Shown here: piece by piece, positions 1-64,000 of the stretch
Layout of the letters: every line of letters starts with the position of its first letter
How positions within the stretch are numbered: position 1 is the stretch's first letter
Assembly: GCA_947630835.1 (NCBI GenBank)
Contig: CANRIZ010000014.1
Location: 1-64,000, forward strand
Reading direction: 5' to 3'
DNA from: an uncultured Clostridia bacterium
GTDB taxonomy: Bacteria; Bacillota; Clostridia; Oscillospirales; Acutalibacteraceae
DNA length: 64,000 bases
Translations under genes and position numbers: made by a program
The notes under the pieces: generated by a model
The model's input: the letters and a program-made list of their open reading frames with translations, nothing else
Told to the model about the DNA's origin: nothing
Databases searched by the model: none

Positions 1-162
1 AAAATCGAGCTATATCCACAAAAACGGAAAGACGGTTGCTGGATCAAGAGCATTAGTTTCAATTTCCCTGTTCCGCTGAACGGTCAGGAAGTGACCGAAT
101 TTCCCTTGGAAAATGAGACAACTATTGAGACGGTGGTATTGATGTCACGTCGAAGCTCTTAA
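1..162 (+). CDS. C-terminal fragment of an unidentified protein, possibly RlmD/RumA-like
   Basis: The frame is open from the first base and ends at TAA, giving the last 53 residues of a protein whose start lies outside the window. The end reads ETVVLMSRRSS. ETVxLxSR is the usual C-terminal ending of TrmA/RlmD-type uracil-5 methyltransferases, and a second, shorter ending of that kind lies at 2182-2268. The preceding part (DGCWIKSISFNFPVP) is not typical of RlmD, so this may be a mobile-element protein that shares only the ending. Identity is inference from a short motif. The track omits it because it is short and has no start. Confidence 0.4.
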   Translation, partial: KIELYPQKRKDGCWIKSISFNFPVPLNGQEVTEFPLENETTIETVVLMSRRSS

Positions 163-299
163 AAAGACAGGATTTTTTTGGATATATCTAAATAGAAAAA
201 TCAATTCAAAAAGTGTTTAATCTTAAAAGGAAACATATCAATAGCAACTATGTAAAACAGGTTGAGTTATAGATGACAGGGGCAACAAGGAGGAAACTT

Positions 300-2123
300 A
301 TGAAAAAGATTGAAGGCTCTCCTAAGAGTTTGAAACAGCTGCTGCAAAACACGAAGTATTCTATTCATTACTATCAGCGTGAATACATGTGGCAGAGAAA
401 GCATATCGAAGAACTGATCGATGACCTGACGTCGGAGTTTTTGGATTACTATGTTCCCGGTGACAGCCGTCAGAAGGTTCAGGATTACGGCGCATATTTC
501 ATGGGCTCTATCGTTCTTGCCGGAAGAGAGAACGCTATCATCGACGGGCAGCAGAGGTTTTCTTCGCTTACCCTACTGCTGATGTATCTTAATAATCGGC
601 TGCGCACGCTCGGACAGAGCTACAGCATGATCGAGCAGATGATTTTCTCCGAGGCTTATGGTACGAAATCTTTTAATATCAATGTCGAAGACCGGTCTGA
701 TTGCATGGATGCCATCTTTTATGACCGGCAATTCGATACAACCGATGTTGGCGAATCGGTGAAAAATCTCTATGGCAGATATAACGATATCATTGACGTA
801 TTTCCTGCCGACGATATTACGGACGATATGCTTCTGCATTTTTGCGATTGGTTGGCTGAAAAGGTTTTCTTTATTGAGATTGTGGCGACCACAGAGCAGG
901 ACGCGCACAAGGTTTTTGTCACAATGAATGACCGTGGCCTTAGCCTTACATCGACTGAGATGTTGAAGGGCTATCTTTTATCCGAAATTAAAGATGATAC
1001 AAAGCGTGAAAGGCTCAATGATATATGGAAGGATAAAGTCCTTGCTCTTAAAAAAGATGATGATAAGGGCGATGAGACATTTATAAAGGCTTGGCTGAGA
1101 GCACAATACGCCGAGACTATTCGTGAAACGAAAGCCGGTGCTGTTAATCAGGACTTTGATATCATCGGTGGCTCTTTCCATAAATGGGTGCGCGATGAGC
1201 GTGATAAACTGGGCCTTTCTTCCACGGATGACTTTGAGCTGTTTATCATGAAGTTCTCGAAGTTTGCCGATGTGTATAAAAAAATCCGCGAAGCAGAGTA
1301 CACCTTCGCGGAAGATACAAAATACATCTATTACAATGCACAGATCAATTTTACGCTTCAGCCGCAGCTTTTGTTAGCACCTATCTGCTATGATGATACT
1401 TGGCCGGTTATAATTGAAAAAATGAATCTGGTTGCTCGGTTTATTGACCTGCTTATTACTGCCAGAGTAACAAACTATAAATCTGTCGACTACAGCACGA
1501 TCAAGAACTATGTATTCAACGTGACGAAGAATATCCGTCGCTGTTCCGTAGAGGATTTGAAAGTTCGTCTGAAAGCTCAATATGAGAACCTTGCTTATGA
1601 TCCGGCTGCGGCGCTTCCTGAATTGCGTTTGAACAGCTTTACCAAAAAGTACATCAAGAATATGCTTGCCCGTATCACCGGTTATATTGAGGAGCAGACG
1701 GGAGTGGTTTCAAACTACTGCAATTACATGAATACGCAGACAAAGAATCCATTTGAAATCGAGCATATCATCACGGATCATTACGAGTGGTTTACCGGTG
1801 AATACGCTGATCAGGAGGAATTTAGGCGCTGGAGAAATAGCTTCGGAGCGCTGCTGCTCCTGCATAAGAGCATCAACGCCAGCCTGAATGACTCCAAATA
1901 TGATTACAAACTCTCGAAGTATTGCTCCAACGAGGGAAACATTTATACAGAGTCACTGGGAGATCAGGCATACCAGAATAATCCGAAGTTCAAGAAGTTC
2001 ATAGCGGACAACGGGCTGGGCTTCAAGCCTTATGCGCAGTTTGGGAAAACGGAAATAACAGAGCGGATTCAACTTCTTGTGCAGCTGGTTAATCTGGTTT
2101 GGAATACGGAGATGTTTGTATGA
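300..2123 (+). CDS. DUF262/DUF1524 protein, GmrSD-like single-chain nuclease
   Basis: The N-terminal half has DUF262 (ParB-like) hallmarks: YQREYMWQ near residue 30, IIDGQQRFSSLTLL near 90 and the later NDRGLSLTSTEMLKGYLL. The C-terminal part has a DUF1524 HNH-type nuclease signature: FEIEHIITDHY near residue 490, then RNSFGALLLLHKSINASL. Proteins with both halves belong to the GmrSD/type IV restriction family, which uses NTP hydrolysis to cleave modified (for example glucosylated) phage DNA in the cytoplasm. I start at ATG 300, not 273, because AAGGAGG sits 5-8 bases before it; this gives 607 residues. It stands alone on this strand between two stretches resembling RlmD C-termini, which suggests insertion. 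Phage defence is inferred from the family; substrate is unknown. Confidence 0.85.
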   Translation: MKKIEGSPKSLKQLLQNTKYSIHYYQREYMWQRKHIEELIDDLTSEFLDYYVPGDSRQKVQDYGAYFMGSIVLAGRENAIIDGQQRFSSLTLLLMYLNNRLRTLGQSYSMIEQMIFSEAYGTKSFNINVEDRSDCMDAIFYDRQFDTTDVGESVKNLYGRYNDIIDVFPADDITDDMLLHFCDWLAEKVFFIEIVATTEQDAHKVFVTMNDRGLSLTSTEMLKGYLLSEIKDDTKRERLNDIWKDKVLALKKDDDKGDETFIKAWLRAQYAETIRETKAGAVNQDFDIIGGSFHKWVRDERDKLGLSSTDDFELFIMKFSKFADVYKKIREAEYTFAEDTKYIYYNAQINFTLQPQLLLAPICYDDTWPVIIEKMNLVARFIDLLITARVTNYKSVDYSTIKNYVFNVTKNIRRCSVEDLKVRLKAQYENLAYDPAAALPELRLNSFTKKYIKNMLARITGYIEEQTGVVSNYCNYMNTQTKNPFEIEHIITDHYEWFTGEYADQEEFRRWRNSFGALLLLHKSINASLNDSKYDYKLSKYCSNEGNIYTESLGDQAYQNNPKFKKFIADNGLGFKPYAQFGKTEITERIQLLVQLVNLVWNTEMFV

Positions 2124-2268
2124 TGGAGCTTTTAGAAGATGTTTTTATCCGCTGTGATTCGATGCGGAAAATCTCACGAAAAACGGTTACAGGGTAAGAA
2201 AAATTCAGCCCGTCGATATGTTCCCGCATACAGAGCATGTGGAGACGGTTGTTAAGCTTTCCAAATAA
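2123..2268 (+). pseudogene. Remnant of the C-terminus of an RlmD/RumA-type 23S rRNA methyltransferase
   Basis: From 2182 one frame reads NGYRVRKIQPVDMFPHTEHV and then ETVVKLSK before TAA at 2266. IQPVDMFPHTxHVETV is the diagnostic C-terminus of RlmD (23S rRNA uracil-5 methyltransferase). Just upstream, in a different frame beginning at the ATG that overlaps the nuclease stop, VFIRCDS resembles the VYVSCDP catalytic-cysteine segment of the same family. The two parts are therefore joined by a frameshift and everything before them is missing. It is a decayed gene end left beside the inserted nuclease gene. Confidence 0.7.
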
Positions 2269-2278
2269 ACTCCTTTTC

Positions 2279-3067
2279 CTACCGCTTTCTGAAAACATCT
2301 AACATATGCGACGAGGCGCCGACCATATCTTTCCGCTCGCAAATGCAAAGATGATATTTCATATACATCTCAAACGCCTTATCGTCCATGCCGTCGACCG
2401 CATCGGCGATAAACCGTGTCAGCATATCGGTGCCGACATAATGCAGTCTTTCGGTATCAAAACGGCTCATTAGGGCGTCTATATCTTCACGGCGGTAAAG
2501 GGCAAATATCTCCTTAGGGGTAGAGGAGAGCTTAAAGGTATTAAAATCAATCAGGGTGTCATATGCGCCGTCGTTAAATCCGCCTCGCAGAAAACCGAAG
2601 TGATACACGGTCATATCATTGTTGCAGTACGCCGCAAATATTATACCGCCCGTTTTGGTTACACGGATTGCTTCGCCGAGTGCGGCAAGCTTATCTTCTT
2701 CGCTGTAAAGATGGTACATAGGCCCCAAAAGCAGAGTGATGTCATATTGTCCGCAGGCAATATTTTTAAGATTTACGGCGTCGCCCCGACAAACGGTGAT
2801 TTTTTCCGTAGGCTTGGTGTTCGCCCTGAAGACCTCAATATTACATTCCATAAGCTCCACGGCGTCCACGGCGTAGCCGTTTTGTGCGAAATAGTGCGAA
2901 TATCTGCCGGTACCTGCTCCGATTTCCAAAATGCGCATACCCGGTTTCAGATATTTCTCCACATAATGAACCGTAGTCAGGAACTCAACCGTTCCGTGCC
3001 TTGAGGTCAAACGGGCGTCCTCGTTGTGCGTGGTGTAATAGTTTTTAAGAACTTCCGTTCTTTCCAT
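2279..3067 (-). CDS. Class I SAM-dependent methyltransferase
   Basis: A 262-residue cytoplasmic methyltransferase of the Rossmann-fold type. Motif I is ILEIGAGTGRYSHYFAQNG (about residue 45), followed by an acidic motif II region (VDAVELM), CRGDAVNL, and YDITLLLGPMYHL as motif IV, typical of methyltransferase domain 11/25 proteins. The track ORF starts at 3364, but ATG 3067 follows TTTGGAGGC at good spacing and begins exactly where family similarity starts. It is transcribed from the strong promoter at 3296-3324, after a possible 35-codon ORF. The substrate cannot be read from the sequence. Its 3' end abuts the RlmD remnant. Confidence 0.85.
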   Translation of the reverse strand: MERTEVLKNYYTTHNEDARLTSRHGTVEFLTTVHYVEKYLKPGMRILEIGAGTGRYSHYFAQNGYAVDAVELMECNIEVFRANTKPTEKITVCRGDAVNLKNIACGQYDITLLLGPMYHLYSEEDKLAALGEAIRVTKTGGIIFAAYCNNDMTVYHFGFLRGGFNDGAYDTLIDFNTFKLSSTPKEIFALYRREDIDALMSRFDTERLHYVGTDMLTRFIADAVDGMDDKAFEMYMKYHLCICERKDMVGASSHMLDVFRKR

Positions 3068-3158
3068 GCTTCTGCCTCCAAATAATAAAAAATCGGCGCA
3101 AATCGAAAAATTTTCGACCTGCACCGCCGTTATCCAATATTTATAACCCGACAACAGA

Positions 3159-3266
3159 TTATACGGAATTTTGGGTACGACAATACAAGCCCGACAAATC
3201 CCAATAACGGGGATCTTCATCGCGCATAACAGCCGGTAATATAAAGCTGAAGCTTTTGACCGCCAT
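3159..3266 (-). CDS. Possible 35-residue leader or small protein
   Basis: An ATG preceded by AAAGGAGT opens a 35-codon frame (MAVKSFSFILPAVMRDEDPR...) that stops before the methyltransferase gene. It is the first frame downstream of a consensus promoter. No family is recognised. It may be a real small protein, a leader peptide, or a chance frame with a good ribosome binding site. Confidence 0.35.
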   Translation of the reverse strand: MAVKSFSFILPAVMRDEDPRYWDLSGLYCRTQNSV

Positions 3267-3295
3267 TGCCGTACTCCTTTCGTGAATTTTAGTGC

Positions 3296-3324
3296 ATTAT
3301 AGCACAGGCACGAAATTATGTCAA
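3296..3324 (-). promoter_or_regulatory. Consensus sigma-A promoter
   Basis: Read on the minus strand this is TTGACA, 17 bases, TATAAT, a perfect match to the housekeeping consensus. It points at the 35-codon ORF and the methyltransferase gene. Confidence 0.85.
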
Positions 3325-3436
3325 CATTCAAACGGGCAAATTTGCGCTCTGTTTTGCAGAGCAATTTTTTATATATACATTTTGTTAAAAATATGTTATC
3401 ATTTATTGGTAAAATATTTAGTTTTCTTTAGGGGTA

Positions 3437-3610
3437 ATGAAAATGAACGAAAAAAAGGGAACGGTGTTCAATAAGGCGATAAAATTTATTGCCGTGATTG
3501 CGGTTGTGGCCGTTTTGTCCTCGTGTTCGGCAAGCAAAAGCGTAATGAAGCAGGAGCAGAGCACAAAAGCAAACTCTGCCACAAGTGAAAGCTCCGTGGA
3601 AAGCAAATAA
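3437..3610 (+). CDS. Small lipoprotein
   Basis: A 57-residue protein too short for the track on this strand. It has a basic start (MKMNEKKG), a hydrophobic stretch (FIAVIAVVAVLSSC) and a lipobox LSSC, after which about 30 residues are rich in Ser, Lys, Thr and Glu. This is the layout of a lipoprotein cleaved by signal peptidase II and anchored on the outer face of the membrane. AGGGG lies close before ATG. It is followed by the symporter gene on the same strand after about 120 bases. No function can be assigned. Confidence 0.6.
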   Translation: MKMNEKKGTVFNKAIKFIAVIAVVAVLSSCSASKSVMKQEQSTKANSATSESSVESK

Positions 3611-3733
3611 TGATTATTGCATAAGGGAAAATATTATTGCAAAATCATACATTTTTCAAGCGACGTTTGAAACAAAAAGTGCTTTAGATAATTACTGACT
3701 AAGGGAAGAAAATAAAAACATAGGGGTAAATTA

Positions 3734-5128
3734 ATGGAAAAAAGCAACAGAAATTCTTTTTCGGGGTCAATAGGCTTCGTGCTTGCGGCGGCGGGCAGCG
3801 CCGTGGGACTCGGCAACATATGGAGGTTTCCGTACCTTGCCGCCAAGGACGGGGGCGGAATGTTCCTGTTCGTTTACATAATCCTCGCCCTGACCTTCGG
3901 CTTTACGCTGTTGATTACCGAGGTGTCAATAGGCAGAAAAACAAAGCAAAGCCCGCTTACCGCTTACGGCGTTCTTAATAAAAAATGGGGCTTTCTCGGC
4001 ATTATCGCCTGTATCGTTCCCGCAATTATTTTACCGTATTACTGCGCGATAGGCGGTTGGGTGACAAAATATTTGTGGGTGTACTTGTCCGGCAACGGCC
4101 CTGCCGCAGCCTCGGACGGATACTTTACCGATTTTATCTCCGCAAGGGCTCAGCCCGTTACAGCGATGATTATTTTCCTTGCGGCGGTCGCCTTTATTGT
4201 ATTCAGGGGAGTAAACAAGGGTATAGAAACGCTTTCAAAGGTGCTTATGCCTCTGTTGCTTTTGTTTGTGGTTGCGATTTCCGTTTTTTCGCTTACCATA
4301 AGCCACACGGACGAAAACGGAGTAACGAGAACCGGACTCGAGGGCTTGAGCGTTTATGTGATACCGAATTTTGAGGGAATAACCGTACACGGCTTTTTGA
4401 ACGTGCTTATTGACGCTATGGGCCAGTTATTCTTCAGCCTGAGCGTTGCTATGGGCATTATGATAACCTACGGTTCTTATGTTTCGGACAAGGCCGACTT
4501 GAAAAAATCCATAAATCAGATTGAAATTTTCGATACTGCCGTAGCTTTCCTTGCGGGAGTTATGATAATACCCGCCGTTTTTACCTTTGCCGGCAGCGAG
4601 GGTATGGCGGCGTCCGGCCCCGGGCTTATGTTCGTAACGCTTCCCAAGGTATTTAGCAAAATGGGCGTTTTGGGCAATATTATGGGCGGTCTTTTCTTCG
4701 CTATGGTGCTTTTTGCGGCGCTTACAAGCGCGGTTTCGATTATGGAAGCGGTAGTTTCAAGCTTTATTGATAAATTCAGACTTTCGAGGAATAAGGCTAC
4801 TTTGGCGGTAACGCTTATCGCGCTTGCGGTTGGGCTTGTTGTGTGCTTCGGCTACAATATGCTGTATTTCGAGCTTCCCCTGCCAAACGGCGCAACGGCG
4901 CAAATTCTCGACATTCTCGACTATGTAAGCAACAACCTCCTTATGCCCTTGACGGCGATAGGAACCTGCGTTCTCATAGGCTGGGTAATAAAGCCGCAAA
5001 CGATTATAGACGAGGTGGAAAAGACGGGCGTAAAAATGGGCAGGAAGCGACTTTATATCGTTATGATAAAATTTATCGCCCCGATTTTGCTTGCGGTGCT
5101 GTTTGTTAAATCCCTCGGAGTTTTTTAA
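3734..5128 (+). CDS. Sodium-dependent transporter, NSS (SNF) family
   Basis: A 464-residue polytopic membrane protein. The start carries the family signature: SIGFVLAAAGSAVGLGNIWR lies in TM1, where the unwound helix binds sodium and substrate. About eleven hydrophobic helices follow, and the length is normal for bacterial NSS proteins, which import amino acids or related amines with sodium. The substrate cannot be told from the sequence. AGGGG precedes the ATG. A minus-strand 4757-4999 frame and several plus-strand frames in the track are shadows of this gene. Confidence 0.93.
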   Translation: MEKSNRNSFSGSIGFVLAAAGSAVGLGNIWRFPYLAAKDGGGMFLFVYIILALTFGFTLLITEVSIGRKTKQSPLTAYGVLNKKWGFLGIIACIVPAIILPYYCAIGGWVTKYLWVYLSGNGPAAASDGYFTDFISARAQPVTAMIIFLAAVAFIVFRGVNKGIETLSKVLMPLLLLFVVAISVFSLTISHTDENGVTRTGLEGLSVYVIPNFEGITVHGFLNVLIDAMGQLFFSLSVAMGIMITYGSYVSDKADLKKSINQIEIFDTAVAFLAGVMIIPAVFTFAGSEGMAASGPGLMFVTLPKVFSKMGVLGNIMGGLFFAMVLFAALTSAVSIMEAVVSSFIDKFRLSRNKATLAVTLIALAVGLVVCFGYNMLYFELPLPNGATAQILDILDYVSNNLLMPLTAIGTCVLIGWVIKPQTIIDEVEKTGVKMGRKRLYIVMIKFIAPILLAVLFVKSLGVF

Positions 5129-5210
5129 TTGATTTAATGTATTGTCGGCTATTCCGGCTTACGCGGCTTTAAGGTAAAAGGCAAATTAAAAGTCAAAGGA
5201 TTTGCAAACT

Positions 5211-5900
5211 GTGAAAAAGGGACTTACAAACAATCAGCTTAAAATAATCGCCCTTATAGCAATGACCGTAGACCATATAGGCGTTGTACTGTTTCCGGAT
5301 AATGCGGCTTTCCGAATTATCGGCAGGCTTGCTTTCCCGATTTTTGCCTATATGATTGCGGAGGGCTGCAAGTATACCAAAAACAGAAAAAAATATCTAA
5401 CCGTAATAGCGTGCGAGGCTTTGGCGTGCCAGCTTGTGTACCTTGCGGCGGAAGGCTCGCTTTACTTAAGCATTTTCGTTACGTTCACATTGAGCATATC
5501 GCTTATTTATGCGCTTGATTGGGCGAAAAAGGAAAAAAGCTTCGGCAGGATTTCTGCCGCCGCGGCGTCGGTAGTGGCTGTGTTCTTTATTTGCGTAATA
5601 ATGCCCGAATTGCTTAGCGGCACGGATTTCGGCGTCGATTACGGCTTTTTCGGAGCGCTTACCCCCGTTGTGATTTATTTTACAAAAGATGATAAACGTA
5701 AAAAGCTTATGTCCCTGTTTATTATGTGCGTTTTATTGAGCTTTGCATATGGGGATATACAATATTTCTGCGTGTTCTCGGTTCTGCTTTTGGCGTTCTA
5801 CAACGGCGAAAGGGGAAAGCGCAATATAAAATATTTTTTCTACATTTATTATCCGCTTCACCTTGCGGCGATATATTTGATTTCGCTGATATTACGGTAG
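5211..5900 (+). CDS. TraX family membrane protein
   Basis: The N-terminal NNQLKIIALIAMTVDHIG and the following RIIGRLAFPIFAYMIAEGC are the conserved TraX signature. TraX in F plasmids acetylates pilin, but most chromosomal Firmicute members are uncharacterised and may be membrane acyltransferases. The protein is about 229 residues with roughly eight hydrophobic segments. The track starts at TTG 5202; GTG 5211 is better placed, about ten bases after AAAGGA, whereas TTG lies almost on top of it. It follows the symporter gene on the same strand by about 80 bases. Confidence 0.88.
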   Translation: MKKGLTNNQLKIIALIAMTVDHIGVVLFPDNAAFRIIGRLAFPIFAYMIAEGCKYTKNRKKYLTVIACEALACQLVYLAAEGSLYLSIFVTFTLSISLIYALDWAKKEKSFGRISAAAASVVAVFFICVIMPELLSGTDFGVDYGFFGALTPVVIYFTKDDKRKKLMSLFIMCVLLSFAYGDIQYFCVFSVLLLAFYNGERGKRNIKYFFYIYYPLHLAAIYLISLILR

Positions 5901-5989
5901 AAAACAAATACGGCGAAAAAACGGCGTTTGAACGCTCGACGAAACGCTTTAACCGAAAAATAAGCAAGAACTTTGGGAAAATCAAATTA

Positions 5990-6025
5990 AAAAGGCGGAA
6001 GCGCAAAATCGCTCCCGCCTTTTTT
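5990..6025 (+). terminator. Rho-independent terminator after traX-like gene
   Basis: AAAGGCGGAAGCG and CGCTCCCGCCTTT form a stem with one mismatch and a six-base loop, followed by a run of T. The 290 bases from here to cassette A contain no gene or signal that I can support. Confidence 0.8.
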
Positions 6026-6315
6026 CATTGCACAAGTTCAGTAAGCTGTGTATTTGTATAGCTGTCATAAAAATAATTTATTTTGGTTTTATCTTTATAA
6101 CCCCTACAATAGGTGTAATTATTTTGTTGGTTTACACCGCCTGTTATCGACATGCTTTTTGCTCTTTTGCCGCAGTACCGTTTTTTTTGACTTAATTGCC
6201 GTCTTCCGCATATTTTAGCTAAGCATCACATTAATATAGAATTTGATTATGTCCCGTAATATATTTTTTCATAAATACTATTATTTTAATTTCTGCTTTT
6301 GTGTCGGCCCATTGC

Positions 6316-6606
6316 TTACCACTCAACCCACTCCATATCTGCCTCAGCTTCCCAAAATGTTTTGCCTTCAAAAATAGGCTCATTTTGGGCAAGCTCTAAG
6401 CATTTTTCTAAAGTGGAAGCTGTTTTGTTAAACACGGTTTTAGAATAGTTCCCGTTTTTGTCCCAAGTGTCAATCACATAAGAGTATTCATTCTTTTCTT
6501 TATCAAATATAAGACCGTGAAAAAAGTATTTCACGTCTTTATATATCACAGCACATTCCTCAAATGTGGTTTGGTCAATAAATTTGTATACATTTCCGCC
6601 TTTCAT
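6316..6606 (-). CDS. Cassette A: small acidic partner protein (FWE.E.DM.WV family)
   Basis: A 96-residue protein with no signal peptide or membrane segment and no family that I recognise. It begins MKGGNVYKFID and ends GKTFWEAEADMEWVEW. Three relatives lie in cassette B (41961, 42652, 43337) with the same FID start, a central YF.G stretch and the same aromatic-acidic end. Its ATG overlaps the stop of the MGGRGTF gene by four bases (ATGA), so the two are translationally coupled. The acidic character and fixed position after the partner resemble an immunity protein or antitoxin; that role is inference. It is the last gene of the cassette. Confidence 0.75.
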   Translation of the reverse strand: MKGGNVYKFIDQTTFEECAVIYKDVKYFFHGLIFDKEKNEYSYVIDTWDKNGNYSKTVFNKTASTLEKCLELAQNEPIFEGKTFWEAEADMEWVEW

Positions 6607-6980
6607 AAATTCAGCCCCTTAAAATATTTTTTGTATTTTTTATATTCGTTCTTTGTCAATAGTCGCGGTGTTCTATCAGCAAATTTGTCTCGCTTATATT
6701 CGTGAATATGCAATACCGGATTATGATTTCCCGTCAAATTAGGTTCCGGATGATATGCAATTTCTCTTACAAGATAATGGTCTTTATCATATTCTCTGTA
6801 CATCTTAAATTTCCCGTCAGGATGTAATTGTATATAAGCACCACTTGAATGTGCTTCTGCCGGTAATCCTTTTGAATTGCCGTCTTTGCCTTGCAATACT
6901 TTCACACCGTCAATTTTTCCAACAGTTTCATATGTATATGCAATATTATTACCTGCCGCAAATGTACCTCTGCCGCCCAT
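6603..6980 (-). CDS. Cassette A: MGGRGTF family protein
   Basis: A 125-residue protein of unknown function starting MGGRGTFAAGN. Conserved positions shared with the three cassette B copies are YTY..V, DGVKVL, LP.EAHSS.AY, a DG turn, EIAYHPEP, LHIHEY and a C-terminal KKYKKYFKG. The invariant His residues in HSS, YHPEP and LHIH would suit a metal-dependent or nuclease-like active site, but no known fold is assigned. There is no signal peptide. The start follows the DUF4417 stop by one base (TGATATG). The small acidic gene overlaps its end. A toxin-like or effector role is inferred from arrangement only. Confidence 0.75.
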   Translation of the reverse strand: MGGRGTFAAGNNIAYTYETVGKIDGVKVLQGKDGNSKGLPAEAHSSGAYIQLHPDGKFKMYREYDKDHYLVREIAYHPEPNLTGNHNPVLHIHEYKRDKFADRTPRLLTKNEYKKYKKYFKGLNL

Positions 6981-6981
6981 A

Positions 6982-7605
6982 TCAGCGCACCACCTTTCTT
7001 GAAGATTGGTAGTCCACCGACACGATGTTTCCTTCCATTTCGGGAAACGGAGTACCGAGCACGATGATTTTATCGGGTTGCAAACGCTCTAACATTTCGT
7101 TGTAACCACGCATAAAGCCTATACGGGAACTTTTACACCCGATCATACCAACGGCAACCGTGCCGCCTTGCTCTACGCCGTCAAAACAAAATTCAAAGCT
7201 ACGGGCATCACTCCAACTGATAGTCGGGATAACTGTTTTGCCCTTACTTTGCCAATATGCACCCACCCAACGATTTTTTGCAACGCTTTCAAGCTGCCGC
7301 CATAAATCCATATCGGCGTAGGTTGAAAAATCGGGAGTAAGCAGAAACGCATATTGAGAATAGCGTTTCAATGAACGATCGGGGTTATCATATGTTCCCG
7401 AAAAACGATAATCGTCAACAAAGAAATGCACGCCTTTTTTCTTGTTTACATCGTTATCGTTCATCTTTGTGTCAGAGCAGGCTATCAACATAATATCATC
7501 GGTAGATAGCGATTGTTTCTTGACAAGGGGTACACCCCACTTGCCAACGGGCGTAAAAGAATTTCGCATAAAAAGAGGGTTGCCCCTCATAACTTTACTT
7601 GTCAT
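6982..7605 (-). CDS. Cassette A: DUF4417 domain protein
   Basis: A 207-residue protein matching the DUF4417 family. VHFFVDDYRFSGTYDNP (about residue 57), LLTPDFSTYADMDLWRQL, PTISWSDARSFEFCFDG and the Gly-rich IGFMRGYNEMLERLQPDKII are family landmarks. DUF4417 proteins are scattered in phages, plasmids and integrative elements; their biochemical role is not established. The copy in cassette B (43997-44620) is closely similar along the whole length. The ATG follows GGAGGTG by seven bases. Downstream genes are coupled to it. Confidence 0.88.
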   Translation of the reverse strand: MTSKVMRGNPLFMRNSFTPVGKWGVPLVKKQSLSTDDIMLIACSDTKMNDNDVNKKKGVHFFVDDYRFSGTYDNPDRSLKRYSQYAFLLTPDFSTYADMDLWRQLESVAKNRWVGAYWQSKGKTVIPTISWSDARSFEFCFDGVEQGGTVAVGMIGCKSSRIGFMRGYNEMLERLQPDKIIVLGTPFPEMEGNIVSVDYQSSRKVVR

Positions 7606-7685
7606 ATTATGACACCTCCGGAATTATATATGTTTTTTGAATGACTTTTTCACAGCAGAAAATCGAACATTTTGTACGATTACTG

Positions 7686-7714
7686 TTGCATTTTTCTCCG
7701 GAATGTGCTAATAT
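7686..7714 (+). promoter_or_regulatory. Predicted promoter of the cassette A small RNA
   Basis: TTGCAT, 17 bases, TAATAT on the plus strand, pointing away from the DUF4417 gene. The spacer contains one arm of an inverted repeat (CTCCGGAATGTGC) whose other arm (GCACATTCGGAG) lies downstream of the expected start. Cassette B has the same arrangement. Confidence 0.45.
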
Positions 7715-7720
7715 ATATTT

Positions 7721-7797
7721 ACCAAAATACGAATGGGCACATTCGGAGATTAACACTGTATTGATTGCGCAACAATCTGTACAGTGTTTTCTTTTTT
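7721..7797 (+). ncRNA. Candidate divergent small RNA, cassette A copy
   Basis: A transcript of about 77 nt starting near 7721 would contain ACCAAAAUACGAAU, a short CGAAU/AUUCG hairpin, a GGAGAUU stretch, and a strong hairpin (AACACTGTA with TACAGTGTT, plus an inner GATTG/CAATC) followed by TTTTCTTTTTT. The equivalent place in cassette B has the same parts in the same order (CCAAGACGAAU, CGAAU/AUUCG hairpin, GGGGAAUU, terminator hairpin). It is convergent with the ImmA/IrrE gene. The box TTACCAAAA at its start also occurs twice at the XRE promoter. This is a prediction from structure. Confidence 0.45.
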
Positions 7798-7845
7798 GCT
7801 TTTCAACAATCAATTCACAACACCGTCCTTTCCATTAATTTTATA

Positions 7846-8394
7846 TTACACAGCCACTTTGAAAAGCTGAAGCAATCGTATTTCGTAATTGGTATAATCC
7901 TTATTGCCGTAAGTCAACCATTTGCGATAGTAAGAGAAGACGTAGTTTGCTGCTTCAAGACTGATGTCAAAATGCTTGTAAACCTCGTGAGCATCCTTTA
8001 ATTCCAACTTATGTATGAGTACGGGCGGAGCAAGAGCGTATTTTGCAAAGAATTTCGCTTCAGCTTCAGCCAATTCGCTTTCTTCGGTGTGATCCAAGAC
8101 AATATGCCCACATTCGTGACTTATGGTGTTGTTAATACGCCTGTAGCTTTTTGCATCGTTATAAAAAATGTACCACACGCCGTCTTTTCTGACAGAGAAT
8201 CCGTCTTCGCTTTCTTGCATCATAAGTTGACATGCTTCTTCGGATTTTGAGGAATAAGGGACTACAATTGCGCCAAGTTTTGTTGCCATTTCAAAACCGC
8301 TTATAGGAATGCAGCGAATATTAAGTTCTTCAAAAGTGTTGACAACAATCTCTTTGATTTCCTCACAGCGCTTATCGGATAATTTAAATGCCAA
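7846..8394 (-). CDS. Cassette A: ImmA/IrrE family metallopeptidase
   Basis: A 182-residue cytoplasmic protein with the zinc-peptidase motif HECGHIVLDH near residue 93 and a downstream Glu cluster (EAEAKFFAKYAL) typical of the family, then a helical C-terminal part. ImmA-type peptidases cleave a partner XRE repressor when a trigger is sensed, as in ICEBs1 and temperate phages. The gene starts two bases after the end of the XRE gene, as expected for such a pair. The likely target is therefore the neighbouring XRE protein. Confidence 0.9.
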   Translation of the reverse strand: MAFKLSDKRCEEIKEIVVNTFEELNIRCIPISGFEMATKLGAIVVPYSSKSEEACQLMMQESEDGFSVRKDGVWYIFYNDAKSYRRINNTISHECGHIVLDHTEESELAEAEAKFFAKYALAPPVLIHKLELKDAHEVYKHFDISLEAANYVFSYYRKWLTYGNKDYTNYEIRLLQLFKVAV

Positions 8395-8396
8395 TA

Positions 8397-8708
8397 TTAA
8401 TCCTCCCCGAACAGAGCAGAAATCAGCGCCCGTTTTTGCTTTTCCGTCATTGTTGCGGAGTTCCTTGCCAATAAACGCTCTACCTTTGGGAAATTGAAAT
8501 TATCGGGCTCTATACCAAGCAGATAATCCGATGTTGTATGCAAAGCGGTGGCAATATTCGCAAGCATATCCGCTTTTGGCTCCCTGTCACCGGAAACATA
8601 ACGAGAGAGCGTCGCTTCGGTTGTGTTAATTCTGTCGGCAAGCTCTTTTTGCGTTATACCTTGTTTTTGCAATAGGCTTGATAACCTTTGTCCAAATGCT
8701 TTACTCAT
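8397..8708 (-). CDS. Cassette A: XRE family transcriptional regulator
   Basis: A 103-residue protein with an N-terminal Cro/C1-type helix-turn-helix (ITQKELADRINTTEATLSRY, then SGDREPKADMLANIATAL) and a short helical tail. It is the first gene of cassette A and is coupled to the ImmA/IrrE peptidase gene. The promoter has two TTACCAAAA boxes 21 bp apart that cover the -35/-10 region, suggesting autorepression. A third box lies at the predicted small RNA start. AAGGAG precedes the ATG. Confidence 0.9.
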   Translation of the reverse strand: MSKAFGQRLSSLLQKQGITQKELADRINTTEATLSRYVSGDREPKADMLANIATALHTTSDYLLGIEPDNFNFPKVERLLARNSATMTEKQKRALISALFGED

Positions 8709-8748
8709 AGTATAATTCTCCTTATTTTCGGGTGACTTTTAATTTGAC

Positions 8749-8785
8749 TTACCAAAAGTATAATCTATATTACCAAAAAAGTCAA
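8749..8785 (-). promoter_or_regulatory. Cassette A promoter with paired TTACCAAAA operator boxes
   Basis: On the minus strand TTGACT, 17 bases, TATACT forms the promoter. On the plus strand TTACCAAAA occurs at 8749-8757 and 8770-8778, exactly 21 bp apart, overlapping the promoter. AAGTCAA/TTGACTT also form an outer inverted repeat. A fit for XRE repressor binding. Confidence 0.65.
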
Positions 8786-8854
8786 GAACTTTTTTACAAT
8801 AATCACAATATTTTGTTATAAATTTAAGAACTAACACTATATAAGGATATAAGG

Positions 8855-8893
8855 AAAAATCACGGTGGAGAAATTACTTTCCCCGCCGTGATT
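8855..8893 (-). terminator. Rho-independent terminator after the GDG-repeat lipoprotein gene
   Basis: On the minus strand AATCACGGCGGGGAAA pairs with TTTCTCCACCGTGATT around a five-base loop and is followed by TTTTCC. It closes the ypeB-lipoprotein transcript and separates it from cassette A. Confidence 0.75.
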
Positions 8894-8975
8894 CTCGCTA
8901 ACGGCAATATGCTTTCGCAACAGTTGCCCTGTGAGCGCCGAGCCAAACAGCCCGGCTTTTAGTTTTAATCGGCTT

Positions 8976-9287
8976 TTATCTTGCGGCGTCCGAAACGGCG
9001 TCGCCTGCGCCTGTAACTATGTCGTTTACAGCGTCGCCTGCGCCCGTAACCGCGTCGCCCACACCGTCGCCGATGTCTTCCGCCGCTTCGCCTATGCCGT
9101 CGCCTACCTCGTTTGCGGCGTTATCCCCGTTGTTCATAGCCGAATCGGAGGTCGAGCTTGCGCTCGTGCTTGTGTTTGTACTTGAGCTTGTGTCGCCGAG
9201 CGTGTCTTTATTCTTGTTGCCGCACGCTACAAAAATCAAAGCGCAAAGTACAAGCAATACAGAAAGAATAATTACTCCTTTTTTCAT
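8976..9287 (-). CDS. Small lipoprotein with Gly-Asp-Ala repeats
   Basis: A 103-residue protein with a signal sequence and lipobox (ALIFVAC at about residue 22), a Ser/Thr-rich linker, and then imperfect repeats of the form GDGVGDAVTGAGDAV to the end. Alternating small and acidic residues suggest an extended or amphipathic surface domain. It follows ypeB on the same strand after 54 bases with AAGGAG before the ATG, so it may be expressed with ypeB during spore formation. No known family. Two plus-strand frames here are shadows of the repetitive sequence. Confidence 0.75.
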   Translation of the reverse strand: MKKGVIILSVLLVLCALIFVACGNKNKDTLGDTSSSTNTSTSASSTSDSAMNNGDNAANEVGDGIGEAAEDIGDGVGDAVTGAGDAVNDIVTGAGDAVSDAAR

Positions 9288-9341
9288 AACAAATTATCTC
9301 CTTAATTTTTTATTTGCTTGCGTATTAGTTATTATTGACGG

Positions 9342-10685
9342 TTATTTCGTTAATATACCGTTATCGGAATAAAGTAAAATTAAAATGTCGCTTTCCTGCC
9401 CGGTTGCGGCGTCCACATATACCAAAAATTCCTGATTTTCGGAATTTTTGCAATGAAATTCATAGCAGAGATTTTCCGTCGCATATTCCGTGGGTATGAC
9501 CGCAAGGCGGGAGGAAATTACGGAAAGCAAGGGGTTTAAGCTGCTTTTGGCTTTTTCGCTCGAAAGGGCGGGCTCTTTTAAATCCCTTTGCGTGTGATTC
9601 ATAATATAACCCCGCGCGTCAAAGGAAATTATATTTCCGTTTTCAAGGTTTACGCTCAGCTTTATCAAATCGGCATAGCAGATAATTTCGCCCCTGCAAT
9701 AAGCAAAGTTTACCGTACATATACCGTCGTTGGTATAATAATAGCTGTCCTTCATATTGCTGTAGCCTTTTGAAGCGAGGAAGCGGGAGGCGCGTTCAAC
9801 CGCCTCTTTTTCGCTGACGGAGGCCTCTCCCGCAAAATCCGAGCCGAGCATATATACAACGAATCCTCCGTTTTTTGTTACCGCAACGGTAGTGTTGCCG
9901 CTTGTAAACACATAGGCGGGAATATCTCCCTCCTGTTCGGCGGAATATTCAACCGTATTTTCCTTTACCGACAAAAACTCGGCGGCTTTTTTCTTAGCTT
10001 CTTCTTTCGTCACGGAAGCCTTGCCCTCCAAAAGCTTCGGCTTTTGCTGTAAAATATGGTCCGAGAACGGCCCGTCGTAAATAAGCGTCGGATAGTCGCC
10101 CGCGGCCTGACCGATATCGTCCATGGCGGTCGAAAGCGGCTTTATCTCCCTGTCGCCCTTTTCAAGAGTGTATTCGGAGTCCGAAAACGAAAGCTCCCCG
10201 CTTTCTATATTCTCGTTGATTTTTACCAATTCGTCCGAAAGCTTTTTTGAATATTCAATCAGCGTTTGCATTTGCTTTCGCTCTTTTAAGGAAATACCGT
10301 CGCCCGAGGAAAGCTTTTTGTTGAGCGACGAAACAAAAGAACCCACTTGCGAAAGGAAGCGGCTTGTGTTGTCGATTCTTGTGTCCGATAAGGGCAGGGC
10401 GGTAATCGCGGTTTTGGCTCCCGAAGCATCTCTTATGAGATCGGAGGAAATATCGCCCAAAAGCGAGGAGGTACCGGCATATAAGCCTTTTGTAAGACTT
10501 GTGTTTATCGACGAAATATATTCTTCAAGCTCAACGAGCGAGCGCTGGCTCGAAGCCGTAACCTGTTTTGAAAGCCTGTCCGCCTTTACGGCAGAAATTA
10601 CAAGGCCCGTAAACAGCGCAAGAAAAATGAAAAAAATATACAAAAAAATTCTGATTTTGCCTCTGGTTAGCTTCATCTTTTCCAA
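9342..10685 (-). CDS. ypeB: Germination protein YpeB
   Basis: YpeB is a spore membrane protein that stabilises the cortex-lytic enzyme SleB and holds it inactive until germination. The protein (about 447 residues) has one N-terminal membrane anchor (IRIFLYIFFIFLALFTGLVI), a helical region that begins SSQRSLVELEEYI, and C-terminal repeats of the YpeB/PepSY kind (KASVTKEEAKKKAAEFL; ASVSEKEAVERASRFL). The start is probably TTG 10685, six bases after GAGGTG; ATG 10676 is the alternative. The usual partner sleB is not next to it. A -35-like GCATA upstream could indicate a forespore sigma, but this is weak. Confidence 0.88.
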   Translation of the reverse strand: MEKMKLTRGKIRIFLYIFFIFLALFTGLVISAVKADRLSKQVTASSQRSLVELEEYISSINTSLTKGLYAGTSSLLGDISSDLIRDASGAKTAITALPLSDTRIDNTSRFLSQVGSFVSSLNKKLSSGDGISLKERKQMQTLIEYSKKLSDELVKINENIESGELSFSDSEYTLEKGDREIKPLSTAMDDIGQAAGDYPTLIYDGPFSDHILQQKPKLLEGKASVTKEEAKKKAAEFLSVKENTVEYSAEQEGDIPAYVFTSGNTTVAVTKNGGFVVYMLGSDFAGEASVSEKEAVERASRFLASKGYSNMKDSYYYTNDGICTVNFAYCRGEIICYADLIKLSVNLENGNIISFDARGYIMNHTQRDLKEPALSSEKAKSSLNPLLSVISSRLAVIPTEYATENLCYEFHCKNSENQEFLVYVDAATGQESDILILLYSDNGILTK

Positions 10686-10753
10686 TATTTTCACCTCAAA
10701 AATATATTTTGTAAATTTTTTATAAATATACATTAAATTTATGCTTTATTTGT

Positions 10754-10782
10754 TTGCCAAAAGTAATGTTTTGGTGTATAAT
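10754..10782 (+). promoter_or_regulatory. Sigma-A promoter for the cysteine desulfurase run
   Basis: TTGCCA, 17 bases, TATAAT, 40 bases before the first gene of a long plus-strand series. Confidence 0.65.
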
Positions 10783-10821
10783 ATTATTTCAATACAGTAT
10801 TAAATTGGGGGCAAATGCTTA

Positions 10822-11952
10822 ATGCAGGTTTATTTCGATAACAGCGCAACCACAAAACCCTGCGAAGCCGCCGTAAAAAGCGCGCTTGAAGTTATGACCG
10901 AGGAGTACGGTAATCCTTCCTCTTTACATATAAAGGGCTTCAGCGCTTCAAAAATACTCGAAAGCTCCCGCGGCGTTATTGCCAAAAGTCTTTTTTGCGA
11001 GCCCGACTGTATTTATTTCACCCCTTGCGGCACGGTTTCCAACAACACGGCTGTCTTTGGCGCGGCAAACCTTATGAAACGCAGGGGCAAAAAAATAGTT
11101 ACAACCGCTATCGAGCATCCGAGCGTGTCCGCCTGTATGGATAAGCTTTCGTCGGAGGGCTTTGAGGTTGTAAGAGTTTCTCCCGACAAAAACGGCGAAA
11201 TCGCTTTGGAAAAGTTTGAAGACGAAATCGACGGCGATACGATTCTCGTAAGCCTTATGGCGGTTAACAACGAGACAGGCGCCGTTCTGCCGTTTGATAA
11301 AATAAAAAAAATAATCACAAAAAAGAAATCGCCGGCTCTTTTGCACGTTGACGCCGTACAGGGATATATGAAAATCAATATTAAACCCGAAAGGTGCGGC
11401 GTTGATTTAATGAGCGTCAGCGCGCACAAGGTTCACGCTCTGAAGGGCGCAGGCGCTCTTTATATAGCAAAGGGCGTTAAAATAAAGCCGCATATTCTGG
11501 GCGGCGGGCAGGAGGGCAACATTTGCTCCGGTACGCAGGCTATGCCCAATATAGCCGCCTTTTCCGCGGCGGTTAAGGAACTCGGAAACGATGAACGACG
11601 GGCGGAAAAAGTAAGAGAATTGAACGAATATATAAGGCGTGAGCTTATGAAAATCGAAGGCGTCTGTATTAATTCCCCGAAAAGCGCTTGCGATTATATA
11701 TTGAACATTTCCTTAAAGGGTATTCCCTCGCAGGTTTCGGTAAATTACTTTTCGCAAAAAGGTATTTATGTTTCGGCGGGTTCGGCATGCTCAAAGGGAC
11801 ACAGGAGCGACGCGCTTGTTTCAATGGGGCTGCCGAGCGAACGTATCGACAGCGCCGTAAGGATAAGCTTCTGCCCGCAAAATACAAAGGACGAAGCGGA
11901 TTATTTTATAAACTCGGTAAAAACGGCTTTTTCGGAGCTTTCAAAAAAATAG
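10822..11952 (+). CDS. Cysteine desulfurase (NifS/IscS family)
   Basis: A PLP enzyme that removes sulfur from cysteine as an enzyme-bound persulfide. The 376-residue protein shows VYFDNSATTKPCEAA at the start, GNPSSLH, the PLP lysine in SAHKVHALKG (about residue 203) and the active cysteine in SAGSACSKGH (about residue 322). It lies 10 bases upstream of thiI on the same strand, so it probably supplies sulfur for 4-thiouridine in tRNA, as the NifZ-ThiI pair does in Bacillus. No iscU-like scaffold is next to it, which supports a dedicated role. AGGGGGCAA-type ribosome binding site upstream. Confidence 0.93.
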   Translation: MQVYFDNSATTKPCEAAVKSALEVMTEEYGNPSSLHIKGFSASKILESSRGVIAKSLFCEPDCIYFTPCGTVSNNTAVFGAANLMKRRGKKIVTTAIEHPSVSACMDKLSSEGFEVVRVSPDKNGEIALEKFEDEIDGDTILVSLMAVNNETGAVLPFDKIKKIITKKKSPALLHVDAVQGYMKINIKPERCGVDLMSVSAHKVHALKGAGALYIAKGVKIKPHILGGGQEGNICSGTQAMPNIAAFSAAVKELGNDERRAEKVRELNEYIRRELMKIEGVCINSPKSACDYILNISLKGIPSQVSVNYFSQKGIYVSAGSACSKGHRSDALVSMGLPSERIDSAVRISFCPQNTKDEADYFINSVKTAFSELSKK

Positions 11953-11962
11953 GGAAAACATT

Positions 11963-13132
11963 ATGAAGGAACTTATACTTATAAAAAACGGCGAGCTTGC
12001 CTTAAAAGGGCTTAATCGCTCATCTTTTGAATCGACTCTTGCAAAAAATATCAGGCACAGGTTTCGCAGTCTCGGCAAGGTCGAAATAAACTGTATGCAG
12101 TCCACCATGACCATAGAGCCCAAGGGCGAAAATTTTGATATGGACGAGGCTATAGATATACTTAAAAGGGTGTTCGGCATCGCCGCATTTCAGCGCGCGG
12201 CGGCAGTTGAAAAGGATATGGACATTATCCTCAAGACCGCTCCCGAATACCTCGAAGAACAGCTTGAACAGGCGGAAAGCTTTAAGGTTGAGGCTAAGAG
12301 AAGCGACAAAAAATTCCCCCTGACTTCGCCCGAGATAAGCAGAAACGTCGGGGAAGCGATTTTGAAAAAATTTCATCATTTAAAAGTTGACGTTCATAAC
12401 CCCGATTTGACCGTAACCGTTGAGATAAGGGACCGCAACGCGTTTATCAGGGGAAACCAGATAAAGGGCGCGGGCGGTATGCCCGTAGGCACGGGCGGCA
12501 AGGCTTTGGTTTTAATATCGGGCGGAATCGACAGTCCCGTGGCGTCTTGGATGATGGCGAAAAGGGGCGTTGTGCTTGACGCGGTGCATTTCGCTTCGCC
12601 TCCGTACACCTCGCCGCAGTCCGAGCAAAAGGTTCACGACCTGTTAAGGCAGGTTTCAAAATACAGCGGCGATATTGCTCTGCACACCGTGGGCTTTACA
12701 AAAATTCAGGAGCTAATCGGGGATAACTGCGAGGAAGAGTATTTCACCCTTGTTATGCGTAGGTTTATGATGAGAATAGCCAATAAAATCGCAGAAAAAT
12801 CCGATTGCTCCGCCCTCGTTACCGGGGAGAGCCTCGGTCAGGTCGCAAGCCAGACTATGCCTGCTCTCGCCTGTACGGACGCGGTTTCCGATATGCCTGT
12901 TTTAAGGCCGCTTGTCGCTATGGACAAGGAGGAAATTATCGCAATTTCAAGGAAAATCGAAACCTTTGACATATCTATAAGACCGTTTGAGGATTGCTGT
13001 ACCGTGTTTACTCCGAGGCATCCGAGAACAAGGCCGAAAAAGGAACAGCTTGACGAGGCGGAAAAGGCGCTCGATATTGAAGCGCTTGTTGACGAAGCCG
13101 TTGAGAATACAAAATTTGAACTGATAAGATGA
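11963..13132 (+). CDS. thiI: tRNA 4-thiouridine synthetase ThiI
   Basis: A 389-residue cytoplasmic enzyme that activates U8 of tRNA with ATP and inserts sulfur. It has an N-terminal ferredoxin-like and THUMP region (residues about 1-165), the PP-loop VLISGGIDSPVASWMMAKRG near residue 180, and the conserved CCTVFTPRHPRTRP near residue 340. The rhodanese domain of the E. coli protein is absent, as is normal in Firmicutes; the sulfur donor is then the adjacent cysteine desulfurase. The downstream pncC gene starts four bases after its stop. Confidence 0.95.
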   Translation: MKELILIKNGELALKGLNRSSFESTLAKNIRHRFRSLGKVEINCMQSTMTIEPKGENFDMDEAIDILKRVFGIAAFQRAAAVEKDMDIILKTAPEYLEEQLEQAESFKVEAKRSDKKFPLTSPEISRNVGEAILKKFHHLKVDVHNPDLTVTVEIRDRNAFIRGNQIKGAGGMPVGTGGKALVLISGGIDSPVASWMMAKRGVVLDAVHFASPPYTSPQSEQKVHDLLRQVSKYSGDIALHTVGFTKIQELIGDNCEEEYFTLVMRRFMMRIANKIAEKSDCSALVTGESLGQVASQTMPALACTDAVSDMPVLRPLVAMDKEEIIAISRKIETFDISIRPFEDCCTVFTPRHPRTRPKKEQLDEAEKALDIEALVDEAVENTKFELIR

Positions 13133-13136
13133 TGGT

Positions 13137-13613
13137 ATGAAGGACGAAGAAAAAGTCGTAAAGCTTTTAAAAGAAAAGGGTCTGATACTTGCAACCGCCG
13201 AATCCTGTACGGGCGGACTTATCGCAAAAAGAATAACGGACGTTCCCGGCTCGTCCGAGGCGTTCGAGTGCGGAATTGTAAGCTATTCAAACAGGATAAA
13301 AAAAGAGATACTCGGCGTAAGCGAAAAAACGCTCGAAAAGCACGGAGCGGTAAGCGCAGAATGTGCCGGGGAAATGGTAAAGGGCGTTCTTAAATTGAGC
13401 GGCGCCGACATAGCCGTTGCGGTTACGGGCATTGCCGGACCGACTTCGGATAACAGCGATAAGCCCGTGGGGCTTGTATATATTGCATTTTCCGATAAGA
13501 AAAATACTTTGGTCAGGGAGTATAGGAACAGCTTTTCCTGCGACGTCAGGAACAGCAACAGAAATAAAACCGCCGACGAGGCGATAAAAATTATTTTGGA
13601 GTATTTGCTATGA
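13137..13613 (+). CDS. pncC: CinA C-terminal domain protein, nicotinamide-nucleotide amidase
   Basis: A 158-residue protein made only of the CinA C-terminal domain. LATAESCTGGLIAKRITDVPG, FECGIVSYSN, GAVSAECAGEM and AVTGIAGP are the family motifs; the Ser of SCTGG is the nucleophile in NMN deamidation to NaMN. It recycles NMN, for example that released by DNA ligase. The gene overlaps the first sortase by four bases (ATGA) and follows thiI. A degenerate full CinA-like region occurs in the protein encoded at 17599, five genes away in the same run. Confidence 0.93.
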   Translation: MKDEEKVVKLLKEKGLILATAESCTGGLIAKRITDVPGSSEAFECGIVSYSNRIKKEILGVSEKTLEKHGAVSAECAGEMVKGVLKLSGADIAVAVTGIAGPTSDNSDKPVGLVYIAFSDKKNTLVREYRNSFSCDVRNSNRNKTADEAIKIILEYLL

Positions 13614-14869
13614 GTGATGAATTCAAAAAATCGGACGACATCTTTTCCTCGGAGGATAATTTGAGCGAAGTCGAAAACCTCTATCAAAGCGTTAGGGAAA
13701 ACGAGGAGGAAAAAGCGCAGGCAAGCGCTGAAGACGGCGAGGAAGCAAAAGAAGCTCAGCCGAAAGAGAGCGAAAAGGAAAACGCTCCTTCACCGAAATA
13801 CGCTAAGGCGGCGGCTCCCGAAGAAAACGCGGAAAAGCCGAAATACGCAAGGGTTGCGGCTCCGTCGGGGCAGCAAAGCCCCAAGCCCGTTGCGGGCGCG
13901 GTTATCCGGAAAGATGCGGATGAAGCCGAAAATACGCAGGAAAAAAAGAAAAAAGGCGCAAGCGTAATAATAAGCAGAATAGTGCTTACGGTTTCCGTGC
14001 TGGTTTTTGTCGTTTCGGCGGCTGTGCTTTTGAAAAATTATATTGATTTGAGAAAGAACAGGCTCGAGGCGCAGAAGCTCGCTATGGAGGTTACTCAGGC
14101 TCAGCAGGAGCAGGACGCAGTCGGAGCGGACGGCATACTTGAAAAATACAGGGACGCTTACAACAAAAATAACGACCTTGTCGGTTGGATAAAAGTGCCC
14201 AATACGAAAATCGATCATCCTGTTGTTCAGGCAAAGGACAACGATTACTATTTAAGAAGAAATTTCTCCAAGAAATATGAGCGCCGAGGCTCGATTTTTA
14301 TGGATTATGAGTGCGATCCGAAAAATTATTGCACAAATACCATACTTTACGGGCATAATTATCTTGACTCCACTATGTTTTCCGATTTGGAAAAATATAA
14401 GGACCTTGATTTTTACAAGTCGGCTCCCGTAATAGAGTTTAATTCGATTTACCGCAACCAAAAATGGAAGGTGTTCGGCGTTTACCTTTCAAATGCCGAC
14501 GAAAAGGACGATAACGGCTATGCGCTTTATTACATTTATCCGTTTATGTCCGGCAAAAACTTTGACGATTATATCAAAACCGTAAGGGAAAGATCCATAA
14601 TCAATATGCCGGTCGACGTTAACAGCTCGGATAAAATACTTACTCTTTCCACCTGCACAAGGGATATGGACCTTAAAGGCCACGGGCAGACTAACGCAAG
14701 GTGCGTTATATCCGCAAGGCTTGTGCGCGAGGGCGAAAAAGAAAACGTAAACGTATCCGCCGCCACCTATAACGAAAATCCGAGATATCCGCAAATTTGG
14801 TATACGGCGCACAACAAAACCAATCCTTTTGTTGACGCAAGCAGGTGGTATCCCGAGGGAATTGGTTAA
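13610..14869 (+). CDS. Class B sortase, copy 1
   Basis: A 419-residue membrane protein. Residues 1-115 are acidic and low in complexity, with a repeat (SPKYAKAAAPEE / KPKYARVAAPSG), followed by one membrane helix (ISRIVLTVSVLVFVVSAAVLL) and the sortase domain. Catalytic residues are visible: His in ILYGHNYLDSTMF, Cys in TLSTCTRDMD, Arg in NARCVISARLVR. NDLVGWIKVPNTKIDHPVVQ is the typical class B opening. Sortases cleave surface proteins and couple them to peptidoglycan or pilin lysines. The start overlaps the pncC stop (ATGA). Two more class B sortases follow directly. Confidence 0.93.
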   Translation: MSDEFKKSDDIFSSEDNLSEVENLYQSVRENEEEKAQASAEDGEEAKEAQPKESEKENAPSPKYAKAAAPEENAEKPKYARVAAPSGQQSPKPVAGAVIRKDADEAENTQEKKKKGASVIISRIVLTVSVLVFVVSAAVLLKNYIDLRKNRLEAQKLAMEVTQAQQEQDAVGADGILEKYRDAYNKNNDLVGWIKVPNTKIDHPVVQAKDNDYYLRRNFSKKYERRGSIFMDYECDPKNYCTNTILYGHNYLDSTMFSDLEKYKDLDFYKSAPVIEFNSIYRNQKWKVFGVYLSNADEKDDNGYALYYIYPFMSGKNFDDYIKTVRERSIINMPVDVNSSDKILTLSTCTRDMDLKGHGQTNARCVISARLVREGEKENVNVSAATYNENPRYPQIWYTAHNKTNPFVDASRWYPEGIG

Positions 14870-14871
14870 TA

Positions 14872-15882
14872 ATGGACAAAAACAGTAAGTACAACAGAAT
14901 AGGCGCTCCCAAAGTAAACGAAAAGTACAAAAGAACCGTCGTTTCACATAGGGAGAGCGAAAAAAAGGCGGCGGCAGCTCCGAAAATTTTAACGGTTGCC
15001 GTTGCGCTTGCCGTTGTGCTTGTTTTGACCGTAATAATAAAAAACGGCATAGAAAAAAGCCAAAAGGAAAAAGAAAAGCTTGAACAGCTCGACGCGCTTA
15101 CCGCGTCCGAAAACATCACGGAGGCAACGGACGAAAACGGTATTCTTTTAAAGTATAAAGAGGCGTATGAGAAAAACAACGACCTTGTCGGGTGGATTAC
15201 CGTTCCCAATACCGCTATTGACTATCCCGTTGTTCAGGCAAAGGATAACGATTATTATTTGAGAAGAAGCTTTTATAAAATTTATGACCGCCGCGGCACG
15301 ATTTTTATGGATAATGAGTGCAACCCCAAAGAGCTTGTAAAAAACACCGTCCTTTACGGGCATAATTATCTCGATTCAACAATGTTTTCCGATTTGGAAA
15401 AATATAAAAGCCTTGATTTTTACAAAACCGCTCCGGTTATTGAATTTAATACGATATACAAAAGCTATAAATGGAAGGTATTTGCGGTTTATCTTACAAC
15501 CGTAGAACCCAAGGACGATAACGGCTATGCGCTTTATTATATATATCCTTTTATGACGGACGATAATTTTGAGGATTATTTGCAGGCGGTTAAGAAAAGG
15601 ACGATAATAAACACCGGCGTCGACGTAAGAAAAACGGATAAAATGCTCACCCTTTCCACCTGCACAAGGGATATGGATTTACCGGGCAGGGGCGAAACCA
15701 ACGCAAGGTGCGTGGTTTTGGCAAGGCTTGTACGCGACGGCGAAAGCCTTGACGTAGATACGAGCTCCGCACAGCTTAATAAAAATCCGAAATATCCCGA
15801 TATATGGTACAGGGCAAACAACAAAACCAACCCTTACGTCAACGATAAAGATAACTGGGAACCTATGGGAGTTGAACCGTAA
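14872..15882 (+). CDS. Class B sortase, copy 2
   Basis: A 336-residue paralogue of the preceding sortase. It has a short basic cytoplasmic tail, one membrane helix (ILTVAVALAVVLVLTVII), and then NDLVGWITVPNTAIDYPVVQ, His in VLYGHNYLDS, Cys in TLSTCTRDMDLPG and the Arg in NARCVVLARLVR. The track ORF starts at 14845, inside the end of copy 1; ATG 14872 is two bases after that stop and is chosen because the basic N-terminus begins there. Catalytic domains of copies 1 and 2 are nearly collinear, indicating recent tandem duplication. Confidence 0.92.
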   Translation: MDKNSKYNRIGAPKVNEKYKRTVVSHRESEKKAAAAPKILTVAVALAVVLVLTVIIKNGIEKSQKEKEKLEQLDALTASENITEATDENGILLKYKEAYEKNNDLVGWITVPNTAIDYPVVQAKDNDYYLRRSFYKIYDRRGTIFMDNECNPKELVKNTVLYGHNYLDSTMFSDLEKYKSLDFYKTAPVIEFNTIYKSYKWKVFAVYLTTVEPKDDNGYALYYIYPFMTDDNFEDYLQAVKKRTIINTGVDVRKTDKMLTLSTCTRDMDLPGRGETNARCVVLARLVRDGESLDVDTSSAQLNKNPKYPDIWYRANNKTNPYVNDKDNWEPMGVEP

Positions 15883-17561
15883 TGAGAAAAAAGAAAAGGA
15901 AATCCAAAATAACGGATGAAGTAATTGTGTTTTCAACTCAAACTCGGGGGGAAGATGAAGAGGAAAGCGTAACCGAGGCAGAAGCGGAAAAACCCGAAGA
16001 AGCCTTTGGGCAGGCGGATTTGCCGCACAGCGAAGATTTTGACGGGGATTTGCCGCAGGCAACGGACGGGGACGAAGCTTACGAAGAAGATTTTGCCGAA
16101 ACGCCGAAAGCGTCCGGGAAGGGCTTATTCGGCAGGTTGAAGAAAAAAAGAAGTACGGAAAAAGCCGAGAACACGGACGCTCCGCAGTATGAGGAGTCGG
16201 AGGGCGTTATCGTCGATATTGAGCCGGACGGCCATGACGATGGTTTAGACGAGGACGTTCGGGAAGAAGCGGAAACGGAAGAACCGCGCGAAGCCGATAC
16301 GGACTCCGAACCCGCAGGCGAAAAGGCTTTTGTCGAATATTCAAAAGCGGTTGACGATTTGCCCGTGGCGGAAAAATCGGACGACGTTTACGCTGATATA
16401 GTAAAGAATATCGAGGAAAACGTCCATGAGGAAAGAACCTCAAGACGCGCAAAATATGAAAGGGAGCAGAGCTTTGTAGACGTTCAAAACCCGTTCCAGA
16501 GGGACAGGGAAGCCCCGAAAGCGGGCGAGGAAAATCTTTCCTACGAGGACGTACAGCGCAAGGAGCTTAAAACCTTTGACGAAATTTTTGCTTCCGCAAA
16601 AGCCAAAATATTGCCGAAAAAGGGCGAAAAAAAGAGCGAAACGATAAGGAAAATCGTTGCAAACGCCGCGGTTGTTATTCTTATATGCTGCGGCATAGCT
16701 TTCGGAGTGCTTTTCGCCCAAAGCAAAAAGGCGGAAAAACAGCAGCTCGGGCTTTCAAGCCAAATTGTCGACGTGTCGGATACCGAGGAGGAAGAACAGC
16801 TTTGGGAGGAGTTTAAGGCAAAGTACCCCAATATAAAAACTCCCGAGGGAATGATGGCGAAATACGCTTATCTTTACGCCATAAACCAACAGCTTGTAGG
16901 CTGGATAAGCGTTCCGAATTCCGGAATCGACGTTCAGGTAGTGCAGTCGTCAAACAACAAGGATTATCTTAAAAAGGATTTTTACGGCAACTACAGCAGA
17001 TACGGCTGTCCGTTTATGGATTACAGGAACGACGCAAGGTATCTTAACCAGAACACCATAATTTACGGTCACCACATGAGCGACGGGCTTATATTTGCGG
17101 AGCTTAGCAAGTACAAGGAGCTTGACGGCTTCCTCGAATCGCCGATTATCCGTTTTGATACGCTCTATAAAACGCAGTATTTTAAAATCTACGCCGCGTT
17201 TATAACCAATACCCGAGAGGAGGACGATAACGGTTATATATTCAACTACACCGTAACGTCCTTTGCAAGCACCCGCAATTTTGACGATTATATAGCGGCT
17301 CTTGACGAAAGAAAGCTTTATACGACGGGCGTTGATATAAATTCGGGAGATAAGCTTCTAACGCTTTCTACCTGCACTTACGAGTTTAACGACGCAAGGC
17401 TGGTAATAGTTGCAAGGATGCTTCGCACCGGAGAAACCGTTGATATCGATACAACCTACGCCGCAAAGAACGGCAACCCGCATTATCCTCAGGTTTGGTA
17501 CGACAAAAACGGTAAGAGCAATCCCTTTGCGAACGCCGTAAAGTGGTATCCCGAAGGCTGA
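15882..17561 (+). CDS. Class B sortase, copy 3, with long acidic N-terminus
   Basis: A 559-residue sortase whose first 250 residues are a very acidic, Glu/Asp-rich cytoplasmic region without recognised domains, followed by a membrane helix (IVANAAVVILICCGIAFGVLF) and the class B catalytic domain. His is in IIYGHHMSDGLIF, Cys in TLSTCTYEFNDA, and the Arg in DARLVIVARM. The catalytic domain is more divergent than copies 1 and 2 and closer to the common SrtB. Start and previous stop share one base (TAATG). The acidic region could dock partner proteins; this is inference. Confidence 0.92.
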   Translation: MRKKKRKSKITDEVIVFSTQTRGEDEEESVTEAEAEKPEEAFGQADLPHSEDFDGDLPQATDGDEAYEEDFAETPKASGKGLFGRLKKKRSTEKAENTDAPQYEESEGVIVDIEPDGHDDGLDEDVREEAETEEPREADTDSEPAGEKAFVEYSKAVDDLPVAEKSDDVYADIVKNIEENVHEERTSRRAKYEREQSFVDVQNPFQRDREAPKAGEENLSYEDVQRKELKTFDEIFASAKAKILPKKGEKKSETIRKIVANAAVVILICCGIAFGVLFAQSKKAEKQQLGLSSQIVDVSDTEEEEQLWEEFKAKYPNIKTPEGMMAKYAYLYAINQQLVGWISVPNSGIDVQVVQSSNNKDYLKKDFYGNYSRYGCPFMDYRNDARYLNQNTIIYGHHMSDGLIFAELSKYKELDGFLESPIIRFDTLYKTQYFKIYAAFITNTREEDDNGYIFNYTVTSFASTRNFDDYIAALDERKLYTTGVDINSGDKLLTLSTCTYEFNDARLVIVARMLRTGETVDIDTTYAAKNGNPHYPQVWYDKNGKSNPFANAVKWYPEG

Positions 17562-17598
17562 AGATATAAATAATTATTATATAAGGTGGTAAAGAAAC

Positions 17599-19956
17599 AT
17601 GGATATGAAGTTGTTTTCATTGACGCGCAGTAACGAGAGTGTGCCGGTAAAGCTTCAGATTAAGATTATCGGGAGCTTGAGCAGCTTTTCCGACGATGAC
17701 CTTACTTTTGAAGAATATAAATCCCTTAAAGAGATGTTCGGCGCTCTTGCAAAGGCCCTCAAGGAAAACGAATTTATCGTTATCTCCGTTGCGGGGAATA
17801 TTTATAACAGCGTTAAGCTTAAAATTATGAACGCTCTTTCGCTTAAAGCCGAGGAGGACTCCGATATTGCCGAAAAGCTCAAAAGTATGGGTATGGACGA
17901 CGAGCTTGCGGCAAAAAACGCCGCCATGCCTTCGGGCGCTACGGTTTTCCGTTCGGCGGATTGCATTTATTCGGGCTTTGCGGTTAAAAAGGGCAGTCAG
18001 ACCGTTGCAATGATTCCCCTTGACGAAAACAGAACGGACAGCGTCTTAAAAAGAGGGCTTATTCCGTATCTTACAAACGGCGGCAAGCTCAACCGCATTT
18101 ACGAAGAACCCGCCGAGGCCGCCGCGCCGCCCGTAAAAGAGAATAAAAAGGCTGTCGAAATAAACAGGAATATAGTAATTGAAACGCTTAACGTGCTTCG
18201 TGAAAACGACGTTAAAATTGCGGTAAACGGCAATACAAATTCCATCGTTTTAAAGGAATTCGGCGAGGGAATAGAGGGCTTCGACGAGTATTTTTCCTTC
18301 ACCCCGCATATCGAGGACAAGGGCGATTACAGCGTTACCGATTATGCCGCCCAGCTTGCAAAGGCGGCAAAGGAGATGTCGGAGTCGGATCTCGGCGCAT
18401 GCGTTTCGGATATATATACTTCGGATGAATGCGATTATATCTGCATAGCCGTCGCTACGGACAAATCCGCGCTTGTCAGAAAAATTTATAAAGACAACGA
18501 CGAAACCGACGAGATGTTTATGCACATAGCGGCGGAGGAGCTTTTTTCGCTGATAACCGAAAAGGCTGAGGGCAACAATGCCGTCGGCATAGAGATTGCC
18601 GAGGAAGAGGAGTTTGAGGAAAAGAAGCTTGATCCCAAGGCCAAGAAAATAATAATTTCCGTTGTAGCTGTTATACTTGTGCTTGCCATAGTTACGGGCG
18701 TTCTGTTCTTCGTAAAGAAGAAAAAGGACGAACGCGAGCTTGCCGCCGCCGCAACAACCACTACAACCACAACGACCACTACCACCACGCAGGCTCCGGT
18801 AACGGTTGAAACAAAACCGATGTCGCAAATAATGGCGGAAAGCTTTATTGAAAGCGCAAATAATCCGCAGGAAAATCAGGGCGCAAGCAAGAAGGCGGTA
18901 TCGGGTCCCGTTCCGCTTCAAATTACGGTAAACGGGGAACAGCTTGACGCAAAACAGGCTATATCAAGGATAGTTGAAGCCGAAATGGGCAAGGATTATA
19001 ACGCCGAGGCGTTAAAGGCTCAGGCGGTTATCGTATATTCTTATCTCAGATACATTCAGACCGGTTGGAAAATCGAGGGCGTCAAAATGGCGGATAATGC
19101 GAGCGACGAGGTATCCAAGGCGGTTAACGAGGTATTCGGTCAATACATAACGGTTGACGGAAACCTCGCGTTTACTCCGTATTTCCCGATGTCTGCGGGC
19201 AAGTCGGCGTCGAGCGAAACCGTATTTTCCTCGAAAACAAATTATCTTGTAAGCGCGGACTGCTCCTCGGATAAAACCGAAAGCGACTACAAGAGAACGG
19301 TCGAGGTAAAGGCGCAGGATTTAAGGGCGGCAATCAGCGCTTATAATTCGGAAATCAAGCTTGAAGAGGACGATACGAAGCTTATTGCCATAAAGGCGCA
19401 CGACAAATGCGTTGACGAAAACACCGGCTATGTTTCAAAAATCGCCGTAGGCGACAGGGAAATTTCCGGTTACGAGTTTATTTACAACGTGCTTAAAAAC
19501 AAAGACGTCAATTCCCTGTGCTTCGGCTTTGAGTACGATAAGGAAAGCGGAAGCTTCAAATTCACCCTTTACGGCGAGGGTATAGGCGTCGGAATGAGCC
19601 AAAAGGCCGCCAACTTCGACGCGGGCAAGGGCAAAAAATACGACGCTATACTCAAGACGTATTTTAAGGGCATAAAGATAGAAAAGGATACCGCAAACGG
19701 AACGCAGTCCGGCACGACTGCGGCGACAACCAAAAAAGCGACTAAATCATCGGGAACTTCCTCCAAAAAACGCGTGGTAACCACGACTAAAAAACGTGCG
19801 GCGACCACAGCTAAGAGTACAAGCACCCGGGCGGCGCAAACCGCCAAGCCCGCCGGCGCAACGGTAACGCAAAAGGCTACTCAGCCGGCAGCCGAAAATA
19901 CGCAGGCGCCGGCAGAGCCGGTAACGCAGGGCGAAACTCCCGTTCCCGAGGAATAA
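17599..19956 (+). CDS. Membrane protein: degenerate CinA-like cytoplasmic region, Thr-rich linker, SpoIID domain
   Basis: A 785-residue single-pass protein. The C-terminal outside part (about residues 435-690) is a SpoIID/LytB domain, with IVEAEMGKDYNAEALKAQAV, FPMSAGKSAS and GEGIGVGMSQKAA; SpoIID cleaves denuded peptidoglycan glycan strands. One helix (IIISVVAVILVLAIVTGVLFF) near residue 355 is followed by twelve Thr residues. The first 345 residues face the cytoplasm and look like a decayed CinA: MPSGATVFRSADCIYSGFAV and MIPLDENRTDSVLKRGLIPY match the CinA N-domain, and the later ETLNVLRENDVKIAV...ICIAVATD parallels PncC without its SCTGG. The tail is Thr/Lys/Ala rich. The CinA reading is by eye. 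Confidence 0.8.
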   Translation: MDMKLFSLTRSNESVPVKLQIKIIGSLSSFSDDDLTFEEYKSLKEMFGALAKALKENEFIVISVAGNIYNSVKLKIMNALSLKAEEDSDIAEKLKSMGMDDELAAKNAAMPSGATVFRSADCIYSGFAVKKGSQTVAMIPLDENRTDSVLKRGLIPYLTNGGKLNRIYEEPAEAAAPPVKENKKAVEINRNIVIETLNVLRENDVKIAVNGNTNSIVLKEFGEGIEGFDEYFSFTPHIEDKGDYSVTDYAAQLAKAAKEMSESDLGACVSDIYTSDECDYICIAVATDKSALVRKIYKDNDETDEMFMHIAAEELFSLITEKAEGNNAVGIEIAEEEEFEEKKLDPKAKKIIISVVAVILVLAIVTGVLFFVKKKKDERELAAAATTTTTTTTTTTTQAPVTVETKPMSQIMAESFIESANNPQENQGASKKAVSGPVPLQITVNGEQLDAKQAISRIVEAEMGKDYNAEALKAQAVIVYSYLRYIQTGWKIEGVKMADNASDEVSKAVNEVFGQYITVDGNLAFTPYFPMSAGKSASSETVFSSKTNYLVSADCSSDKTESDYKRTVEVKAQDLRAAISAYNSEIKLEEDDTKLIAIKAHDKCVDENTGYVSKIAVGDREISGYEFIYNVLKNKDVNSLCFGFEYDKESGSFKFTLYGEGIGVGMSQKAANFDAGKGKKYDAILKTYFKGIKIEKDTANGTQSGTTAATTKKATKSSGTSSKKRVVTTTKKRAATTAKSTSTRAAQTAKPAGATVTQKATQPAAENTQAPAEPVTQGETPVPEE

Positions 19957-19985
19957 GACAAAGACATAAAAAGGGGTAATTTCTT

Positions 19986-21005
19986 ATGACAATTCTTGTA
20001 ACCGGAGGCGCAGGCTTCATAGGTTCTCACACTTGCGTGGAGCTGCTTAACGCAGGCTATGACGTAGTGACGGTTGACAATTACTACAATTCAAACCCGA
20101 AGGCCCTCGACAGGGTAAAGGAGCTTACTGGCAAGGATTTTAAAGCATATGAATGTGATATACGGGATACCGAGGGTATGGATAAAATATTCAAAGAGAA
20201 TAAAATCGACGCCGTAATTCATTTTGCGGGACTTAAAGCCGTACCCGAATCCGTCAAAAAACCCATAGAGTATTACGACAACAACGTAGGCGGAACATTA
20301 AAGCTTTGCGACGTTATGAGAAATAACGGCTGTAAAAACATAGTTTTCAGCTCATCCGCAACCGTTTACGGTATGAATAACATATCGCCGCTTAAAGAAA
20401 GTATGAAAACCGGCGGAACTACCAATCCCTACGGAACAACAAAGTATATGATTGAGATTATACTTGAGGATATTTGTAAATCCGACCCGGAATGGAACGC
20501 CACGCTGTTAAGGTATTTCAATCCCATAGGCGCTCATAAGAGCGGCAGAATAGGCGAAAATCCCAACGGCATACCGAATAATCTTATGCCCTATATTACT
20601 CAGGTTGCAATAGGAAAAATTCCGTATTTGAACGTTTGCGGAAACGATTACGATACTCCCGACGGCACGGGCGTAAGGGATTATATCCATGTCGTTGACC
20701 TTGCCGACGGTCACGTTAAAGCGGTTAGGAACATACTTGAGGGCAAAAAAGGCGTTCAGGTGTTTAATCTGGGTACGGGCAAGGGCTACAGCGTGCTTGA
20801 CATCGTTAAGGCTTTCAGCAAGGCGTACGGTAAGGATTTGCCTTACAAAATCGCTCCCCGCCGTCCCGGCGATATAGACGTTTGCTATTCCGACCCTTCA
20901 AAGGCAAAAGAGGTTCTCGGCTGGGAAGCAAAAAGGGGCATAGAAGAAATGTGCGAGGATTCCTGGCGCTGGCAGTCGCAAAACCCGAACGGATACGACG
21001 ATTGA
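19986..21005 (+). CDS. galE: UDP-glucose 4-epimerase
   Basis: A 339-residue short-chain dehydrogenase-type epimerase interconverting UDP-glucose and UDP-galactose. NAD binding: [19 protein letters not shown] at the start. Catalytic Tyr-x-x-x-Lys: YGTTKYMIE, with Ser in [21 protein letters not shown] (here [14 protein letters not shown]) and [17 protein letters not shown] are GalE signatures. It supplies UDP-sugars for surface polysaccharides, fitting the neighbouring wall genes. GGGG before TAATTTCTTATG is the ribosome binding site. Confidence 0.96.
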
Positions 21006-21086
21006 CAAGGCTTTATTAAAATGCGGTAAAAAGGCGAAATTTTGCGCCGCAATGTTTTTTGAAAAATACAGTTAAGGTGATTTAGT

Positions 21087-22274
21087 ATGAATTATAAGTT
21101 CTCGGACAGAATATCGTCGCTTCAGCCCTCGGCGATAAGGGAGATATTAAAAGCTACCTCCGACCCGTCGGTAATTCCTTTTGCGGCGGGCAACCCGGAC
21201 GTTGCGGCGTTCCCTATAGAAGACGTAAAAAAAATATCGAAAAGAATTTTTGACGAGATGCCCGTTACCGCTTTGCAGTACGGCATTACGGAGGGTTATG
21301 CGCCGTTGAGGGAAACGGTTAAAAATTATGTCAAAAAATCCAAAAACATAGGCAGGGATTTTGACAGCGTTATAATAACCTCGGGCGCAACGCAGATAAT
21401 GGACCTTACCACCAAGGTTTTCTGCAATTTCGGCGATACCGTTATATGCGAAACTCCCTCTTTTATCGGTTCGCTCAACTGCTTCCGTTCATACGGCTGC
21501 AAGCTTAAAGGCGTGCCGGTAGAAGCGGACGGTATGAACACCGATATACTTGAGGAAAAGCTTAAAACAAGCGAGAACGTAAGGTTTATTTACACTATAC
21601 CCAATTTCCAAAATCCCTCGGGCGCAACCATGAGCTATGAAAAGAGAAAAAAGCTTTACGAGCTTGCGAAAAAATACAACGTTATGATTTTGGAGGATAA
21701 TCCTTACGGCGATTTAAGAGTTGCCGGCAGCGATATACCGACGATTAAAAGCATGGACGAGGACGGAATAGTTATATACGCAGGTTCGTTTTCCAAGGTT
21801 TTGGCGCCGGGCATCCGTATAGGCTATATCGTAGCCCCGTCCGAGGTCGTTGCCAAAATGACCGTAGGCAAGCAGGCGGCGGATACACATTCAACAATGT
21901 TTTCCCAGATACTTGTAGACGAGTGGATGAAAACCACCGACTTTGAAGCGCATATTGAAAAAATCAGAGAAATATACAGAAGGAAGCTCAATCTTATGTG
22001 CAGCTTGATTGACGAAAAGCTCGGGGATTTCGTAAAGTACGTTCGTCCCGAGGGCGGTCTTTTCGTATGGTGCGAATTGCCCGAAAAAGTCGATATGCTT
22101 GAGTTTGTAAAAAGATGCGTCGACAACAAGCTTGCGGTTGTTCCGGGTACGGCGTTCACCGTCGAGGAGGGCGAAAAGACAAATTGCTTCAGAATGAATT
22201 TCTCAACGCCCACAGACGAAAAAATCAAAGAGGGTATGGATATACTCGAAAAGGTAAAGCGGAGCTATGTATGA
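21087..22274 (+). CDS. PLP-dependent class I/II aminotransferase (2-aminoadipate/MocR-like type)
   Basis: A 395-residue fold-type I aminotransferase. The opening FSDRISSLQPSAIREILKAT and IPFAAGNPD are typical of the Aro8/LysN-like branch; PLP lysine is in YAGSFSKVLAPGIRIGY (about residue 236) and the substrate-binding Arg lies near FRMNFSTP. No N-terminal HTH is present, so it is the enzyme alone, not a MocR regulator. Substrates in this branch are aromatic or branched amino acids or 2-aminoadipate; which one cannot be told here. AAGGTGATT precedes ATG. The end overlaps rsmA by eight bases. Confidence 0.88.
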   Translation: MNYKFSDRISSLQPSAIREILKATSDPSVIPFAAGNPDVAAFPIEDVKKISKRIFDEMPVTALQYGITEGYAPLRETVKNYVKKSKNIGRDFDSVIITSGATQIMDLTTKVFCNFGDTVICETPSFIGSLNCFRSYGCKLKGVPVEADGMNTDILEEKLKTSENVRFIYTIPNFQNPSGATMSYEKRKKLYELAKKYNVMILEDNPYGDLRVAGSDIPTIKSMDEDGIVIYAGSFSKVLAPGIRIGYIVAPSEVVAKMTVGKQAADTHSTMFSQILVDEWMKTTDFEAHIEKIREIYRRKLNLMCSLIDEKLGDFVKYVRPEGGLFVWCELPEKVDMLEFVKRCVDNKLAVVPGTAFTVEEGEKTNCFRMNFSTPTDEKIKEGMDILEKVKRSYV

Positions 22275-23130
22275 GCTTTCCGACGCGGGCACAATTAAAA
22301 TGCTGCTCGAAAAGCACGGCTTTTCCTTTTCAAAATCGCTCGGGCAGAATTTCCTTATAAACCCCGCCGTCTGCCCCGCTATGGCGGAGGAAGCCGTTTT
22401 AAGCGATGAGGACGGCATAATCGAAATAGGCGCGGGAATAGGGGTTCTTACCTCCGAGCTTTGCAAAAGGGCAAAAAAGGTCGTTTCCGTGGAGCTTGAC
22501 AAAAGGCTTTTGCCCGTTTTAAGCGAAACGCTTTCGGAGTTTGATAATATCGAGATAGTAAACGGTGATATTTTAAAGGTCGATTTGCATAAGCTTACAG
22601 AGGAAAAGCTCGGCGGCTGTAAAAATATTTCCGTGTGCGCCAATCTGCCGTATTATATAACCTCGCCCGTCATTATGCGCCTGCTTGAGGAAAAACTCCC
22701 CATAAAGCAGATAATCGTAATGGTGCAGAGGGAGGCGGCGGACAGACTGGCGGCAGAGGTCGGCACAAGAAATTCCGGCGCAATAACGGTTGCGGTTAAT
22801 TACTATGCGAGGGTGCAGAAGCTTTTTAACGTTTCAAAGGGCTCGTTTATGCCGAGTCCAAAGGTCGATTCCGCGGTGATAAAGCTTGATTTATACGAAA
22901 AGCCGCCCGTCGAGGTCCGCGACGAAAAGCTTTTCTTCGATTTGGTAAGGGCGATATTTATGCAGAGGAGAAAAACCGCGCTCAATTCCGTTTCGGCGGG
23001 TATGGCGCTGCCGAAGCAAACGGTTTTGCGGGCGCTTGGGGACTGCGGCTTCGACCCTTCCGTAAGGGCGGAAAAGCTTAATCTCGGCGAGCTTTGCGCG
23101 CTTGCCGACAGAATTAAAGAGGTAATGTAA
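22267..23130 (+). CDS. rsmA: 16S rRNA adenine dimethyltransferase RsmA (KsgA)
   Basis: A 287-residue methyltransferase that dimethylates two adjacent adenines near the 3' end of 16S rRNA. SKSLGQNFLINPAV at about residue 18 is the family start; IIEIGAGIGVLTSELCKRAK binds SAM; NLPYYITSPVIMRLL is motif IV; MVQREAADRLAAEVGTR and FMPSPKVDSAVIKL are further signatures. The ATG lies eight bases inside the aminotransferase gene and the TSCPD gene follows one base after its stop, so all three are probably co-translated. Confidence 0.96.
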   Translation: MYELSDAGTIKMLLEKHGFSFSKSLGQNFLINPAVCPAMAEEAVLSDEDGIIEIGAGIGVLTSELCKRAKKVVSVELDKRLLPVLSETLSEFDNIEIVNGDILKVDLHKLTEEKLGGCKNISVCANLPYYITSPVIMRLLEEKLPIKQIIVMVQREAADRLAAEVGTRNSGAITVAVNYYARVQKLFNVSKGSFMPSPKVDSAVIKLDLYEKPPVEVRDEKLFFDLVRAIFMQRRKTALNSVSAGMALPKQTVLRALGDCGFDPSVRAEKLNLGELCALADRIKEVM

Positions 23131-23131
23131 A

Positions 23132-23395
23132 ATGTATTCTTACAAAACGCAGGGAACCTGCTCAAAGCAAATTGACATAGAGCTTGACGGCGATATTATT
23201 AAGAGCGTGAAGTTTTACGGCGGCTGTAACGGAAACTTGCAGGGAATTTCGAGAATAGTCGTCGGCAAAACCGTGGACGAGGTTGAAAAGGCGTTCGCCG
23301 GGGTAAAATGCGGCTTTAAGCAGACCTCCTGCCCCGACCAGCTTGCAAGAGCTTTGCGCGAGGCGCTGAAAAACGCCGAAACAGAAGCTCATTGA
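23132..23395 (+). CDS. TSCPD domain protein (TIGR03905 type)
   Basis: An 87-residue protein: TQGTCSKQIDIELDG, FYGGCNGNLQGISRIVVGK and QTSCPDQLARALREAL. The TSCPD motif and Cys positions match a small Firmicute family related to the C-terminal region of class II ribonucleotide reductases, likely metal or zinc binding. Function is not established. It is the last gene before a strong terminator. Confidence 0.9.
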   Translation: MYSYKTQGTCSKQIDIELDGDIIKSVKFYGGCNGNLQGISRIVVGKTVDEVEKAFAGVKCGFKQTSCPDQLARALREALKNAETEAH

Positions 23396-23410
23396 TATGG
23401 TTTCGGATAA

Positions 23411-23449
23411 AAACAGCAGGCTCAAAAGGAAAGAGCCTGCTGTTTTTTT
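23411..23449 (+). terminator. Rho-independent terminator closing the rsmA run
   Basis: AACAGCAGGCTC and GAGCCTGCTGTT form a perfect 12-bp stem with a short loop followed by seven T residues. Confidence 0.92.
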
Positions 23450-23482
23450 ATGGAGACGTGAGGTCGTCGCAGAGGTGAGAAA

Positions 23483-23956
23483 TTATCTGTTTTCCGGGTT
23501 GCCGCCTTTGTCCGCCTTTTTCATAGCCCACAGCTTGTTAAGCAAAAAATTACACGGCACGGTGACAAAAAGCGTGAGAAGCGGCGCAAGGTATTCGGAC
23601 ACTCCGAGCTTGTCCGCAAGAATATAAAGCAGTAAGGAGTTAAGTCCGAGTCCTGTAAACGCATAGGTACAATAGGACTTTATAAGCCCTCGGAAAATAT
23701 TGATTTTTGTGCGAAAAACAAAAAAGTGATTTAAAAAGAAAGCGCATGCCGTTGAGATTATGAACGCCATAGCGTTGGCAAGCAGTAATTTAAGCCCGAG
23801 GCGAAGGCACAGCACGGTTACCGCGTAGGAAACAAAGGTATTGATAAATCCGGCAAAGCAAAAGCGTATGATTTCCCGGGCAAGCTGTTTTATTCCGCCG
23901 TAGTTGCGAATAATTGCGCAAATTTGTATTTTTAAACGGGATAAATATTTTTTCAC
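23483..23956 (-). CDS. GtrA family membrane protein
   Basis: A 157-residue protein with four membrane helices: REIIRFCFAGFINTFVSYAV, ANAMAFIISTACAFFLNHFFVFR and two C-terminal helices. GtrA-like proteins act in moving lipid-linked sugars across the membrane for decoration of wall or surface polymers. The start is GTG overlapping the stop of the GT2 gene (GTGA), as is usual for GtrB-GtrA pairs. It is the third gene of a GT-C/GT2/GtrA operon. Confidence 0.9.
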   Translation of the reverse strand: MKKYLSRLKIQICAIIRNYGGIKQLAREIIRFCFAGFINTFVSYAVTVLCLRLGLKLLLANAMAFIISTACAFFLNHFFVFRTKINIFRGLIKSYCTYAFTGLGLNSLLLYILADKLGVSEYLAPLLTLFVTVPCNFLLNKLWAMKKADKGGNPENR

Positions 23957-24915
23957 TGCTCTTTATCACCCTTATTTTCTTTTTGCTTGTCCTCCTTTGA
24001 CAGCAAATACCTGGGCTTTTTCTTTACCTCGTCAAAAATACGCCAAAGGTATTCTCCGAGTACGCCGAGGGAAAGCAGAATTAACCCCGAGAAGAAAGCG
24101 ATAAGAACGGCAAGGGTAGTCCAACCGGGGACGGTACGCGGCATAACGATACCCATAATAAGCAGGTAAAGACTGTATAAAAATGCCAATGCCGCGCTTA
24201 TGCAGCCGACGCAGGTCATAATTCTCAACGGAAGATAGGTATATGTAGTAAAAATATCAATAAACAGCTTTAATTTTTTTGAAAGAGTCCAGCCCGATTT
24301 ACCGACTTCACGTTTCCTTCTGGTGTAGCTGATAAACGAGGTCGGAACGCTCAGCCAAAGCAGAGAAATCTGAGGCTGGCAGTTTTTTTCGCTTACGGCG
24401 AGCAAATCGTCGCGAACACTTTTGTCCATAAGATAAAAATCAAAGCCGCCGCTCGGGTATTCGGGGTCTATAAATCTCTTGATAAGCTTGTGCGTTATGC
24501 GGGAAAAGAGTACCGATATACCGCGCTCGTCACGGGACTCTCGAACGGCGCATACCAATTGGCTGCCTTCCTCGTATTTTTTTAACATATCCGCAAACAA
24601 TTCCAAAGGATCTTGTAAATCGGCGCTTATAACGCCTATAACATCACCCTTGGCTATCGAAAGACCGTGATAAATTGCCGCCGTCTGACCGAAATTCTTT
24701 CTAAAAGAAGCTATATTTATAATTTCGGGATATTTCTGCTTGTACTCCTGCATTATTCTCCAGGAATCATCGGGCGAACCGTCGTTTACCATAACGATTT
24801 CCACTTGATAATCGGAAAAAAGAACGGGTATGGCGTCTATTACGGCGGGGATTGTCACAGGCAGATTTTGCTCGTTTTTATAAATCGGAATAACAATTGA
24901 AAAAATCTTGCTCAT
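23953..24915 (-). CDS. Family 2 glycosyltransferase, GtrB/DPM1-like
   Basis: A 320-residue enzyme with a GT-A domain (FSIVIPIYKNEQNLPVTIPA at the start; VMVNDGSPDDSWRIM; VISADLQDPLEL with the DxD-like metal site) and two C-terminal membrane helices (ISAALAFLYSLYLLIMGIVM and the following). Such enzymes attach a sugar from a nucleotide donor to undecaprenyl phosphate. With the adjacent GtrA and the GT-C protein this forms a complete lipid-linked sugar pathway. Start ATG abuts the end of the GT-C gene. Confidence 0.93.
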   Translation of the reverse strand: MSKIFSIVIPIYKNEQNLPVTIPAVIDAIPVLFSDYQVEIVMVNDGSPDDSWRIMQEYKQKYPEIINIASFRKNFGQTAAIYHGLSIAKGDVIGVISADLQDPLELFADMLKKYEEGSQLVCAVRESRDERGISVLFSRITHKLIKRFIDPEYPSGGFDFYLMDKSVRDDLLAVSEKNCQPQISLLWLSVPTSFISYTRRKREVGKSGWTLSKKLKLFIDIFTTYTYLPLRIMTCVGCISAALAFLYSLYLLIMGIVMPRTVPGWTTLAVLIAFFSGLILLSLGVLGEYLWRIFDEVKKKPRYLLSKEDKQKENKGDKEQ

Positions 24916-27021
24916 TTAATTTGCCCCCTCTCCGTTTCGCACATAAGTGCGTATCAAATGCTCTTTATCATCGTTTGTAAGCGTGTAATGCTCGCTGATT
25001 TGTACGTCAAACGACGGACATTTTTCCCCCTGCAAATAACAAAGGTATATTAATTTGTATTTTGAAAAGAATTTTTCCGCTTCCGCCTTGTCGGTGGGAA
25101 TATCGGTTTTTGAAATGCAGTTTATTTCACTGCGCTTGCCCTGCATGGTTAAATAGTATTCGTTCCAGCCGTCTTTTACATAATCCTGACAAAGGATTAC
25201 CGCTGCGGTGCTTTCGCCGTAAATATCGGGCTTCGCATATATCGCGTCGGCGGTCGCTTTGAAATCCTGATTTTTTGAAGCGTTATATTCCGCCGAAATA
25301 ACGGGAATGTGATTTATAACGAGTATAAGAACCAGCACAGTGAACATTGCCTTTTTAAGCAACGGTAACGCTTTGGGGCAAAACATACGAAATGCCGCGC
25401 CGAAAAGCTTGCCCGCGTATGTAATTGCATACGCGCAAAGGCAAATTATACACGGCAGGATGTTAAGAAAATATCTGTTTGTCCACAGCGTAGCCTCGGG
25501 CCTTATAAAAGTTCCGTAAACGTATAGGCAGGCTATCATAATACACGGAATAAATATAACCGGTACGGCTTTATTGTACTTATTTTGCGTCTGCCAATTA
25601 CCCATGGCCGCCGCAACCATTCCTATTGCCAGCAAAAACAGCATTTCACGGCTGCCGGATAAATATAACAACAGCGAATATATTGCGTTAAGGCTCGGCT
25701 TTGTCATCCACGACGCCGCAAAACCGATTTGACCGAGGCTCAAAAAGCGTATAAGCCAGGGTATATAAGAAATAAAGGTGACGATATACGGCTTTATATA
25801 TGTAAGCGGAGATTTTTTCTCAAAAACAGAGCTCGCCGCGTCCAATAAGAAAAACGCTCCGCACAAAAAGACTCCGAAATAATGAGTATACGAAAGCAGT
25901 ATCATTGAAACGGTAAAGCCCGCCGAGCTTTCTGCGTTTTCTTGCTTTTTTATATACATATATAATCCTATTGCCGAAAGCAGCGCCAAAAGCGAATTCG
26001 AGCGAAACTCATCAACGCCGCTGTGCAAAAGCGCGGGCGAAACCGCCGCAAGCAGGCAGGAAACGCATCCCATATTTTTACCGCCGAGCTCATACCCGAG
26101 CAGTCCCGTTACAAACACAAAGCCTGCGCCGAATAAGGTCGGGAGCAACAGCAGATATTCCTCGCCGTAAGGCATAATATTGTACCAAATATTAGCTATA
26201 AGCCTGAAAAGAGGCGGCGTTGTTTCGGTAACCATTAAAGTCTGCAACAGACTTTTTCCGGTTCCGCTGAATCCTATTTGGAACATTTCATCGAGCCAAA
26301 ATTCCTGACGGGGAAGGTATATTACGTTCCAAAGGAAGAATGCCGCCGCAATAACGGCATATATGCACTTTTGCCGCCCTTTGCTGTCGGAATTGAGAAA
26401 AATTTTTAAGTATATAACGGCAACGTAAAGCGCCGAAGCGGCTGTAACGGCGGTGATAAGAAGTTGAAAGCAAAAATTTATTAAGGTTTTTATAAGACTG
26501 CTGTTTTCCAATTCGGTAAAGGAAACGTTGCGGGTATCGCTTACGGACGTTTTACCGCAGCAGAGTACGGAAATTTTGCCGCCGCTTTTTGACTTGGCAA
26601 ACATCAACGCCCTGTTGCGCCCCGAAGGCACCGAAAGGCTTATGGTATCTGTCAACCCGGACGGATGCGAATCGTCGGACTGCGGGGTGTAGGTGTATTT
26701 GTTTTCGTTTGTATAGCTCCATTTTCCCGAAACTGTTTTCGGAATACCGGTTTTATAATTTCCCCATTTAAAGCCGCTTACGGAAACTTCGTACTTATCG
26801 GGATCGATAACTTCGTTTTTAACCGCGGTAACGGTTACGATATCGTGGCAAATTGCCAATTTCGGTATAAACAAGTCCGAAAACAACAACACAACGGCAA
26901 TAAACAGAGCCAAGAACGGTACTGCCGACCGTCTGCTTTTAAATTGTGAGAATTTGACAAAAGTAAAAAGCAAAACCGCGCATATAAGAAGCTGCAAAAA
27001 TAAAAATATAATAAAAAACAT
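24916..27021 (-). CDS. GT-C type membrane glycosyltransferase (GT39/ArnT-like)
   Basis: A protein of about 701 residues with roughly a dozen membrane helices. After two N-terminal helices comes an extracytoplasmic insert (about residues 65-170), then the GT-C hallmark acidic loop EFWLDEMFQIGFS and VTETTPPLFRLIANIWYNIM. These enzymes transfer sugars from polyprenyl-phosphate carriers outside the membrane. I start at ATG 27021 (GAGG six bases before) rather than the track GTG at 27045. The acceptor is unknown. It heads the operon with the GT2 and GtrA genes and is divergent from an XRE gene. Confidence 0.88.
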   Translation of the reverse strand: MFFIIFLFLQLLICAVLLFTFVKFSQFKSRRSAVPFLALFIAVVLLFSDLFIPKLAICHDIVTVTAVKNEVIDPDKYEVSVSGFKWGNYKTGIPKTVSGKWSYTNENKYTYTPQSDDSHPSGLTDTISLSVPSGRNRALMFAKSKSGGKISVLCCGKTSVSDTRNVSFTELENSSLIKTLINFCFQLLITAVTAASALYVAVIYLKIFLNSDSKGRQKCIYAVIAAAFFLWNVIYLPRQEFWLDEMFQIGFSGTGKSLLQTLMVTETTPPLFRLIANIWYNIMPYGEEYLLLLPTLFGAGFVFVTGLLGYELGGKNMGCVSCLLAAVSPALLHSGVDEFRSNSLLALLSAIGLYMYIKKQENAESSAGFTVSMILLSYTHYFGVFLCGAFFLLDAASSVFEKKSPLTYIKPYIVTFISYIPWLIRFLSLGQIGFAASWMTKPSLNAIYSLLLYLSGSREMLFLLAIGMVAAAMGNWQTQNKYNKAVPVIFIPCIMIACLYVYGTFIRPEATLWTNRYFLNILPCIICLCAYAITYAGKLFGAAFRMFCPKALPLLKKAMFTVLVLILVINHIPVISAEYNASKNQDFKATADAIYAKPDIYGESTAAVILCQDYVKDGWNEYYLTMQGKRSEINCISKTDIPTDKAEAEKFFSKYKLIYLCYLQGEKCPSFDVQISEHYTLTNDDKEHLIRTYVRNGEGAN

Positions 27022-27074
27022 TTTTAACCTCAAAAGCTTTGGCACATAATTTCGAAAGCATAACAGCCTAAGAA

Positions 27075-27115
27075 TATACCGATTTGGGATATTTTAATAA
27101 TACCATTTTGGTATT
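27075..27115. promoter_or_regulatory. Two inverted repeats, probable XRE operators
   Basis: AATACCATTTTGGTATT (27099-27115) has seven-base arms, and the related AATATACCGATTTGGGATATT lies 24 bases upstream. They sit between the divergent GT-C and XRE genes, close to the XRE start. Binding by the adjacent XRE protein is inferred. Confidence 0.6.
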
Positions 27116-27135
27116 TTTATGTCAAGGGTGATTTT

Positions 27136-27339
27136 ATGAGGTTAAAGCAGCTGCGAAAAGAACACGGAATCTCTCAACTTAAACTCGCTATGGATTTATC
27201 AACAAACCAAAATACCATCAGCAGATATGAAACCGGAGAAAGAGAAGCGGATTATAAAACCCTGATAAAAATTGCGGACTACTTTGACGTTTCTATAGAT
27301 TATTTGCTTGAAAGGACGGACAATCCCAAAAGGTATTGA
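27136..27339 (+). CDS. Small XRE family transcriptional regulator
   Basis: A 67-residue protein that is almost only a Cro/C1-type helix-turn-helix: LRKEHGISQLKLAMDLSTNQ, NTISRYETGEREADYKTLIK, then FDVSIDYLLERTDNP. No sensor domain. The region in front has two palindromes, suggesting that it controls itself and possibly the divergent sugar-transfer operon. AAGGGTGATTTT precedes ATG. Confidence 0.9.
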   Translation: MRLKQLRKEHGISQLKLAMDLSTNQNTISRYETGEREADYKTLIKIADYFDVSIDYLLERTDNPKRY

Positions 27340-27377
27340 CAGGCGAAAACCAATATTTTGTAAACTCAAATAAAATA

Positions 27378-27406
27378 TTGACAAATTTTAATTTGGGGAA
27401 TATAAT
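27378..27406 (+). promoter_or_regulatory. Consensus promoter of the TPP riboswitch transcript
   Basis: TTGACA, 17 bases, TATAAT, a perfect housekeeping promoter about 30 bases before the riboswitch aptamer. Confidence 0.9.
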
Positions 27407-27432
27407 CTATAAAAGCTTTACGAAAAATAAAT

Positions 27433-27527
27433 AACCGGGGGTGCTGGCGCTAAGCCGGCTGAGATTACGGATATTGCTTCGTTGACCCTTTAACCTGATA
27501 CGGATAATGCCGTCGTAGGAAGTATAA
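27433..27527 (+). ncRNA. TPP riboswitch (THI element)
   Basis: The conserved parts are all present: GGGGGTGCTGGCG, GCCGGCTGAGATTA, GACCCTTTAACCTGATACGG and the closing ATAATGCCGTCGTAGGAAGT. It senses thiamine pyrophosphate and lies directly upstream of thiT, with an intrinsic terminator in between. Confidence 0.97.
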
Positions 27528-27542
27528 AGAAAAAGTTTTCTT

Positions 27543-27583
27543 GGCCTTACGGTATTTAGGTATCGTGAGGCTTCAATTTTTTT
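27543..27583 (+). terminator. Riboswitch expression-platform terminator
   Basis: GGCCTTACGGTA pairs with TATCGTGAGGCT, followed by a T-rich run, 15 bases after the TPP aptamer. With TPP bound this stem should form and stop transcription before thiT. Confidence 0.82.
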
Positions 27584-27599
27584 CAAGAAAGGTGATTTT

Positions 27600-28253
27600 A
27601 TGAAGAAATCAACAGTCAGACTTGTCGAAAGCGCGTTGCTTTTGGCTATTGCGGCAGTATTGGAGCTTATTTCAAAGCTTATCGGTCTGGAGCTTCCCTT
27701 CGGCGGAACGATTACTTTGGCGAGTATGTTCCCCGTAGTCCTTATAGCCTATAAATACGGCACAAAATGGGGACTTCTGTCGGGCTTTACCTATTCGATA
27801 ATTCAGATTTTGCTCGGCGTTAAGGTCGTATCGGCTATGTTCCTGCCCGGCGACGACCAGATGATACTTTGGCAGGCAATATGCGTATGTATTCTCGATT
27901 ACATAGTTGCATATACCGTGCTCGGCTTCGGCGGCATATTCAAGGGCAAGGTAAAGAGGGATAACGTCGCGCTTGCGCTGGGCGTGCTTGTAGCCCTTTG
28001 CGCGAGGTATCTTATCCATATTATATCGGGCGCAATTTTCTACGGCGCTTGGGCGGAGTGGTTCTTCACTCAGGAGGGCTTCTACGGCATAGGCGCAAAG
28101 ATTATGGAAACCTTCTCGGGAACGGGACTTTCGATAATCTATTCGATTTTCTACAACGGACTTTATATGATACCCGAAATTATCATTACCTTTGTGGTTG
28201 CGCTTATCCTCGGCAATATCCCGCAGATAGTAAAGCCCGCTAAAAATCAGTAA
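27600..28253 (+). CDS. thiT: Thiamine ECF transporter substrate-binding protein ThiT
   Basis: A 217-residue protein with about six membrane helices. VESALLLAIAAVLELISKL, GGTITLASMFPVVLIAYKYG and WGLLSGFTYSIIQILLG are typical of ThiT, the S component that binds thiamine and docks on a shared EcfAA'T module. The TPP riboswitch directly upstream confirms the substrate. No EcfA/T genes are nearby, as is normal for group II ECF systems. AAAGGTGATTTT is the ribosome binding site. Confidence 0.96.
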   Translation: MKKSTVRLVESALLLAIAAVLELISKLIGLELPFGGTITLASMFPVVLIAYKYGTKWGLLSGFTYSIIQILLGVKVVSAMFLPGDDQMILWQAICVCILDYIVAYTVLGFGGIFKGKVKRDNVALALGVLVALCARYLIHIISGAIFYGAWAEWFFTQEGFYGIGAKIMETFSGTGLSIIYSIFYNGLYMIPEIIITFVVALILGNIPQIVKPAKNQ

Positions 28254-28262
28254 AAGCATATA

Positions 28263-28292
28263 AAAAAGCTCTGCTTCGGCAGGGCTTTTTTT
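28263..28292 (+). terminator. Rho-independent terminator after thiT
   Basis: AAAAAGCTCTGC, TTCG loop, GCAGGGCTTTTTTT. Confidence 0.92.
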
Positions 28293-28314
28293 GTACTCAA
28301 ACGTTAATATGAAA

Positions 28315-29010
28315 TTATACCGTATGTTCTTCAATCAGGCTTTTAAGCAGCAGAGGGAAGCGGGTAGTTATGTTGTCGGGGGAAAGGCGCAAAAGCTTTT
28401 TCATCGTTTTTTCGCTGTTTGCCGTCCAAAAGGAAGTCAACAGACCTTTTTCCCTGAAAGCCTCGGTCATCTCCCTTGAAGCGTATGCGTAATTGCAGTT
28501 AATGCCTATCGCTCCGCTTTTATTCACAAAGTCCGCAAGCGACAGCATAAAGCTTTTGCTGTGCTTTTTTAAAACGGGGAAGGATTTGTTGATATAATAA
28601 GGGATTTTTATACCGCTTAATTTCAGCGTTTCCGCCTGCTCGGGCTTTACGCCGGTAAAAAAGCATCTGCTTTCAAGAGAATACTTTTTCGCTTCTTCGG
28701 CAACCGAATTTAAGTTTGAAAACGCCTTTAAATCAAGGTTGAAAAGCATGTTGTCCGTGTTTTCGCTCAAATATTTCAAAGCCTCGCAAAGCGGCAGTCC
28801 CTCGTCGTTTTCGGCGAGCTCCTTATGTAATATTACGGGCGTGCCGTCACGTCTGAAGGTTACGTCCATTTCCGCAACCTGAGCGTTAATTTCCACGCAC
28901 TTTTGCAAAAATTCCATAGAGTTGTCCGCCGTGCCCTCACAGCCCGAATGGGCGGTGACGGTAAAGCCCTGCGGCAGAGAGGGCGCATGCTTTTTTTTAT
29001 TTGAAAACAT
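28315..29010 (-). CDS. Glycerophosphodiester phosphodiesterase-like protein
   Basis: About 231 residues. VTAHSGCEGTADNSMEFLQK (about residue 22) matches the GDPD start (AHRG...PENT), and AEMDVTFRRDGTPVILHKE gives the metal-binding Glu-x-Asp and catalytic His. LFNLDLKA matches the fourth strand. GDPD enzymes hydrolyse deacylated phospholipids to glycerol 3-phosphate and an alcohol. HSG replaces the usual HRG, so activity may differ. The track begins at a TTG inside the previous gene; ATG 29010 is preferred. It lies directly after a metallophosphoesterase gene on the same strand. Confidence 0.8.
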   Translation of the reverse strand: MFSNKKKHAPSLPQGFTVTAHSGCEGTADNSMEFLQKCVEINAQVAEMDVTFRRDGTPVILHKELAENDEGLPLCEALKYLSENTDNMLFNLDLKAFSNLNSVAEEAKKYSLESRCFFTGVKPEQAETLKLSGIKIPYYINKSFPVLKKHSKSFMLSLADFVNKSGAIGINCNYAYASREMTEAFREKGLLTSFWTANSEKTMKKLLRLSPDNITTRFPLLLKSLIEEHTV

Positions 29011-29011
29011 T

Positions 29012-30403
29012 TCAGACTTTCTTCCTTTCAATCACAAGCTCGTAGTCGTCGGGAGCTTCGTTGTAGAAGCTTCGCTTCAGCGCCTGCAAAAGCGAGGCTA
29101 TGTCCTTTGTCTTTTTGAAACGGGACAGCGGCTTTGAAATCCTGTCAAGTATTGCGCTTACGGCTATGTACAGCGGAGTGTCGGGATAATACGGTTCGTT
29201 GCCGTGAAAAGCGTTTTGTATAAGCTCCGTTATTATGTCCCTTGCGACAAGGTCTTTAACCGACGGGTCAATCTTTTTGGAAACGCCGAGAAGTCTGCCC
29301 GCAGAGCCGAGGGTCCATTTCCTCAAGCCCTTGCCGACAAAAGTTATGGGCTTTCTAAGCTTATACGACTGTTCGTGCCGCATACTGAAAGACTCCGCAA
29401 GGTCTGCAAAATATTCAAAATCGTCCGCCGCGGCGTCAAGTATTTGGTTTGTCATATAGGAAAAATGGCGCTTTGTGTATTCGTCCACGGTCAAGCCCTG
29501 CATATCCCAGTCGAAGCTGTCAACGCAGAGACTGTGTATCTCTATTTTTTCATCGTCTATCCTGACTTTTCTCATATTGGAGGGATAGCCGACGAGCGCA
29601 GAGGTGTTCACGTCATAATAGCGGTTGCCCTTTTCGGTGATTTTAAGCCCTATATTGTGCATATGGGCGTGGCCTGTAAACATAAGCTCGATTCCCGCGT
29701 CCGCAAGCAGGGTGGTAGTCGAGTCCCAATCGCCGAGCATATCGCCGTTTGAAATAATATGATAAAGCGGCATGGGAGGCAAGGTGGGGTGATGAGTCAT
29801 AGCGAAAATATAATCGCCCGCACGCTTTGCCTCGTCAATCTGACCGAGTATCCACCGCATTTGATCCTCGCTGTAGCCGCAAAAGCTTCTGTCACCGTCG
29901 TCGTTAAGGCAAAGCAGTCTGTATCCCTCCTGCAATTTAACGCAGTATGAGTGGCTCTCGCTGTGAAAGGCGATTGCCTCGTCGAGCCCGAATTCGTGAT
30001 ACAGTTCAATCAACTGTTCGCGCTCGGTGCGTTCGGCAGGGTATTCCCTATCGCCCTCAAGCCTTACCGGATTGCCTACGGCGTTACCCTCAACGTAGTA
30101 GTCGTGCGTTGCGGTTATGAGAAAAACCCTTTTGCCCGCGTTTGTAAATCTTCTGAGCTTGGGGATAAGCTCCCGATGGCTTTCCATAGCGCCGTTGTTT
30201 GAAACGTCGCCCGCCACAAGGACTATTTTCGTGTCCTCATCTTCCAGAATTTTGTCAATATAGGCGTCGATTATAGCTCCGGTTTCGGCAAGGCAAAGCT
30301 GTTCCCTTTTGTCCTTCTTTTCAAAAGCCTCGCCCGAAACGCCGAGGGAATGCGAGTAGTGATGTAAATCGGTTATCAAATAGAAATTAAGCGGTAAAAG
30401 CAA
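29012..30403 (-). CDS. Calcineurin-like metallophosphoesterase
   Basis: A 463-residue protein with the metallophosphoesterase motifs in order: YLITDLHH (DxH) at the start, VLVAGDVSNNG (GDxxxxG), TATHDY (near GNHD), FAMTHHPTLPP and FTGHAHMHNIG (GHxH). The last 200 residues are helical and match no domain that I recognise. Start is TTG 30403, six bases after AAAGGGTG. No signal peptide, so probably cytoplasmic. Substrate unknown. The GDPD-like gene follows within one base of its stop, suggesting a joint role in phosphodiester turnover. Confidence 0.88.
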   Translation of the reverse strand: MLLPLNFYLITDLHHYSHSLGVSGEAFEKKDKREQLCLAETGAIIDAYIDKILEDEDTKIVLVAGDVSNNGAMESHRELIPKLRRFTNAGKRVFLITATHDYYVEGNAVGNPVRLEGDREYPAERTEREQLIELYHEFGLDEAIAFHSESHSYCVKLQEGYRLLCLNDDGDRSFCGYSEDQMRWILGQIDEAKRAGDYIFAMTHHPTLPPMPLYHIISNGDMLGDWDSTTTLLADAGIELMFTGHAHMHNIGLKITEKGNRYYDVNTSALVGYPSNMRKVRIDDEKIEIHSLCVDSFDWDMQGLTVDEYTKRHFSYMTNQILDAAADDFEYFADLAESFSMRHEQSYKLRKPITFVGKGLRKWTLGSAGRLLGVSKKIDPSVKDLVARDIITELIQNAFHGNEPYYPDTPLYIAVSAILDRISKPLSRFKKTKDIASLLQALKRSFYNEAPDDYELVIERKKV

Positions 30404-30466
30404 TTAAAACACCCTTTCGTTCTTGATAACTATATTATGGAATAATTTAAGCCTGTTGTCAACGGC

Positions 30467-31138
30467 TTAAAAAAGAGAAGAATAAATTACGGAAAGACGG
30501 TCGAAGAGCAAATCTTCGGCTAAGGGCGCAAGGTATTCGGGCAGCTTTGAATCCGTGTTCTGAGGAATACATATAACCGCCTTGCCGCTTTCTTTGCCCC
30601 TTGAAAAAAGCACACGGCCGCCGAGGCTGTAGATATAGTCGCTTTCAAGACGGTTAAAAAACGGAGGCTCGCCCGATTTTTCGCTTTCCTCAAATTCAAT
30701 TTCGATAACGGCATTGCCGTTTAGCGGTCTGAGGGAAACAAAGTAATAAGCCGCGTTTTCACACTCTATTAAATTAAAAAGTATATTTAAAAAGGACAGG
30801 CTGATTTTTTCCGGCCCGGCGCATACGGTTATTTCATCTGTCTGCGGGGTAAAAAGTATTCTCTTGCCCTTTTGCGAGTATATTAAATCAAAGCAAAATA
30901 CGAGCGTGGATATCAAATCGGGGAAATCTATCCTTTTCGCCTGCTCGGGACTTCCCGAGTTCAGCTTTCTCAAAAGCGAAAACGCGCTGCTTATACCCTC
31001 CGCCGGCAGTTCTGCAAGCGAACGGTCGAAGAACTCCTGCAAAAGCTCTCTTGCTTCGGCTTCGTCCAAAAGCTCAAGCGGGCTTTCGTCGAGTTTTTCT
31101 ATCCTTTTATATAATTGTTCGGCGGTAATAGCTATCAT
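30467..31138 (-). CDS. Unrecognised protein, possibly a degenerate histidine-kinase-type ATPase
   Basis: About 223 residues, not assigned to a family. The stretch KISLSFLNILFNLIECENAA resembles the N-box of GHKL ATPases (sensor kinases), and LESDYIYSLGGRVLFSRGKE followed by GKAVICIPQ resembles the end of such a domain, but the nucleotide-binding Gly boxes are not seen. I start at ATG 31138 since the region before it is not protein-like; AAAGG lies very close to this ATG, so the true start could be slightly downstream. It is divergent from gapA. Confidence 0.6.
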   Translation of the reverse strand: MIAITAEQLYKRIEKLDESPLELLDEAEARELLQEFFDRSLAELPAEGISSAFSLLRKLNSGSPEQAKRIDFPDLISTLVFCFDLIYSQKGKRILFTPQTDEITVCAGPEKISLSFLNILFNLIECENAAYYFVSLRPLNGNAVIEIEFEESEKSGEPPFFNRLESDYIYSLGGRVLFSRGKESGKAVICIPQNTDSKLPEYLAPLAEDLLFDRLSVIYSSLF

Positions 31139-31245
31139 CCTTTCGCCGAAAACGGCTTTTCTTTGTGAATAGTATGTCCTTTTTTGATTAAAAATCTGAG
31201 TTTTTAGGCAGTTTGACAAAATGTTCACAATTAAAATAAAACATC

Positions 31246-31274
31246 TTGCATATTTTAAAAAATCGGTATAAAAT
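31246..31274 (+). promoter_or_regulatory. Probable gapA promoter
   Basis: TTGCAT, 17 bases, TAAAAT, 43 bases before the gapA ATG. A second -35-like TTGACA lies at 31213 without a good -10. Confidence 0.45.
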
Positions 31275-31317
31275 AATATCGCAATAAATTGAAATTTCAA
31301 TTTTGGAGGTAATATCA

Positions 31318-32352
31318 ATGTCAGTAAAAGTTGCTATTAATGGTTTCGGCAGAATCGGCCGTCTTGCGTTCAGACAGATGTTCGGCGCAGAGGGTTACGA
31401 CGTAGTCGCTATCAACGACCTTACAAAGCCCTCAATGCTTGCCAATCTTCTCAAGTACGATACGGCTCAGGGCGGTTACTGCGGCAAAATCGGCGAGAAT
31501 CTTCACACCGTTTCCGCAGATGACGAAGCGGGCACAATCACCGTTGACGGCAAAACGCTTAAAATTTATGCGGTTGCAAACGCTGCCGAGCTTCCTTGGG
31601 GAGAAATCGGCGTAGACGTAGTTCTCGAATGTACGGGCTTCTATTGCTCAAAGGATAAGGCTATGGCTCACGTTACCGCAGGCGCAAAGAAGGTTGTTAT
31701 TTCCGCTCCCGCAGGTAAGGACCTTAAAACTATCGTATATTCCGTAAACGAGAAAACTCTTACTGCGGACGATCAGATTATTTCCGCCGCGTCCTGCACA
31801 ACAAACTGCTTGGCTCCCATGGCTAAGGCTCTTAACGATTACGCTCCCATTCAGTCGGGCATTATGTCAACAATCCACGCTTATACGGGCGACCAGATGA
31901 TTCTTGACGGTCCTCACAGAAAGGGCGATATGAGAAGGGCAAGAGCCGGCGCCGCTAACATTGTTCCCAACTCAACGGGCGCAGCCAAGGCAATCGGTCT
32001 TGTTATTCCCGAGCTCAACGGCAAGCTTATCGGCTCTGCTCAGAGAGTTCCCGTTCCGACAGGCTCTACAACAATCCTTACCGCTGTCGTTAAGGGTACG
32101 GACGTAACCGCAGACGCAATTAACGCCGCTATGAAGGCCGCTTCTTCCGAGAGCTTCGGCTACAACGAAGATCCGATAGTTTCTTCCGACGTTATCGGTA
32201 TGAAGTACGGCTCGCTCTTTGACGCTACGCAGACTATGGTTTCAAAGATTGCCGACGACCTCTACGAGGTACAGGTTGTTTCTTGGTATGACAACGAAAA
32301 TTCATACACCTCACAGATGGTTAGAACAATCAAATATTTCGCAGAGCTTTAA
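31318..32352 (+). CDS. gapA: Glyceraldehyde-3-phosphate dehydrogenase, type I
   Basis: The glycolytic enzyme that oxidises glyceraldehyde 3-phosphate with NAD and phosphate. [17 protein letters not shown] at the start binds NAD; the catalytic Cys is in [13 protein letters not shown] (about residue 157); [17 protein letters not shown] and [13 protein letters not shown] complete the signature. 344 residues, normal length. ATG 31318 follows TTGGAGGTAATATCA; the track start at 31303 lies inside the ribosome binding site. Codon use is strongly biased toward a few codons, as in highly expressed genes. Confidence 0.98.
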
Positions 32353-32371
32353 TCCTTAAATCAACTGAATT

Positions 32372-32404
32372 TGTCCGCCGTCCGAAAAAAGACGGCGGGC
32401 TTTG
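32372..32404 (+). terminator. Probable terminator after gapA
   Basis: CCGCCGTC and GACGGCGG form an 8-bp stem followed by GCTTTGCTC. The T run is weak. Confidence 0.6.
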
Positions 32405-32446
32405 CTCACCAAATTTTTTCATTTTTTGAAAAAATAAAATTTTGGG

Positions 32447-32475
32447 TTTACAAACTCAAAATGTTATGATATAAT
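32447..32475 (+). promoter_or_regulatory. Promoter of the secreted protein/sortase operon
   Basis: TTTACA, 17 bases, TATAAT, about 75 bases before the secreted protein gene. Confidence 0.75.
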
Positions 32476-32550
32476 ATGTTTATCTGCATTGAGCATCATG
32501 CCAAAACTGCTCGCTGCGGAGAAAAAAATTAAAAGGGGAGAGTTCCTAAC

Positions 32551-33153
32551 ATGAAAAAATTGGCATGCCTCATGGTTGTAGCTGTCCTTCTTGCGGTTTC
32601 TATGATACCTGCTTTTGCAGCAAGCGGAATCAACAAAAATGAGCAAGAACTTCTTAACTACGTTAAAACAGCATACGTAGTTAACGGTACTACGATCACA
32701 GTTCCTCAGGAGTATATGACTGCTCTTGAAAACGTTTTTGCAAATGTTGATGTAACAGATGCTCAGTACAAAGAAATCAAGGCTATCCTTGACGAAGCTT
32801 TGGCTTTCTGTAAGTCAAAGAACCTTACCGAGATTGACGACATCACAAAGACCGGTTCAACTCAGACTCTTTTGGACTATGCAAGAAAGGCTCTTGCTGT
32901 TATAGGCTGTACATTGGCCACCAAAGGCAGTCTTAAGGACGCTGACCACGGTACTCTTATCATCTACGACGCAAACGGAAAAGTAATTGCCGAGCTTCAT
33001 CCCGCAATCATTAAGAGCGGTAAGTCAAGCGGCGTTGTTGACAAGACAGGCGCTGATTACACATCGGCAGCTATCTGCGGCGTTAGCGCAGTTGCAGTTC
33101 TTGCTGCGGCAAGCGTAGCCGTTAAGAAGTTCCGTAAAGAAAATGAGGACTAA
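32551..33153 (+). CDS. Secreted surface protein with C-terminal anchor, probable sortase substrate
   Basis: A 200-residue protein with a signal peptide (MKKLACLMVVAVLLAVSMIP, cleavage after AFA), a compact helical domain of about 130 residues, and a C-terminus built like a sorting signal: VVDKTGADYTS, a hydrophobic helix (AAICGVSAVAVLAAASVAV) and a basic tail (KKFRKENED). KTGAD stands where xPxTG would be. The next gene, overlapping by 11 bases, is a sortase, so this is probably its dedicated substrate. Codon use resembles gapA, implying high expression. No family is recognised for the mature domain. Confidence 0.75.
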   Translation: MKKLACLMVVAVLLAVSMIPAFAASGINKNEQELLNYVKTAYVVNGTTITVPQEYMTALENVFANVDVTDAQYKEIKAILDEALAFCKSKNLTEIDDITKTGSTQTLLDYARKALAVIGCTLATKGSLKDADHGTLIIYDANGKVIAELHPAIIKSGKSSGVVDKTGADYTSAAICGVSAVAVLAAASVAVKKFRKENED

Positions 33154-33835
33154 TTCCGAGAAAAATCGGAGTAAGAAAGGCTACCGGAAGTATTTTATAA
33201 TTCTTCCGGTAGTTTTTTTAATTTGCGGATACATACTGTTCTTCGTATGTCTTACTCCGATACTTAACCCCCTTATCTCCGTTTACAGCTTAGCGTTTTC
33301 AAACACTAACTCACGAACCGCTGCGGAGTCCGGGACGAACAGTATTTTTAACGGTTCAACAGGCATAAGAAACGGGATTGTAAACTACGATGAATTTGAC
33401 TACCCGGCTTACGGCGATATTTTCGGCAAAATCACCGTTGAGGGTACAAACATTGACTGCAACCTTATTTTCGGAAGCAATACGTCGCTGTTGAGGCAGG
33501 GCGCATGCGTTTCGATTTACGGCCACATCCCCGGCTGCGGAAGCGGGATACTTGTCGGCGCGCACAACAATACATATTTCCATTCGCTGCCCCGGGCTAA
33601 GGAGGGCGCAACCGTTAACGTGGAAACTAACTACGGCTCTTTCGTTTACAGGGTTAAGGAAACGAAAATAATCAAGGACACCGACAGGCAGGGATACGAA
33701 AAGCAATTAAACGGCGATGAAGAAACATTAATTCTTTACACCTGCTATCCCGTTGACACGCTTGCCTCCACGCCCGACAGATTTTTTGTCTTCTGCGAGC
33801 TGGTTTCGGGGCCCAAGGTTAATATGTTTGAATAG
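33143..33835 (+). CDS. Sortase, class D-like
   Basis: A 230-residue membrane enzyme with an N-terminal helix (YFIILPVVFLICGYILFFV) and a sortase domain: GKITVEGTNIDCNLIFGS, His in GAHNNTYFHSLPRAKEGATV, Cys in TLILYTCYPVDTL and the Arg in TPDRFFVFCEL. TCYP(F/V)D marks class D. It overlaps the secreted protein gene by 11 bases and is followed after 11 bases by a membrane protein gene. The organisation indicates a dedicated sortase/substrate pair, separate from the three class B sortases at 13.6-17.6 kb. Confidence 0.88.
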   Translation: MRTNSEKNRSKKGYRKYFIILPVVFLICGYILFFVCLTPILNPLISVYSLAFSNTNSRTAAESGTNSIFNGSTGIRNGIVNYDEFDYPAYGDIFGKITVEGTNIDCNLIFGSNTSLLRQGACVSIYGHIPGCGSGILVGAHNNTYFHSLPRAKEGATVNVETNYGSFVYRVKETKIIKDTDRQGYEKQLNGDEETLILYTCYPVDTLASTPDRFFVFCELVSGPKVNMFE

Positions 33836-33846
33836 GAGGCCACACA

Positions 33847-34728
33847 ATGAAAAGCAAAACAAAAACTCTTCGCTCGATTCTGTGCGGACTTCTTGCCTTT
33901 TTCATATCGCTCTCGCTGACGCTTATAAGCGTGTTGACGGTTGTAAAGCTTACCGTGCTTAATCCCGATTATATAGTTTCGGTTATGCACAAGTCGGAGT
34001 ATTCCTCGCATTTGCATCAGGAGCTTAAAAACGAGTTTATCTCATACGGCGCCGCCTGTAATATAGGCGAGGACTTTTTTGACAAAGCGTTTGAGGAAGC
34101 CGTTACCGTTGAGCAAATAGACAGCGACACGGAAAAAAGCCTGAGAGATTTTTATGAAAATCAGGTTGAAACCGAACCCGATTATACGCTTATAAAGGAC
34201 AAGCTTTTTCAACAGCTCAAATCATATGCGAGCGAAAAAGGATATGCGCTTGACAGCAATACAATCGGCAATCTCGACGTCATTTCCGGCGAGATGTCCG
34301 AGCTTTACGACACATATGTAGGCACTTTCACTTCGTCTTATTTCAAGACGGCGGCGGATTTGCTTTCGCGTTTTGCCCCCGTGTTTACCTATGCGCTGAT
34401 AGGGCTCGGCGTGTTTGCGTTATTGGCTGCGGTTGTGATATTCTTCTCGTTCGGAAAGCTTAAAAACAGGCTGAGGTATATAATTTACGCAACCTCCGGC
34501 GCAACGCTTATGCTTTTGGCAGGCCCTGCCGCGGCGCTCATAATGAAAGTGGGCAATAGGGTAAGCATAGCCAACGCGTCGCTTTACGGCTTGGTATCGG
34601 GCTTTATAAACAATTTCTTTGCGGCGTTGCTTATCGCCTGCGCGGTGATGGCCGTTATAACGGTTATTCTTCACATTATAAGAATAAAGGCGTCGGGAAA
34701 GAAAAAGATAAAAAATACCCGCCAATAA
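33847..34728 (+). CDS. Unrecognised membrane protein in the sortase operon
   Basis: A 293-residue protein with an N-terminal helix (SILCGLLAFFISLSLTLISV), an outside domain of about 145 residues rich in charged helices, and three C-terminal helices (VFTYALIGLGVFALLAAVVI, ATLMLLAGPAAALIM, FFAALLIACAVMAVITVIL). It ends in a basic tail. It follows the sortase gene closely with AGGAGG at the junction. It may assist the sortase or form part of the assembled surface structure; no family is recognised. Confidence 0.7.
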   Translation: MKSKTKTLRSILCGLLAFFISLSLTLISVLTVVKLTVLNPDYIVSVMHKSEYSSHLHQELKNEFISYGAACNIGEDFFDKAFEEAVTVEQIDSDTEKSLRDFYENQVETEPDYTLIKDKLFQQLKSYASEKGYALDSNTIGNLDVISGEMSELYDTYVGTFTSSYFKTAADLLSRFAPVFTYALIGLGVFALLAAVVIFFSFGKLKNRLRYIIYATSGATLMLLAGPAAALIMKVGNRVSIANASLYGLVSGFINNFFAALLIACAVMAVITVILHIIRIKASGKKKIKNTRQ

Positions 34729-34731
34729 AAG

Positions 34732-34767
34732 TTAACCCCCTGTAAGAAAAAACAGGGGGTTGTTTTA
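34732..34767 (+). terminator. Rho-independent terminator of the sortase operon
   Basis: AACCCCCTGT and ACAGGGGGTT form a perfect 10-bp stem followed by GTTTTA. Confidence 0.85.
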
Positions 34768-34789
34768 TGAGAAAACTTTGTAAAACTCA

Positions 34790-34829
34790 AAACTCCTCGC
34801 CGCAAAGGCAAGGAGTTGATTTTTTTTTT
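34790..34829. terminator. Bidirectional terminator between the sortase operon and trkHA
   Basis: AACTCCTCGCC and GGCAAGGAGTT form a stem with T-rich sequence on both sides (nine T on the plus strand, TTTTGAGTTTT on the minus strand), serving the converging transcripts. Confidence 0.8.
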
Positions 34830-36279
34830 AAAATTGCCCTCTCCTTTTCCAAGTACTCGGATACAGAAGTATGAGCATCGGGAAAAGCTCAAGCCTTCCC
34901 ATAAGCATACAAAGGGACAGGAGAAGCTTTGACCCAACGCTGAAAAAGCTGAAATTGCAGGTGGGGCCGACAAGCCCGAACCCGGGTCCTACGTTGGAAA
35001 TACAGGTGGTAACGCTTGTAAAGGTAGTGGTAAAGTCGTAGTTTTCAAGCGAAATGCAAACGCAGGAAAAGGCTATAACCAAAATGTAAATTAGGAAGTA
35101 AACAAGAGTACCTCTCAATATTTCCTTGGAAACGGGCTTTTTCTCCAACGTGACCGTATTGTACGAACGAGGGTGAAGCAAATGCTTTATTTCGGCGCTT
35201 GCCGTTTTGAAAAGTATAATTATCCTTGAAGCCTTTAAGCCGCCGGCGGTACTGCTGACGCAGCCGCCGAAAAACATAAGGCAAATTAATATTACCTTGC
35301 TGTATTCGGGCCACAAACCGAAATCGGTTGACGAAAATCCCGTAGTTGAAATAATCGAAGCGACCTGAAAGAGAGAATAGCGCAGAGCCTTGAAAAATCC
35401 TCCGTATATGGACTTGATGTTCAAAGCCACGGTTACAGTGGCAAAAAGTATAACGCCGAGATAACAGCGAAGCTCCTCGTTTTTGAGAACGGACTTGAAT
35501 TTTCCCAAAAGTAAGAAGAAAAACATATTGAAATTCATACCGAAAAGTATCATAAATATGCTTATTACCATTTCTATGGGCGCGCTGCCGTATGCGCCTA
35601 TGCTTGCGTTTTTAACGCTGAAGCCTCCCGTACCGGCAGTTCCGAAGGTGTGAACTATTGAGTCGTACAGCGGCATTTTACAAATAAGAAGCGCAATAAT
35701 CTCGGCAAAGGTAAGCCCTATATATATAAGGTAAAGTATAAGAGACGAGCGCTGAACCCTTGCGTTTAGCTTACCCGCGTCAAGCCCGGGGACTTCGGCG
35801 CGCATAATGTACATTGAATATTCCTCCGACATGGGAACTACCGCCATCATAAAAACAAGTATTCCCATACCGCCTATCCAATGGGTAAAGCTTCGCCAAA
35901 AAAGTATCCCCCTGCCAAGGGATTCTATATCGGAAAGTATGCTTGAACCGGTGGTAGTAAAGCCCGAAACGGTTTCAAAAAGAGCGTCGGCATAGTTGGG
36001 TATCTGCCCCGAAACGGTAAAGGGTAAAGCGCCTATAACGGAAATGGCAAGCCAGGAGAGAGCGACGCTTACGAAGCCCTCCTTTGAATAAAATTTGTTG
36101 TTGCAATTTCTGCTCAGGGCGGCTGAAACCGCAGTAACCGCAAGGGCGGGAACAATCGCCGCCAAAAAGCATTTGAAATCCTCGCCGTATATTATCGAAA
36201 CGGCGACGGGAAGCAGCATAAGTATCGCTTCAATCCCGACAACCCTTCCGACAATCTTTACAATCATACGGTAATTCAT
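34828..36279 (-). CDS. trkH: Potassium uptake protein TrkH
   Basis: A 483-residue channel subunit with about ten hydrophobic segments and four selectivity-filter regions: ALFETVSGFTTTGSSIL, VHTFGTAGTGGFSVKNAS, VASIISTTGFSSTDFG and SVTTCISNVGPGFGLVG. The Gly in each filter loop is present, indicating a working K+ path. It imports K+ (or Na+) under control of the cytosolic TrkA ring. Start ATG overlaps the trkA stop by four bases. Confidence 0.95.
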   Translation of the reverse strand: MNYRMIVKIVGRVVGIEAILMLLPVAVSIIYGEDFKCFLAAIVPALAVTAVSAALSRNCNNKFYSKEGFVSVALSWLAISVIGALPFTVSGQIPNYADALFETVSGFTTTGSSILSDIESLGRGILFWRSFTHWIGGMGILVFMMAVVPMSEEYSMYIMRAEVPGLDAGKLNARVQRSSLILYLIYIGLTFAEIIALLICKMPLYDSIVHTFGTAGTGGFSVKNASIGAYGSAPIEMVISIFMILFGMNFNMFFFLLLGKFKSVLKNEELRCYLGVILFATVTVALNIKSIYGGFFKALRYSLFQVASIISTTGFSSTDFGLWPEYSKVILICLMFFGGCVSSTAGGLKASRIIILFKTASAEIKHLLHPRSYNTVTLEKKPVSKEILRGTLVYFLIYILVIAFSCVCISLENYDFTTTFTSVTTCISNVGPGFGLVGPTCNFSFFSVGSKLLLSLCMLMGRLELFPMLILLYPSTWKRRGQF

Positions 36280-37646
36280 GCCTTGCCCTCCACAATATCC
36301 TCAAGCTTCAAAACTCCCTTCAAGCTTGTTGCGATAATAACGCTGTCGCCCGAATGGATTGAGTCGTCGCCGGAGGGTATAATACAGCTTCCGTTGTGTA
36401 TTATGGAGGCTACTATTGCGTCGCGCGAAATTCTGAGGGATTTAAGCGGTACTGAGTCATATTTAAAGCCTTCGCTGACCTTTAACTCAAGTATTTCTAT
36501 ATTTCGGTCAAATATATAGTAAAGCGATTCTACCGCACCGGAGCTTTTGTATGCGTTTTGCATGGAGCGAACATAGCTGACAATCCTCTGGGTTGCAATA
36601 CCGGACGGTTGAATAATGCTGTCAAGATTGTTGTTTGAAAGCAGTTTTATAATATGGCTTTCGTGAATTTGCGTAATTACCTTTTCACAGCCGGAGCTTA
36701 CGGCGAACATCGAGGTTATAACGTTGTCGTCATCGTCGTCGGTTATTGCGACAAAGGCGTTTGCGTCGGAAATGCCCTCCTCCTTTAAAAGCTCGGGATC
36801 GTTTCCGTTGCCGTAAACAACGCTTACCTTTGGGAAAGCCTCCTTTATTTTAGCGCAGGCTTCCTTTTCCTTTTCGACTATTTTAAGCTTTATACCCGTA
36901 TTGTGAACCTGATGCGCAAGGTAAAGGGCTACGTTGCCGCCGCCGACGGCGAGAACGTTTTTTGCCGTATGGCGGTTAATTCCCATATTTTTTGCAAGCA
37001 GATTTATTTGCTGATACGAGCCTATAATATTAAGCCTGTCGCCCGCCCTTATAACATAATCGCCTCTCGGTATAAACGCCTCGTTATCCCTTGAAACGGC
37101 GCAGACCAAGACGTTCGCGCCCGACCTTGAGCGCAAATCGCTTAAACTCATACCGTTAAGCCTGTTGCCCTGCGATATTTTTATCTCTACGGATTCCGCC
37201 CTGCTGTTTGCAAAGGATTCAACCTTTGAAGCGGAGGGAAAACGCAGAATCCTCGATATTTCGCTTGCCGTTTCTTCCTCGGGATTTATAATCATCGAAA
37301 GCCCGAATTCTTCCTTTAAAAAATTTGCCTGTTTAATGTAATCTCGGGTGCGAACCCTGGCAATGGTGTGCTTTGCCCCTATTTTGTTGGCGCAAAGACA
37401 GCATAAAAGATTGGTTTCGTCGTTTTTGGTTACGGCGATAAGCAAATCGGAATTTTTAACGCCCGCCTCTTTAAGCATTTCGTAGCTTGCGGCGTTGCCC
37501 TCGTAAACCATAACGTCAAGATTGTTCGCAACCTTTTGAACACGGTCGCCGTCACGGTCGATTAAGGTGATTTCGTGGTTTCCCTTTGAAAGCTCATGAG
37601 CAATTGAATACCCGACGCGCCCTGCGCCGGCAATTACTATCTTCAT
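36276..37646 (-). CDS. trkA: Trk potassium uptake regulatory protein TrkA
   Basis: A 456-residue cytosolic gating subunit with two RCK repeats. The first opens with MKIVIAGAGRVGYSIAHELS and has ITLIDRDGDRV; the second has NVLAVGGGNVALYLAHQVHN near residue 230. Both are NAD(H)/nucleotide-binding Rossmann folds, each followed by a TrkA-C domain (for example GNRLNGMSLSDLRSRSG). It is co-transcribed with trkH. Length is normal for the double-RCK form. Confidence 0.95.
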   Translation of the reverse strand: MKIVIAGAGRVGYSIAHELSKGNHEITLIDRDGDRVQKVANNLDVMVYEGNAASYEMLKEAGVKNSDLLIAVTKNDETNLLCCLCANKIGAKHTIARVRTRDYIKQANFLKEEFGLSMIINPEEETASEISRILRFPSASKVESFANSRAESVEIKISQGNRLNGMSLSDLRSRSGANVLVCAVSRDNEAFIPRGDYVIRAGDRLNIIGSYQQINLLAKNMGINRHTAKNVLAVGGGNVALYLAHQVHNTGIKLKIVEKEKEACAKIKEAFPKVSVVYGNGNDPELLKEEGISDANAFVAITDDDDDNVITSMFAVSSGCEKVITQIHESHIIKLLSNNNLDSIIQPSGIATQRIVSYVRSMQNAYKSSGAVESLYYIFDRNIEILELKVSEGFKYDSVPLKSLRISRDAIVASIIHNGSCIIPSGDDSIHSGDSVIIATSLKGVLKLEDIVEGKA

Positions 37647-37803
37647 AAATTAAACCCTCTCTTTAAGAAAACAGCATAAAATTCGATAAGTTTTGCGTTT
37701 CGTCAATCGGATAATATTATATCACGCATATTATTAAAGTCAACAAATGAAAATATATTCTTTTTTCCGTTTTGCCGAAATATAATTTTTAAGGGGCGAT
37801 TTT

Positions 37804-38571
37804 GTGAAATATTTTATTATAACCGAAAGAGGAATTTCGGTAATGTGCTTTATAACGATTATTGCCGTAAGCCTGTTTGCGTCCGCAAGCGATAAAAACG
37901 CCGCCGCGGCTTCGTCCTCGGGAACGCAGTCGCTGCCGATATATTGCGTCGATACCTCGGAAAAAAAGGTCGCCGTCACCTTTGACGCCGCCTGGGGCGC
38001 GGACGATATACCCTTGATTTTACAAACCCTTAAAAAGCATAACGCCAAGGCAAGCTTTTTTATTGTAGGCGAGTGGGCAAAGCTTTATCCCGAGCAGGTT
38101 AAAAATATTTTTGAGGCGGGACATGAGATAGGCGGACATTCCTACAGCCACAGCCTGTACGGAAAGCTTACAAAAGAGCAGATTGAGGAGGATACGGAAA
38201 AATGCAATAAAGAGCTTTCCGAAATTACCGGTATAACGCCGTCGGTTATGAGATTTCCCTCGGGCGATTACAGCGAGCTTGCGGTCAAAACGGTAAGGGA
38301 GGCGGGGCTTCAACCCATACAGTGGAGCGTTGATTCGCTTGACTGGCAGGGGATTTCCAAGCAGGAAATAATAAAAAGAGTTGTCACTAAAACCGAAAAC
38401 GGTTCCATTATACTTTTCCATAACGACGTCAAGAATACCGACGAGGCGCTTGACGAGGTTTTGACTTTGTTGGAAAACAAGGGATATTCGTTCGTGGGGG
38501 TTTCACAGCTTATATACAATGAGCCTTACAGAATAGACGCAAACGGAAAACAATATAAAGCCGACCGATAA
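37804..38571 (+). CDS. Polysaccharide deacetylase, PdaB-like
   Basis: A 255-residue exported enzyme with an N-terminal membrane anchor (GISVMCFITIIAVSLFASAS) and a NodB domain: VAVTFDAAWGADDIPLIL, GHEIGGHSYSHSLYG (His-x-x-x-His metal site), MRFPSGDYSE and ILFHND. TFDAAWG is the form seen in PdaB/YbaN proteins needed to maintain the spore cortex. The start is GTG. Upstream (37700-37800) is AT rich with a possible GCATA -35 for a forespore sigma, which I cannot confirm. It stands alone before a terminator. Confidence 0.88.
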   Translation: MKYFIITERGISVMCFITIIAVSLFASASDKNAAAASSSGTQSLPIYCVDTSEKKVAVTFDAAWGADDIPLILQTLKKHNAKASFFIVGEWAKLYPEQVKNIFEAGHEIGGHSYSHSLYGKLTKEQIEEDTEKCNKELSEITGITPSVMRFPSGDYSELAVKTVREAGLQPIQWSVDSLDWQGISKQEIIKRVVTKTENGSIILFHNDVKNTDEALDEVLTLLENKGYSFVGVSQLIYNEPYRIDANGKQYKADR

Positions 38572-38587
38572 AAAAGGGCAGAAAAAA

Positions 38588-38616
38588 ACCCGATGCAAAC
38601 ATCGGGAATTTTTTTG
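38588..38616 (+). terminator. Rho-independent terminator after pdaB-like gene
   Basis: CCCGATG, CAAA loop, CATCGGG, then a T-rich run. The following 190 bases up to the rpsU promoter hold nothing that I recognise. Confidence 0.88.
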
Positions 38617-38804
38617 GGAAAATAATAGGTAAAGATTAAAGTCCACCACAAACGTTAACCTTTGTGCAAGTATTATAATAACAGCAGAATATGGCAAAGC
38701 AAGCACAAAAATATGAACAAATTATTAACAATCAAGAAAATTACAGACTTTTTATGTTATTTTTTACAAAAATTGAAAGATAAATTAACATTTTAAAACT
38801 TTAC

Positions 38805-38833
38805 TTGACATTAACGCTCAGCTATTGTATAAT
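38805..38833 (+). promoter_or_regulatory. Consensus rpsU promoter
   Basis: TTGACA, 17 bases, TATAAT, a perfect housekeeping promoter 35 bases before the S21 start. Confidence 0.92.
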
Positions 38834-38867
38834 ATCACAGAAACCACGATTAAAGGGAGGGAATATA

Positions 38868-39044
38868 ATGAGCCAGGTAAAGGTTAAGGACAACGAGTCT
38901 TTGGAAAGCGCTCTCAGACGCTTTAAAAGGCAGACCTCTCGTGACGGCGTAATTCAGGAAGTACGCAAAAGAGAACATTACGAAAAGCCTTCCGTTAAGA
39001 GAAAGAAAAAGTCGGAAGCAGCTCGAAAGAGAAAGTATAAGTAA
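38868..39044 (+). CDS. rpsU: 30S ribosomal protein S21
   Basis: A 58-residue basic protein: [20 protein letters not shown] and a Lys/Arg-rich tail ending RKRKYK are the S21 signature. The track ORF starts at 38805; ATG 38868 follows AAGGGAGGG at correct spacing. It is a single-gene unit with a perfect promoter and its own terminator. Confidence 0.97.
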
Positions 39045-39050
39045 ACAAAA

Positions 39051-39078
39051 GCGGGCTTTTCAGTCCGCTTTTTTGTTT
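39051..39078 (+). terminator. Rho-independent terminator after rpsU
   Basis: AGCGGGCT, TTTC loop, AGTCCGCT, followed by TTTTTGTTTTT. Confidence 0.85.
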
Positions 39079-39094
39079 TTAACGAGGTTGGCAA

Positions 39095-39625
39095 ATGAAT
39101 AAAAAGGATTTGTTAATGCCCAGATACAGGTTTAAATGCGTTACCGACATAAGCGCCGAGGATTTGCGTAAAATGGGCGCAAAGGCGGTGGGACTCGATA
39201 TTGACAATACCATTGCGCCGGACGGTAAATTCCGTTACATAGACGGCGTAAGGGAATGGGTTAGGGAGATAGAGAGCGCCGGCTTCCCGATAACGCTTAT
39301 TTCAAACGGCACTTTAATAAGGGTGCTGCCGGTTTCCCGTTACCTCGGCGGAATCGGATTTACTCATTTGTCGTTAAAGCCTTTTCCCCACGCTCTTAAA
39401 AGGGCGGCAAAGCGTATGAACGTCGATATATCGGAGCTTGCGATGCTCGGCGACCAGATTTTTTCCGACGTCAAGGCCGCCAATCTTTGCGGCGCTATAC
39501 CGGTAAGAATCGACCCGATACCGATTAAGAGCCTTTATCCTCATTATTATGAGTGGAAGAGCAGGCGGGAAGAGCCTTATATAAAAGCGTTTGAAGAAAA
39601 GCACGGGTATGGTGTTTATGATTGA
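39095..39625 (+). CDS. YqeG family HAD phosphatase
   Basis: A 176-residue HAD superfamily (subclass IIIA) protein. Motif I is VGLDIDNTIAPD (Asp nucleophile), motif II LISNG, and the Lys/Asp motifs KPFPHALKRAAKRM and AMLGDQIFSDVKAANLCG. YqeG-type enzymes act on phosphorylated lipid intermediates such as phosphatidylglycerol phosphate (the plant homologue is PGP phosphatase). The start sequence DLLMPRYRFKCVTDIS is usual. The next gene overlaps its end by eight bases. Confidence 0.93.
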   Translation: MNKKDLLMPRYRFKCVTDISAEDLRKMGAKAVGLDIDNTIAPDGKFRYIDGVREWVREIESAGFPITLISNGTLIRVLPVSRYLGGIGFTHLSLKPFPHALKRAAKRMNVDISELAMLGDQIFSDVKAANLCGAIPVRIDPIPIKSLYPHYYEWKSRREEPYIKAFEEKHGYGVYD

Positions 39626-40682
39626 GAAATTAAAAACTATAGTTAAAAATTCCGAATATGACGCGGCTGTTATTGTTTCGCCCGAAAACAGGTTTTATTT
39701 TACCGGTTTTGATTCCTCCGACGGCTACCTTATAGCAAGCGGGGAGGACGCCGTTTTTATTACCGACGGCAGGTATATCGAGGCGGCGCAGATGAAGGTG
39801 AAGGGCTGTAAGGTCGTTTTGCAGGAAAAAAGCGCCGACCAGATTAAGAATATACTTTCCTCGTTCGGCGCAAAAAGCGCTGCGGTGGAAGCCGACAGAA
39901 TGACTTTAAGCCAATATTCGCTTTTCGCTTCGGCGTTCGGAAACACGGAAATTATTGCGGACGGGAGCTTGGATAGGGAAATTAATGCGGTAAGAAGCGT
40001 TAAAACCCCCGAGGAAACGGAAAAAATCATAACGGCGCAGAGGATTGCGGAGCAGGCGTTCGAGCATATTTTGGGCTTTATCAAGCCGGGCGTAAGCGAA
40101 AAAGAGATTGCTTTGGAGCTTGACTTTTATATGCTCAAAAACGGGGCGCAGGGCGTTTCCTTTGAAACCATAGCCGTAAGCGGCGCAAAAAGCTCTATGC
40201 CGCACGGCGTGCCGGATGAAAAAATTATAGAAAACGGCGATTTTGTCACCATGGATTTCGGCGCAATCTATAAGGGCTACCACAGCGATATGACAAGGAC
40301 CGTTGCTGTCGGAAGCGCAAGCGGTGAAATGAAAGAGGTTTATTTAACCGTTTTAAAGGCGCAGGAGAACGCGCTGGGTTCGCTTAGGGCGGGACTCGGC
40401 TGCAAGGACGCGGATTTTGCCGCAAGGAGCGTTATACAAAATGCGGGATACGGCGAATACTTTACCCACTCCACAGGGCACGGCGTGGGCGTTGAAATTC
40501 ACGAGTACCCGAACCTTTCGCATATAAGCGACAAGAGCTTAAAAAAGGGCAACGTCGTAACCGTTGAACCGGGCATTTATATACCGGGGAAATTCGGAGT
40601 CAGGATTGAAGATATGGCGCTTGTGAGCGAAAACGGCTGTGAAAATCTTACAAAAGCTCCAAAAGAGCTTATAATACTGTAA
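39618..40682 (+). CDS. M24 family Xaa-Pro aminopeptidase
   Basis: A 354-residue cytoplasmic metallopeptidase. The creatinase-like N-domain runs to about residue 125 (ENRFYFTGFDSSDGYLIAS), followed by the pita-bread domain with metal ligands in VTMDFGAIYKGYHSDMTRTV (two Asp), STGHGVGVEIHE (His), VTVEPGIYIP (Glu) and GVRIEDMALV (Glu). It removes N-terminal residues before proline. ATG 39618 overlaps the yqeG-like gene; the track start at 39591 is inside that gene. An aminopeptidase P gene in front of efp is common in Clostridia. Confidence 0.93.
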   Translation: MIEKLKTIVKNSEYDAAVIVSPENRFYFTGFDSSDGYLIASGEDAVFITDGRYIEAAQMKVKGCKVVLQEKSADQIKNILSSFGAKSAAVEADRMTLSQYSLFASAFGNTEIIADGSLDREINAVRSVKTPEETEKIITAQRIAEQAFEHILGFIKPGVSEKEIALELDFYMLKNGAQGVSFETIAVSGAKSSMPHGVPDEKIIENGDFVTMDFGAIYKGYHSDMTRTVAVGSASGEMKEVYLTVLKAQENALGSLRAGLGCKDADFAARSVIQNAGYGEYFTHSTGHGVGVEIHEYPNLSHISDKSLKKGNVVTVEPGIYIPGKFGVRIEDMALVSENGCENLTKAPKELIIL

Positions 40683-40689
40683 AAAGCAC

Positions 40690-40718
40690 TTGAAATATCT
40701 TGTAAAATAGGTTAAAAT
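40690..40718 (+). promoter_or_regulatory. Probable efp promoter
   Basis: TTGAAA, 17 bases, TAAAAT between the M24 peptidase gene and efp. Confidence 0.5.
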
Positions 40719-40769
40719 ACATTTGTGAATTACGGTTTGGTTTGACCGTTATGAATTGGAGGATAATTT

Positions 40770-41327
40770 ATGATATCAGCAGGCGATTTCAGAAACGGCG
40801 TTACATTCGAGGAGGACGGGCAGGTTCTTCAGGTAATCGAGTTTCAGCATGTTAAGCCCGGCAAGGGCGCTGCCTTTGTAAGAACAAAAACAAAAAATGT
40901 TATCACCGGCGCTGTTGTAGAAAAAAGCTACAACCCGACGGCGAAGTTCCCCACGGCGTTTATTGAGAGGAAGGATATGGAGTATTCCTATTCGGACGGC
41001 GATTTATATTATTTTATGGACCCCGAAACCTACGATATGTCGCCCATTTCCGCAAGCGACCTTCCCGAGAATTTCAAGTTTGTTAAGGAAAATATGATTT
41101 GCAAAATCCTTTCGTACAAGGGAAAGGTTTTCGGCCTTGAGCCGCCTACCTTTGTTACCTTGCAGGTTACCAAAACGGAACCCGGCTTTGCGGGTAACAC
41201 TGCAACAAACGCAACCAAGCCCGCAACGCTTGAAACCGGAGCGGAAATCAAAGTACCCCTTTTCATTAACGAGGGTGAAATGATTAACGTTGATACGAGA
41301 ACAGGCGAATATATGTCAAGGGCATAA
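40770..41327 (+). CDS. efp: Elongation factor P
   Basis: A 185-residue, three-domain translation factor that rescues ribosomes stalled on polyproline. The start [20 protein letters not shown] and [17 protein letters not shown] with the tip Lys of domain I, then [20 protein letters not shown], are the signatures. No modification genes (EpmA/B) are visible nearby. GGAGGATAATTT precedes ATG. The downstream CD1247-like gene is about 15 bases away. Confidence 0.97.
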
Positions 41328-41343
41328 TTACGGAGGTGCTATT

Positions 41344-41754
41344 ATGACGGTTACTGAAAAAGCGGCTTATTTAAAGGGACTTGCTTCCGGGCTCAGCCTT
41401 GATGACTCTAAGCCCGAAACAAAAATAATCAATGCGATGCTCGACGTTATCGACGAGCTTGCGCTTTCCGTCAGCGATTTGGAAGACGAGCTCTCGCTCG
41501 TAACCGAGCAGCTTGACGCGGTTGACGAGGATCTTGACGCGTTGGAGGAATTTATTTACGATGACTGTGATTGCAGCCTTGACGACTTCAACGAAGATGA
41601 TTTGTACGAGGTTGAATGTCCGTCCTGCCATGAGTTGGTAGAGTTCGACGAGGATGCGATTATGGAAGGCAGCGCGGAATGTCCGGCTTGCGGCGAGCAT
41701 CTTGAATTTGACTTCGATTGCTGCGACTGCGACGAATGCGCGGACGAAGAATAA
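41344..41754 (+). CDS. CD1247 N-terminal domain protein with zinc-ribbon-like Cys pairs
   Basis: A 136-residue acidic protein. The N-terminal part (TEKAAYLKGLASGLSLDDSK, then KIINAMLDVIDELALSVSDL) forms a predicted coiled coil; the C-terminal part has VECPSCHELV and AECPACGEHL, a two-knuckle metal site, and a Cys/Asp/Glu-rich tail. This matches a small conserved Clostridia family commonly located after efp. Function unknown; metal-binding and coiled coil suggest an adaptor. ATG 41344 follows GGAGGTGCT. Confidence 0.85.
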   Translation: MTVTEKAAYLKGLASGLSLDDSKPETKIINAMLDVIDELALSVSDLEDELSLVTEQLDAVDEDLDALEEFIYDDCDCSLDDFNEDDLYEVECPSCHELVEFDEDAIMEGSAECPACGEHLEFDFDCCDCDECADEE

Positions 41755-41789
41755 GCAGAAAAACAAGCTTGTTATCATAGAACCAAGCA

Positions 41790-41822
41790 AAATCCCCTGA
41801 ATTGATTTCAGGGGATTTTTGA
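41790..41822 (+). terminator. Rho-independent terminator after the efp unit
   Basis: AAATCCCCTGAA, short loop, TTCAGGGGATTTTT. It borders cassette B. The next 140 bases are AT rich with no recognised feature. Confidence 0.9.
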
Positions 41823-41960
41823 TTGGTAATAGGGAAATTTTAATGCAATATAATTTTTTCGTTCATTTTTTAGCTTCTGTATAATCTCATAAAAAGTATT
41901 ATTACGGTCGCATGTAACAAATATTACTCCGTTATTATAAGTATCACTTTTTATCAGAAC

Positions 41961-42251
41961 TTAACCGAATAAGACTGTGATATCTTGTTCTGCCTCGTAA
42001 ATGGTTCTTCCGTCAAAAAGTTTGGCTTTCTCAAATTGCTTAACACATTCGGCATGATTTTTGCCGTGACAACGAAAAATGTAATTCTCATCTCCAAAGC
42101 ATTCGAATATTACAAATTCCACAAGCGTCGTATCATTCTCGTATACCTGGGATTCCATAAAATACCGTTTTCCGTTATACTCAAACTCTTTTTCCGGACC
42201 GCCCATTGTCAATAAATCGTTGATAAATTCAGCTAAAGTATTTCCTTTCAT
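41961..42251 (-). CDS. Cassette B: small acidic partner 3
   Basis: A 96-residue protein related to the other FWE.E.DM.WV proteins but the most divergent: it starts MKGNTLAEFINDLL, has FEYNGKRYFMES in the middle, and ends GRTIYEAEQDITVLFG, where the usual FWEVEKDMQWVDC is altered. It belongs to the third pair, whose MGGRGTF gene is frameshifted, so it may be under relaxed selection or specialised as an orphan partner. ATG 42251 is preferred to TTG 42254. Last gene of cassette B. Confidence 0.65.
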   Translation of the reverse strand: MKGNTLAEFINDLLTMGGPEKEFEYNGKRYFMESQVYENDTTLVEFVIFECFGDENYIFRCHGKNHAECVKQFEKAKLFDGRTIYEAEQDITVLFG

Positions 42252-42257
42252 CAATGG

Positions 42258-42637
42258 TTACCCCTTAAAAAATGATTTGTATCGTTTATATTCGGTGCGT
42301 GTTAATTTGCGCTTCACAGTAGTTGGGGAATTATGATAATCTATTCCCGGCTTTTGATGAATATGAATATGCAGCAATCCCCTTTGCCGAGACTCGGTTC
42401 ATGATGATACCCAATTTCCAAAGTAATTTCGTGATTTTCGTTATATTCTCGATATTGATGAAAAACGCCGTCTTTATCGAGAAGAATATAACTAAAACTC
42501 GAATGTGCCTCTTCGGGCAATTTATAGGATTTAGATTTATCAATAGGTTGCAAAACTTTAACACCATTGATTTCGTCAACAATTTCGAAAGTATAAGGAA
42601 CCGGATTTCCGCTTGCAAAAGTACCTCTTCCACCCAT
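42258..42637 (-). pseudogene. Cassette B: MGGRGTF protein 3, frameshifted
   Basis: The frame starts MGGRGTFASGNPVPYTF and keeps LPEEAHSSFSY and EIGYHHEPSL, then after a GGGG run the original frame reads CCIFIFIKSRE and stops. The neighbouring frame continues with LHIHIHQKPGIDYHN and ends EYKRYKSFFKG before TAA at 42258, the expected family C-terminus. One indel near 42380 therefore splits an otherwise complete gene. It is either a natural frameshift mutation or a sequencing or assembly error. Confidence 0.75.
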
Positions 42638-42653
42638 ATCAGCGCACCACCTT
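42621..42653 (-). repeat. Duplication seam: copied end of the DUF4417 gene before pair 3
   Basis: The minus strand reads AAGGTGGTGCGCTGATATGG, identical in cassette A to the end of DUF4417 (Lys-Val-Val-Arg-stop) and start of the MGGRGTF gene. Here no DUF4417 gene precedes it; only its last codons were copied with the pair. Confidence 0.75.
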
Positions 42654-42942
42654 AACAATCTACCCACTGCATATCCTTTTCAACTTCCCAGAAGGTTTTT
42701 CCGTTCCAAATTTTTGCATTTTCAAAGTCGGTAATACAATCTGAAACAGACAACCGAGAAGTTGAGAAGATAGTAGAGCTACAGGTAAGATTATAGATTT
42801 CAAGCACTACCTTAATAATTTTTCCCTTTTCGTCCTTTGTAACTTGGCAGCCGTTGAAAAAGAATTTTTTGCCGTCATATATTACATAGTGGTCTTCATA
42901 AGATAATTTATCAATGAAATCTTTTGCATTTCCGTCAATCAT
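42652..42942 (-). CDS. Cassette B: small acidic partner 2
   Basis: A 96-residue protein, MIDGNAKDFIDKLSYED at the start and GKTFWEVEKDMQWVDC at the end. YDGKKFFFNG lies in the middle. Its ATG overlaps the stop of MGGRGTF gene 2 by eight bases, which implies translational coupling. It is one of four members of this unrecognised family in the window and the closest in layout to the cassette A copy. An immunity or antitoxin role is inferred only from position and acidity. Confidence 0.75.
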   Translation of the reverse strand: MIDGNAKDFIDKLSYEDHYVIYDGKKFFFNGCQVTKDEKGKIIKVVLEIYNLTCSSTIFSTSRLSVSDCITDFENAKIWNGKTFWEVEKDMQWVDC

Positions 42943-43321
42943 ACCATTTTCGTCCTTTCATATATTTTTTGTATTTTTCAAAAGTTTGTCTGTCCAAATA
43001 TTGAGCAGGCCCGTGAGTAAAATCCTTATCGTAATAATGAATGTGAAGCACAGGATCATGATGCCCCGTTAGTCGAGGTTCGGGATGATAGGCAATTTCC
43101 ATTTTCAGCATATGATCTTCCTTGCCGTAAATTCTAAGCATACCCATTGTTCCGTCTTTGTGGAGCTTTAAGTACATTTCGCTTGAATGTGCTTCGGCGG
43201 GGAGATCATGTAAACCGGTTCCCGGTATTCCTATGAGGACTTTTACGCCATCATATTTATCGACAGTCTGATATGTATAAGGAACCGGATTTCCTGCCGC
43301 AAAAGTACCTCTTCCGCCCAT
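42935..43321 (-). CDS. Cassette B: MGGRGTF protein 2
   Basis: A 128-residue intact member of the MGGRGTF family: MGGRGTFAAGNPVPYTYQTV, LPAEAHSSEMYLKL, EIAYHPEPRLTG, VLHIHYY, and KYKKYMKGRKWYD at the end. The C-terminal third differs most from copy 1 and the cassette A copy, so specificity may lie there. It is preceded by a copied fragment of the DUF4417 gene end, and the partner gene overlaps its stop. Confidence 0.75.
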   Translation of the reverse strand: MGGRGTFAAGNPVPYTYQTVDKYDGVKVLIGIPGTGLHDLPAEAHSSEMYLKLHKDGTMGMLRIYGKEDHMLKMEIAYHPEPRLTGHHDPVLHIHYYDKDFTHGPAQYLDRQTFEKYKKYMKGRKWYD

Positions 43322-43337
43322 ATCAGCACACCACCCT
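43305..43337 (-). repeat. Duplication seam: copied end of the DUF4417 gene before pair 2
   Basis: The minus strand reads AAGGGTGGTGTGCTGATATG before MGGRGTF gene 2, a slightly diverged copy of the DUF4417 end plus the one-base spacer. Confidence 0.7.
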
Positions 43338-43615
43338 TAACAGTCTACCCACTGCATATCCTTTTCAACTTCCCAAAAGGATTTCCCACCGAAGATTTTT
43401 GCGCTGACAAACTCTGAAACGGGATAGTTTTTATCTTTTGAATAGGCACGCCATTCAAAACGGCTGTCAGAAGGTTCCAAAACATAAAGCTCCAGCGTCG
43501 GTGTTTTGTTTTCCAAATAGCCTTGTATAAAATATTTATTCCCGTTGTAGAGAAAAAAACGCTCATCGCCATAATACAGACCATCGATAAACTCTTGTGC
43601 ATTTCCGTTTATCAA
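43337..43615 (-). CDS. Cassette B: small acidic partner 1
   Basis: A 92-residue member of the small acidic family: INGNAQEFIDGLYYGD at the start, YNGNKYFIQG in the middle, and GKSFWEVEKDMQWVDC at the end, nearly identical to partner 2 at the C-terminus. The start is TTG overlapping the TGA stop of MGGRGTF gene 1 (TTGA), so its translation should depend on that gene. The middle of the protein is the variable part. Confidence 0.72.
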   Translation of the reverse strand: MINGNAQEFIDGLYYGDERFFLYNGNKYFIQGYLENKTPTLELYVLEPSDSRFEWRAYSKDKNYPVSEFVSAKIFGGKSFWEVEKDMQWVDC

Positions 43616-43995
43616 GATAATTTCACTCCCTTCAAATATTTTTTATACCTTTTAATTTCTTCCGATGTCATCAAACGTGGCGTTCGGTCTTGAAAATTGT
43701 CTCTGCTATATTCATGAATATGTAGAACATTCTCCGATCTATTTCCATTGTTCAATTTCGGCTCCGGGTGATATGCAATCTCTCGAATGAGATAGTGGTC
43801 TTTGTCATAAAAACGCATTTCATGGAATGTGCCGTCTGGTTTTAGTTTGATATAAGCGCTGCTAGAATGTGCTTCGTCGGGCAGACTGTGCTTCCCGTTT
43901 ATCCCTTCTAAAACCTTTACATCCTCAATATAGCCGACGGTTTTGTATGTATAATCCACTGGATTTCCTACCGCGAAAGTACCTCTTCCTCCCAT
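43612..43995 (-). CDS. Cassette B: MGGRGTF protein 1
   Basis: A 127-residue member of the family, closest to the cassette A copy: MGGRGTFAVGNPVDYTYKTV, LPDEAHSSSAYIKL, REIAYHPEPKL, VLHIHEYSRDNFQDRTPRL and KRYKKYLKGVKLS. Its ATG follows the DUF4417 stop by one base (TGACATG), as in cassette A. No signal peptide or membrane segment. Conserved His residues suggest metal binding or catalysis; function unknown. Confidence 0.75.
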   Translation of the reverse strand: MGGRGTFAVGNPVDYTYKTVGYIEDVKVLEGINGKHSLPDEAHSSSAYIKLKPDGTFHEMRFYDKDHYLIREIAYHPEPKLNNGNRSENVLHIHEYSRDNFQDRTPRLMTSEEIKRYKKYLKGVKLS

Positions 43996-43996
43996 G

Positions 43997-44620
43997 TCAC
44001 CGCACCACCTTTCTTGAAGACAGATAGTCTACCGGTACAATATTGCCCTTCATCTCGGGAAACGGCGTACCGAAAACGATGATTTTTTCGGGCTGTAACC
44101 GCTCGAGCATTTCGTTATAACCGCGCAAAAAGCCAAGGCGGGAACGCTTGCACCCGATCATACCCACAGCGACTGTTCCGCTTTGCTCGACGCCGTCAAA
44201 GCAGAATTCAAAACTGCGGCTGTCGCTCCAGCTGATGGTTGGAACCACCCTCAATCCTTTGCTTTGCCAATACGCACCTACCCAGCGATTTTTCCCAACA
44301 CTTTCGATCTGCCGCCACAAATCCATATCGGAGTATGTCGAGAAATCCGGTGTAAGCAAAAATGCATATTGAGAGTATCTCCTTAGCGAGCGTTCGGGAT
44401 GATCATATATTCCGCTGAACCGATAATCGTCAACAAAAAAGTGAACGCCTTTTTTCTTGTTTCCTTCGCTATCATTTGACCTTGTGTCGGAACATGCCAC
44501 TAAGTTGATTTTGTCAAAAGGAAGATTTTGCCTTTTAACAATGGGGATACCCCATTTTCCTGCGGTTTCATAAGAGTTCCGCATAAAAAGCGGATCTTCA
44601 CGCATCTGTTTACTTTTCAT
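43997..44620 (-). CDS. Cassette B: DUF4417 domain protein
   Basis: A 207-residue protein closely similar to the one in cassette A throughout (KKKGVHFFVDDYRFSGIYDH, LLTPDFSTYSDMDLWRQIES, TISWSDSRSFEFCFDGVEQS, IIVFGTPFPEMKGNIVPVDY). ATG 44620 gives MKSKQMREDPLFMRNSY, aligned with the cassette A start; the track start at 44647 adds nine unrelated residues. DUF4417 is an uncharacterised family frequent in mobile DNA. It heads the pair array and is coupled to MGGRGTF gene 1. Confidence 0.88.
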   Translation of the reverse strand: MKSKQMREDPLFMRNSYETAGKWGIPIVKRQNLPFDKINLVACSDTRSNDSEGNKKKGVHFFVDDYRFSGIYDHPERSLRRYSQYAFLLTPDFSTYSDMDLWRQIESVGKNRWVGAYWQSKGLRVVPTISWSDSRSFEFCFDGVEQSGTVAVGMIGCKRSRLGFLRGYNEMLERLQPEKIIVFGTPFPEMKGNIVPVDYLSSRKVVR

Positions 44621-44699
44621 AATGAGTATAATCCTTTCCGGGATCATTACGGAAACGGCATTGGATCCCGTGCTTTTGTTGAAAATTTACCGCTTCCAC

Positions 44700-44728
44700 T
44701 TGATTTTTGCCCCGAAATATGTTATACT
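44700..44728 (+). promoter_or_regulatory. Predicted promoter of the cassette B small RNA
   Basis: TTGATT, 17 bases, TATACT on the plus strand, placed as in cassette A. The spacer and -10 contain one arm (CCCCGAAATATGTTATA) of an imperfect inverted repeat whose other arm is TATAACAGTATTCGGGG. Confidence 0.45.
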
Positions 44729-44734
44729 CAAAAA

Positions 44735-44808
44735 GCCAAGACGAATATAACAGTATTCGGGGAATTGCATCGTTATAACTGCTCGAACAGCTATAACGGT
44801 GCTTTTTC
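44735..44808 (+). ncRNA. Candidate divergent small RNA, cassette B copy
   Basis: A predicted transcript of about 74 nt with GCCAAGACGAAU, a CGAAU/AUUCG hairpin with an eight-base loop, GGGGAAUU, and a terminator hairpin (CGTTATAACTG with CAGCTATAACG) followed by CTTTTTC. The order of parts matches cassette A, although the terminator sequences are different. The T run is short. It lies between the peptidase and DUF4417 genes on the opposite strand. Expression is not shown by sequence alone. Confidence 0.42.
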
Positions 44809-44862
44809 TGTATATAAGTTAATCATAAAGATATTCCTCCTTTCCGTTCATTCACAGCGCAC

Positions 44863-45387
44863 TTAATAAGTCAACCGTTTCTTTGCGGCGGACTCCGATA
44901 CGCCGTAGACCTGCATTATTTCTTCTTTTGTCATTCCTTTTGTGCTCTCATAAGGCATCATGACTTCTCCTGCAAGGGCCATAACGATCCATTCTAAACG
45001 CTTATATGCAGGAGTTTCCTTTGTTAATTGGCGTGAAAAAATGGGCTTGAATCCGAGTTTGTCGGCAAACGGGTGCATAATTTCGTGAATGATGTGCATT
45101 CTGTGTCCGCCGATTTTCTTCTCATATGCACCTTTATATACGGAATCTTTTATTTGTATGAGATAACCGTCTTCGGTTTTTACGCATTGTGCCGGAACAT
45201 TACCAGGAAGTTCGTCGTTATATACTATCGTGTACCTGACATCTTCAAAGCCCTCAAAATCGGGGAGCCTGTCAAGAAGTTTCACTGGGTCAATCGATTC
45301 ATCTTGCGTTAAGCCGCATATTGAGCGAAAGAGTTTTGCATATAAGCGAAGTTCGTGTCGGTTAGTCGGTTTCGTCTCGTAATCCAC
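44863..45387 (-). CDS. Cassette B: ImmA/IrrE-like metallopeptidase
   Basis: A 174-residue protein with the zinc motif HIIHEIMHPFADKLG (HEIMH) near residue 100 and a following helical region with ALAGEVMMPYES, which supplies the third ligand region and the MMPY-type loop seen in ImmA-like proteins. The C-terminal MTKEEIMQVYGVSESAAKKR is the family end. It starts at GTG sharing one base with the XRE stop (TAGTG). It is much diverged from the cassette A peptidase (HECGH), so the regulators were exchanged or evolved faster than the rest. Confidence 0.85.
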   Translation of the reverse strand: MDYETKPTNRHELRLYAKLFRSICGLTQDESIDPVKLLDRLPDFEGFEDVRYTIVYNDELPGNVPAQCVKTEDGYLIQIKDSVYKGAYEKKIGGHRMHIIHEIMHPFADKLGFKPIFSRQLTKETPAYKRLEWIVMALAGEVMMPYESTKGMTKEEIMQVYGVSESAAKKRLTY

Positions 45388-45749
45388 TACTCATCCTCCT
45401 TGTTCAGGAGTTTCATAATGGCTTCAGCGGTATCTTCGTCAAGATTCTCAAAGGATCTCTGAAATTGAACAGCGAGCTGCCTCTGGGTGTTAGACGCGGA
45501 GGTAAGATTTATTTTCATTTGCGTCTTAGACGACTCAATGGCATCAAGCAATTCCGCTTTTTTCTCCGAATCCAGCTTATAATGCTCTACGATTTTCGGA
45601 ATCCACTCTTCCGGAACATTCCTTTTTCCGCTTTCGACGGTGGAAACAAAAGGGATCTTTACTTCCAGCATCTTTGCGGTGTCGCCCATAACCTCATGTG
45701 CTTTTACCCTAAGTACACGCATAAATTCTCCGTATTTTGTATATGCCAT
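45387..45749 (-). CDS. Cassette B: XRE-like transcriptional regulator
   Basis: A 120-residue protein with an N-terminal HTH of the XRE type: YTKYGEFMRVLRVKAHEVMG, then LEVKIPFVSTVESGKRNVPE, and a C-terminal helical part (LAVQFQRSFENLDEDTAEAI). It is not closely related to the cassette A regulator. ATG 45749 follows GGAGG by eight bases; the track begins two codons earlier at TTG. It is the first gene of the cassette, with a perfect promoter, and its partner peptidase is directly coupled. Confidence 0.85.
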   Translation of the reverse strand: MAYTKYGEFMRVLRVKAHEVMGDTAKMLEVKIPFVSTVESGKRNVPEEWIPKIVEHYKLDSEKKAELLDAIESSKTQMKINLTSASNTQRQLAVQFQRSFENLDEDTAEAIMKLLNKEDE

Positions 45750-45773
45750 TTTCAATTCCTCCCTTTCCGGTTG

Positions 45774-45802
45774 ATTATATCATGGGTTAACTTGCTTGTC
45801 AA
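45774..45802 (-). promoter_or_regulatory. Consensus promoter of cassette B
   Basis: On the minus strand TTGACA, 17 bases, TATAAT. TTAAC occurs three times (45787, 45810, 45834) at about 23-base spacing over and behind the promoter, possible regulator sites. Confidence 0.82.
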
Positions 45803-45942
45803 GAAAAATTTAACAAGCTTTTGATTAAATTATTTAACTAATAAAATTTGCAAATTTTTTTTCATTATCACTTATTGCGGTGGGTTCCTATATTAGGGCT
45901 ATCCGTAGACTTTTTACTTTTTGACAGAAATATATTTCTACA

Positions 45943-45979
45943 CAAAAAATCCCCTGAAGCTGTGGCTTCGGGGGATTAA
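45943..45979 (-). terminator. Rho-independent terminator after the zinc-ribbon membrane protein gene
   Basis: On the minus strand AATCCCCCGAAGC and GCTTCAGGGGATT form a stem followed by TTTTTG. It contains AAAATCCCCTGAA (plus strand), also present in the terminator on the other side of cassette B. Confidence 0.85.
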
Positions 45980-46014
45980 TACTATATGAAGTTATAAATT
46001 ATATACAGTTAAAA

Positions 46015-46788
46015 TTATGCCTGCTGTTCTATTTCGCTCAATTCTTTTTCAATTGCCTGTTCGAGCGTGGGCTGATTTTCAAGCTGCTTTTTAAAGCCTT
46101 TGCTTGTGATTATATTGATTATAACATTTACAAAGAAAAGCGCAATTCCTATAGCATAGCCCCACCATACGACCGAGCCCGAAAAGATATTAAGACTGTT
46201 TGCCTGCGAAGCGGTGGCGAACATTGAAAGAAGCGCCGCCGAAGCCGCCCAAAAAGCGGTGGCAAAGAAATTGAGCACAACGTTAACGCCTGCTTTAAGA
46301 TTGATTGCGGCTATGATTGTAATAAAGAAATTCAGCACGCCCGCAACAACCGCAAGGAAAGCCATAACTATGGCGAGCATAAGGAATTTAACGCTCCCGC
46401 CCAGCGCGGTTGCCGACATAAGCTTAAACCCGCCCATAAAATCGAGCTTTGTAAGGTAATTTAAAATCATGGTAAGGAATGAAACCGATTCCGACTTCTC
46501 AAAGAACGGGAAAACCAAATTCATTTTAAGAAGCGGAACTACGAGAGCAACAAGGGGAAGGAGCGAAAAAACGAGCCTGACTATCCTGAAAGGACTGCCC
46601 ACGGTGCCCGACTTGAAATTGTTGAGCCTGTAGTGCAGCTTTGCAAAAGCAACGTCCGCCTCGTGGGAATCCTCCTCAAGTCTTTTCTCCCAGTTGTGAT
46701 TGGGAATGTTTGCGCCGCAGTGTTTACATTCGGCACGGAAATCGTACCAATGAAGCGTCTCACCGCAGTTGGGACATTTTGCTGCCAT
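46015..46788 (-). CDS. Zinc-ribbon membrane protein of unknown function
   Basis: A 257-residue protein. The first 30 residues form a zinc ribbon (CPNCGETLHWYDFRAECKHC), followed by a charged linker and four to five membrane helices (IVRLVFSLLPLVALVVPLLK; FLMLAIVMAFLAVVAGVLNF; VVLNFFATAFWAASAALLSM; WGYAIGIALFFVNVIINIIT) and an acidic C-terminal helix. Such small zinc-ribbon membrane proteins are common in Clostridia and uncharacterised. It follows the arabinofuranosidase gene on the same strand and ends at its own terminator. Confidence 0.75.
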   Translation of the reverse strand: MAAKCPNCGETLHWYDFRAECKHCGANIPNHNWEKRLEEDSHEADVAFAKLHYRLNNFKSGTVGSPFRIVRLVFSLLPLVALVVPLLKMNLVFPFFEKSESVSFLTMILNYLTKLDFMGGFKLMSATALGGSVKFLMLAIVMAFLAVVAGVLNFFITIIAAINLKAGVNVVLNFFATAFWAASAALLSMFATASQANSLNIFSGSVVWWGYAIGIALFFVNVIINIITSKGFKKQLENQPTLEQAIEKELSEIEQQA

Positions 46789-46800
46789 AATATCAATCTC

Positions 46801-48470
<1,670 letters not shown>

Positions 48471-48531
48471 CAAAATCGGAAAGGCAGCCCTTATAAAGGG
48501 GTGGTTACATTTCTTACGGAGGTAAAAGAGA

Positions 48532-49146
48532 ATGAATGATTTTGAGGCGGTTATCCGTCATTATGATGCCCTTGTCGACGAGGGCAACGATCCGGTTCTT
48601 GACCCGCCGGTATTACAGGAATACATGGATAAGTGGGACGGGCAGAGTTTTATAGACGCAATGGAATTAAATAAAAACAAGTCCGTGCTTGAAATCGGCG
48701 TGGGAACAGGGCGGCTGGCGGTTCGGACAGCGCCCTTGTGCGGCAGATTCTGCGGGATTGATCTGTCCCCCAAAACCGTGGAACGGGCGAAAGAAAACCT
48801 TGCGGGAATCTCGAACGTGCGCCTTGTCTGCGGGGATTTTATGGCTTATCCGTTTTGCGAAATCTTCGACGTCATTTATTCCTCGCTTACTTTTATGCAC
48901 ATAAGGGATAAGCAAGCCGCGCTTAACAGGACTGCCGCATTGCTAAACGGCGGCGGGCGGCTTGTGCTGTCCATTGACAAAAATCAAAGCGATACCATTG
49001 ATATGGGCAACCGAAAAGTTGAAATTTACCCCGATAAGCCGAAAAATATCGAAAGCGGAATACGTGCCGCCGGTCTGCAAATCACAGCGCGGCGGGAAAC
49101 GGAATTTGCCGTCGTGTATGTTGCGGTAAAAACGGACGATACATAA
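48532..49146 (+). CDS. Class I SAM-dependent methyltransferase
   Basis: A 204-residue enzyme. VLEIGVGTGRLAVRTAPLCG (about residue 49) is motif I, GIDLSPKTVERAKENL motif II, LVCGDFMAYPF and IFDVIYSSLTFMHIRDKQAA motif IV, and LNGGGRLVLSID motif V. The type resembles methyltransferase domain 25 proteins acting on small molecules. GGAGGTAAAAGAGA precedes the ATG. No operon partners; the DNA after it holds only gene remnants. Substrate unknown. Confidence 0.88.
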   Translation: MNDFEAVIRHYDALVDEGNDPVLDPPVLQEYMDKWDGQSFIDAMELNKNKSVLEIGVGTGRLAVRTAPLCGRFCGIDLSPKTVERAKENLAGISNVRLVCGDFMAYPFCEIFDVIYSSLTFMHIRDKQAALNRTAALLNGGGRLVLSIDKNQSDTIDMGNRKVEIYPDKPKNIESGIRAAGLQITARRETEFAVVYVAVKTDDT

Positions 49147-49182
49147 GGTCAAACCATAAATATGTAAGACGGCATCTATTGA

Positions 49183-49344
49183 AGGAATAATACAAAATGG
49201 GATTACGAGATTGCGCACAGCAGAGCCGATCGAGGAAATTGGATAGCTTGGAAGAAACAGAACCTTGAAAACTGCAAGCTCGGTCTGATTATCCCGTATT
49301 ACGGAATATTGAACGGCAAGCCGTACTCCGCAACCGTCGGTTGA
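49183..49344 (+). pseudogene. Remnant of a GNAT-type acetyltransferase
   Basis: A frame without a proper start reads WDYEIAHSRADRGNWIAWKK and LIIPYYGILNGKPYSATVG before TGA. This resembles an N-terminal segment of GNAT proteins common in Clostridia, in which a WKKxxL helix is followed by YYGxLxGxxI. The acetyl-CoA-binding part is missing. The following bases to 49447 read HISNRRLVECNRKKGYDFLD in another frame and look like a further unidentified gene piece. Confidence 0.45.
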
Positions 49345-49447
49345 CATATTTCCAACCGCCGTTTGGTGGAATGTAACCGCAAAAAGGGCTATGATTTTCT
49401 TGACGGTCCGAATAATGCCGTCGAAAAAGTCATTCGGAGGAAAGAAA

Positions 49448-50431
49448 ATGATTTTAGCTGACAAAATAACGAATTTAAGAAAAAAGAACGGCTGGTCGCA
49501 GGAGGAGCTTGCGGAGAAAATGCGGGTGTCGAGGCAGGCGGTTTCCAAATGGGAGGGTGCGCAGACCGTGCCGGATTTGGAGAAAATTTTGGCGCTCAGC
49601 CGTCTGTTCGGCGTTACGACGGATTATCTGTTAAAGGACGAGCTTGAGGACGAAGAATTTACGGACGAAACGGACCGCACGCCTGTAAAACGGGTTTCTC
49701 TTGCCCTTGCAAACGAATTTTTGGAGTGGAGAAAAAAAGCGGCAAAACGCATTGCCGCCGCTTCGTTTTTATGTATTGCCGCCGTGATTCCGTTGCTCCT
49801 TTTGGCGGCGGCGTCGACAGTACCGGGATATTCTGTTTCCGAATACTTCGCCGTAGGCGTGGGATATGCAGTTTTGTTTTTGTTTGTCGCCGCAGCCGTT
49901 GCGATTTTCGTTTCCTGCGGGTTCAAAAACGCTCCCTATGCGTTTATCGGCAAAGAGCCGTTTGAAACGGAGTACGGCGTGGACGGTATGGTAAAGGAAA
50001 GGCAGAAAGCGTACCGACCGACTTATGTAAAAATCAATATCATAGCCGCCTGCCTGTGCGTTCTTTCGCCTGTTCCGCTTTTTGTAGGCGTAGTCACTCA
50101 AAAAGAGTTTTTCGTGGTGGTTATGTTGACCGTTACCCTGCTCTTGGCCGGGCTTGGAGCCTCCCTTTTTGTCCTTTCAGGTGTTCGCCGTGCAAGTATG
50201 CAGAAGCTCTTGAAAGAGGGCGAATATGCCCTGCGGGACCGGGGAAAAATCCTTATTAAGAAAACCGTTTCCACGGTATATTGGCTGAGCGTTACCGCCG
50301 TTTATCTCGGTTGGAGCTTTTTGACGGACGATTGGAAAATCACTTGGGTAGTTTGGCCAGTGGCGGGCGTTTTGTTCAGCGCAGTTATGTGCCTTTGCAA
50401 TCTGTTCATAAACCGTGATACCGATCGGTAA
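49448..50431 (+). CDS. XRE family regulator with C-terminal membrane domain
   Basis: A 327-residue protein with an N-terminal HTH (ITNLRKKNGWSQEELAEKMR, then VSRQAVSKWEGAQTVPDLEK) and about five membrane helices in two groups (AAASFLCIAAVIPLLLLAAA; VGYAVLFLFVAAAVAIFVSC; the pair near residue 205-260; SVTAVYLGWSFLTDDW). This layout is frequent in Clostridia. Such proteins may sense membrane or envelope state and regulate nearby genes. ATG 49448 follows GGAGGAAAGAAA; the track starts earlier within remnant sequence. Confidence 0.88.
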   Translation: MILADKITNLRKKNGWSQEELAEKMRVSRQAVSKWEGAQTVPDLEKILALSRLFGVTTDYLLKDELEDEEFTDETDRTPVKRVSLALANEFLEWRKKAAKRIAAASFLCIAAVIPLLLLAAASTVPGYSVSEYFAVGVGYAVLFLFVAAAVAIFVSCGFKNAPYAFIGKEPFETEYGVDGMVKERQKAYRPTYVKINIIAACLCVLSPVPLFVGVVTQKEFFVVVMLTVTLLLAGLGASLFVLSGVRRASMQKLLKEGEYALRDRGKILIKKTVSTVYWLSVTAVYLGWSFLTDDWKITWVVWPVAGVLFSAVMCLCNLFINRDTDR

Positions 50432-50483
50432 AATCAACGATTTAGCCGAAAGCACGCATTTAAACTTCTGTACGGGAGACTAA

Positions 50484-50774
50484 TCAAGCAAAATTGCTTC
50501 AGGCGTTGAAGTGCCGTTTGATTATGAAAAACCTCTGCCCGACGGATACCGGGTTGCAGAGCTTCAGGAATGTATCATGATTTACTTTCAAAGCGAGCCG
50601 TATGAAAATCCCGATGATTTCGGAATATTTATCGGACAGGTTCAAAAAGCGGCCGAAAATTACGATTTTGAACGCTACGGTTACAGATTAGCCCGTCATA
50701 TTGCCCCGACATTAAATTTGGGAGCAGAAACAAAAATCGGGGCAAGGGTTGCAATTCCCGTAATCAAAAAATAA
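50484..50774 (+). pseudogene. C-terminal remnant of an AraC-type regulator with GyrI-like domain
   Basis: The frame opens just after a stop and reads KIASGVEVPFDYEKPLPDGY, then IMIYFQSEPYE and ENYDFERYGYRLARHIAPTLN. This corresponds to the last part of the GyrI-like effector domain found at the end of AraC/MarA-type regulators in Clostridia (GVEVPFDYDKP...YGYRWAD). The HTH part is absent and no start or ribosome binding site is present. The 240 bases after it hold no gene that I recognise. Confidence 0.55.
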
Positions 50775-51017
50775 TCCAAGGCGTTTTTCACAGACGGTAG
50801 AAAACATCTCCAAAGTGTCGGACGCATATACCGAAGTCTATACAGGCGAGCAATTATAACTCGCATAAAAAAATCCACACCTTTTGGGGAATGAAAAAAG
50901 CGAAAATCGAAAATTAAGCCTATCAACCTGCGGTAGAAATGCCGAAAATCAACCGTCGGTTCGTGTTTTTTCGCTCTCGTTTCCGGTATACCGGAGCTAT
51001 GAAAGGAGGAGCTCGAT

Positions 51018-51632
51018 ATGGATCAAATCAAAATCGGAAAATTCATAGCTTCATGCAGAAAAGAACAGGGTATGACTCAAGCCGCCCTTGCCGAGAAGCT
51101 CGGCATAAGCGATCGGGCGGTATCAAAATGGGAAACGGGAAAATCCATGCCCGATTCGGGAATTATGCTTGAGCTGTGCGATTTTCTGAAAATCAACGTC
51201 AACGAACTCCTGTCGGGCGAAAGAATTATGGCAGAATCTTATGACAAGCGGGCGGAGGAAAATCTTTTGGCAATGAGGCGCGAGCTCGAAAAAAAGAATC
51301 GGCAGATGCTGAGAACGGAATACCTGATTACCGTTCCGACGGTTGCCGCCGGGCTTGTTTTGGTGTTTGCGGCTTCCTTTGTCGCAATGCCTGTATGGCT
51401 TCGAATCGTACTGCTCGCATTTGCTTTTGTGATGATTTTCGCGGTAGCTTTTATCGCCGTCGGCATTGAGCAGAAAGCCGGATACTATGAGTGCCAAAGC
51501 TGCGGTCACAGATATGTGCCTACCTATTGGCAGGTAAATCTCGCGCTTCACACCGGCAGAACGAGATATATGAAATGCCCGAAATGCGGCAAGCGAACTT
51601 GGCAGAAAAAAGTATTGACAAAGGAAGAGTAG
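51018..51632 (+). CDS. XRE family regulator with membrane helices and zinc ribbon
   Basis: A 204-residue protein: N-terminal HTH (IASCRKEQGMTQAALAEKLG, ISDRAVSKWETGKSMPDSGI), then a coiled linker, two membrane helices (YLITVPTVAAGLVLVFAASF; IVLLAFAFVMIFAVAFIAVG) and a C-terminal zinc ribbon (YYECQSCGHRY ... MKCPKCGKRTW). The combination is known in Firmicutes but not functionally defined. AAAGGAGGAGCTCGAT precedes the ATG. It ends at a strong terminator. Confidence 0.9.
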   Translation: MDQIKIGKFIASCRKEQGMTQAALAEKLGISDRAVSKWETGKSMPDSGIMLELCDFLKINVNELLSGERIMAESYDKRAEENLLAMRRELEKKNRQMLRTEYLITVPTVAAGLVLVFAASFVAMPVWLRIVLLAFAFVMIFAVAFIAVGIEQKAGYYECQSCGHRYVPTYWQVNLALHTGRTRYMKCPKCGKRTWQKKVLTKEE

Positions 51633-51668
51633 TTGCGTTTGCCGCCGAGCCGCAAAACAGAATATTCG

Positions 51669-51707
51669 CCACAGCGCCCAAGCGTAAAACTGGGCGCTGT
51701 TTTTTTA
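51669..51707 (+). terminator. Rho-independent terminator
   Basis: CAGCGCCCA and TGGGCGCTG form a 9-bp stem with a 10-base loop, followed by TTTTTTTA. Confidence 0.88.
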
Positions 51708-51839
51708 GTATAACAAAACGCAAAAAAACGAATATGGTACGGCAGTCCGCCGTATTTCAATATATTTTTAAACCGAATGGCTTTTGAGTTTGCCGATATT
51801 ATTGAAATCGGAACCGCCCGTACGGGTTGACGTTTAATT

Positions 51840-52124
51840 TTATTGCAATTTTTTTAATTCTTCATATATGTGAGTTAAGCTTTTTTGCATAGCTTGAACT
51901 TCCTTTATAAGGGAGTTTACGGACGCTGTTTTGGAATTATCTCTGCACAAAATATAATCTGTTGAAACATCGAAAAAGTCCGCTAATTTTATTAAAGCAT
52001 AACTGTCCGGCAATGTTTTCTCGGTTTCATAATTTGAAAGAGTACGTTGGTCAATGCCCGTTGCATTGGAAACGTCAAGCTGTCTTAAATCTTTGTCTTC
52101 ACGAAGTTCACGAATTCTGTTCAA
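51840..52124 (-). CDS. XRE family transcriptional regulator
   Basis: A 94-residue protein: HTH at the start (IRELREDKDLRQLDVSNATG, IDQRTLSNYETEKTLPDSYA), LADFFDVSTDYILCRDN, and a C-terminal helix. Start codon is TTG with GGGGGAA seven bases before. A palindrome TACTAAAAAATTAGTA lies 25 bases upstream and is a probable operator. It stands alone, divergent from the dockerin protein gene. Confidence 0.87.
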   Translation of the reverse strand: MNRIRELREDKDLRQLDVSNATGIDQRTLSNYETEKTLPDSYALIKLADFFDVSTDYILCRDNSKTASVNSLIKEVQAMQKSLTHIYEELKKLQ

Positions 52125-52148
52125 AATAATTCCCCCTTATGTAGAATA

Positions 52149-52164
52149 TACTAAAAAATTAGTA
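52149..52164. promoter_or_regulatory. Palindrome, probable operator
   Basis: TACTAAAAAATTAGTA, a 16-bp palindrome between the XRE gene and a plus-strand promoter. Confidence 0.5.
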
Positions 52165-52171
52165 AACTTGC

Positions 52172-52200
52172 TTGACATACCAATAAATAGGCGTTATAAT
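52172..52200 (+). promoter_or_regulatory. Consensus promoter without a nearby gene
   Basis: TTGACA, 17 bases, TATAAT on the plus strand. The next coding start on that strand is 300 bases away and has its own promoter, so this promoter may make a long leader or an unannotated RNA. Confidence 0.7.
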
Positions 52201-52334
52201 TAATTCTATAGAAAAATATTAGTACAAGATTGACAAAATATTCAGCATTTCTTATGCAAAAAAATTCATTATTGAATATTTTGCATCGGTTCTTACTTTT
52301 GTTTTTATAAAAAACAATTGAAAACCAAGTCTTT

Positions 52335-52397
52335 TACCCTGATTTTTCGGCTTTTCACCCTGATGTTATTGAATTCGGGAAAAATAAGTTGTAAAAT
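52335..52397 (+). promoter_or_regulatory. Dockerin-gene promoter module 1 (paired ACCCTGAT boxes)
   Basis: TACCCTGAT at 52335 and CACCCTGAT at 52356 are direct repeats 21 bp apart, followed after four bases by TTGAAT, 17 bases, TAAAAT. The same module precedes the genes at 60915 and 63434. Spacing of two helical turns suits a dimeric activator such as a LytTR-type response regulator; that identification is inference. Confidence 0.7.
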
Positions 52398-52501
52398 AAA
52401 ACAATATAAGCAGTTTACAAAATCGGCGCGCCGGAGATATAAATCAACAAAAATTTTGCAGAAAAAGCAAATTAACTTTTCAAGGCAGAAAGGAAAATAT
52501 T

Positions 52502-53728
52502 ATGTTAAAAGCAGTCAAATCACATCAAAAAATTTTATCGGCGTTATTGTTGTTTGCAATAATAATAACAATCTTATCAACAGCGGGTTTTACCGCCTTT
52601 GCAAAAACGAACGGCGACATTGACAACAACGGCAAAGCGTCAACCGTAGACGCAAAGTGGATTTTACAGAATATCGCGGGGTCAAGAGAATTTACTCCGG
52701 AGCAAATAAAGGCGGCCGACCTCAACGGCGACGGCAAAATTACTACGGTCGACGTTAAATGGGTGCTTCAGATAGTTGCCCAAATGAGGGATCCCGAAAC
52801 ATTGGAGCTTATAGTAAACGAAGTGAAAATGACCGATTTTATCGGTATGCCTTTCAGCGAAGTGGTAAAATTATACGGTCAAAATTACAATTCGGATTAT
52901 ACCGAGTCGTCAACCAACCAAATGATTGTTTATTACTCGGATGAAAACATACCGTTTTCTTTCGTGTTGGATGTTGCCGATGACGCCTCGTCAAACGAAA
53001 ATCAAAAGCTTTCCGAAAGTAAGGTTTCGGCGGTAAAATACAGCGGAAATTATGAAAATATTGACGTTGATGTGGATGGAAGCGTGTCGTCCGATATAAC
53101 CTATTCGGAATTGAAAAATTCTAAAAAAGGTATTTTGTGGGAGGACGCTCCTATGATAGCATACACCTACAAGGCAGGCGATATATCGATTGATTTTGAA
53201 TACTACGATTTGCCGAGCGACGATTCCGTTGCGGACTTAATTTGCGTATCTAAAAGAAATTGGGAGCCGACGGAACAGGATTCGCTGTATTTAAACGATT
53301 ATATAATTTATCAATCGGTAATTGACGAATATAGGGACGAATGCAATAAAAACCATGGGGACAATTCTTGTCGATGTTCTTGGGCGCTATGCGATATAGA
53401 CGGTAATTCGCCGGAGGAATTAATAGTTCAAGAGGGCGAAAGCGAACAATCCAGAGTACAGCACATTTATACTGTAAAAGACGGAAAAGCCGTTGAATTG
53501 GGAGAGTATAACGCATGGCATTTATCCCTTTACGACGACGTTAAGGGAGACGGGAAGCTGGTTGGCGTTGACGGTATGTCGATGTCGGGAAACATTTACA
53601 GCATAAGCGTAAATATAAGCGATAATTCGCTGACGCGGGAAGTGGTAAAAAGCTTTTCGGATGTATCTGCCTGGCCGACATATCAAAATCCGATTGAATT
53701 TACAGAAATAAACGTTTCGATTTTTTAA
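52502..53728 (+). CDS. Secreted protein with N-terminal type I dockerin
   Basis: A 408-residue protein with a signal peptide (ILSALLLFAIIITILSTAGF, cleavage after AFA). Directly after it is a dockerin with two calcium-binding repeats: GDIDNNGKASTVDAKWILQN and DLNGDGKITTVDVKWVLQIV. Dockerins bind cohesins on scaffold proteins. The rest is not a known enzyme: residues about 105-250 are acidic with FIGMPFSEVVKLYGQNY, and near residue 295 CSWALCDIDGNSPEELIVQ resembles an integrin-like Ca-binding segment. An N-terminal dockerin is unusual. AAAGGAAAATATT precedes ATG. The 104 bases between promoter module and ATG form the leader. Confidence 0.88.
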   Translation: MLKAVKSHQKILSALLLFAIIITILSTAGFTAFAKTNGDIDNNGKASTVDAKWILQNIAGSREFTPEQIKAADLNGDGKITTVDVKWVLQIVAQMRDPETLELIVNEVKMTDFIGMPFSEVVKLYGQNYNSDYTESSTNQMIVYYSDENIPFSFVLDVADDASSNENQKLSESKVSAVKYSGNYENIDVDVDGSVSSDITYSELKNSKKGILWEDAPMIAYTYKAGDISIDFEYYDLPSDDSVADLICVSKRNWEPTEQDSLYLNDYIIYQSVIDEYRDECNKNHGDNSCRCSWALCDIDGNSPEELIVQEGESEQSRVQHIYTVKDGKAVELGEYNAWHLSLYDDVKGDGKLVGVDGMSMSGNIYSISVNISDNSLTREVVKSFSDVSAWPTYQNPIEFTEINVSIF

Positions 53729-53744
53729 AGCGCTTAAAAAAGAA

Positions 53745-53787
53745 AAAGCGGCAAGAGATTTAAGTTTATCTGCTTGCTGCTTTTTTA
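53745..53787 (+). terminator. Rho-independent terminator after the dockerin gene
   Basis: AAAGCGGCAAG pairs with CTTGCTGCTTT, followed by TTTTATTTT. Confidence 0.75.
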
Positions 53788-53803
53788 TTTTATTTTCGCT
53801 AAA

Positions 53804-55621
53804 TCAGGTATAATATTTTGCCTGGGCGTTCCACAATTCGCTGTATTTTCCCTGTCTGTCCAAAAGCTGTCGGTGGGTTCCCGTTTCAACGAGTCGGGCT
53901 TTATCGAAAACCGCTATTGAGTCGCAGAAAATACAGCTTGACAGTCTGTGCGAAATGTAAATTGCCGTTTTCCCGTCAACGAAGCTGTTGAAGCGGTTAT
54001 ATATCTCATTTTCGGCTATCGGGTCGAGCGCCGCCGTGGGTTCGTCGAGTATAACTACGGGGCTGTCCTTATACAGCGCTCTTGACAGCGCAAGCTTTTG
54101 GGCTTCGCCTCCCGAAATTTCAACGCCGTTTTTGTCAATATCCTTATACATATATGTGTTCTCGCCGTTCGGCATACGCTGTACCCTGTCGAGGATATTC
54201 GCCTGCTCAAGACAGCGGTAAAGCCTTTCTTTTTCAACCTGCGAGCCTGCGCAAACATTGTCCTTCAGCGGAATTGAAAACATTTTAAAATCCTGAAATA
54301 CGACGGAGTAAAGCTTTGTTATGCTGTCCTTTGCGTACTCCTTTATGTTGAAGCCGTTTAGCAGAATTTCCCCGCTTGTTGCGTCGTAGAGCCTGCACAT
54401 CAGCTTTATAAAGGTGGTTTTGCCGCTTCCGTTCCTGCCGACCACCGCCAAGCGTTCGTTTGGCTTTATTTTAATGCTTATGTTTTCAAGCGCGAAGCTG
54501 TCCGAGCCCGGGTACTTAAAGGAAACGTTTTTAAACTCAATTTCGATTTTATCCGAGTTAAGCTCTCTGCTTCCGTATTCCCTGTCCGACTGTGCCTCGA
54601 TTATTTCAAAATAAATCTCCGCAAGCGGTAAAATTTCCGCAAGCTTTCCGAGCGTGTTGGCGATTTGCATTATGCCGTTTATTATCTGCATAAACGCTCC
54701 GCAGTACATTACCAAAGCGCCTATGTCGAACAGCCCGAAATTTGCCTTAACGCCGATAAACACATAAACGCCGAAAGCTACGGCGGCGCCCATTACTGCG
54801 ACTACGGAGCTCGTTTTTGCGGTCCGCAGCGAAATTTTACGCAAGGTTTCCTCGCCGTCGGTAAGTATTTTTTCGGACGCCGTGCGGTTAATTAAATCCT
54901 GTTCCTTGTAAAGCCTTATCTCCTTGCCCGTTTTGTAGTCGGAAAAAATATCTATAAAGCGGTAGAACAGCCTGTCAAGCGTGGCGTACGCCTCGTTCGC
55001 CGCAAGATACGATTTGTTCATTCTTATCGCTATGAGAAGCATCGCAACCGCCATAGCGGCTATAATTGCAATCAGCGAAATCAGGAACACGGGCTTTTCA
55101 AAGAACGATTCGCCGGTTTCGGTAAAGCCGATTTTTAAAAGCGGAAATATCATAATTACCGAAACCGCAACGGTGTATATGCCGCTTATGAATACCTGAG
55201 TTGTCCACATAAAATACGGGAATCTCGCCCAGCGGCTCGAGCCTGCCTCCTCATGCTTATGAATAAGCTCCCTGTAATGCTCGTCCTGCAATTTATCGTA
55301 TTCCGTGTTAAAAAGCTTTTCCGCCGTTTTAAAGTTTTCCCTGTCAAACAGCAGGTTCCTGAGGCGTTCGGAGCGGTCGTCGAGAAATTCCCCTGCGAAA
55401 ATCAGGATAAAGTTAAGCAAAACGGCGGCTGTGATGTAGATAATTATATCCTTATATTCTGCGCCGAGCGTTAGCAGGGAAACGATTTTTGCGCTGAAAT
55501 ATATGTTTATAAACGGCTTCGACGAGGAAATCAGGGCGCACAAAACCGTCACGGGCTCAATTCTTTTATCAAGCCTTGCTATCTCGCCGTACATTTTAAA
55601 AACCATTTTAAAATTATTCAC
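53804..55621 (-). CDS. ABC exporter half-transporter, subunit 2
   Basis: A 605-residue protein with an N-terminal membrane domain (about six helices, residues 20-330) and a C-terminal ATPase: Walker A VVGRNGSGKTTFIKL, Q-loop FQDFKMF, signature EISGGEAQKLALSRA, Walker B VVILDEPTAALDP and the H-loop YISHRLSS. It starts at GTG overlapping the end of the partner gene by eight bases. Such pairs form heterodimers that export lipids, drugs or peptides. Both ATP sites look intact. Substrate unknown. Confidence 0.93.
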   Translation of the reverse strand: MNNFKMVFKMYGEIARLDKRIEPVTVLCALISSSKPFINIYFSAKIVSLLTLGAEYKDIIIYITAAVLLNFILIFAGEFLDDRSERLRNLLFDRENFKTAEKLFNTEYDKLQDEHYRELIHKHEEAGSSRWARFPYFMWTTQVFISGIYTVAVSVIMIFPLLKIGFTETGESFFEKPVFLISLIAIIAAMAVAMLLIAIRMNKSYLAANEAYATLDRLFYRFIDIFSDYKTGKEIRLYKEQDLINRTASEKILTDGEETLRKISLRTAKTSSVVAVMGAAVAFGVYVFIGVKANFGLFDIGALVMYCGAFMQIINGIMQIANTLGKLAEILPLAEIYFEIIEAQSDREYGSRELNSDKIEIEFKNVSFKYPGSDSFALENISIKIKPNERLAVVGRNGSGKTTFIKLMCRLYDATSGEILLNGFNIKEYAKDSITKLYSVVFQDFKMFSIPLKDNVCAGSQVEKERLYRCLEQANILDRVQRMPNGENTYMYKDIDKNGVEISGGEAQKLALSRALYKDSPVVILDEPTAALDPIAENEIYNRFNSFVDGKTAIYISHRLSSCIFCDSIAVFDKARLVETGTHRQLLDRQGKYSELWNAQAKYYT

Positions 55622-57392
55622 TTACAGCCACCCCCTGTTCCTTGTAATAGTAGCTTTGCATATTGTACATTCTGTAATACGCGCCCTTGGCTTCCATCAA
55701 CTCCCTGTGCGTGCCCTCTTCGGTTATCCTGCCGTCGGACATAAACAAAATTCTGTCGCAAAACCTTGTGGAGGAGAGCCTGTGAGAGATAAAAAACGAG
55801 AGCTTGCCGCAAGTAAGCTCGTTATATTTAAGGTAAAGCTCGTTTTCCGCTATGGGGTCGAGCGCCGCCGTGGGTTCGTCGAGTATCAGCACCGGAGCGT
55901 CCTTGTAAATTGCCTTTGCAAGCAAAAGCTTCTGCTTTTCTCCGCCGGAAAAATCAACGGCATTATTGTATACTCGGCTGTCCATAAGGCTGTTTTCCCT
56001 TTCGGGCAGGGAGTTGATTTTTTCCGATATTCCCGCTTTTTCAAAGGCGAGATTCAGCTTTTCGGCGTCATATTCCGCCGTGGCGCATATGTTTTGAGCA
56101 ACCGTCATAGGCAAAAAGTAGTAATCCTGAAAAATGGGAGCGAACAAGTCGAAACAGCTTTCCTTGGAAATGCCGCTTACGTTCTCGCCGTTTATCAAAA
56201 TTTCCCCGTCGGAAGCGGCGTAAAGCCCGCAAAGCAGCTTGATAAGCGTGGTTTTGCCCGCTCCGTTTTCGCCGACTATTGCAATTTTTTCTCCCTGCTT
56301 AAATGTGACGTTGATATTTTTTACGGCTTCCTCATGAGCCGAGGGGTATTTGTAAGAAACGTTTTTAAACTCTATGCGGTTTACCTCTTTTGAACGGAGC
56401 TTCTCGCCCTTTTCCACGGTATCCTCGCCGTCTATATAGGCAATAAAGGCTTCGCACTCCTTGCAGCTTTTCCCGATGTTGATAACGGAAAGTATAAGCC
56501 CCCGAACCCAATTTGAAAAACCGGTGACGACGCCGAAATAGAAAACGAAATCCGAAACCCCTATACGTCCTTGCGTTACAAGATAAACGAGATAGAAATA
56601 GGCTATGGCTTCACGCACGCAATTGAGCAAAGCCAGCAGGAAATCAGCCGCCGCGTCCTGATGGGAAAGCTTTGAATAAACCTTTTCCGTTTCGTACATG
56701 GCGCAAGCAAGTGCCTTTATAAAGTAATCGCTGAGACTGTACAGCTTTATATCCTTTGCCGCAGAGCCGTCCTTGCAAAGTCTGTAAAAATAATTAAACC
56801 TGTTTAAATGCTTAGAAGCCTCGCCGTATGTTTCGTCCTCTTTTAAAAACAAATCTTTAAGTATGAAAAATTCCACGGCGCATGAGGCTACTATGAGCAA
56901 AACTATAAAAAAGTTTATTTTTATTATCAAAGCGCCCGAAGCTATTACGCCCACTGCGGCAACGCAAAACTGATTGCACCTGTCGATAAAGCTTTCTCCG
57001 CCCGACCAGCGGCCGCTGTAAAACTTTTCGGCGCGCTTTTGTATTTCACGCTTTTCAAGGTTTTCGATATTAACGTAATCCGTCTTTAAATTTTTTTCAA
57101 AAGCCATAACCGCATAGCGCATACGCACTATCCTTGCGCCGCCCCTGACAAGCTCCTGCATAAACGGGTCCATCCAAATGGTTAAGGTTAAAAGCAAGCT
57201 TAAAAGGCCGACAATCAATATCAGCCTTTGAGTTGTAACGCCCTGTGTAACGGCGTCTATTATTGCTTTTGGTATATAAGCGGTTACTATGGGCTGAAAA
57301 ACAAGCGCGGGAATACGGACGAAAAAGCAAACGAGGCTTTTTTTATCCCAGCTTATCCAATTCTTCAGCATATATTCAATATACTTTTTCAT
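55614..57392 (-). CDS. ABC exporter half-transporter, subunit 1
   Basis: A 592-residue protein with the same layout as its partner: membrane domain to about residue 320, then Walker A IVGENGAGKTTLIKLL, signature VDFSGGEKQKLLLAKA, Walker B VLILDEPTAALDP and H-loop FISHRLSSTRF. ATG 57392 follows GAGGAGAATAAA; the track adds ten codons upstream. It comes first in the two-gene operon. The end overlaps the partner start. The degenerate signature (FSGGE) is common in this group. Confidence 0.93.
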   Translation of the reverse strand: MKKYIEYMLKNWISWDKKSLVCFFVRIPALVFQPIVTAYIPKAIIDAVTQGVTTQRLILIVGLLSLLLTLTIWMDPFMQELVRGGARIVRMRYAVMAFEKNLKTDYVNIENLEKREIQKRAEKFYSGRWSGGESFIDRCNQFCVAAVGVIASGALIIKINFFIVLLIVASCAVEFFILKDLFLKEDETYGEASKHLNRFNYFYRLCKDGSAAKDIKLYSLSDYFIKALACAMYETEKVYSKLSHQDAAADFLLALLNCVREAIAYFYLVYLVTQGRIGVSDFVFYFGVVTGFSNWVRGLILSVINIGKSCKECEAFIAYIDGEDTVEKGEKLRSKEVNRIEFKNVSYKYPSAHEEAVKNINVTFKQGEKIAIVGENGAGKTTLIKLLCGLYAASDGEILINGENVSGISKESCFDLFAPIFQDYYFLPMTVAQNICATAEYDAEKLNLAFEKAGISEKINSLPERENSLMDSRVYNNAVDFSGGEKQKLLLAKAIYKDAPVLILDEPTAALDPIAENELYLKYNELTCGKLSFFISHRLSSTRFCDRILFMSDGRITEEGTHRELMEAKGAYYRMYNMQSYYYKEQGVAVSE

Positions 57393-57454
57393 TTTATTCT
57401 CCTCAAAGCAAAATAAAACCAATATATTGCGTACGCCTTTACTTATTCGCTTAT

Positions 57455-58849
57455 TTACTTATTTTTTTCGTCAAGCTCCTCAATTTCCGCCTTTTCAAAG
57501 ACAAAGTTTTTAAGTATTTCCCTGTTTTCCTCAAGGTCTATAAGCAAAACGTCCTGTCCTCTTCTCCTGCCGCTTCTCCAAGTGTCGGGCGCCGGAATTT
57601 GCTGCTGCGCCAGGTCGTAGAAAATATATTTTATACTGCTTGTCCCAAGCTTCATTAAATTGTCGGAGTCGAGGTCGGTTTCAAGCATGGGCATAATGTT
57701 GTTAAGCATTTTGACAAGGTCCGCGGGATTGGCGGATTTAAACTTTGAAAGCGCGGCGGAAATTACCTTCCTTTGGCGCTGCGTCCTCATAAAATCGCTG
57801 TCGAGATAGCGTATTCTTGAATACCAAAGCGCCTGTTCGCCGTTAAAATGATTTACTCCGCCGCTTATCTTGTCGGGGAAAGCGTTTTTCTCCCTGCTTG
57901 TCATATGGTCCCTGCTGTTTATGTATTTCGCCTCTTTTTCGCTTACCTCTACGTCTACGCCGCCGAGAGCGTCGATAACGGTTGTGAACATATCGAAGTT
58001 TACAAGCACATAGTTGTCAATATCAATTTTAAAATTGTATTCGAGCGTATCGACAAGCAACTGAGTTCCGCCATAGCTTTGCGAGGCGTTCAGCTTTGCG
58101 GTTTTGTAACCGGGAATATCAATGTATGTATCTCTCAGGAAAGACGTAAGCTTTAACTGCTTGTTGTTGTCGTCGATGCTTAAAAGCATCATAGTGTCGG
58201 AACGGGTTGCGGAATTTGATTCGCCCTCCCTTGCGTCGACGCCGACGAGCAGTATATTCTTCACCCCGTCTTTGGTTAAAAGCTCCGCCGAGGAGATATA
58301 TTCGTTTGCTTTAAGCTCCGAATAGTTTACCTTTTCGGTAAGGGATTTTGCAAATAAAAATCCCAGGACAACCGCCACAACGAGTACAATTAAAATTATT
58401 ATAAGCACGGCTTTAAAAATCCCTTTTGCGGCGGATTTCGATTTATTGCCCTTCGCCCTTTGGCGACCCGAGGAAATATCCTCGCTTATATCGTCGTCGA
58501 AGCGCTTTTGCGAAACTCTTTGCGCCTTCCTTTGAGCGTTCCTGTCGTAATTATAGGAATAGGGGTTGCGCCTTACGTTGGAGCTTTCCCTGCGCCTGTC
58601 GGCGGAGGGAGGAGTCATAACCTCGCTGTTGTTTTTAAAATATTCATCGGCAAAAAGGTCGTAATCGTCCTTGCCGGAGTCGTTTTTTGTTTTGCCGCTG
58701 AAAATATCCTCAAATTTTTCGGCAAAATCGTCCTCCGGCAGAGATTCTCCGCCGCCGTTTGAATATATATCCTCAAATCCGTTCTTTTCGGACGAAGAAA
58801 AAACATCGTCAAAAGCATTGTCGTCAAATTTAAAATCCTTGGGATCCAA
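57455..58849 (-). CDS. LytR-CpsA-Psr (LCP) family protein
   Basis: A 464-residue membrane protein that probably attaches wall polymers (teichoic acid or capsule) from lipid carriers to peptidoglycan. It has an acidic cytoplasmic tail of about 140 residues, one helix (GIFKAVLIIILIVLVVAVVL), then the LCP domain: NILLVGVDAREGESNSATRSD, LTSFLRDTYIDIPGYKTAKL, DALGGVDVEV, and WYSRIRYLDSDFMRTQRQRK. The Arg and Asp residues that bind the pyrophosphate lipid are present. Start is TTG 58849, eight to ten bases after AAGGAAGGGG. Single gene. Confidence 0.93.
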   Translation of the reverse strand: MDPKDFKFDDNAFDDVFSSSEKNGFEDIYSNGGGESLPEDDFAEKFEDIFSGKTKNDSGKDDYDLFADEYFKNNSEVMTPPSADRRRESSNVRRNPYSYNYDRNAQRKAQRVSQKRFDDDISEDISSGRQRAKGNKSKSAAKGIFKAVLIIILIVLVVAVVLGFLFAKSLTEKVNYSELKANEYISSAELLTKDGVKNILLVGVDAREGESNSATRSDTMMLLSIDDNNKQLKLTSFLRDTYIDIPGYKTAKLNASQSYGGTQLLVDTLEYNFKIDIDNYVLVNFDMFTTVIDALGGVDVEVSEKEAKYINSRDHMTSREKNAFPDKISGGVNHFNGEQALWYSRIRYLDSDFMRTQRQRKVISAALSKFKSANPADLVKMLNNIMPMLETDLDSDNLMKLGTSSIKYIFYDLAQQQIPAPDTWRSGRRRGQDVLLIDLEENREILKNFVFEKAEIEELDEKNK

Positions 58850-58971
58850 ACAAAACGCCCCTTCCTTTTTATCTTAGGTATATATTTTACATTAAATAAG
58901 AGATTTTCTCAACATATTTTTATAAAAAAGCATAGATTTACGGCGAACGGCGGGTAATTGTAAAAAATAGC

Positions 58972-59000
58972 TTGAAACATTCGCCGAAAAACTGTATAAT
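58972..59000 (+). promoter_or_regulatory. Promoter of the Nudix gene
   Basis: TTGAAA, 17 bases, TATAAT, 28 bases before the ATG at 59029. Confidence 0.75.
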
Positions 59001-59028
59001 AATTGCAGTTTTTTTAAAGGAGTATTTT

Positions 59029-59760
59029 ATGCTTGGTAAATATGTCAGAGTAAGGGTTACCAAACCCATGGGTGCTTTTGACAGTAAAACGGGTAAAATT
59101 TACCGGCTGAATTACGGAATTATCGAGAGCGGACTTGATCCGAGGACTCCCGTTAGGGGAGCGTATATTATGGGCGTTACGCATGCCGTTCACGGTTTTG
59201 AGGGCAGGGTCGTAGCCGTAATCAGGCTGCCGGAAAGGCAGGGAATTTTTCTTGTAGTCGCACCCAAAAGCAAAAGGCTTATTATTAACGATATTAAGCA
59301 GGAAATCGAATACATGTATAAAAACACCGCTTATTCAATAGAATGTTTATATGAAAAATCTTGCGGCGCAATAGTTTTTCGCGTTATCGGCGGCGAAAAA
59401 AGATTTTTACTTATCAAGAATAAGCGCAGTAACCACTGGGGCTTCCCGAAGGGGCATATAGAGCAGGGCGAAACCGAGGAGGAAACCGCCAAGAGGGAAG
59501 TGCTTGAGGAATCGGGCATACACATAAGGATTTTTCCCGGGTTTAAGGACAAATCGGAATATACAATCAGGGGCAAAATCGAAAAAAGCGTTTCCATTTT
59601 CCTTGCCACAACGGACGACGAAAATACCGTCATCCAGCCCGAGGAAATCGAGGATTACGTTTGGCTTGATTATGAATCGGCTATGAAAACGCTTAATCAT
59701 TTGAATGACAGAAATATTTTGCAGTACGCCAAAAAATATATCGACGAAAACGGTATTTGA
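59029..59760 (+). CDS. Nudix hydrolase with N-terminal pyrophosphatase-like domain
   Basis: A 243-residue protein of two parts. Residues 1-95 (KYVRVRVTKPMGAFDSKTGK, YRLNYGIIESGLDP, HGFEGRVVAVIRLPERQG) resemble a degenerate family I inorganic pyrophosphatase fold. Residues 105-240 are a Nudix domain with the complete box GHIEQGETEEETAKREVLEESGI. Nudix enzymes hydrolyse nucleoside diphosphate-linked compounds; a linked pyrophosphatase-like part could bind the product. ATG 59029 follows AAAGGAGTATTTT; the track starts within the promoter. The next gene begins 15 bases after the stop. Confidence 0.88.
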   Translation: MLGKYVRVRVTKPMGAFDSKTGKIYRLNYGIIESGLDPRTPVRGAYIMGVTHAVHGFEGRVVAVIRLPERQGIFLVVAPKSKRLIINDIKQEIEYMYKNTAYSIECLYEKSCGAIVFRVIGGEKRFLLIKNKRSNHWGFPKGHIEQGETEEETAKREVLEESGIHIRIFPGFKDKSEYTIRGKIEKSVSIFLATTDDENTVIQPEEIEDYVWLDYESAMKTLNHLNDRNILQYAKKYIDENGI

Positions 59761-59775
59761 TTTAAGGAGCGACAT

Positions 59776-60264
59776 ATGGCTGAAACCTTAGCGACATTTT
59801 TTGTTGAACTTTTTAAGGATAAAATCCCGCCGGAGCTTACGGTTTTTGTAATTTCCCTTTTCCCCATACTTGAGTTAAGAGGCTCTATGATTGCGGCAAG
59901 GCTTTTGGAAATGGATTTTTTAAAGGCTTTTATTATCTCGTATATAGGCAATATGATTCCAATTCCGTTTATATTGCTGTTTATTCAAAAAATCTTTGAG
60001 TTTTTGAGAAGATATAAATTCTTTGAGAAAATTATAACAAAGTTAGAGGCTAAAACCGAGCGCAACAAGGAAAAGGTTTTGCGCTATAAATCCTGGGGCT
60101 TGCTTATTTTTGTGGCGGTACCTCTGCCGGGAACCGGCGGCTGGACGGGCGCTCTTATGGCGGCGCTGTTGGGAGTCGATTTTAAACGCTCCCTCGGAAT
60201 TATTGCGCTGGGAGTACTGATTGCGGGGATAATAATGTCGCTTATCACTTACGGAATTTTTTAA
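59776..60264 (+). CDS. Small multidrug export-like membrane protein (COG2426)
   Basis: A 162-residue protein with about five helices. VISLFPILELRGSMIAARLL, YIGNMIPIPFILLFI and FVAVPLPGTGGWTGALMAAL are the signatures of the Sm_multidrug_ex family. The two Pro/Gly loops with PELRG-like and PLPGTGGW motifs resemble DedA-type reentrant loops. Function as an exporter is only an annotation name. AAGGAGCGACAT precedes ATG. It is probably co-transcribed with the Nudix gene. Confidence 0.9.
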   Translation: MAETLATFFVELFKDKIPPELTVFVISLFPILELRGSMIAARLLEMDFLKAFIISYIGNMIPIPFILLFIQKIFEFLRRYKFFEKIITKLEAKTERNKEKVLRYKSWGLLIFVAVPLPGTGGWTGALMAALLGVDFKRSLGIIALGVLIAGIIMSLITYGIF

Positions 60265-60312
60265 ACTTTAATCGCGTTTCTCTCTAAAAAGAAAAAGTAA
60301 TAATGTAAAATT

Positions 60313-60352
60313 AAAGCGGTTGTGCCGAGGCAAATTTCGGTATAGCCGCTTT
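60313..60352 (+). repeat. 40-nt hairpin repeat, copy 1
   Basis: AAAGCGG...CCGCTTT with an inner CCGA/TCGG stem. It lies 49 bases after the exporter gene and may serve as its terminator. Related copies are at 60672, 62946 and 63187. The surrounding 60353-60491 has no gene. Confidence 0.7.
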
Positions 60353-60491
60353 GGTTTGTTAGCTTGTATTAATTTGATTAAGAAAAAATTGCTTTTACAA
60401 AGCAATAGGAAACCCCCGGCGAGGGTTTCCCACGATAAAACAGTCCACCGGACTGTTTTATCTCCCTTCCTGCGCTTTTTGAAGTAAAAGT

Positions 60492-60787
60492 ATTTCGCAG
60501 TCTGCGGACTGCGACGAGGGCTTTGCCCCTCGACCCCACCGACTTTTGTAAAAGTCGGGGAAAACATTGATTGTCGCCCGCCGCAAATTTAAGCGAAGCT
60601 TTGACTTCTGTCCGCCGAAAGCTTAAACAGGCATTTACAAAAAGTTCAAGTCAAAAAGTTAAGTTAAAAATCAAGCGGTTATGACGAGGCAAAATTCGGT
60701 ATAACCGCTTTGATTTTCATCTGTAAAAGGCAAAATCCAAGTTTTATACCCTGATCTCTCGGTCATTCACCCTGATTGTATTGAAAT
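60492..60787. repeat. About 300-bp direct repeat, left copy
   Basis: Starts with ATTTCGCAGTCTGCGGACTG and ends with the promoter of the leucine-rich-repeat gene. It contains GACTTTTGTAAAAGTC (palindrome), a 40-nt hairpin copy and the paired ACCCTGAT boxes. The right copy at 63004-63303 is nearly identical apart from a longer C run and scattered changes. Minus-strand ORFs in both (60268-60567 and 62582-63082) are chance frames across the repeat. Confidence 0.88.
60672..60712 (+). repeat. 40-nt hairpin repeat, copy 2
   Basis: CAAGCGGTTATGACGAGGCA followed by AAATTCGGTATAACCGCTTTG, inside the left copy of the 300-bp repeat. Confidence 0.75.
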
Positions 60788-60809
60788 TCAAATTTTTAAG
60801 TTGTAAAAT
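60747..60809 (+). promoter_or_regulatory. Dockerin-gene promoter module 2
   Basis: TACCCTGAT and CACCCTGAT 21 bp apart, then TTGAAA, 17 bases, TAAAAT. Identical design to modules 1 and 3. Confidence 0.72.
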
Positions 60810-60914
60810 CAAAAGTGTCAGAAAAAATTTGCAAAATCGGCGTATGGCAGAATAGAAGTTCAACAAATAATCCGCCGAAAATCACAATATATTTTATCTC
60901 GGAAAGGAAAAATT

Positions 60915-62891
60915 ATGAAAACAAAAAGGTTTATTTCTCTTTTATTATCGCTCATTCTGATATTGACCGCCCTCCCTCTTGTCGGGGTCGCTTCGTTTGC
61001 CGAGACAAGCGGGGATTTCGAATATGAAATTATCGGGGACGGCACGGCGGAAATTACATATTATAGCGGCGACGCACAAACGCTTTACATTCCCTCGACA
61101 ATCGACGGATATCCCGTTACCGGCATAGGCAAGTTGGCGTTTTACACCAACGACAGCCTTTCAAGCGTAATAATCCCGAACGGCGTAACTTATATAGGAG
61201 AGGAAGCGTTTTCGGATTGTAACGGCTTAACGGATATTGTAATACCCGAAAGCGTTAAAATTATAGATGACTACGCTTTTTGGTACTGCAGCAACTTAAC
61301 GGGTCTGACGATACCCAACGGCGTTGAAACCATAGGCGAAGAAGCTTTTTGTATGTGCCGCGGTTCGACAAGCTTGAATATTCCCGAAAGCGTTGTATTT
61401 ATCGGCAACGGCGCATTTTCCGCGTGGGAAGATTTGACCGAAATAACCGTTGACGAAAGCAATGCAAACTTTTCCTCTCGGGACGGAGTATTGTTTAACA
61501 AGGACAAAACCGAGATTATACTGTATCCTATTGGCAAAACCGAGACATCATATATAATCCCGGACGGCGTTACAAGCATAGGTGAAAGCGCATTTGCCGG
61601 TTCATGTTTATCAAGCATAATAATCCCCGACAGCGTTACAAATATGGGCGATTATGCGTTTTCGGATTGTGCCGGCTTGGCAAGTATAACAATCCCCGAA
61701 AAAGTTACAAGCATAGGCAAATCCGTATTTTATGACTGCAGCAGTTTAACAAGCGTAACCATTCCCGACAGCGTAACGTCCATAGGCGACTACGCGTTTA
61801 ACAAATGCGGCAGTTTAACCTATGCGGCGATACCCGACGGCTTAACGTCCATAGGCGAAGAGTCGTTTGCATACTGCTGCAGCTTGTACGGCATATCAAT
61901 ACCCGAAAGCGTTACAAGCATAGGCGCTTGGGCGTTCTATGATACGGGATATTACCAAAATTATTCAAACTGGGAAAACGGCGTTCTTTACATAGACAAC
62001 TGTTTAATAGCGGCAAACAGCGATGAAATTTCCGAAAATTATGAAATTAAAGAGGGAACAAGGCTGATTGCGGACACGGCTGTTGCCGATTGTTACGGTT
62101 TAACAAGCGCGGCAATACCCGACAGCGTAGTTAATATAGGTCGGGGACCGTTTATAGGCTGTACCGCATTAACGGAAATAACGGTTGACGGGAACAATGA
62201 AAACTATTGCTCATATGACGGCATATTGTTCAATACAGATAAAACAGCGCTCATACAATATCCTGTAGGTAAAGAAACAACGTCTTACGCCATACCCGAC
62301 AGCGTTGAAAGCGTAGGCTACGGCGCGTTTGCATATTGCGCCGGCTTAACTGACATAACCATTCCCAACAGCGTTACAAGCATAGGCGAAAAAGCGGTTA
62401 TGTGCTGTGACGGCTTAACAAGCATAACCTTACCCGAAAGCGTTGCGTTTATAGGCAATTTTGCATTTGCGGATTGCAGAGGACTAACCGATATATACAT
62501 ATTAAACAGAGAATGTGAAATAATTAATAATTATCAAGGCACAGATACCGCGACCATCTTGCCCTATACAACAATCCACGCTTACGCAGGTTCGACTGCG
62601 GAGGAATATGCAAATAAATACGGTAACAGGTTCGCAGTAATTGAAGGCGAACCGACAAATCCCGATACCCCCAAACCGACAGGCGAAGTAAGCGGCGACG
62701 GCAAGCTTTCAACCGTAGACGCAAAATGGATTTTGCAGAACATAGCGAAGTCAAGGGAATTCAGCGATGAGCAATTCAAGGCTGCCGACCTCAACGGCGA
62801 CGGAAAATTGTCCGTAGTTGACGTTAAGTGGGTACTCCAGATTATTGCAGGTATGCGTGACGCCGAGACTTTGGAGTTAATAACCAAATAA
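60915..62891 (+). CDS. Secreted BspA-type leucine-rich-repeat protein with C-terminal dockerin
   Basis: A 658-residue exported protein. Signal peptide ISLLLSLILILTALPLVGVA (cleavage after SFA), then about 18 BspA/Treponema-type LRR_5 units such as IPDSVTSIGDYAFNKCGSLT (residues about 45-570), interrupted near residues 185 and 440 by ITVDESNANFSSRDGVLFN-like inserts, and a C-terminal type I dockerin: GEVSGDGKLSTVDAKWILQN and DLNGDGKLSVVDVKWVLQII. BspA-like repeats bind host or polymer surfaces; the dockerin would attach it to a cohesin scaffold. Its dockerin closely matches that of the 52502 protein. GGAAAGGAAAAATT precedes ATG. Confidence 0.93.
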   Translation: MKTKRFISLLLSLILILTALPLVGVASFAETSGDFEYEIIGDGTAEITYYSGDAQTLYIPSTIDGYPVTGIGKLAFYTNDSLSSVIIPNGVTYIGEEAFSDCNGLTDIVIPESVKIIDDYAFWYCSNLTGLTIPNGVETIGEEAFCMCRGSTSLNIPESVVFIGNGAFSAWEDLTEITVDESNANFSSRDGVLFNKDKTEIILYPIGKTETSYIIPDGVTSIGESAFAGSCLSSIIIPDSVTNMGDYAFSDCAGLASITIPEKVTSIGKSVFYDCSSLTSVTIPDSVTSIGDYAFNKCGSLTYAAIPDGLTSIGEESFAYCCSLYGISIPESVTSIGAWAFYDTGYYQNYSNWENGVLYIDNCLIAANSDEISENYEIKEGTRLIADTAVADCYGLTSAAIPDSVVNIGRGPFIGCTALTEITVDGNNENYCSYDGILFNTDKTALIQYPVGKETTSYAIPDSVESVGYGAFAYCAGLTDITIPNSVTSIGEKAVMCCDGLTSITLPESVAFIGNFAFADCRGLTDIYILNRECEIINNYQGTDTATILPYTTIHAYAGSTAEEYANKYGNRFAVIEGEPTNPDTPKPTGEVSGDGKLSTVDAKWILQNIAKSREFSDEQFKAADLNGDGKLSVVDVKWVLQIIAGMRDAETLELITK

Positions 62892-62945
62892 TTAAAAGTA
62901 AAAGCATTTACAAAAAGTTCAAGTTCAAAAGTTGAGTTAAAAATT

Positions 62946-62984
62946 AAGCGGTTGTGCTGAGGTAAAATTCGGTATAACCGCTTT
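62946..62984 (+). repeat. 40-nt hairpin repeat, copy 3
   Basis: AAGCGGTTGTGCTGAGG...TATAACCGCTTTTG, 55 bases after the leucine-rich-repeat gene; probably its terminator. Confidence 0.75.
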
Positions 62985-63003
62985 TGTAATATAATTAAAA
63001 GGG

Positions 63004-63303
63004 ATTTCGCAGTCTGCGGACTGCGACGAGGGCTTTGCCCCTCGACCCCCCCCCCGACTTTTGTAAAAGTCGGGGAAAACATTGACTGTCGCTCCCCGCA
63101 AATTTAAGCAAAGCTTTGACCTCTGTCCGCCGAAAGCTTAAACAGGCATTTACAAAAAGTTCAAGTCAAAAAGTTAAGTTAAAAATCAAGCGGTTATGAC
63201 GAGGCAAAATTCGGTATAACCGCTTTGATTTTCATCTGTAAAAGGCAAAATCCAAGTTTTATACCCTGATCTCTCGGTCATTCACCCTGATTGTATTGAA
63301 ATT
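63004..63303. repeat. About 300-bp direct repeat, right copy
   Basis: Second copy of the element at 60492-60787, with a run of ten or more C where the left copy has CCCCACC. It again ends in the promoter of a secreted protein gene. Confidence 0.88.
63187..63227 (+). repeat. 40-nt hairpin repeat, copy 4
   Basis: CAAGCGGTTATGACGAGGCA...TATAACCGCTTTG, identical to copy 2, inside the right 300-bp repeat. Confidence 0.75.
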
Positions 63304-63324
63304 TATTTTTTTAAGTTGTAAAAT
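63262..63324 (+). promoter_or_regulatory. Dockerin-gene promoter module 3
   Basis: TACCCTGAT and CACCCTGAT 21 bp apart, then TTGAAA, 17 bases, TAAAAT, upstream of the cohesin-like gene. Confidence 0.72.
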
Positions 63325-63433
63325 CAAAAATGCAATAAATATTTTGCTAAGTCGGCGGAACCAAAAAAACAAAATCAAATTAAAAAAAACAAAAATTCCG
63401 CCGAAAAATTTTTATGGCAGAAAGGAAAGAAAG

Positions 63434-64000
63434 ATGAAAACAAAAAAACTCATATCATTGCTTTTGTCTCTCGCAATGATACTGACCGCCTTACCTTTGG
63501 CAGGAGTTACCGCGTTTGCGGAAAATGAAGCGGTAAATTTAAGAGCGGACAAATATTCCGCAAAAATCGGGGACATAATTACGGTTTATTTGGATGTCGA
63601 AAATCTTACGGGCATTGCGGCAAAAATTAGTTTTGACCCGGAGTCGTTTGAATTTGTAAGCGAAACGAGGAGCGATGTTATGTTTTCGGCAATTGACACA
63701 AACTCGGCCGATAACGGTTATATTAAGATATCGGCCGCACAGACTTATTTGGTCACCGATACTATTGCCGAATTTGAATTCGTATATCTCGGGGGTTATG
63801 GCGAAATAACTGCCGATATAGAAGACGCGGCTGACGCTAACGATATCAGCGTTGCTTTGGACCCCGTAAGCATTACTGTCACCGAATCGGAAGAAGCGGT
63901 AACTTTATACTCGGACGCGCCCGAAGGAGATGACGGTACATATTATGCAAAGCCCGGCGATGCAATTTCGCTTTATTTGAACGTTGAAGATCTTTCGGCT
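63434..64000 (+). CDS. Secreted protein with cohesin-like domains, truncated by the window edge
   Basis: The frame runs 189 codons to the last base and is absent from the track because it has no stop. The signal peptide (LISLLLSLAMILTALPLAGV, cleavage after AFA) is nearly the same as in the 60915 protein. Residues 35-150 resemble a cohesin: YSAKIGDIITVYLDVENLTG, IAAKISFDPESFEFVSE, NGYIKISAAQTYLV and AEFEFVYLG. A second domain begins at YYAKPGDAISLYLNVEDLSA. Repeated cohesins would make it a scaffold for the dockerin proteins upstream. AGAAAGGAAAGAAAG precedes ATG. Confidence 0.75.
   Translation, partial: MKTKKLISLLLSLAMILTALPLAGVTAFAENEAVNLRADKYSAKIGDIITVYLDVENLTGIAAKISFDPESFEFVSETRSDVMFSAIDTNSADNGYIKISAAQTYLVTDTIAEFEFVYLGGYGEITADIEDAADANDISVALDPVSITVTESEEAVTLYSDAPEGDDGTYYAKPGDAISLYLNVEDLSA

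What the first reader, a model, noticed from the sequence alone, without database searches (positions are those of the whole stretch)
7686..7797. Conserved divergent small RNA candidate between peptidase and DUF4417 genes
At the same place in both cassettes the plus strand shows a promoter (TTGCAT-17-TAATAT in A, TTGATT-17-TATACT in B), then CCAA..ACGAAT, a CGAAT/ATTCG hairpin, GGRGAWT, and a terminator hairpin with T-rich end (7721-7797; 44735-44808). The terminator sequences differ while the architecture is kept, which points to selection for an RNA of about 75 nt. An inverted repeat overlaps the promoter in both. RNA partners of this size regulate or neutralise toxins in several systems.
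Basis: partly seen in the sequence, partly recalled or inferred. Interest (0 to 1): 0.75.

Follow-up and report, generated by a model that had tools for sequence, protein, structure and literature searches.

The report
Antisense RNA controlling DUF4417 gene cassettes
Upstream of an uncharacterised gene (DUF4417) that sits in small, defence-like bacterial gene cassettes there is a widely conserved small RNA of about 75 nucleotides, read from the opposite strand, which most likely acts as an off-switch on the start of that gene's messenger RNA.

Summary
Forty-six DUF4417 loci, mostly Clostridia, carry the same element: an extended sigma-70 promoter, two hairpins and a T-rich terminator, encoded divergently between an XRE-ImmA/IrrE pair (or another gene) and DUF4417. 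A covariance model then recovered it at further DUF4417 loci not used to build it, and at no other kind of place.

Wobble pairs in the terminator stem show that the plus strand is the RNA under selection (G-U 67, A-C 13). The inverted repeat over the promoter covaries strongly (79.8% paired; 31-46% when slid). In many loci its promoter-side arm also matches the DUF4417 ribosome-binding site (RBS), locus by locus.

Best explanation: a cis-antisense RNA to the leader of a read-through mRNA; covering one arm frees the other to close the RBS. The geometry resembles pMV158 copG-rnaII-repB, the logic dinQ/AgrB. No transcript was tested, the arms show no strand preference, and the RBS match was not reproduced in seven further loci: RBS closure is inferred. 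DUF4417 is predicted to have a TGT/DpdA-like fold; toxin neutralisation is not shown. New variant of a known kind.

The parts
7721..7797 (+). small RNA, cassette A (start inferred 7 nt after the -10 box)
   Evidence: fold z -6.9; covariance model R1 hit 82.4 bits (A is in the model); terminator polarity over 46 loci
7686..7714 (+). extended sigma-70 promoter TTGCAT-17-TAATAT with TG
   Evidence: aligned in 35 loci with invariant T, G and TA...T columns; not above chance on this sequence alone
7696..7708 (.). arm1 of the inverted repeat, in the promoter spacer up to the -10 box
   Evidence: covaries with arm2 in 35-46 loci
7737..7748 (.). arm2 of the inverted repeat, inside the small RNA
7730..7745 (+). 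hairpin H1 of the small RNA (CGAATG/CATTCG)
   Evidence: plus-strand G-U 30, A-C 12 over 46 loci
7752..7797 (+). terminator hairpin and T-rich tail
   Evidence: G-U 67 vs A-C 13 over loci
7603..7826 (-). inferred DUF4417 mRNA leader: terminator complement, arm2', arm1', RBS
   Evidence: fold z -4.5 with RBS open; RBS closes onto arm1' when the sRNA-covered stretch is blocked
7606..7623 (-). DUF4417 ribosome-binding region that matches arm1
   Evidence: locus-specific match z 4.4-7.9 in the main set; not reproduced in 7 further loci
7607..7813 (-). possible leader ORF (68 aa, TTG start) ending just before the DUF4417 start codon
   Evidence: ORF list; SD-like motif upstream enriched over loci; not conserved as a protein across the family
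6982..7605 (-). DUF4417 gene, cassette A
   Evidence: PF14386 E 6.2e-48; predicted TGT/DpdA-like fold
7846..8394 (-). ImmA/IrrE-type peptidase (CapP-like)
   Evidence: PF06114; PADLOC capP 3.5e-8
8397..8708 (-). XRE-type repressor (CapH-like)
   Evidence: PF01381; PADLOC capH 1.5e-12
6603..6980 (-). MGGRG protein, downstream (toxin-like by features only)
   Evidence: family alignment with invariant HxH; no database match
6316..6606 (-). partner of the MGGRG protein (immunity-like by features only)
44735..44808 (+). small RNA, cassette B
   Evidence: fold z -5.8; model R1 hit 82.1 bits (B is in the model)
44700..44728 (+). promoter TTGATT-17-TATACT with TG, cassette B
44710..44727 (.). arm1, cassette B
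44743..44762 (.). arm2, cassette B
44618..44842 (-). inferred DUF4417 mRNA leader, cassette B
   Evidence: fold z -4.6; RBS-arm1 match TTATACTCA plus CCCGGAA
43997..44620 (-). DUF4417 gene, cassette B (conserved start 44620)
   Evidence: PF14386 E 1.4e-49

Best explanation
A cis-antisense RNA that sets a translational switch. Shown by sequence comparison: a small plus-strand RNA with its own promoter, two hairpins and a terminator is conserved next to DUF4417; the promoter-overlapping inverted repeat is under selection for complementarity; the RNA is complementary to the region between the co-directional upstream genes and DUF4417. Inferred: DUF4417 is translated from an mRNA that reads through this region from the upstream promoter. 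In that mRNA arm1' can pair with arm2' (RBS open) or with the DUF4417 RBS (closed). The antisense RNA, made constantly, binds the terminator complement and arm2' through matching stem-loops, frees arm1', and so closes the RBS. Strong upstream transcription, for example after repressor cleavage by the ImmA-type protease, outruns the antisense RNA and lets DUF4417 and the downstream genes be made.
For: Terminator-stem wobble polarity on plus: G-U 67 vs A-C 13, p 6e-10; 42 vs 10 in 28 loci chosen for low similarity. H1 polarity 30 vs 12. Arm complementarity own vs other loci z 11.0, 8.9, 6.8 for 26, 15, 10 non-redundant loci; RBS-arm1 z 7.9, 5.3, 4.4; RBS-arm2 not robust (z 2.2, 0.7, 1.5), as expected if arm1' is the shared switch strand. 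Covariation score 0.416 vs 0.09-0.13 slid. Blocking the sRNA-covered stretch raises RBS-arm1' pairing from 0.34 to 0.70; up by more than 0.1 in 31 of 46 loci, down in none. Own RBS 0.69 vs swapped RBS 0.32, p 2.6e-11 over related loci. Upstream genes co-directional in nearly all neighbourhoods read. In L093, with no regulator gene, a promoter-like TTTACA-16-TATAAT lies upstream of the leader. Model R1 found nine places in 147 genomes, all at this position: seven next to DUF4417, two at contig ends after XRE-ImmA, and five more full-length elements at DUF4417 loci not in the model. Arms confirmed in 7 of 7 new loci. Several arms contain bulges, which suits an RNA helix better than a protein operator.
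Against: No transcript data. Arms show no wobble polarity (32:32; 39:40). RBS-arm1 polarity is not above that of swapped pairs in non-redundant loci (14:11; swapped 434:317). The RBS-arm1 match was not significant in 7 further loci (mean fraction of others at least as good 0.39). Eight of 46 leaders fold towards a more open SD when blocked. Arm spacing is fairly narrow (mostly 23-33 nt), so it does not exclude an operator. Loci are related, so p values are too small. Equilibrium folding ignores the kinetics of a growing mRNA.
Confidence: 0.52

Rival explanations
1. The RNA is a real antisense regulator of the leader but acts without the RBS switch: it blocks ribosome loading or a leader ORF upstream of the terminator complement, or triggers RNase III, as IstR-1 and pMV158 RNAII do. 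Arm pairing would serve only leader folding or stability.
For: A Shine-Dalgarno-like motif is enriched upstream of the terminator complement (mean -8.2 vs -5.0 kcal/mol shuffled). In A a 68-aa ORF ends just before the DUF4417 start. The RBS match fails in L150 and L152.
Against: The locus-specific RBS-arm1 match in the main set is then unexplained.
Confidence: 0.2
2. The inverted repeat is a DNA operator for a cassette protein (DUF4417, the XRE protein or another) that represses the small RNA promoter and its own gene. Arms covary because the protein's specificity drifts.
For: No strand preference in arm mismatches; arm1 abuts the -10 box, a usual repressor position; spacing between arms mostly 23-33 nt.
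Against: Bulges inside arms; in 26 non-redundant loci the spacing runs over a whole helical turn without phasing (R 0.21, p 0.32), with extremes of 17 and 44; the RBS and arm2 do not covary robustly though both should be the same site; the XRE proteins of A and B match different HTH families although their arms are alike.
Confidence: 0.14
3. The small RNA works in trans or as a protein partner: an RNA bound, modified or used by DUF4417, or an RNA antitoxin of a downstream toxin. Its antisense position would be incidental.
For: Tight linkage to DUF4417; the predicted fold matches RNA- and DNA-modifying transglycosylases.
Against: Phage DUF4417 loci lack it, so the fold does not need it. Type II loci keep DUF4417 with a different leader. 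Little in the RNA outside the stems is constant.
Confidence: 0.1
4. Only the mRNA leader matters: a structured cis element of DUF4417, with chance or vestigial plus-strand promoter and terminator.
For: Type II loci show a conserved leader hairpin whose wobble pairs favour the mRNA strand, with no clear plus promoter.
Against: In type I the promoter is preserved in 35 aligned loci, and the terminator stem is selected on the plus strand.
Confidence: 0.04

Closest known systems
pMV158 copG-rnaII-repB (antisense RNAII)
   Same: Small antisense RNA from a gene overlapping the intergenic region of a regulator-effector operon, transcribed against it, ending in an intrinsic terminator; target lies just upstream of the effector start and translation is inhibited (PMC4485353).
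   Different: RNAII is 48 nt with one hairpin; here about 75 nt with two hairpins and a covarying repeat over the promoter. The effector is DUF4417, not a replication initiator. Function untested here.
dinQ/agrB (type I toxin-antitoxin)
   Same: DNA-damage-linked control; divergent RNA whose binding rearranges the mRNA to sequester the Shine-Dalgarno sequence (PMC5668327).
   Different: In dinQ/agrB the genes do not overlap and the toxin is a membrane-active peptide; here the RNA is inferred to overlap the mRNA leader and the target is a 207-aa predicted TIM-barrel protein.
pIP501 RNAIII attenuation of repR mRNA
   Same: Antisense RNA inside the leader acts together with a repressor protein (PMC4981023); the competing-arm logic is recalled from general knowledge, not tested.
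   Different: Its outcome is premature transcription termination; a conserved attenuator terminator on the mRNA strand was not seen here (T-rich tract after the H1 complement in A only).
CapH/CapP-controlled immune operons
   Same: HTH repressor plus ImmA/IrrE-type protease encoded before an effector operon (PMC13373217; PADLOC hits).
   Different: No antisense RNA is described there in the passages read; DUF4417 operons are not a listed immune system.

Membership tests
cis-encoded antisense RNA (pMV158 RNAII-like) | short transcript with own promoter and intrinsic terminator | tested here: inconclusive
   promoter and terminator conserved, terminator stem selected on the plus strand; transcript itself not observed
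cis-encoded antisense RNA (pMV158 RNAII-like) | encoded opposite the leader of the effector mRNA, between upstream gene and effector | tested here: met
   position and co-direction in nearly all neighbourhoods read; the read-through mRNA is inferred
cis-encoded antisense RNA (pMV158 RNAII-like) | inhibits translation or transcription of its target | not testable with these tools
   only folding predictions
type I toxin-antitoxin | target encodes a small toxin protein, typically under 60 aa (PMC11264685 abstract) | tested here: not met
   target is a 207-aa protein with TGT/DpdA-like predicted fold
antisense-induced transcription attenuation (pIP501) | leader of the target mRNA carries a conditional intrinsic terminator | tested here: inconclusive
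   terminator-like hairpin on the mRNA strand in A; T tract not conserved on reading alignment A3
any Rfam family | covariance-model match at gathering score | tested here: not met
   no match at the element in the window or in 14 loci
CapH/CapP control pair | HTH repressor followed by ImmA/IrrE peptidase before the effector genes | tested here: met
   ssDNA activation and cleavage not testable
TGT/DpdA superfamily (DUF4417) | TGT-type TIM barrel | tested here: inconclusive
   VIA-align Z 10.0 to TGT and 9.9 to DpdA 7ui4; Foldseek E above 0.001; active-site residues not checked

The most novel reading that the evidence does not exclude
A damage-induced, defence-type cassette with two locks, a CapH/CapP repressor pair on transcription and a dedicated antisense RNA switch on translation, whose effector is a stand-alone member of the TGT/DpdA fold acting with toxin-immunity-like proteins; in the most radical form the small RNA is itself bound or used by DUF4417.
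Probability: 0.12. Interest if true: 0.85.

Novelty: new variant of a known kind. Interest (0 to 1): 0.55.

Why it matters
It adds an apparently undescribed antisense RNA family (no Rfam match; three papers in the searched library mention DUF4417), tightly linked with a gene family of unknown function across many gut Clostridia. If right, these cassettes are held off by RNA on top of a damage-sensing repressor, as expected for costly or toxic immune genes. It gives a direct handle (delete the RNA promoter, watch the cassette switch on) on what DUF4417 and its toxin/immunity-like neighbours do.

Tried and rejected
1. Simple trans anti-Shine-Dalgarno sRNA: RBS vs arm2 similarity and duplex energy not locus-specific (z 0.7-2.2). 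2. Wobble polarity as proof that the arms act as RNA: no preference either way. 3. One shared operator motif at all three sites: RBS and arm2 do not covary robustly. 4. Arm spacing as an argument against an operator: the first measure (loops 12-53) used ungapped stems and mixed inner with outer parts of the arms; a better measure gives mostly 23-33 nt, so the argument is weak (no phasing in 26 non-redundant loci, R 0.21; R 0.33 in all related loci). 5. Membership in a known RNA family: no Rfam match. 6. One common leader peptide: a start after the SD-like motif is frequent, but ORFs range from a few codons to 68 aa and differ in sequence; left open. 7. Conserved pseudoknot between the UUGGCG loop of the mRNA strand and a CGCCAA near the RBS, as recalled for IncI plasmids: looked for by eye, not conserved. 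8. First version of the terminator polarity test included pairs with the T run, which biases towards G-U; redone without them. 9. MGGRG protein fold: moderate model (pLDDT 80), no convincing match in Foldseek.

Full report
WHAT WAS CHECKED. The promoter, the CCAA..ACGAAT start, the CGAAT/ATTCG hairpin, the GGRGAWT stretch, the terminator hairpin and the inverted repeat are all in the window at the stated coordinates in both cassettes. On the two sequences alone the promoter is no better than chance, but the folded RNAs are far more stable than shuffled sequence (z -6.9 and -5.8). The question is therefore decided by relatives.

RELATIVES. The two DUF4417 proteins are 80% identical. A third, more distant copy lies on another contig of the same genome. 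A scan of species genomes gave 80 loci. In 46 loci, window copies included, reading away from DUF4417 gives the same order: a TTGACA-like -35, 16-18 nt, usually TG-N-TANNNT, one repeat arm over the spacer and -10, the second arm usually 23-33 nt further on, then a terminator hairpin and T run. Aligned, columns T3, G24, T26, A27 and T31 are invariant in 35 sequences. About 17 further loci (type II, mostly Lachnospiraceae) have a different conserved leader hairpin and no obvious plus promoter.

THE PLUS-STRAND RNA IS UNDER SELECTION. In an RNA stem G-U is tolerated and A-C is not, so the strand on which mismatches look like G-U is the functional one. Scoring both kinds alike and leaving out pairs with the T run, the terminator stem has 67 G-U against 13 A-C read on plus (p 6e-10), and 42 against 10 in 28 less similar loci. 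The 5' hairpin gives 30 against 12. This is the best evidence here for a real transcript. It is not a transcript measurement, and related loci inflate the p values.

THE REPEAT. Arm sequences differ between loci (CTCCGGAATGTGC, GGAAAGGATATGC, GCAGAAATATG and so on) but remain complementary within each. On alignment A5, 79.8% of cells pair against 31-46% in slid controls, with 104 double changes against 12-33 (15 arm pairs and 4 terminator pairs together, arms alone 76.0%). Own-versus-other permutation gives z 11.0, 8.9 and 6.8 for 26, 15 and 10 non-redundant loci. In seven loci not used before, arm complementarity was again locus-specific. The arms themselves have no wobble polarity. That result alone would allow a DNA operator. 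Bulges in several arms and a spacing that varies over a helical turn without phasing in 26 non-redundant loci suit RNA better, but the spacing argument is weak because most loci lie within 23-33 nt.

LINK TO THE RIBOSOME-BINDING SITE. Within the main set the DUF4417 RBS resembles the promoter-side arm locus by locus (z 7.9, 5.3, 4.4), while RBS and the second arm do not robustly (z 2.2, 0.7, 1.5). Examples are TTATACTCA in B, GCTACAAT in L047 and GCTAAAATAAC in L045. In the inferred mRNA this means the promoter-side arm can pair with either partner. Folding the leader, RBS pairing to that arm rises from 0.34 to 0.70 when the sRNA-covered stretch is blocked, by more than 0.1 in 31 of 46 loci and falling in none; mean SD openness falls from 0.33 to 0.25, with 19 loci closing and 8 opening. 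With RBSs swapped between dissimilar loci the pairing is 0.32 against 0.69 for the own RBS. In seven new loci the RBS match was clear in L148, suggestive in L140 and absent in L150 and L152; as a group it was not significant. RBS closure is thus a supported inference, not a general fact.

READ-THROUGH mRNA. In nearly all neighbourhoods read, the gene before the leader runs the same way as DUF4417: usually an XRE protein and an ImmA/IrrE peptidase, sometimes a Fic protein (L036, L050, L081), an AbiLi-like ATPase (L075) or a fused XRE-peptidase (L053). In A only 48 nt separate the peptidase stop codon from the end of the small RNA, leaving little room for another promoter. L093, with recJ-like coding sequence upstream, has a promoter-like TTTACA-16-TATAAT before the leader. 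A Shine-Dalgarno-like motif is enriched just upstream of the terminator complement. In A a 68-aa ORF from there ends just before the DUF4417 start; elsewhere the ORF is often only a few codons. Ribosome standby or a leader peptide is possible but unproved.

SPECIFICITY. Covariance model R1, run on 147 genomes, hit nine places in seven genomes: seven next to DUF4417 and two at contig ends directly after XRE-ImmA. It also found five full-length and one truncated element at DUF4417 loci from other genera not used in the model, and no match with E up to 1 in the 38 phage DUF4417 loci. One genome (G028) has a diverged DUF4417 with the same arrangement.

MECHANISM. The best-supported reading is a cis-antisense RNA acting on the leader of the upstream-gene-DUF4417 mRNA, most likely by making the RBS inaccessible. 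The same geometry is known in pMV158, where RNAII is encoded against the copG-repB intergenic region and inhibits repB translation (PMC4485353). Antisense-induced sequestration of a Shine-Dalgarno sequence is known for dinQ/AgrB (PMC5668327). A repressor working with an antisense RNA is known for pIP501 (PMC4981023). CapH+CapP pairs control immune operons in response to DNA damage (PMC13373217), so the cassette may be damage-induced with the RNA as a second lock. That last step is inference from gene similarity.

WHAT DUF4417 IS. The AlphaFold2 model (pLDDT 90.5) matches tRNA-guanine transglycosylases and the DNA preQ0 insertase DpdA best (VIA-align Z 10.0 and 9.9 over about 160 residues), though Foldseek alone gives no match below 0.001. 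No activity is claimed.

NOVELTY. No Rfam family matches, and only three papers in the searched library name DUF4417. The kind of regulator is known; the family, its target and the repeat built over the antisense promoter appear new. Hence a new variant of a known kind.

Noticed in passing
window 6982-7605 and 43997-44620 (-): DUF4417 is predicted to have a TGT/DpdA-type TIM-barrel fold (VIA-align Z 10.0 to TGT, 9.9 to DpdA 7ui4), unlike the 'nuclease' label of phrog_940. Active-site residues were not compared.
   Followed up: partly
window 6316-6980 and 41961-43995 (-): Downstream pairs of an MGGRG protein with invariant HxH and a roughly 95-aa partner, one pair in A and three in tandem in B, look like toxin-immunity modules. 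No database or convincing fold match.
   Followed up: partly
L036, L050, L081, L075, L053, L093: The gene before the leader varies: Fic (SoFic-like), AbiLi-like ATPase, a PD-Lambda-2_B-like fused XRE-peptidase, or only a recJ-like gene. The DUF4417 module seems to join different defence-like genes.
   Followed up: partly
L061, L065-L068, L071-L076, L078, L080-L082, L084: Type II leaders: GGGGATACGAATGCC..GGCCTTCGTATCCCC hairpin and a constant CTACCAA hairpin loop, with no clear plus-strand promoter; wobble pairs favour the mRNA strand. A possible second regulatory RNA family.
   Followed up: partly
window 5885-8975, compared with L198: The nearest relative G001 (87% identical in the neighbouring protein) has no cassette here; about 590 bp with another small gene lies between the same flanks. 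Presence of the cassette is variable.
   Followed up: partly
L003, G000:C7:66038-66827: A third cassette in the same genome with a diverged DUF4417 also carries the RNA (69 bits; it is in the model).
   Followed up: yes
L152 2100-2425: An imperfect second copy of part of the element (TTACCAGATTAAGGGTATAGATACTGGGAGGCA) lies between DUF4417 and the RNA.
   Followed up: no
L083 upstream of 5001: The loop between the arms carries an extra CCGAGT/ACTCGG stem, as if a helix had been inserted into an RNA loop (arm spacing 44).
   Followed up: no
window 27427-27538 (+): TPP riboswitch, 62.9 bits.
   Followed up: no

What the first reader, a model, noticed from the sequence alone, without database searches (positions are those of the whole stretch)
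41961..45755. Repeated XRE / ImmA-IrrE / small RNA / DUF4417 / [MGGRGTF + acidic partner]n cassette
Cassette A (6316-8708) and cassette B (41961-45755) have the same order and orientation: regulator, metallopeptidase, intergenic RNA-like element, DUF4417 gene, then one or three pairs of unrecognised genes with coupled starts. DUF4417 and the pairs are conserved, while the regulators and peptidases are different families or strongly diverged. Regulator plus ImmA-type peptidase is the classical switch of phages and ICEBs1, here placed in front of genes that are neither replication nor integration genes. Tandem effector/partner-like pairs, variable middles and modular regulators are what one sees in defence, toxin-antitoxin or competition loci. 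I know of no described system with this composition; the function is inference.
Basis: partly seen in the sequence, partly recalled or inferred. Interest (0 to 1): 0.88.

Follow-up and report, generated by a model that had tools for sequence, protein, structure and literature searches.

The report
DNA-damage-switch toxin–immunity cassette, antisense RNA
Gut bacteria carry a compact five-gene cassette in which a repressor–protease switch and a conserved antisense RNA appear to keep an interchangeable toxin-and-antidote pair silent next to a conserved phage-associated protein (DUF4417); the arrangement recurs in dozens of species and seems not to have been described.

Summary
Cassette B (and A) is XRE – M78 peptidase – structured gap – DUF4417 – [MGGRGTF + acidic gene]n. 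A genome scan found 79 further MGGRGTF loci: DUF4417 lies directly upstream in 65 of 75 scorable loci, the acidic gene directly downstream in 74 of 79, XRE/M78 further up in 49 of 63. No MGGRGTF relative was found in 2.9 million viral contigs. The slot after DUF4417 is exchangeable: elsewhere, including a third cassette in this same genome, it holds known polymorphic-toxin domains (EndoU, Ntox50) or DUF6883 plus DUF4926. So MGGRGTF is most likely a new toxin family and the acidic protein its immunity protein; surplus acidic genes occur in 12 loci. The gap "RNA" is functional on the opposite strand: a sigma-70 promoter, about 75 nt, and an intrinsic terminator whose wobble pairs favour the antisense strand 78 to 13. 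Cassette A's regulators match CapH/CapP, the DNA-damage switch of CBASS. In phages DUF4417 pairs with MGGRG-type genes beside terminase. Best reading: a stress-induced polymorphic-toxin cassette of phage ancestry with two locks. Delivery (lysis, phage particle, or inside the producing cell) is unresolved. Nothing was tested at the bench.

The parts
45774..45802 (-). cassette B operon promoter, TTGACA-N17-TATAAT, just upstream of the XRE gene
   Evidence: sequence
45387..45755 (-). cassette B XRE/HTH regulator
   Evidence: Pfam HTH_31 1.9e-4, below its curated cut-off
44863..45387 (-). cassette B M78 (ImmA/IrrE-type) metallopeptidase, HEIMH
   Evidence: Pfam PF06114 3.8e-5, above its cut-off
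44700..44728 (+). promoter of the antisense sRNA in cassette B, TTGATT-N17-TATACT with TG extension
44735..44812 (+). cassette B antisense sRNA (about 75 nt, start estimated), terminator hairpin plus T-run at 44767-44807
43997..44647 (-). cassette B DUF4417 protein
   Evidence: Pfam PF14386 1.4e-49; AF2 model of the cassette A protein pLDDT 89
43612..43995 (-). cassette B toxin candidate 1 (MGGRGTF family)
43337..43615 (-). cassette B immunity candidate 1 (acidic)
   Evidence: overlaps the toxin gene by 4 nt
42935..43321 (-). cassette B toxin candidate 2 (MGGRGTF family)
42652..42942 (-). cassette B immunity candidate 2
42256..42637 (-). cassette B toxin candidate 3, frameshifted; the first reading frame ends at 42341, before the conserved HIH
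41961..42254 (-). cassette B immunity candidate 3
41819..45934 (.). stretch absent from the relative G001, between two terminator-like hairpins; G001 has about 246 bp of other sequence there
8757..8785 (-). cassette A operon promoter, TTGACT-N17-TATACT
   Evidence: sequence
8397..8708 (-). cassette A XRE regulator, CapH-like
   Evidence: PADLOC capH 1.5e-12; Pfam HTH_3 8.9e-14
7846..8394 (-). cassette A M78 peptidase, CapP-like, HECGH
   Evidence: PADLOC capP 3.5e-8; Pfam PF06114 2.2e-7
7686..7714 (+). promoter of the antisense sRNA in cassette A, TTGCAT-N17-TAATAT (weak match)
7721..7797 (+). cassette A antisense sRNA (start estimated), terminator 7752-7797
6982..7605 (-). cassette A DUF4417 protein
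   Evidence: Pfam 6.2e-48; 80% identical to B
6603..6980 (-). cassette A toxin candidate (MGGRGTF family)
   Evidence: AF2 pLDDT 82
6316..6606 (-). cassette A immunity candidate

Best explanation
Each cassette is a chromosomal, phage-related polymorphic toxin-immunity unit with two locks. Lock 1 (inferred from family): the XRE protein represses a strong sigma-70 promoter upstream of itself, and the M78 peptidase cleaves it when DNA damage or phage-type stress produces single-stranded DNA, as CapP does to CapH. Lock 2 (promoter, terminator and strand shown by sequence; function inferred): an antisense sRNA of about 75 nt is made between the M78 and DUF4417 genes and is complementary to the operon leader, limiting expression of DUF4417 and the toxin. 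Payload: DUF4417 is the constant component and the gene behind it is an exchangeable toxin with a short MG-x-G N-terminus, here the new MGGRGTF family (predicted His-dependent enzyme, possibly a nuclease: inference), with its acidic immunity protein overlapping the toxin's 3' end. I favour use against other cells: damage-induced expression and release by lysis or with phage-type particles, with DUF4417 as loader or adaptor, like a colicin or MuF toxin. Surplus immunity genes would then protect against kin toxins. Delivery is inference and unresolved.
For: Operon conservation in 79 loci. Slot exchange: EndoU 1.3e-14 (L003), Ntox50 6.6e-28 (L036), DUF6883 3.2e-16 (L089) with DUF4926 3.6e-14 as the next gene; many other MG-x-G genes directly after DUF4417. 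DUF4417 proteins with long extra C-terminal domains in L006 and L007. More immunity than toxin genes in 12 loci; a recombinant scar in L069, an acidic-gene start joined to a DUF4417 tail. CapH/CapP similarity (mechanism PMC13373217). Antisense RNA: R1 hits to 1e-20 in the gaps and none in 38 phage or other DUF4417 loci, covariation 0/500 shuffles, antisense promoter score above sense, p about 1e-8, wobble asymmetry 78 to 13, p about 2e-12. Phage link; MGGRGTF vs phage-type MGGRGASSG family hhalign probability 97%.
Against: No toxicity, immunity, repression or RNA was measured. MGGRGTF matches no toxin family in Pfam or NCBIfam and no PDB fold. No secretion signal or known trafficking domain was recognised, so export is unsupported. 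Phage versions seem to lack the immunity gene (L004, L180, L181), which fits a toxin made during lysis but also a non-toxic phage function. Cassette B's regulators are not recognised as CapH/CapP. Cassette A's antisense promoter is a poor consensus match. Fourteen of 63 loci show no XRE/M78 upstream by these models.
Confidence: 0.58

Rival explanations
1. Intracellular anti-phage or abortive-infection module: stress lifts repression and the toxin acts inside the infected cell, with the acidic protein as a labile antitoxin and DUF4417 as a sensor or modulator.
For: CapH/CapP-type regulators control anti-phage operons such as CBASS (PMC13373217); no export signal recognised; two layers of repression suggest a protein dangerous to its own cell.
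Against: The immunity gene is co-expressed and surplus immunity copies accumulate, more typical of competition; toxin domains that exchange in the slot (EndoU, Ntox50) are known from exported polymorphic toxins (PMC3482391). No PADLOC model recognised DUF4417, MGGRGTF or the acidic protein.
Confidence: 0.28
2. Captured phage gene pair with a phage-cycle role (for example packaging or host takeover); MGGRGTF is not a toxin and the acidic gene is an adaptor.
For: In Streptococcus, Roseburia and Dorea phages DUF4417 plus an MGGRG gene sits by terminase without a clear immunity gene.
Against: Chromosomal cassettes swap MGGRGTF for unrelated toxin domains and lie among housekeeping genes (L023, L014); MGGRGTF close relatives are absent from viral contigs.
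Confidence: 0.1
3. The XRE/M78 genes are themselves the toxin-antitoxin pair (Xre-COG2856 type) and the rest is unrelated cargo.
For: Zinc-metallopeptidase/HTH-Xre pairs are described as TA systems (PMC10538038).
Against: XRE/M78 type changes (a, b or fused) while RNA, DUF4417 and toxin slot stay in place.
Confidence: 0.04

Closest known systems
Polymorphic toxin systems, especially MuF phage-capsid toxins (PMC3482391, PMC5576092)
   Same: Exchangeable toxin domains (EndoU, Ntox50), overlapping immunity gene, extra immunity genes, recombination scar, phage packaging neighbourhood for the phage versions.
   Different: No large trafficking protein, repeats or MuF domain recognised; the constant part is a separate DUF4417 gene; toxins are small single-domain proteins; own repressor-protease and antisense RNA.
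CapH+CapP regulators of CBASS and other immune operons (PMC13373217)
   Same: HTH repressor plus M78 peptidase at the head of the operon; cassette A matches both profiles.
   Different: Payload is DUF4417 plus toxin/immunity, not CD-NTase; cassette B regulators are not recognised by these models.
ImmR/ImmA of ICEBs1 and phages (family knowledge)
   Same: XRE repressor plus metallopeptidase.
   Different: No integrase, relaxase or replication genes in the cassette.
Nuclease colicins (family knowledge)
   Same: Damage-induced, toxin gene overlapping or adjoining immunity gene.
   Different: No receptor-binding or translocation domain and no lysis gene seen.
ParB-CTPase-DUF4417 fusions of phages (PMC12704722)
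   Same: DUF4417 domain; seen in a same-genus prophage-like locus next to an MGGRGASSG gene (L004).
   Different: Window DUF4417 proteins have no ParB domain.

Membership tests
Polymorphic toxin system | Variable toxin domains exchanged next to a constant component | tested here: met
   EndoU, Ntox50, DUF6883 and MGGRGTF all directly after DUF4417
Polymorphic toxin system | Immunity gene directly downstream, extra immunity genes | tested here: met
   74 of 79; 12 loci with surplus; immunity activity itself not tested
Polymorphic toxin system | Trafficking/secretion domain on the toxin | tested here: not met
   no such Pfam/NCBIfam domain in MGGRGTF or in DUF4417
Polymorphic toxin system | Toxicity neutralised by the partner | not testable with these tools
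   needs expression assay
MuF phage toxin | MuF domain N-terminal to the toxin | tested here: not met
   proteins of about 125 aa with only an MGGRG start; the MGGRGTF fold does match part of a predicted phage minor capsid protein
CapH-CapP regulator | HTH protein and M78 peptidase matching family profiles | tested here: inconclusive
   cassette A met (capH 1.5e-12, capP 3.5e-8), cassette B not
CapH-CapP regulator | ssDNA-activated cleavage of the repressor | not testable with these tools
   HExxH present in both
Cis-encoded antisense RNA | Own promoter and intrinsic terminator on the opposite strand | tested here: met
   strong in many loci, weak promoter match in cassette A
Cis-encoded antisense RNA | Transcript observed | not testable with these tools
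   no RNA-seq
Known Rfam family | Match above gathering score | tested here: not met
Known anti-phage system (PADLOC) | Effector profile match | tested here: not met
   no match for DUF4417, MGGRGTF or acidic protein

The most novel reading that the evidence does not exclude
A new class of polymorphic-toxin system in which a TIM-barrel-like DUF4417 protein recognises the MG-x-G N-terminus of interchangeable small toxins and loads or activates them, for example into phage-type particles, under a DNA-damage protease switch and a conserved antisense RNA.
Probability: 0.25. Interest if true: 0.88.

Novelty: new variant of a known kind. Interest (0 to 1): 0.74.

Why it matters
It gives a testable role to DUF4417, a domain common in phages with no known function (only three papers of the library mention it). 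It adds a candidate toxin/immunity family and an unlisted antisense RNA family, and it links a defence-type DNA-damage switch to exchangeable toxin cassettes common in gut and rumen Clostridia.

Tried and rejected
Direct sequence searches of MGGRGTF and acidic proteins against Pfam, NCBIfam and PDB gave only noise; PHROGs matched only four distant MGGRG relatives strongly (phrog_9479, no function). MGGRGTF fold against PDB: nothing significant, a polymorphic-toxin entry only at E about 1. DUF4417 fold: weak TIM-barrel matches (AP endonuclease family 2 E 0.0045; many tRNA-guanine transglycosylases E 0.008-0.06), not enough to claim an enzyme. Profile comparison of the acidic family with the MGGRGASSG partner family failed (probability 4%). 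Rfam on the gap: noise only. Reading the gap RNA as a sense-strand element was rejected for the first hairpin because of wobble asymmetry; the second hairpin stays undecided. MT835546.1, listed as a phage, was rejected as evidence of a phage home: the cassette there lies by a PSP1 gene and a DNA polymerase III delta' gene. Mobile-element reading: clean absence in a relative and flanking terminators, no integrase in the cassette.
Full report
Observation. Both cassettes are present as described, in the same order and orientation. DUF4417 (PF14386) and M78 peptidases are confirmed by Pfam. The two DUF4417 proteins are 80% identical; the MGGRGTF proteins are 51-66% identical to the first B copy and the acidic proteins 30-48%, while the regulators belong to different groups. 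Genes overlap or abut, except for a 215-240 nt gap between M78 and DUF4417. The third MGGRGTF copy of cassette B is frameshifted immediately before the conserved histidine motif; intact relatives exist (L076, L081).

Neighbourhood survey. One scan of 84,980 species genomes with an MGGRGTF alignment gave 79 loci, mostly gut and rumen Clostridia, with a few records labelled as other phyla; two scans of IMG/VR gave none. Annotation of all loci with profiles built here shows DUF4417 directly upstream in 65 of 75 loci with enough upstream sequence, the acidic gene directly downstream in 74 of 79, and XRE/M78 upstream of DUF4417 in 49 of 63. Some loci are near-identical relatives (for example L067/L070, L058/L059/L062), so counts are not independent events. 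Order and strand are constant.

What the pairs are. The gene after DUF4417 is exchangeable. In the third cassette of this same genome (L003, contig C7) it is an EndoU nuclease (Pfam 1.3e-14); in L036 Ntox50 (6.6e-28), in L089 DUF6883 (3.2e-16) followed by DUF4926 (3.6e-14). Many others start with MG-x-G and have no known family. In L006 and L007 DUF4417 continues into a long extra C-terminal domain. EndoU and Ntox50 are listed polymorphic-toxin domains (PMC3482391). By this positional exchange I infer that MGGRGTF is a toxin family and the acidic protein its immunity protein. Supporting signs: surplus immunity genes in 12 loci, a recombination scar in L069 joining an acidic-gene start to a DUF4417 tail in front of a second MGGRGTF, and near-invariant histidines H44, H77, H91 and H93. 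The AF2 model of MGGRGTF (pLDDT 82) has no significant PDB match but matches three predicted phage proteins (E 4e-6 to 5e-5), one annotated minor capsid protein. The catalytic activity is unknown.

DUF4417. The model is good (pLDDT 89) but only weakly TIM-barrel-like. In phages DUF4417 is common (479 records). In Roseburia phage Jekyll, Dorea phage DO134P1 and Streptococcus phages it is followed by an MGGRGASSG-type gene and then terminase; that family is related to MGGRGTF (hhalign probability 97%). In a mycobacteriophage it lies in a tRNA gene array, and in related phage contigs the next gene starts MGGRGG. ParB-DUF4417 fusions in phages have been reported (PMC12704722).

The gap RNA. A covariance model from ten gaps finds this element in about 30 loci, almost always in the M78-DUF4417 gap, and in none of 38 phage or other DUF4417 loci. 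Covariation exceeds all 500 shuffles and the slid controls. Two independent tests show the strand. First, the best sigma-70-like promoter is stronger on the antisense strand (mean 10.9 versus 9.0 sense and 8.9 shuffled; Wilcoxon p about 1e-8), with nine gaps carrying a perfect TTGACA-N17-TGnTATAAT. Second, in 38 hairpins the wobble pairs favour the antisense strand 78 to 13 (relatedness makes the p-value optimistic). So the element is mainly an antisense sRNA ending in an intrinsic terminator. A second inverted repeat spans its promoter; its role is unexplained. About a dozen Lachnospiraceae/Erysipelotrichaceae loci have a different leader in the same place, with alternative hairpins near the DUF4417 ribosome site. 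Rfam knows neither.

Regulation. Cassette A's regulators match CapH (1.5e-12) and CapP (3.5e-8). CapP is activated by ssDNA and cleaves CapH, controlling adjacent immune operons (PMC13373217). Strong promoters precede both XRE genes. That these cassettes respond to DNA damage is inference.

Insertion. A same-genus relative (G001) lacks both cassettes. Cassette B (41819-45934) sits between two terminator-like hairpins, where G001 has about 246 bp of other sequence; cassette A is missing between window positions 5898 and 8976. No integrase was seen in the cassette. The host genome has a terminase and portal-like cluster on contig C11, so a particle-producing element may exist, but no link to the cassettes was shown.

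Verdict. The composition (switch, antisense RNA, DUF4417, exchangeable toxin/immunity) appears undescribed in the literature held here. I file it as a new variant of polymorphic toxin systems; the defining trafficking feature was tested and not found, so the claim is for the toxin/immunity organisation, not full membership. Whether it acts on competitors or inside the producing cell is open; I lean towards the former.

Noticed in passing
L029, L031, L042, L051, L060, L063, L078, L086 (M78-DUF4417 gap): A second, different leader: conserved GGGGATACGAGT..CCTCCAAATAAGT with alternative pairing and a ribosome site inside a GGGG..CCCC hairpin; no Rfam match.
   Followed up: partly
window 41782-41827 and 45944-45977: Similar CCCCTGAA..TTCAGGGG terminator-like hairpins flank cassette B and also occur at the empty site of the relative G001.
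   Followed up: partly
L182 (Mycobacterium phage DyoEdafos), L131-L159: In actinophages DUF4417 (annotated 'nuclease') can lie in a tRNA gene array, followed by a glycine-rich MGGRGG protein with a YHRTS motif resembling ADP-ribosyltransferases (resemblance from memory; no Pfam hit).
   Followed up: partly
MT835546.1 (L023): Record labelled 'Bacteriophage sp.' whose cassette region lies by PSP1 and DNA polymerase III delta' genes and is probably bacterial chromosome.
   Followed up: yes
L180:5621-5893: Next to DUF4417 in Roseburia phage Jekyll a small protein starts VVVNLQFFGGRGGSSG, combining a capsid-type LQFF start with the GGRG motif.
   Followed up: no
window 27427-27538 (+): TPP riboswitch.
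   Followed up: no
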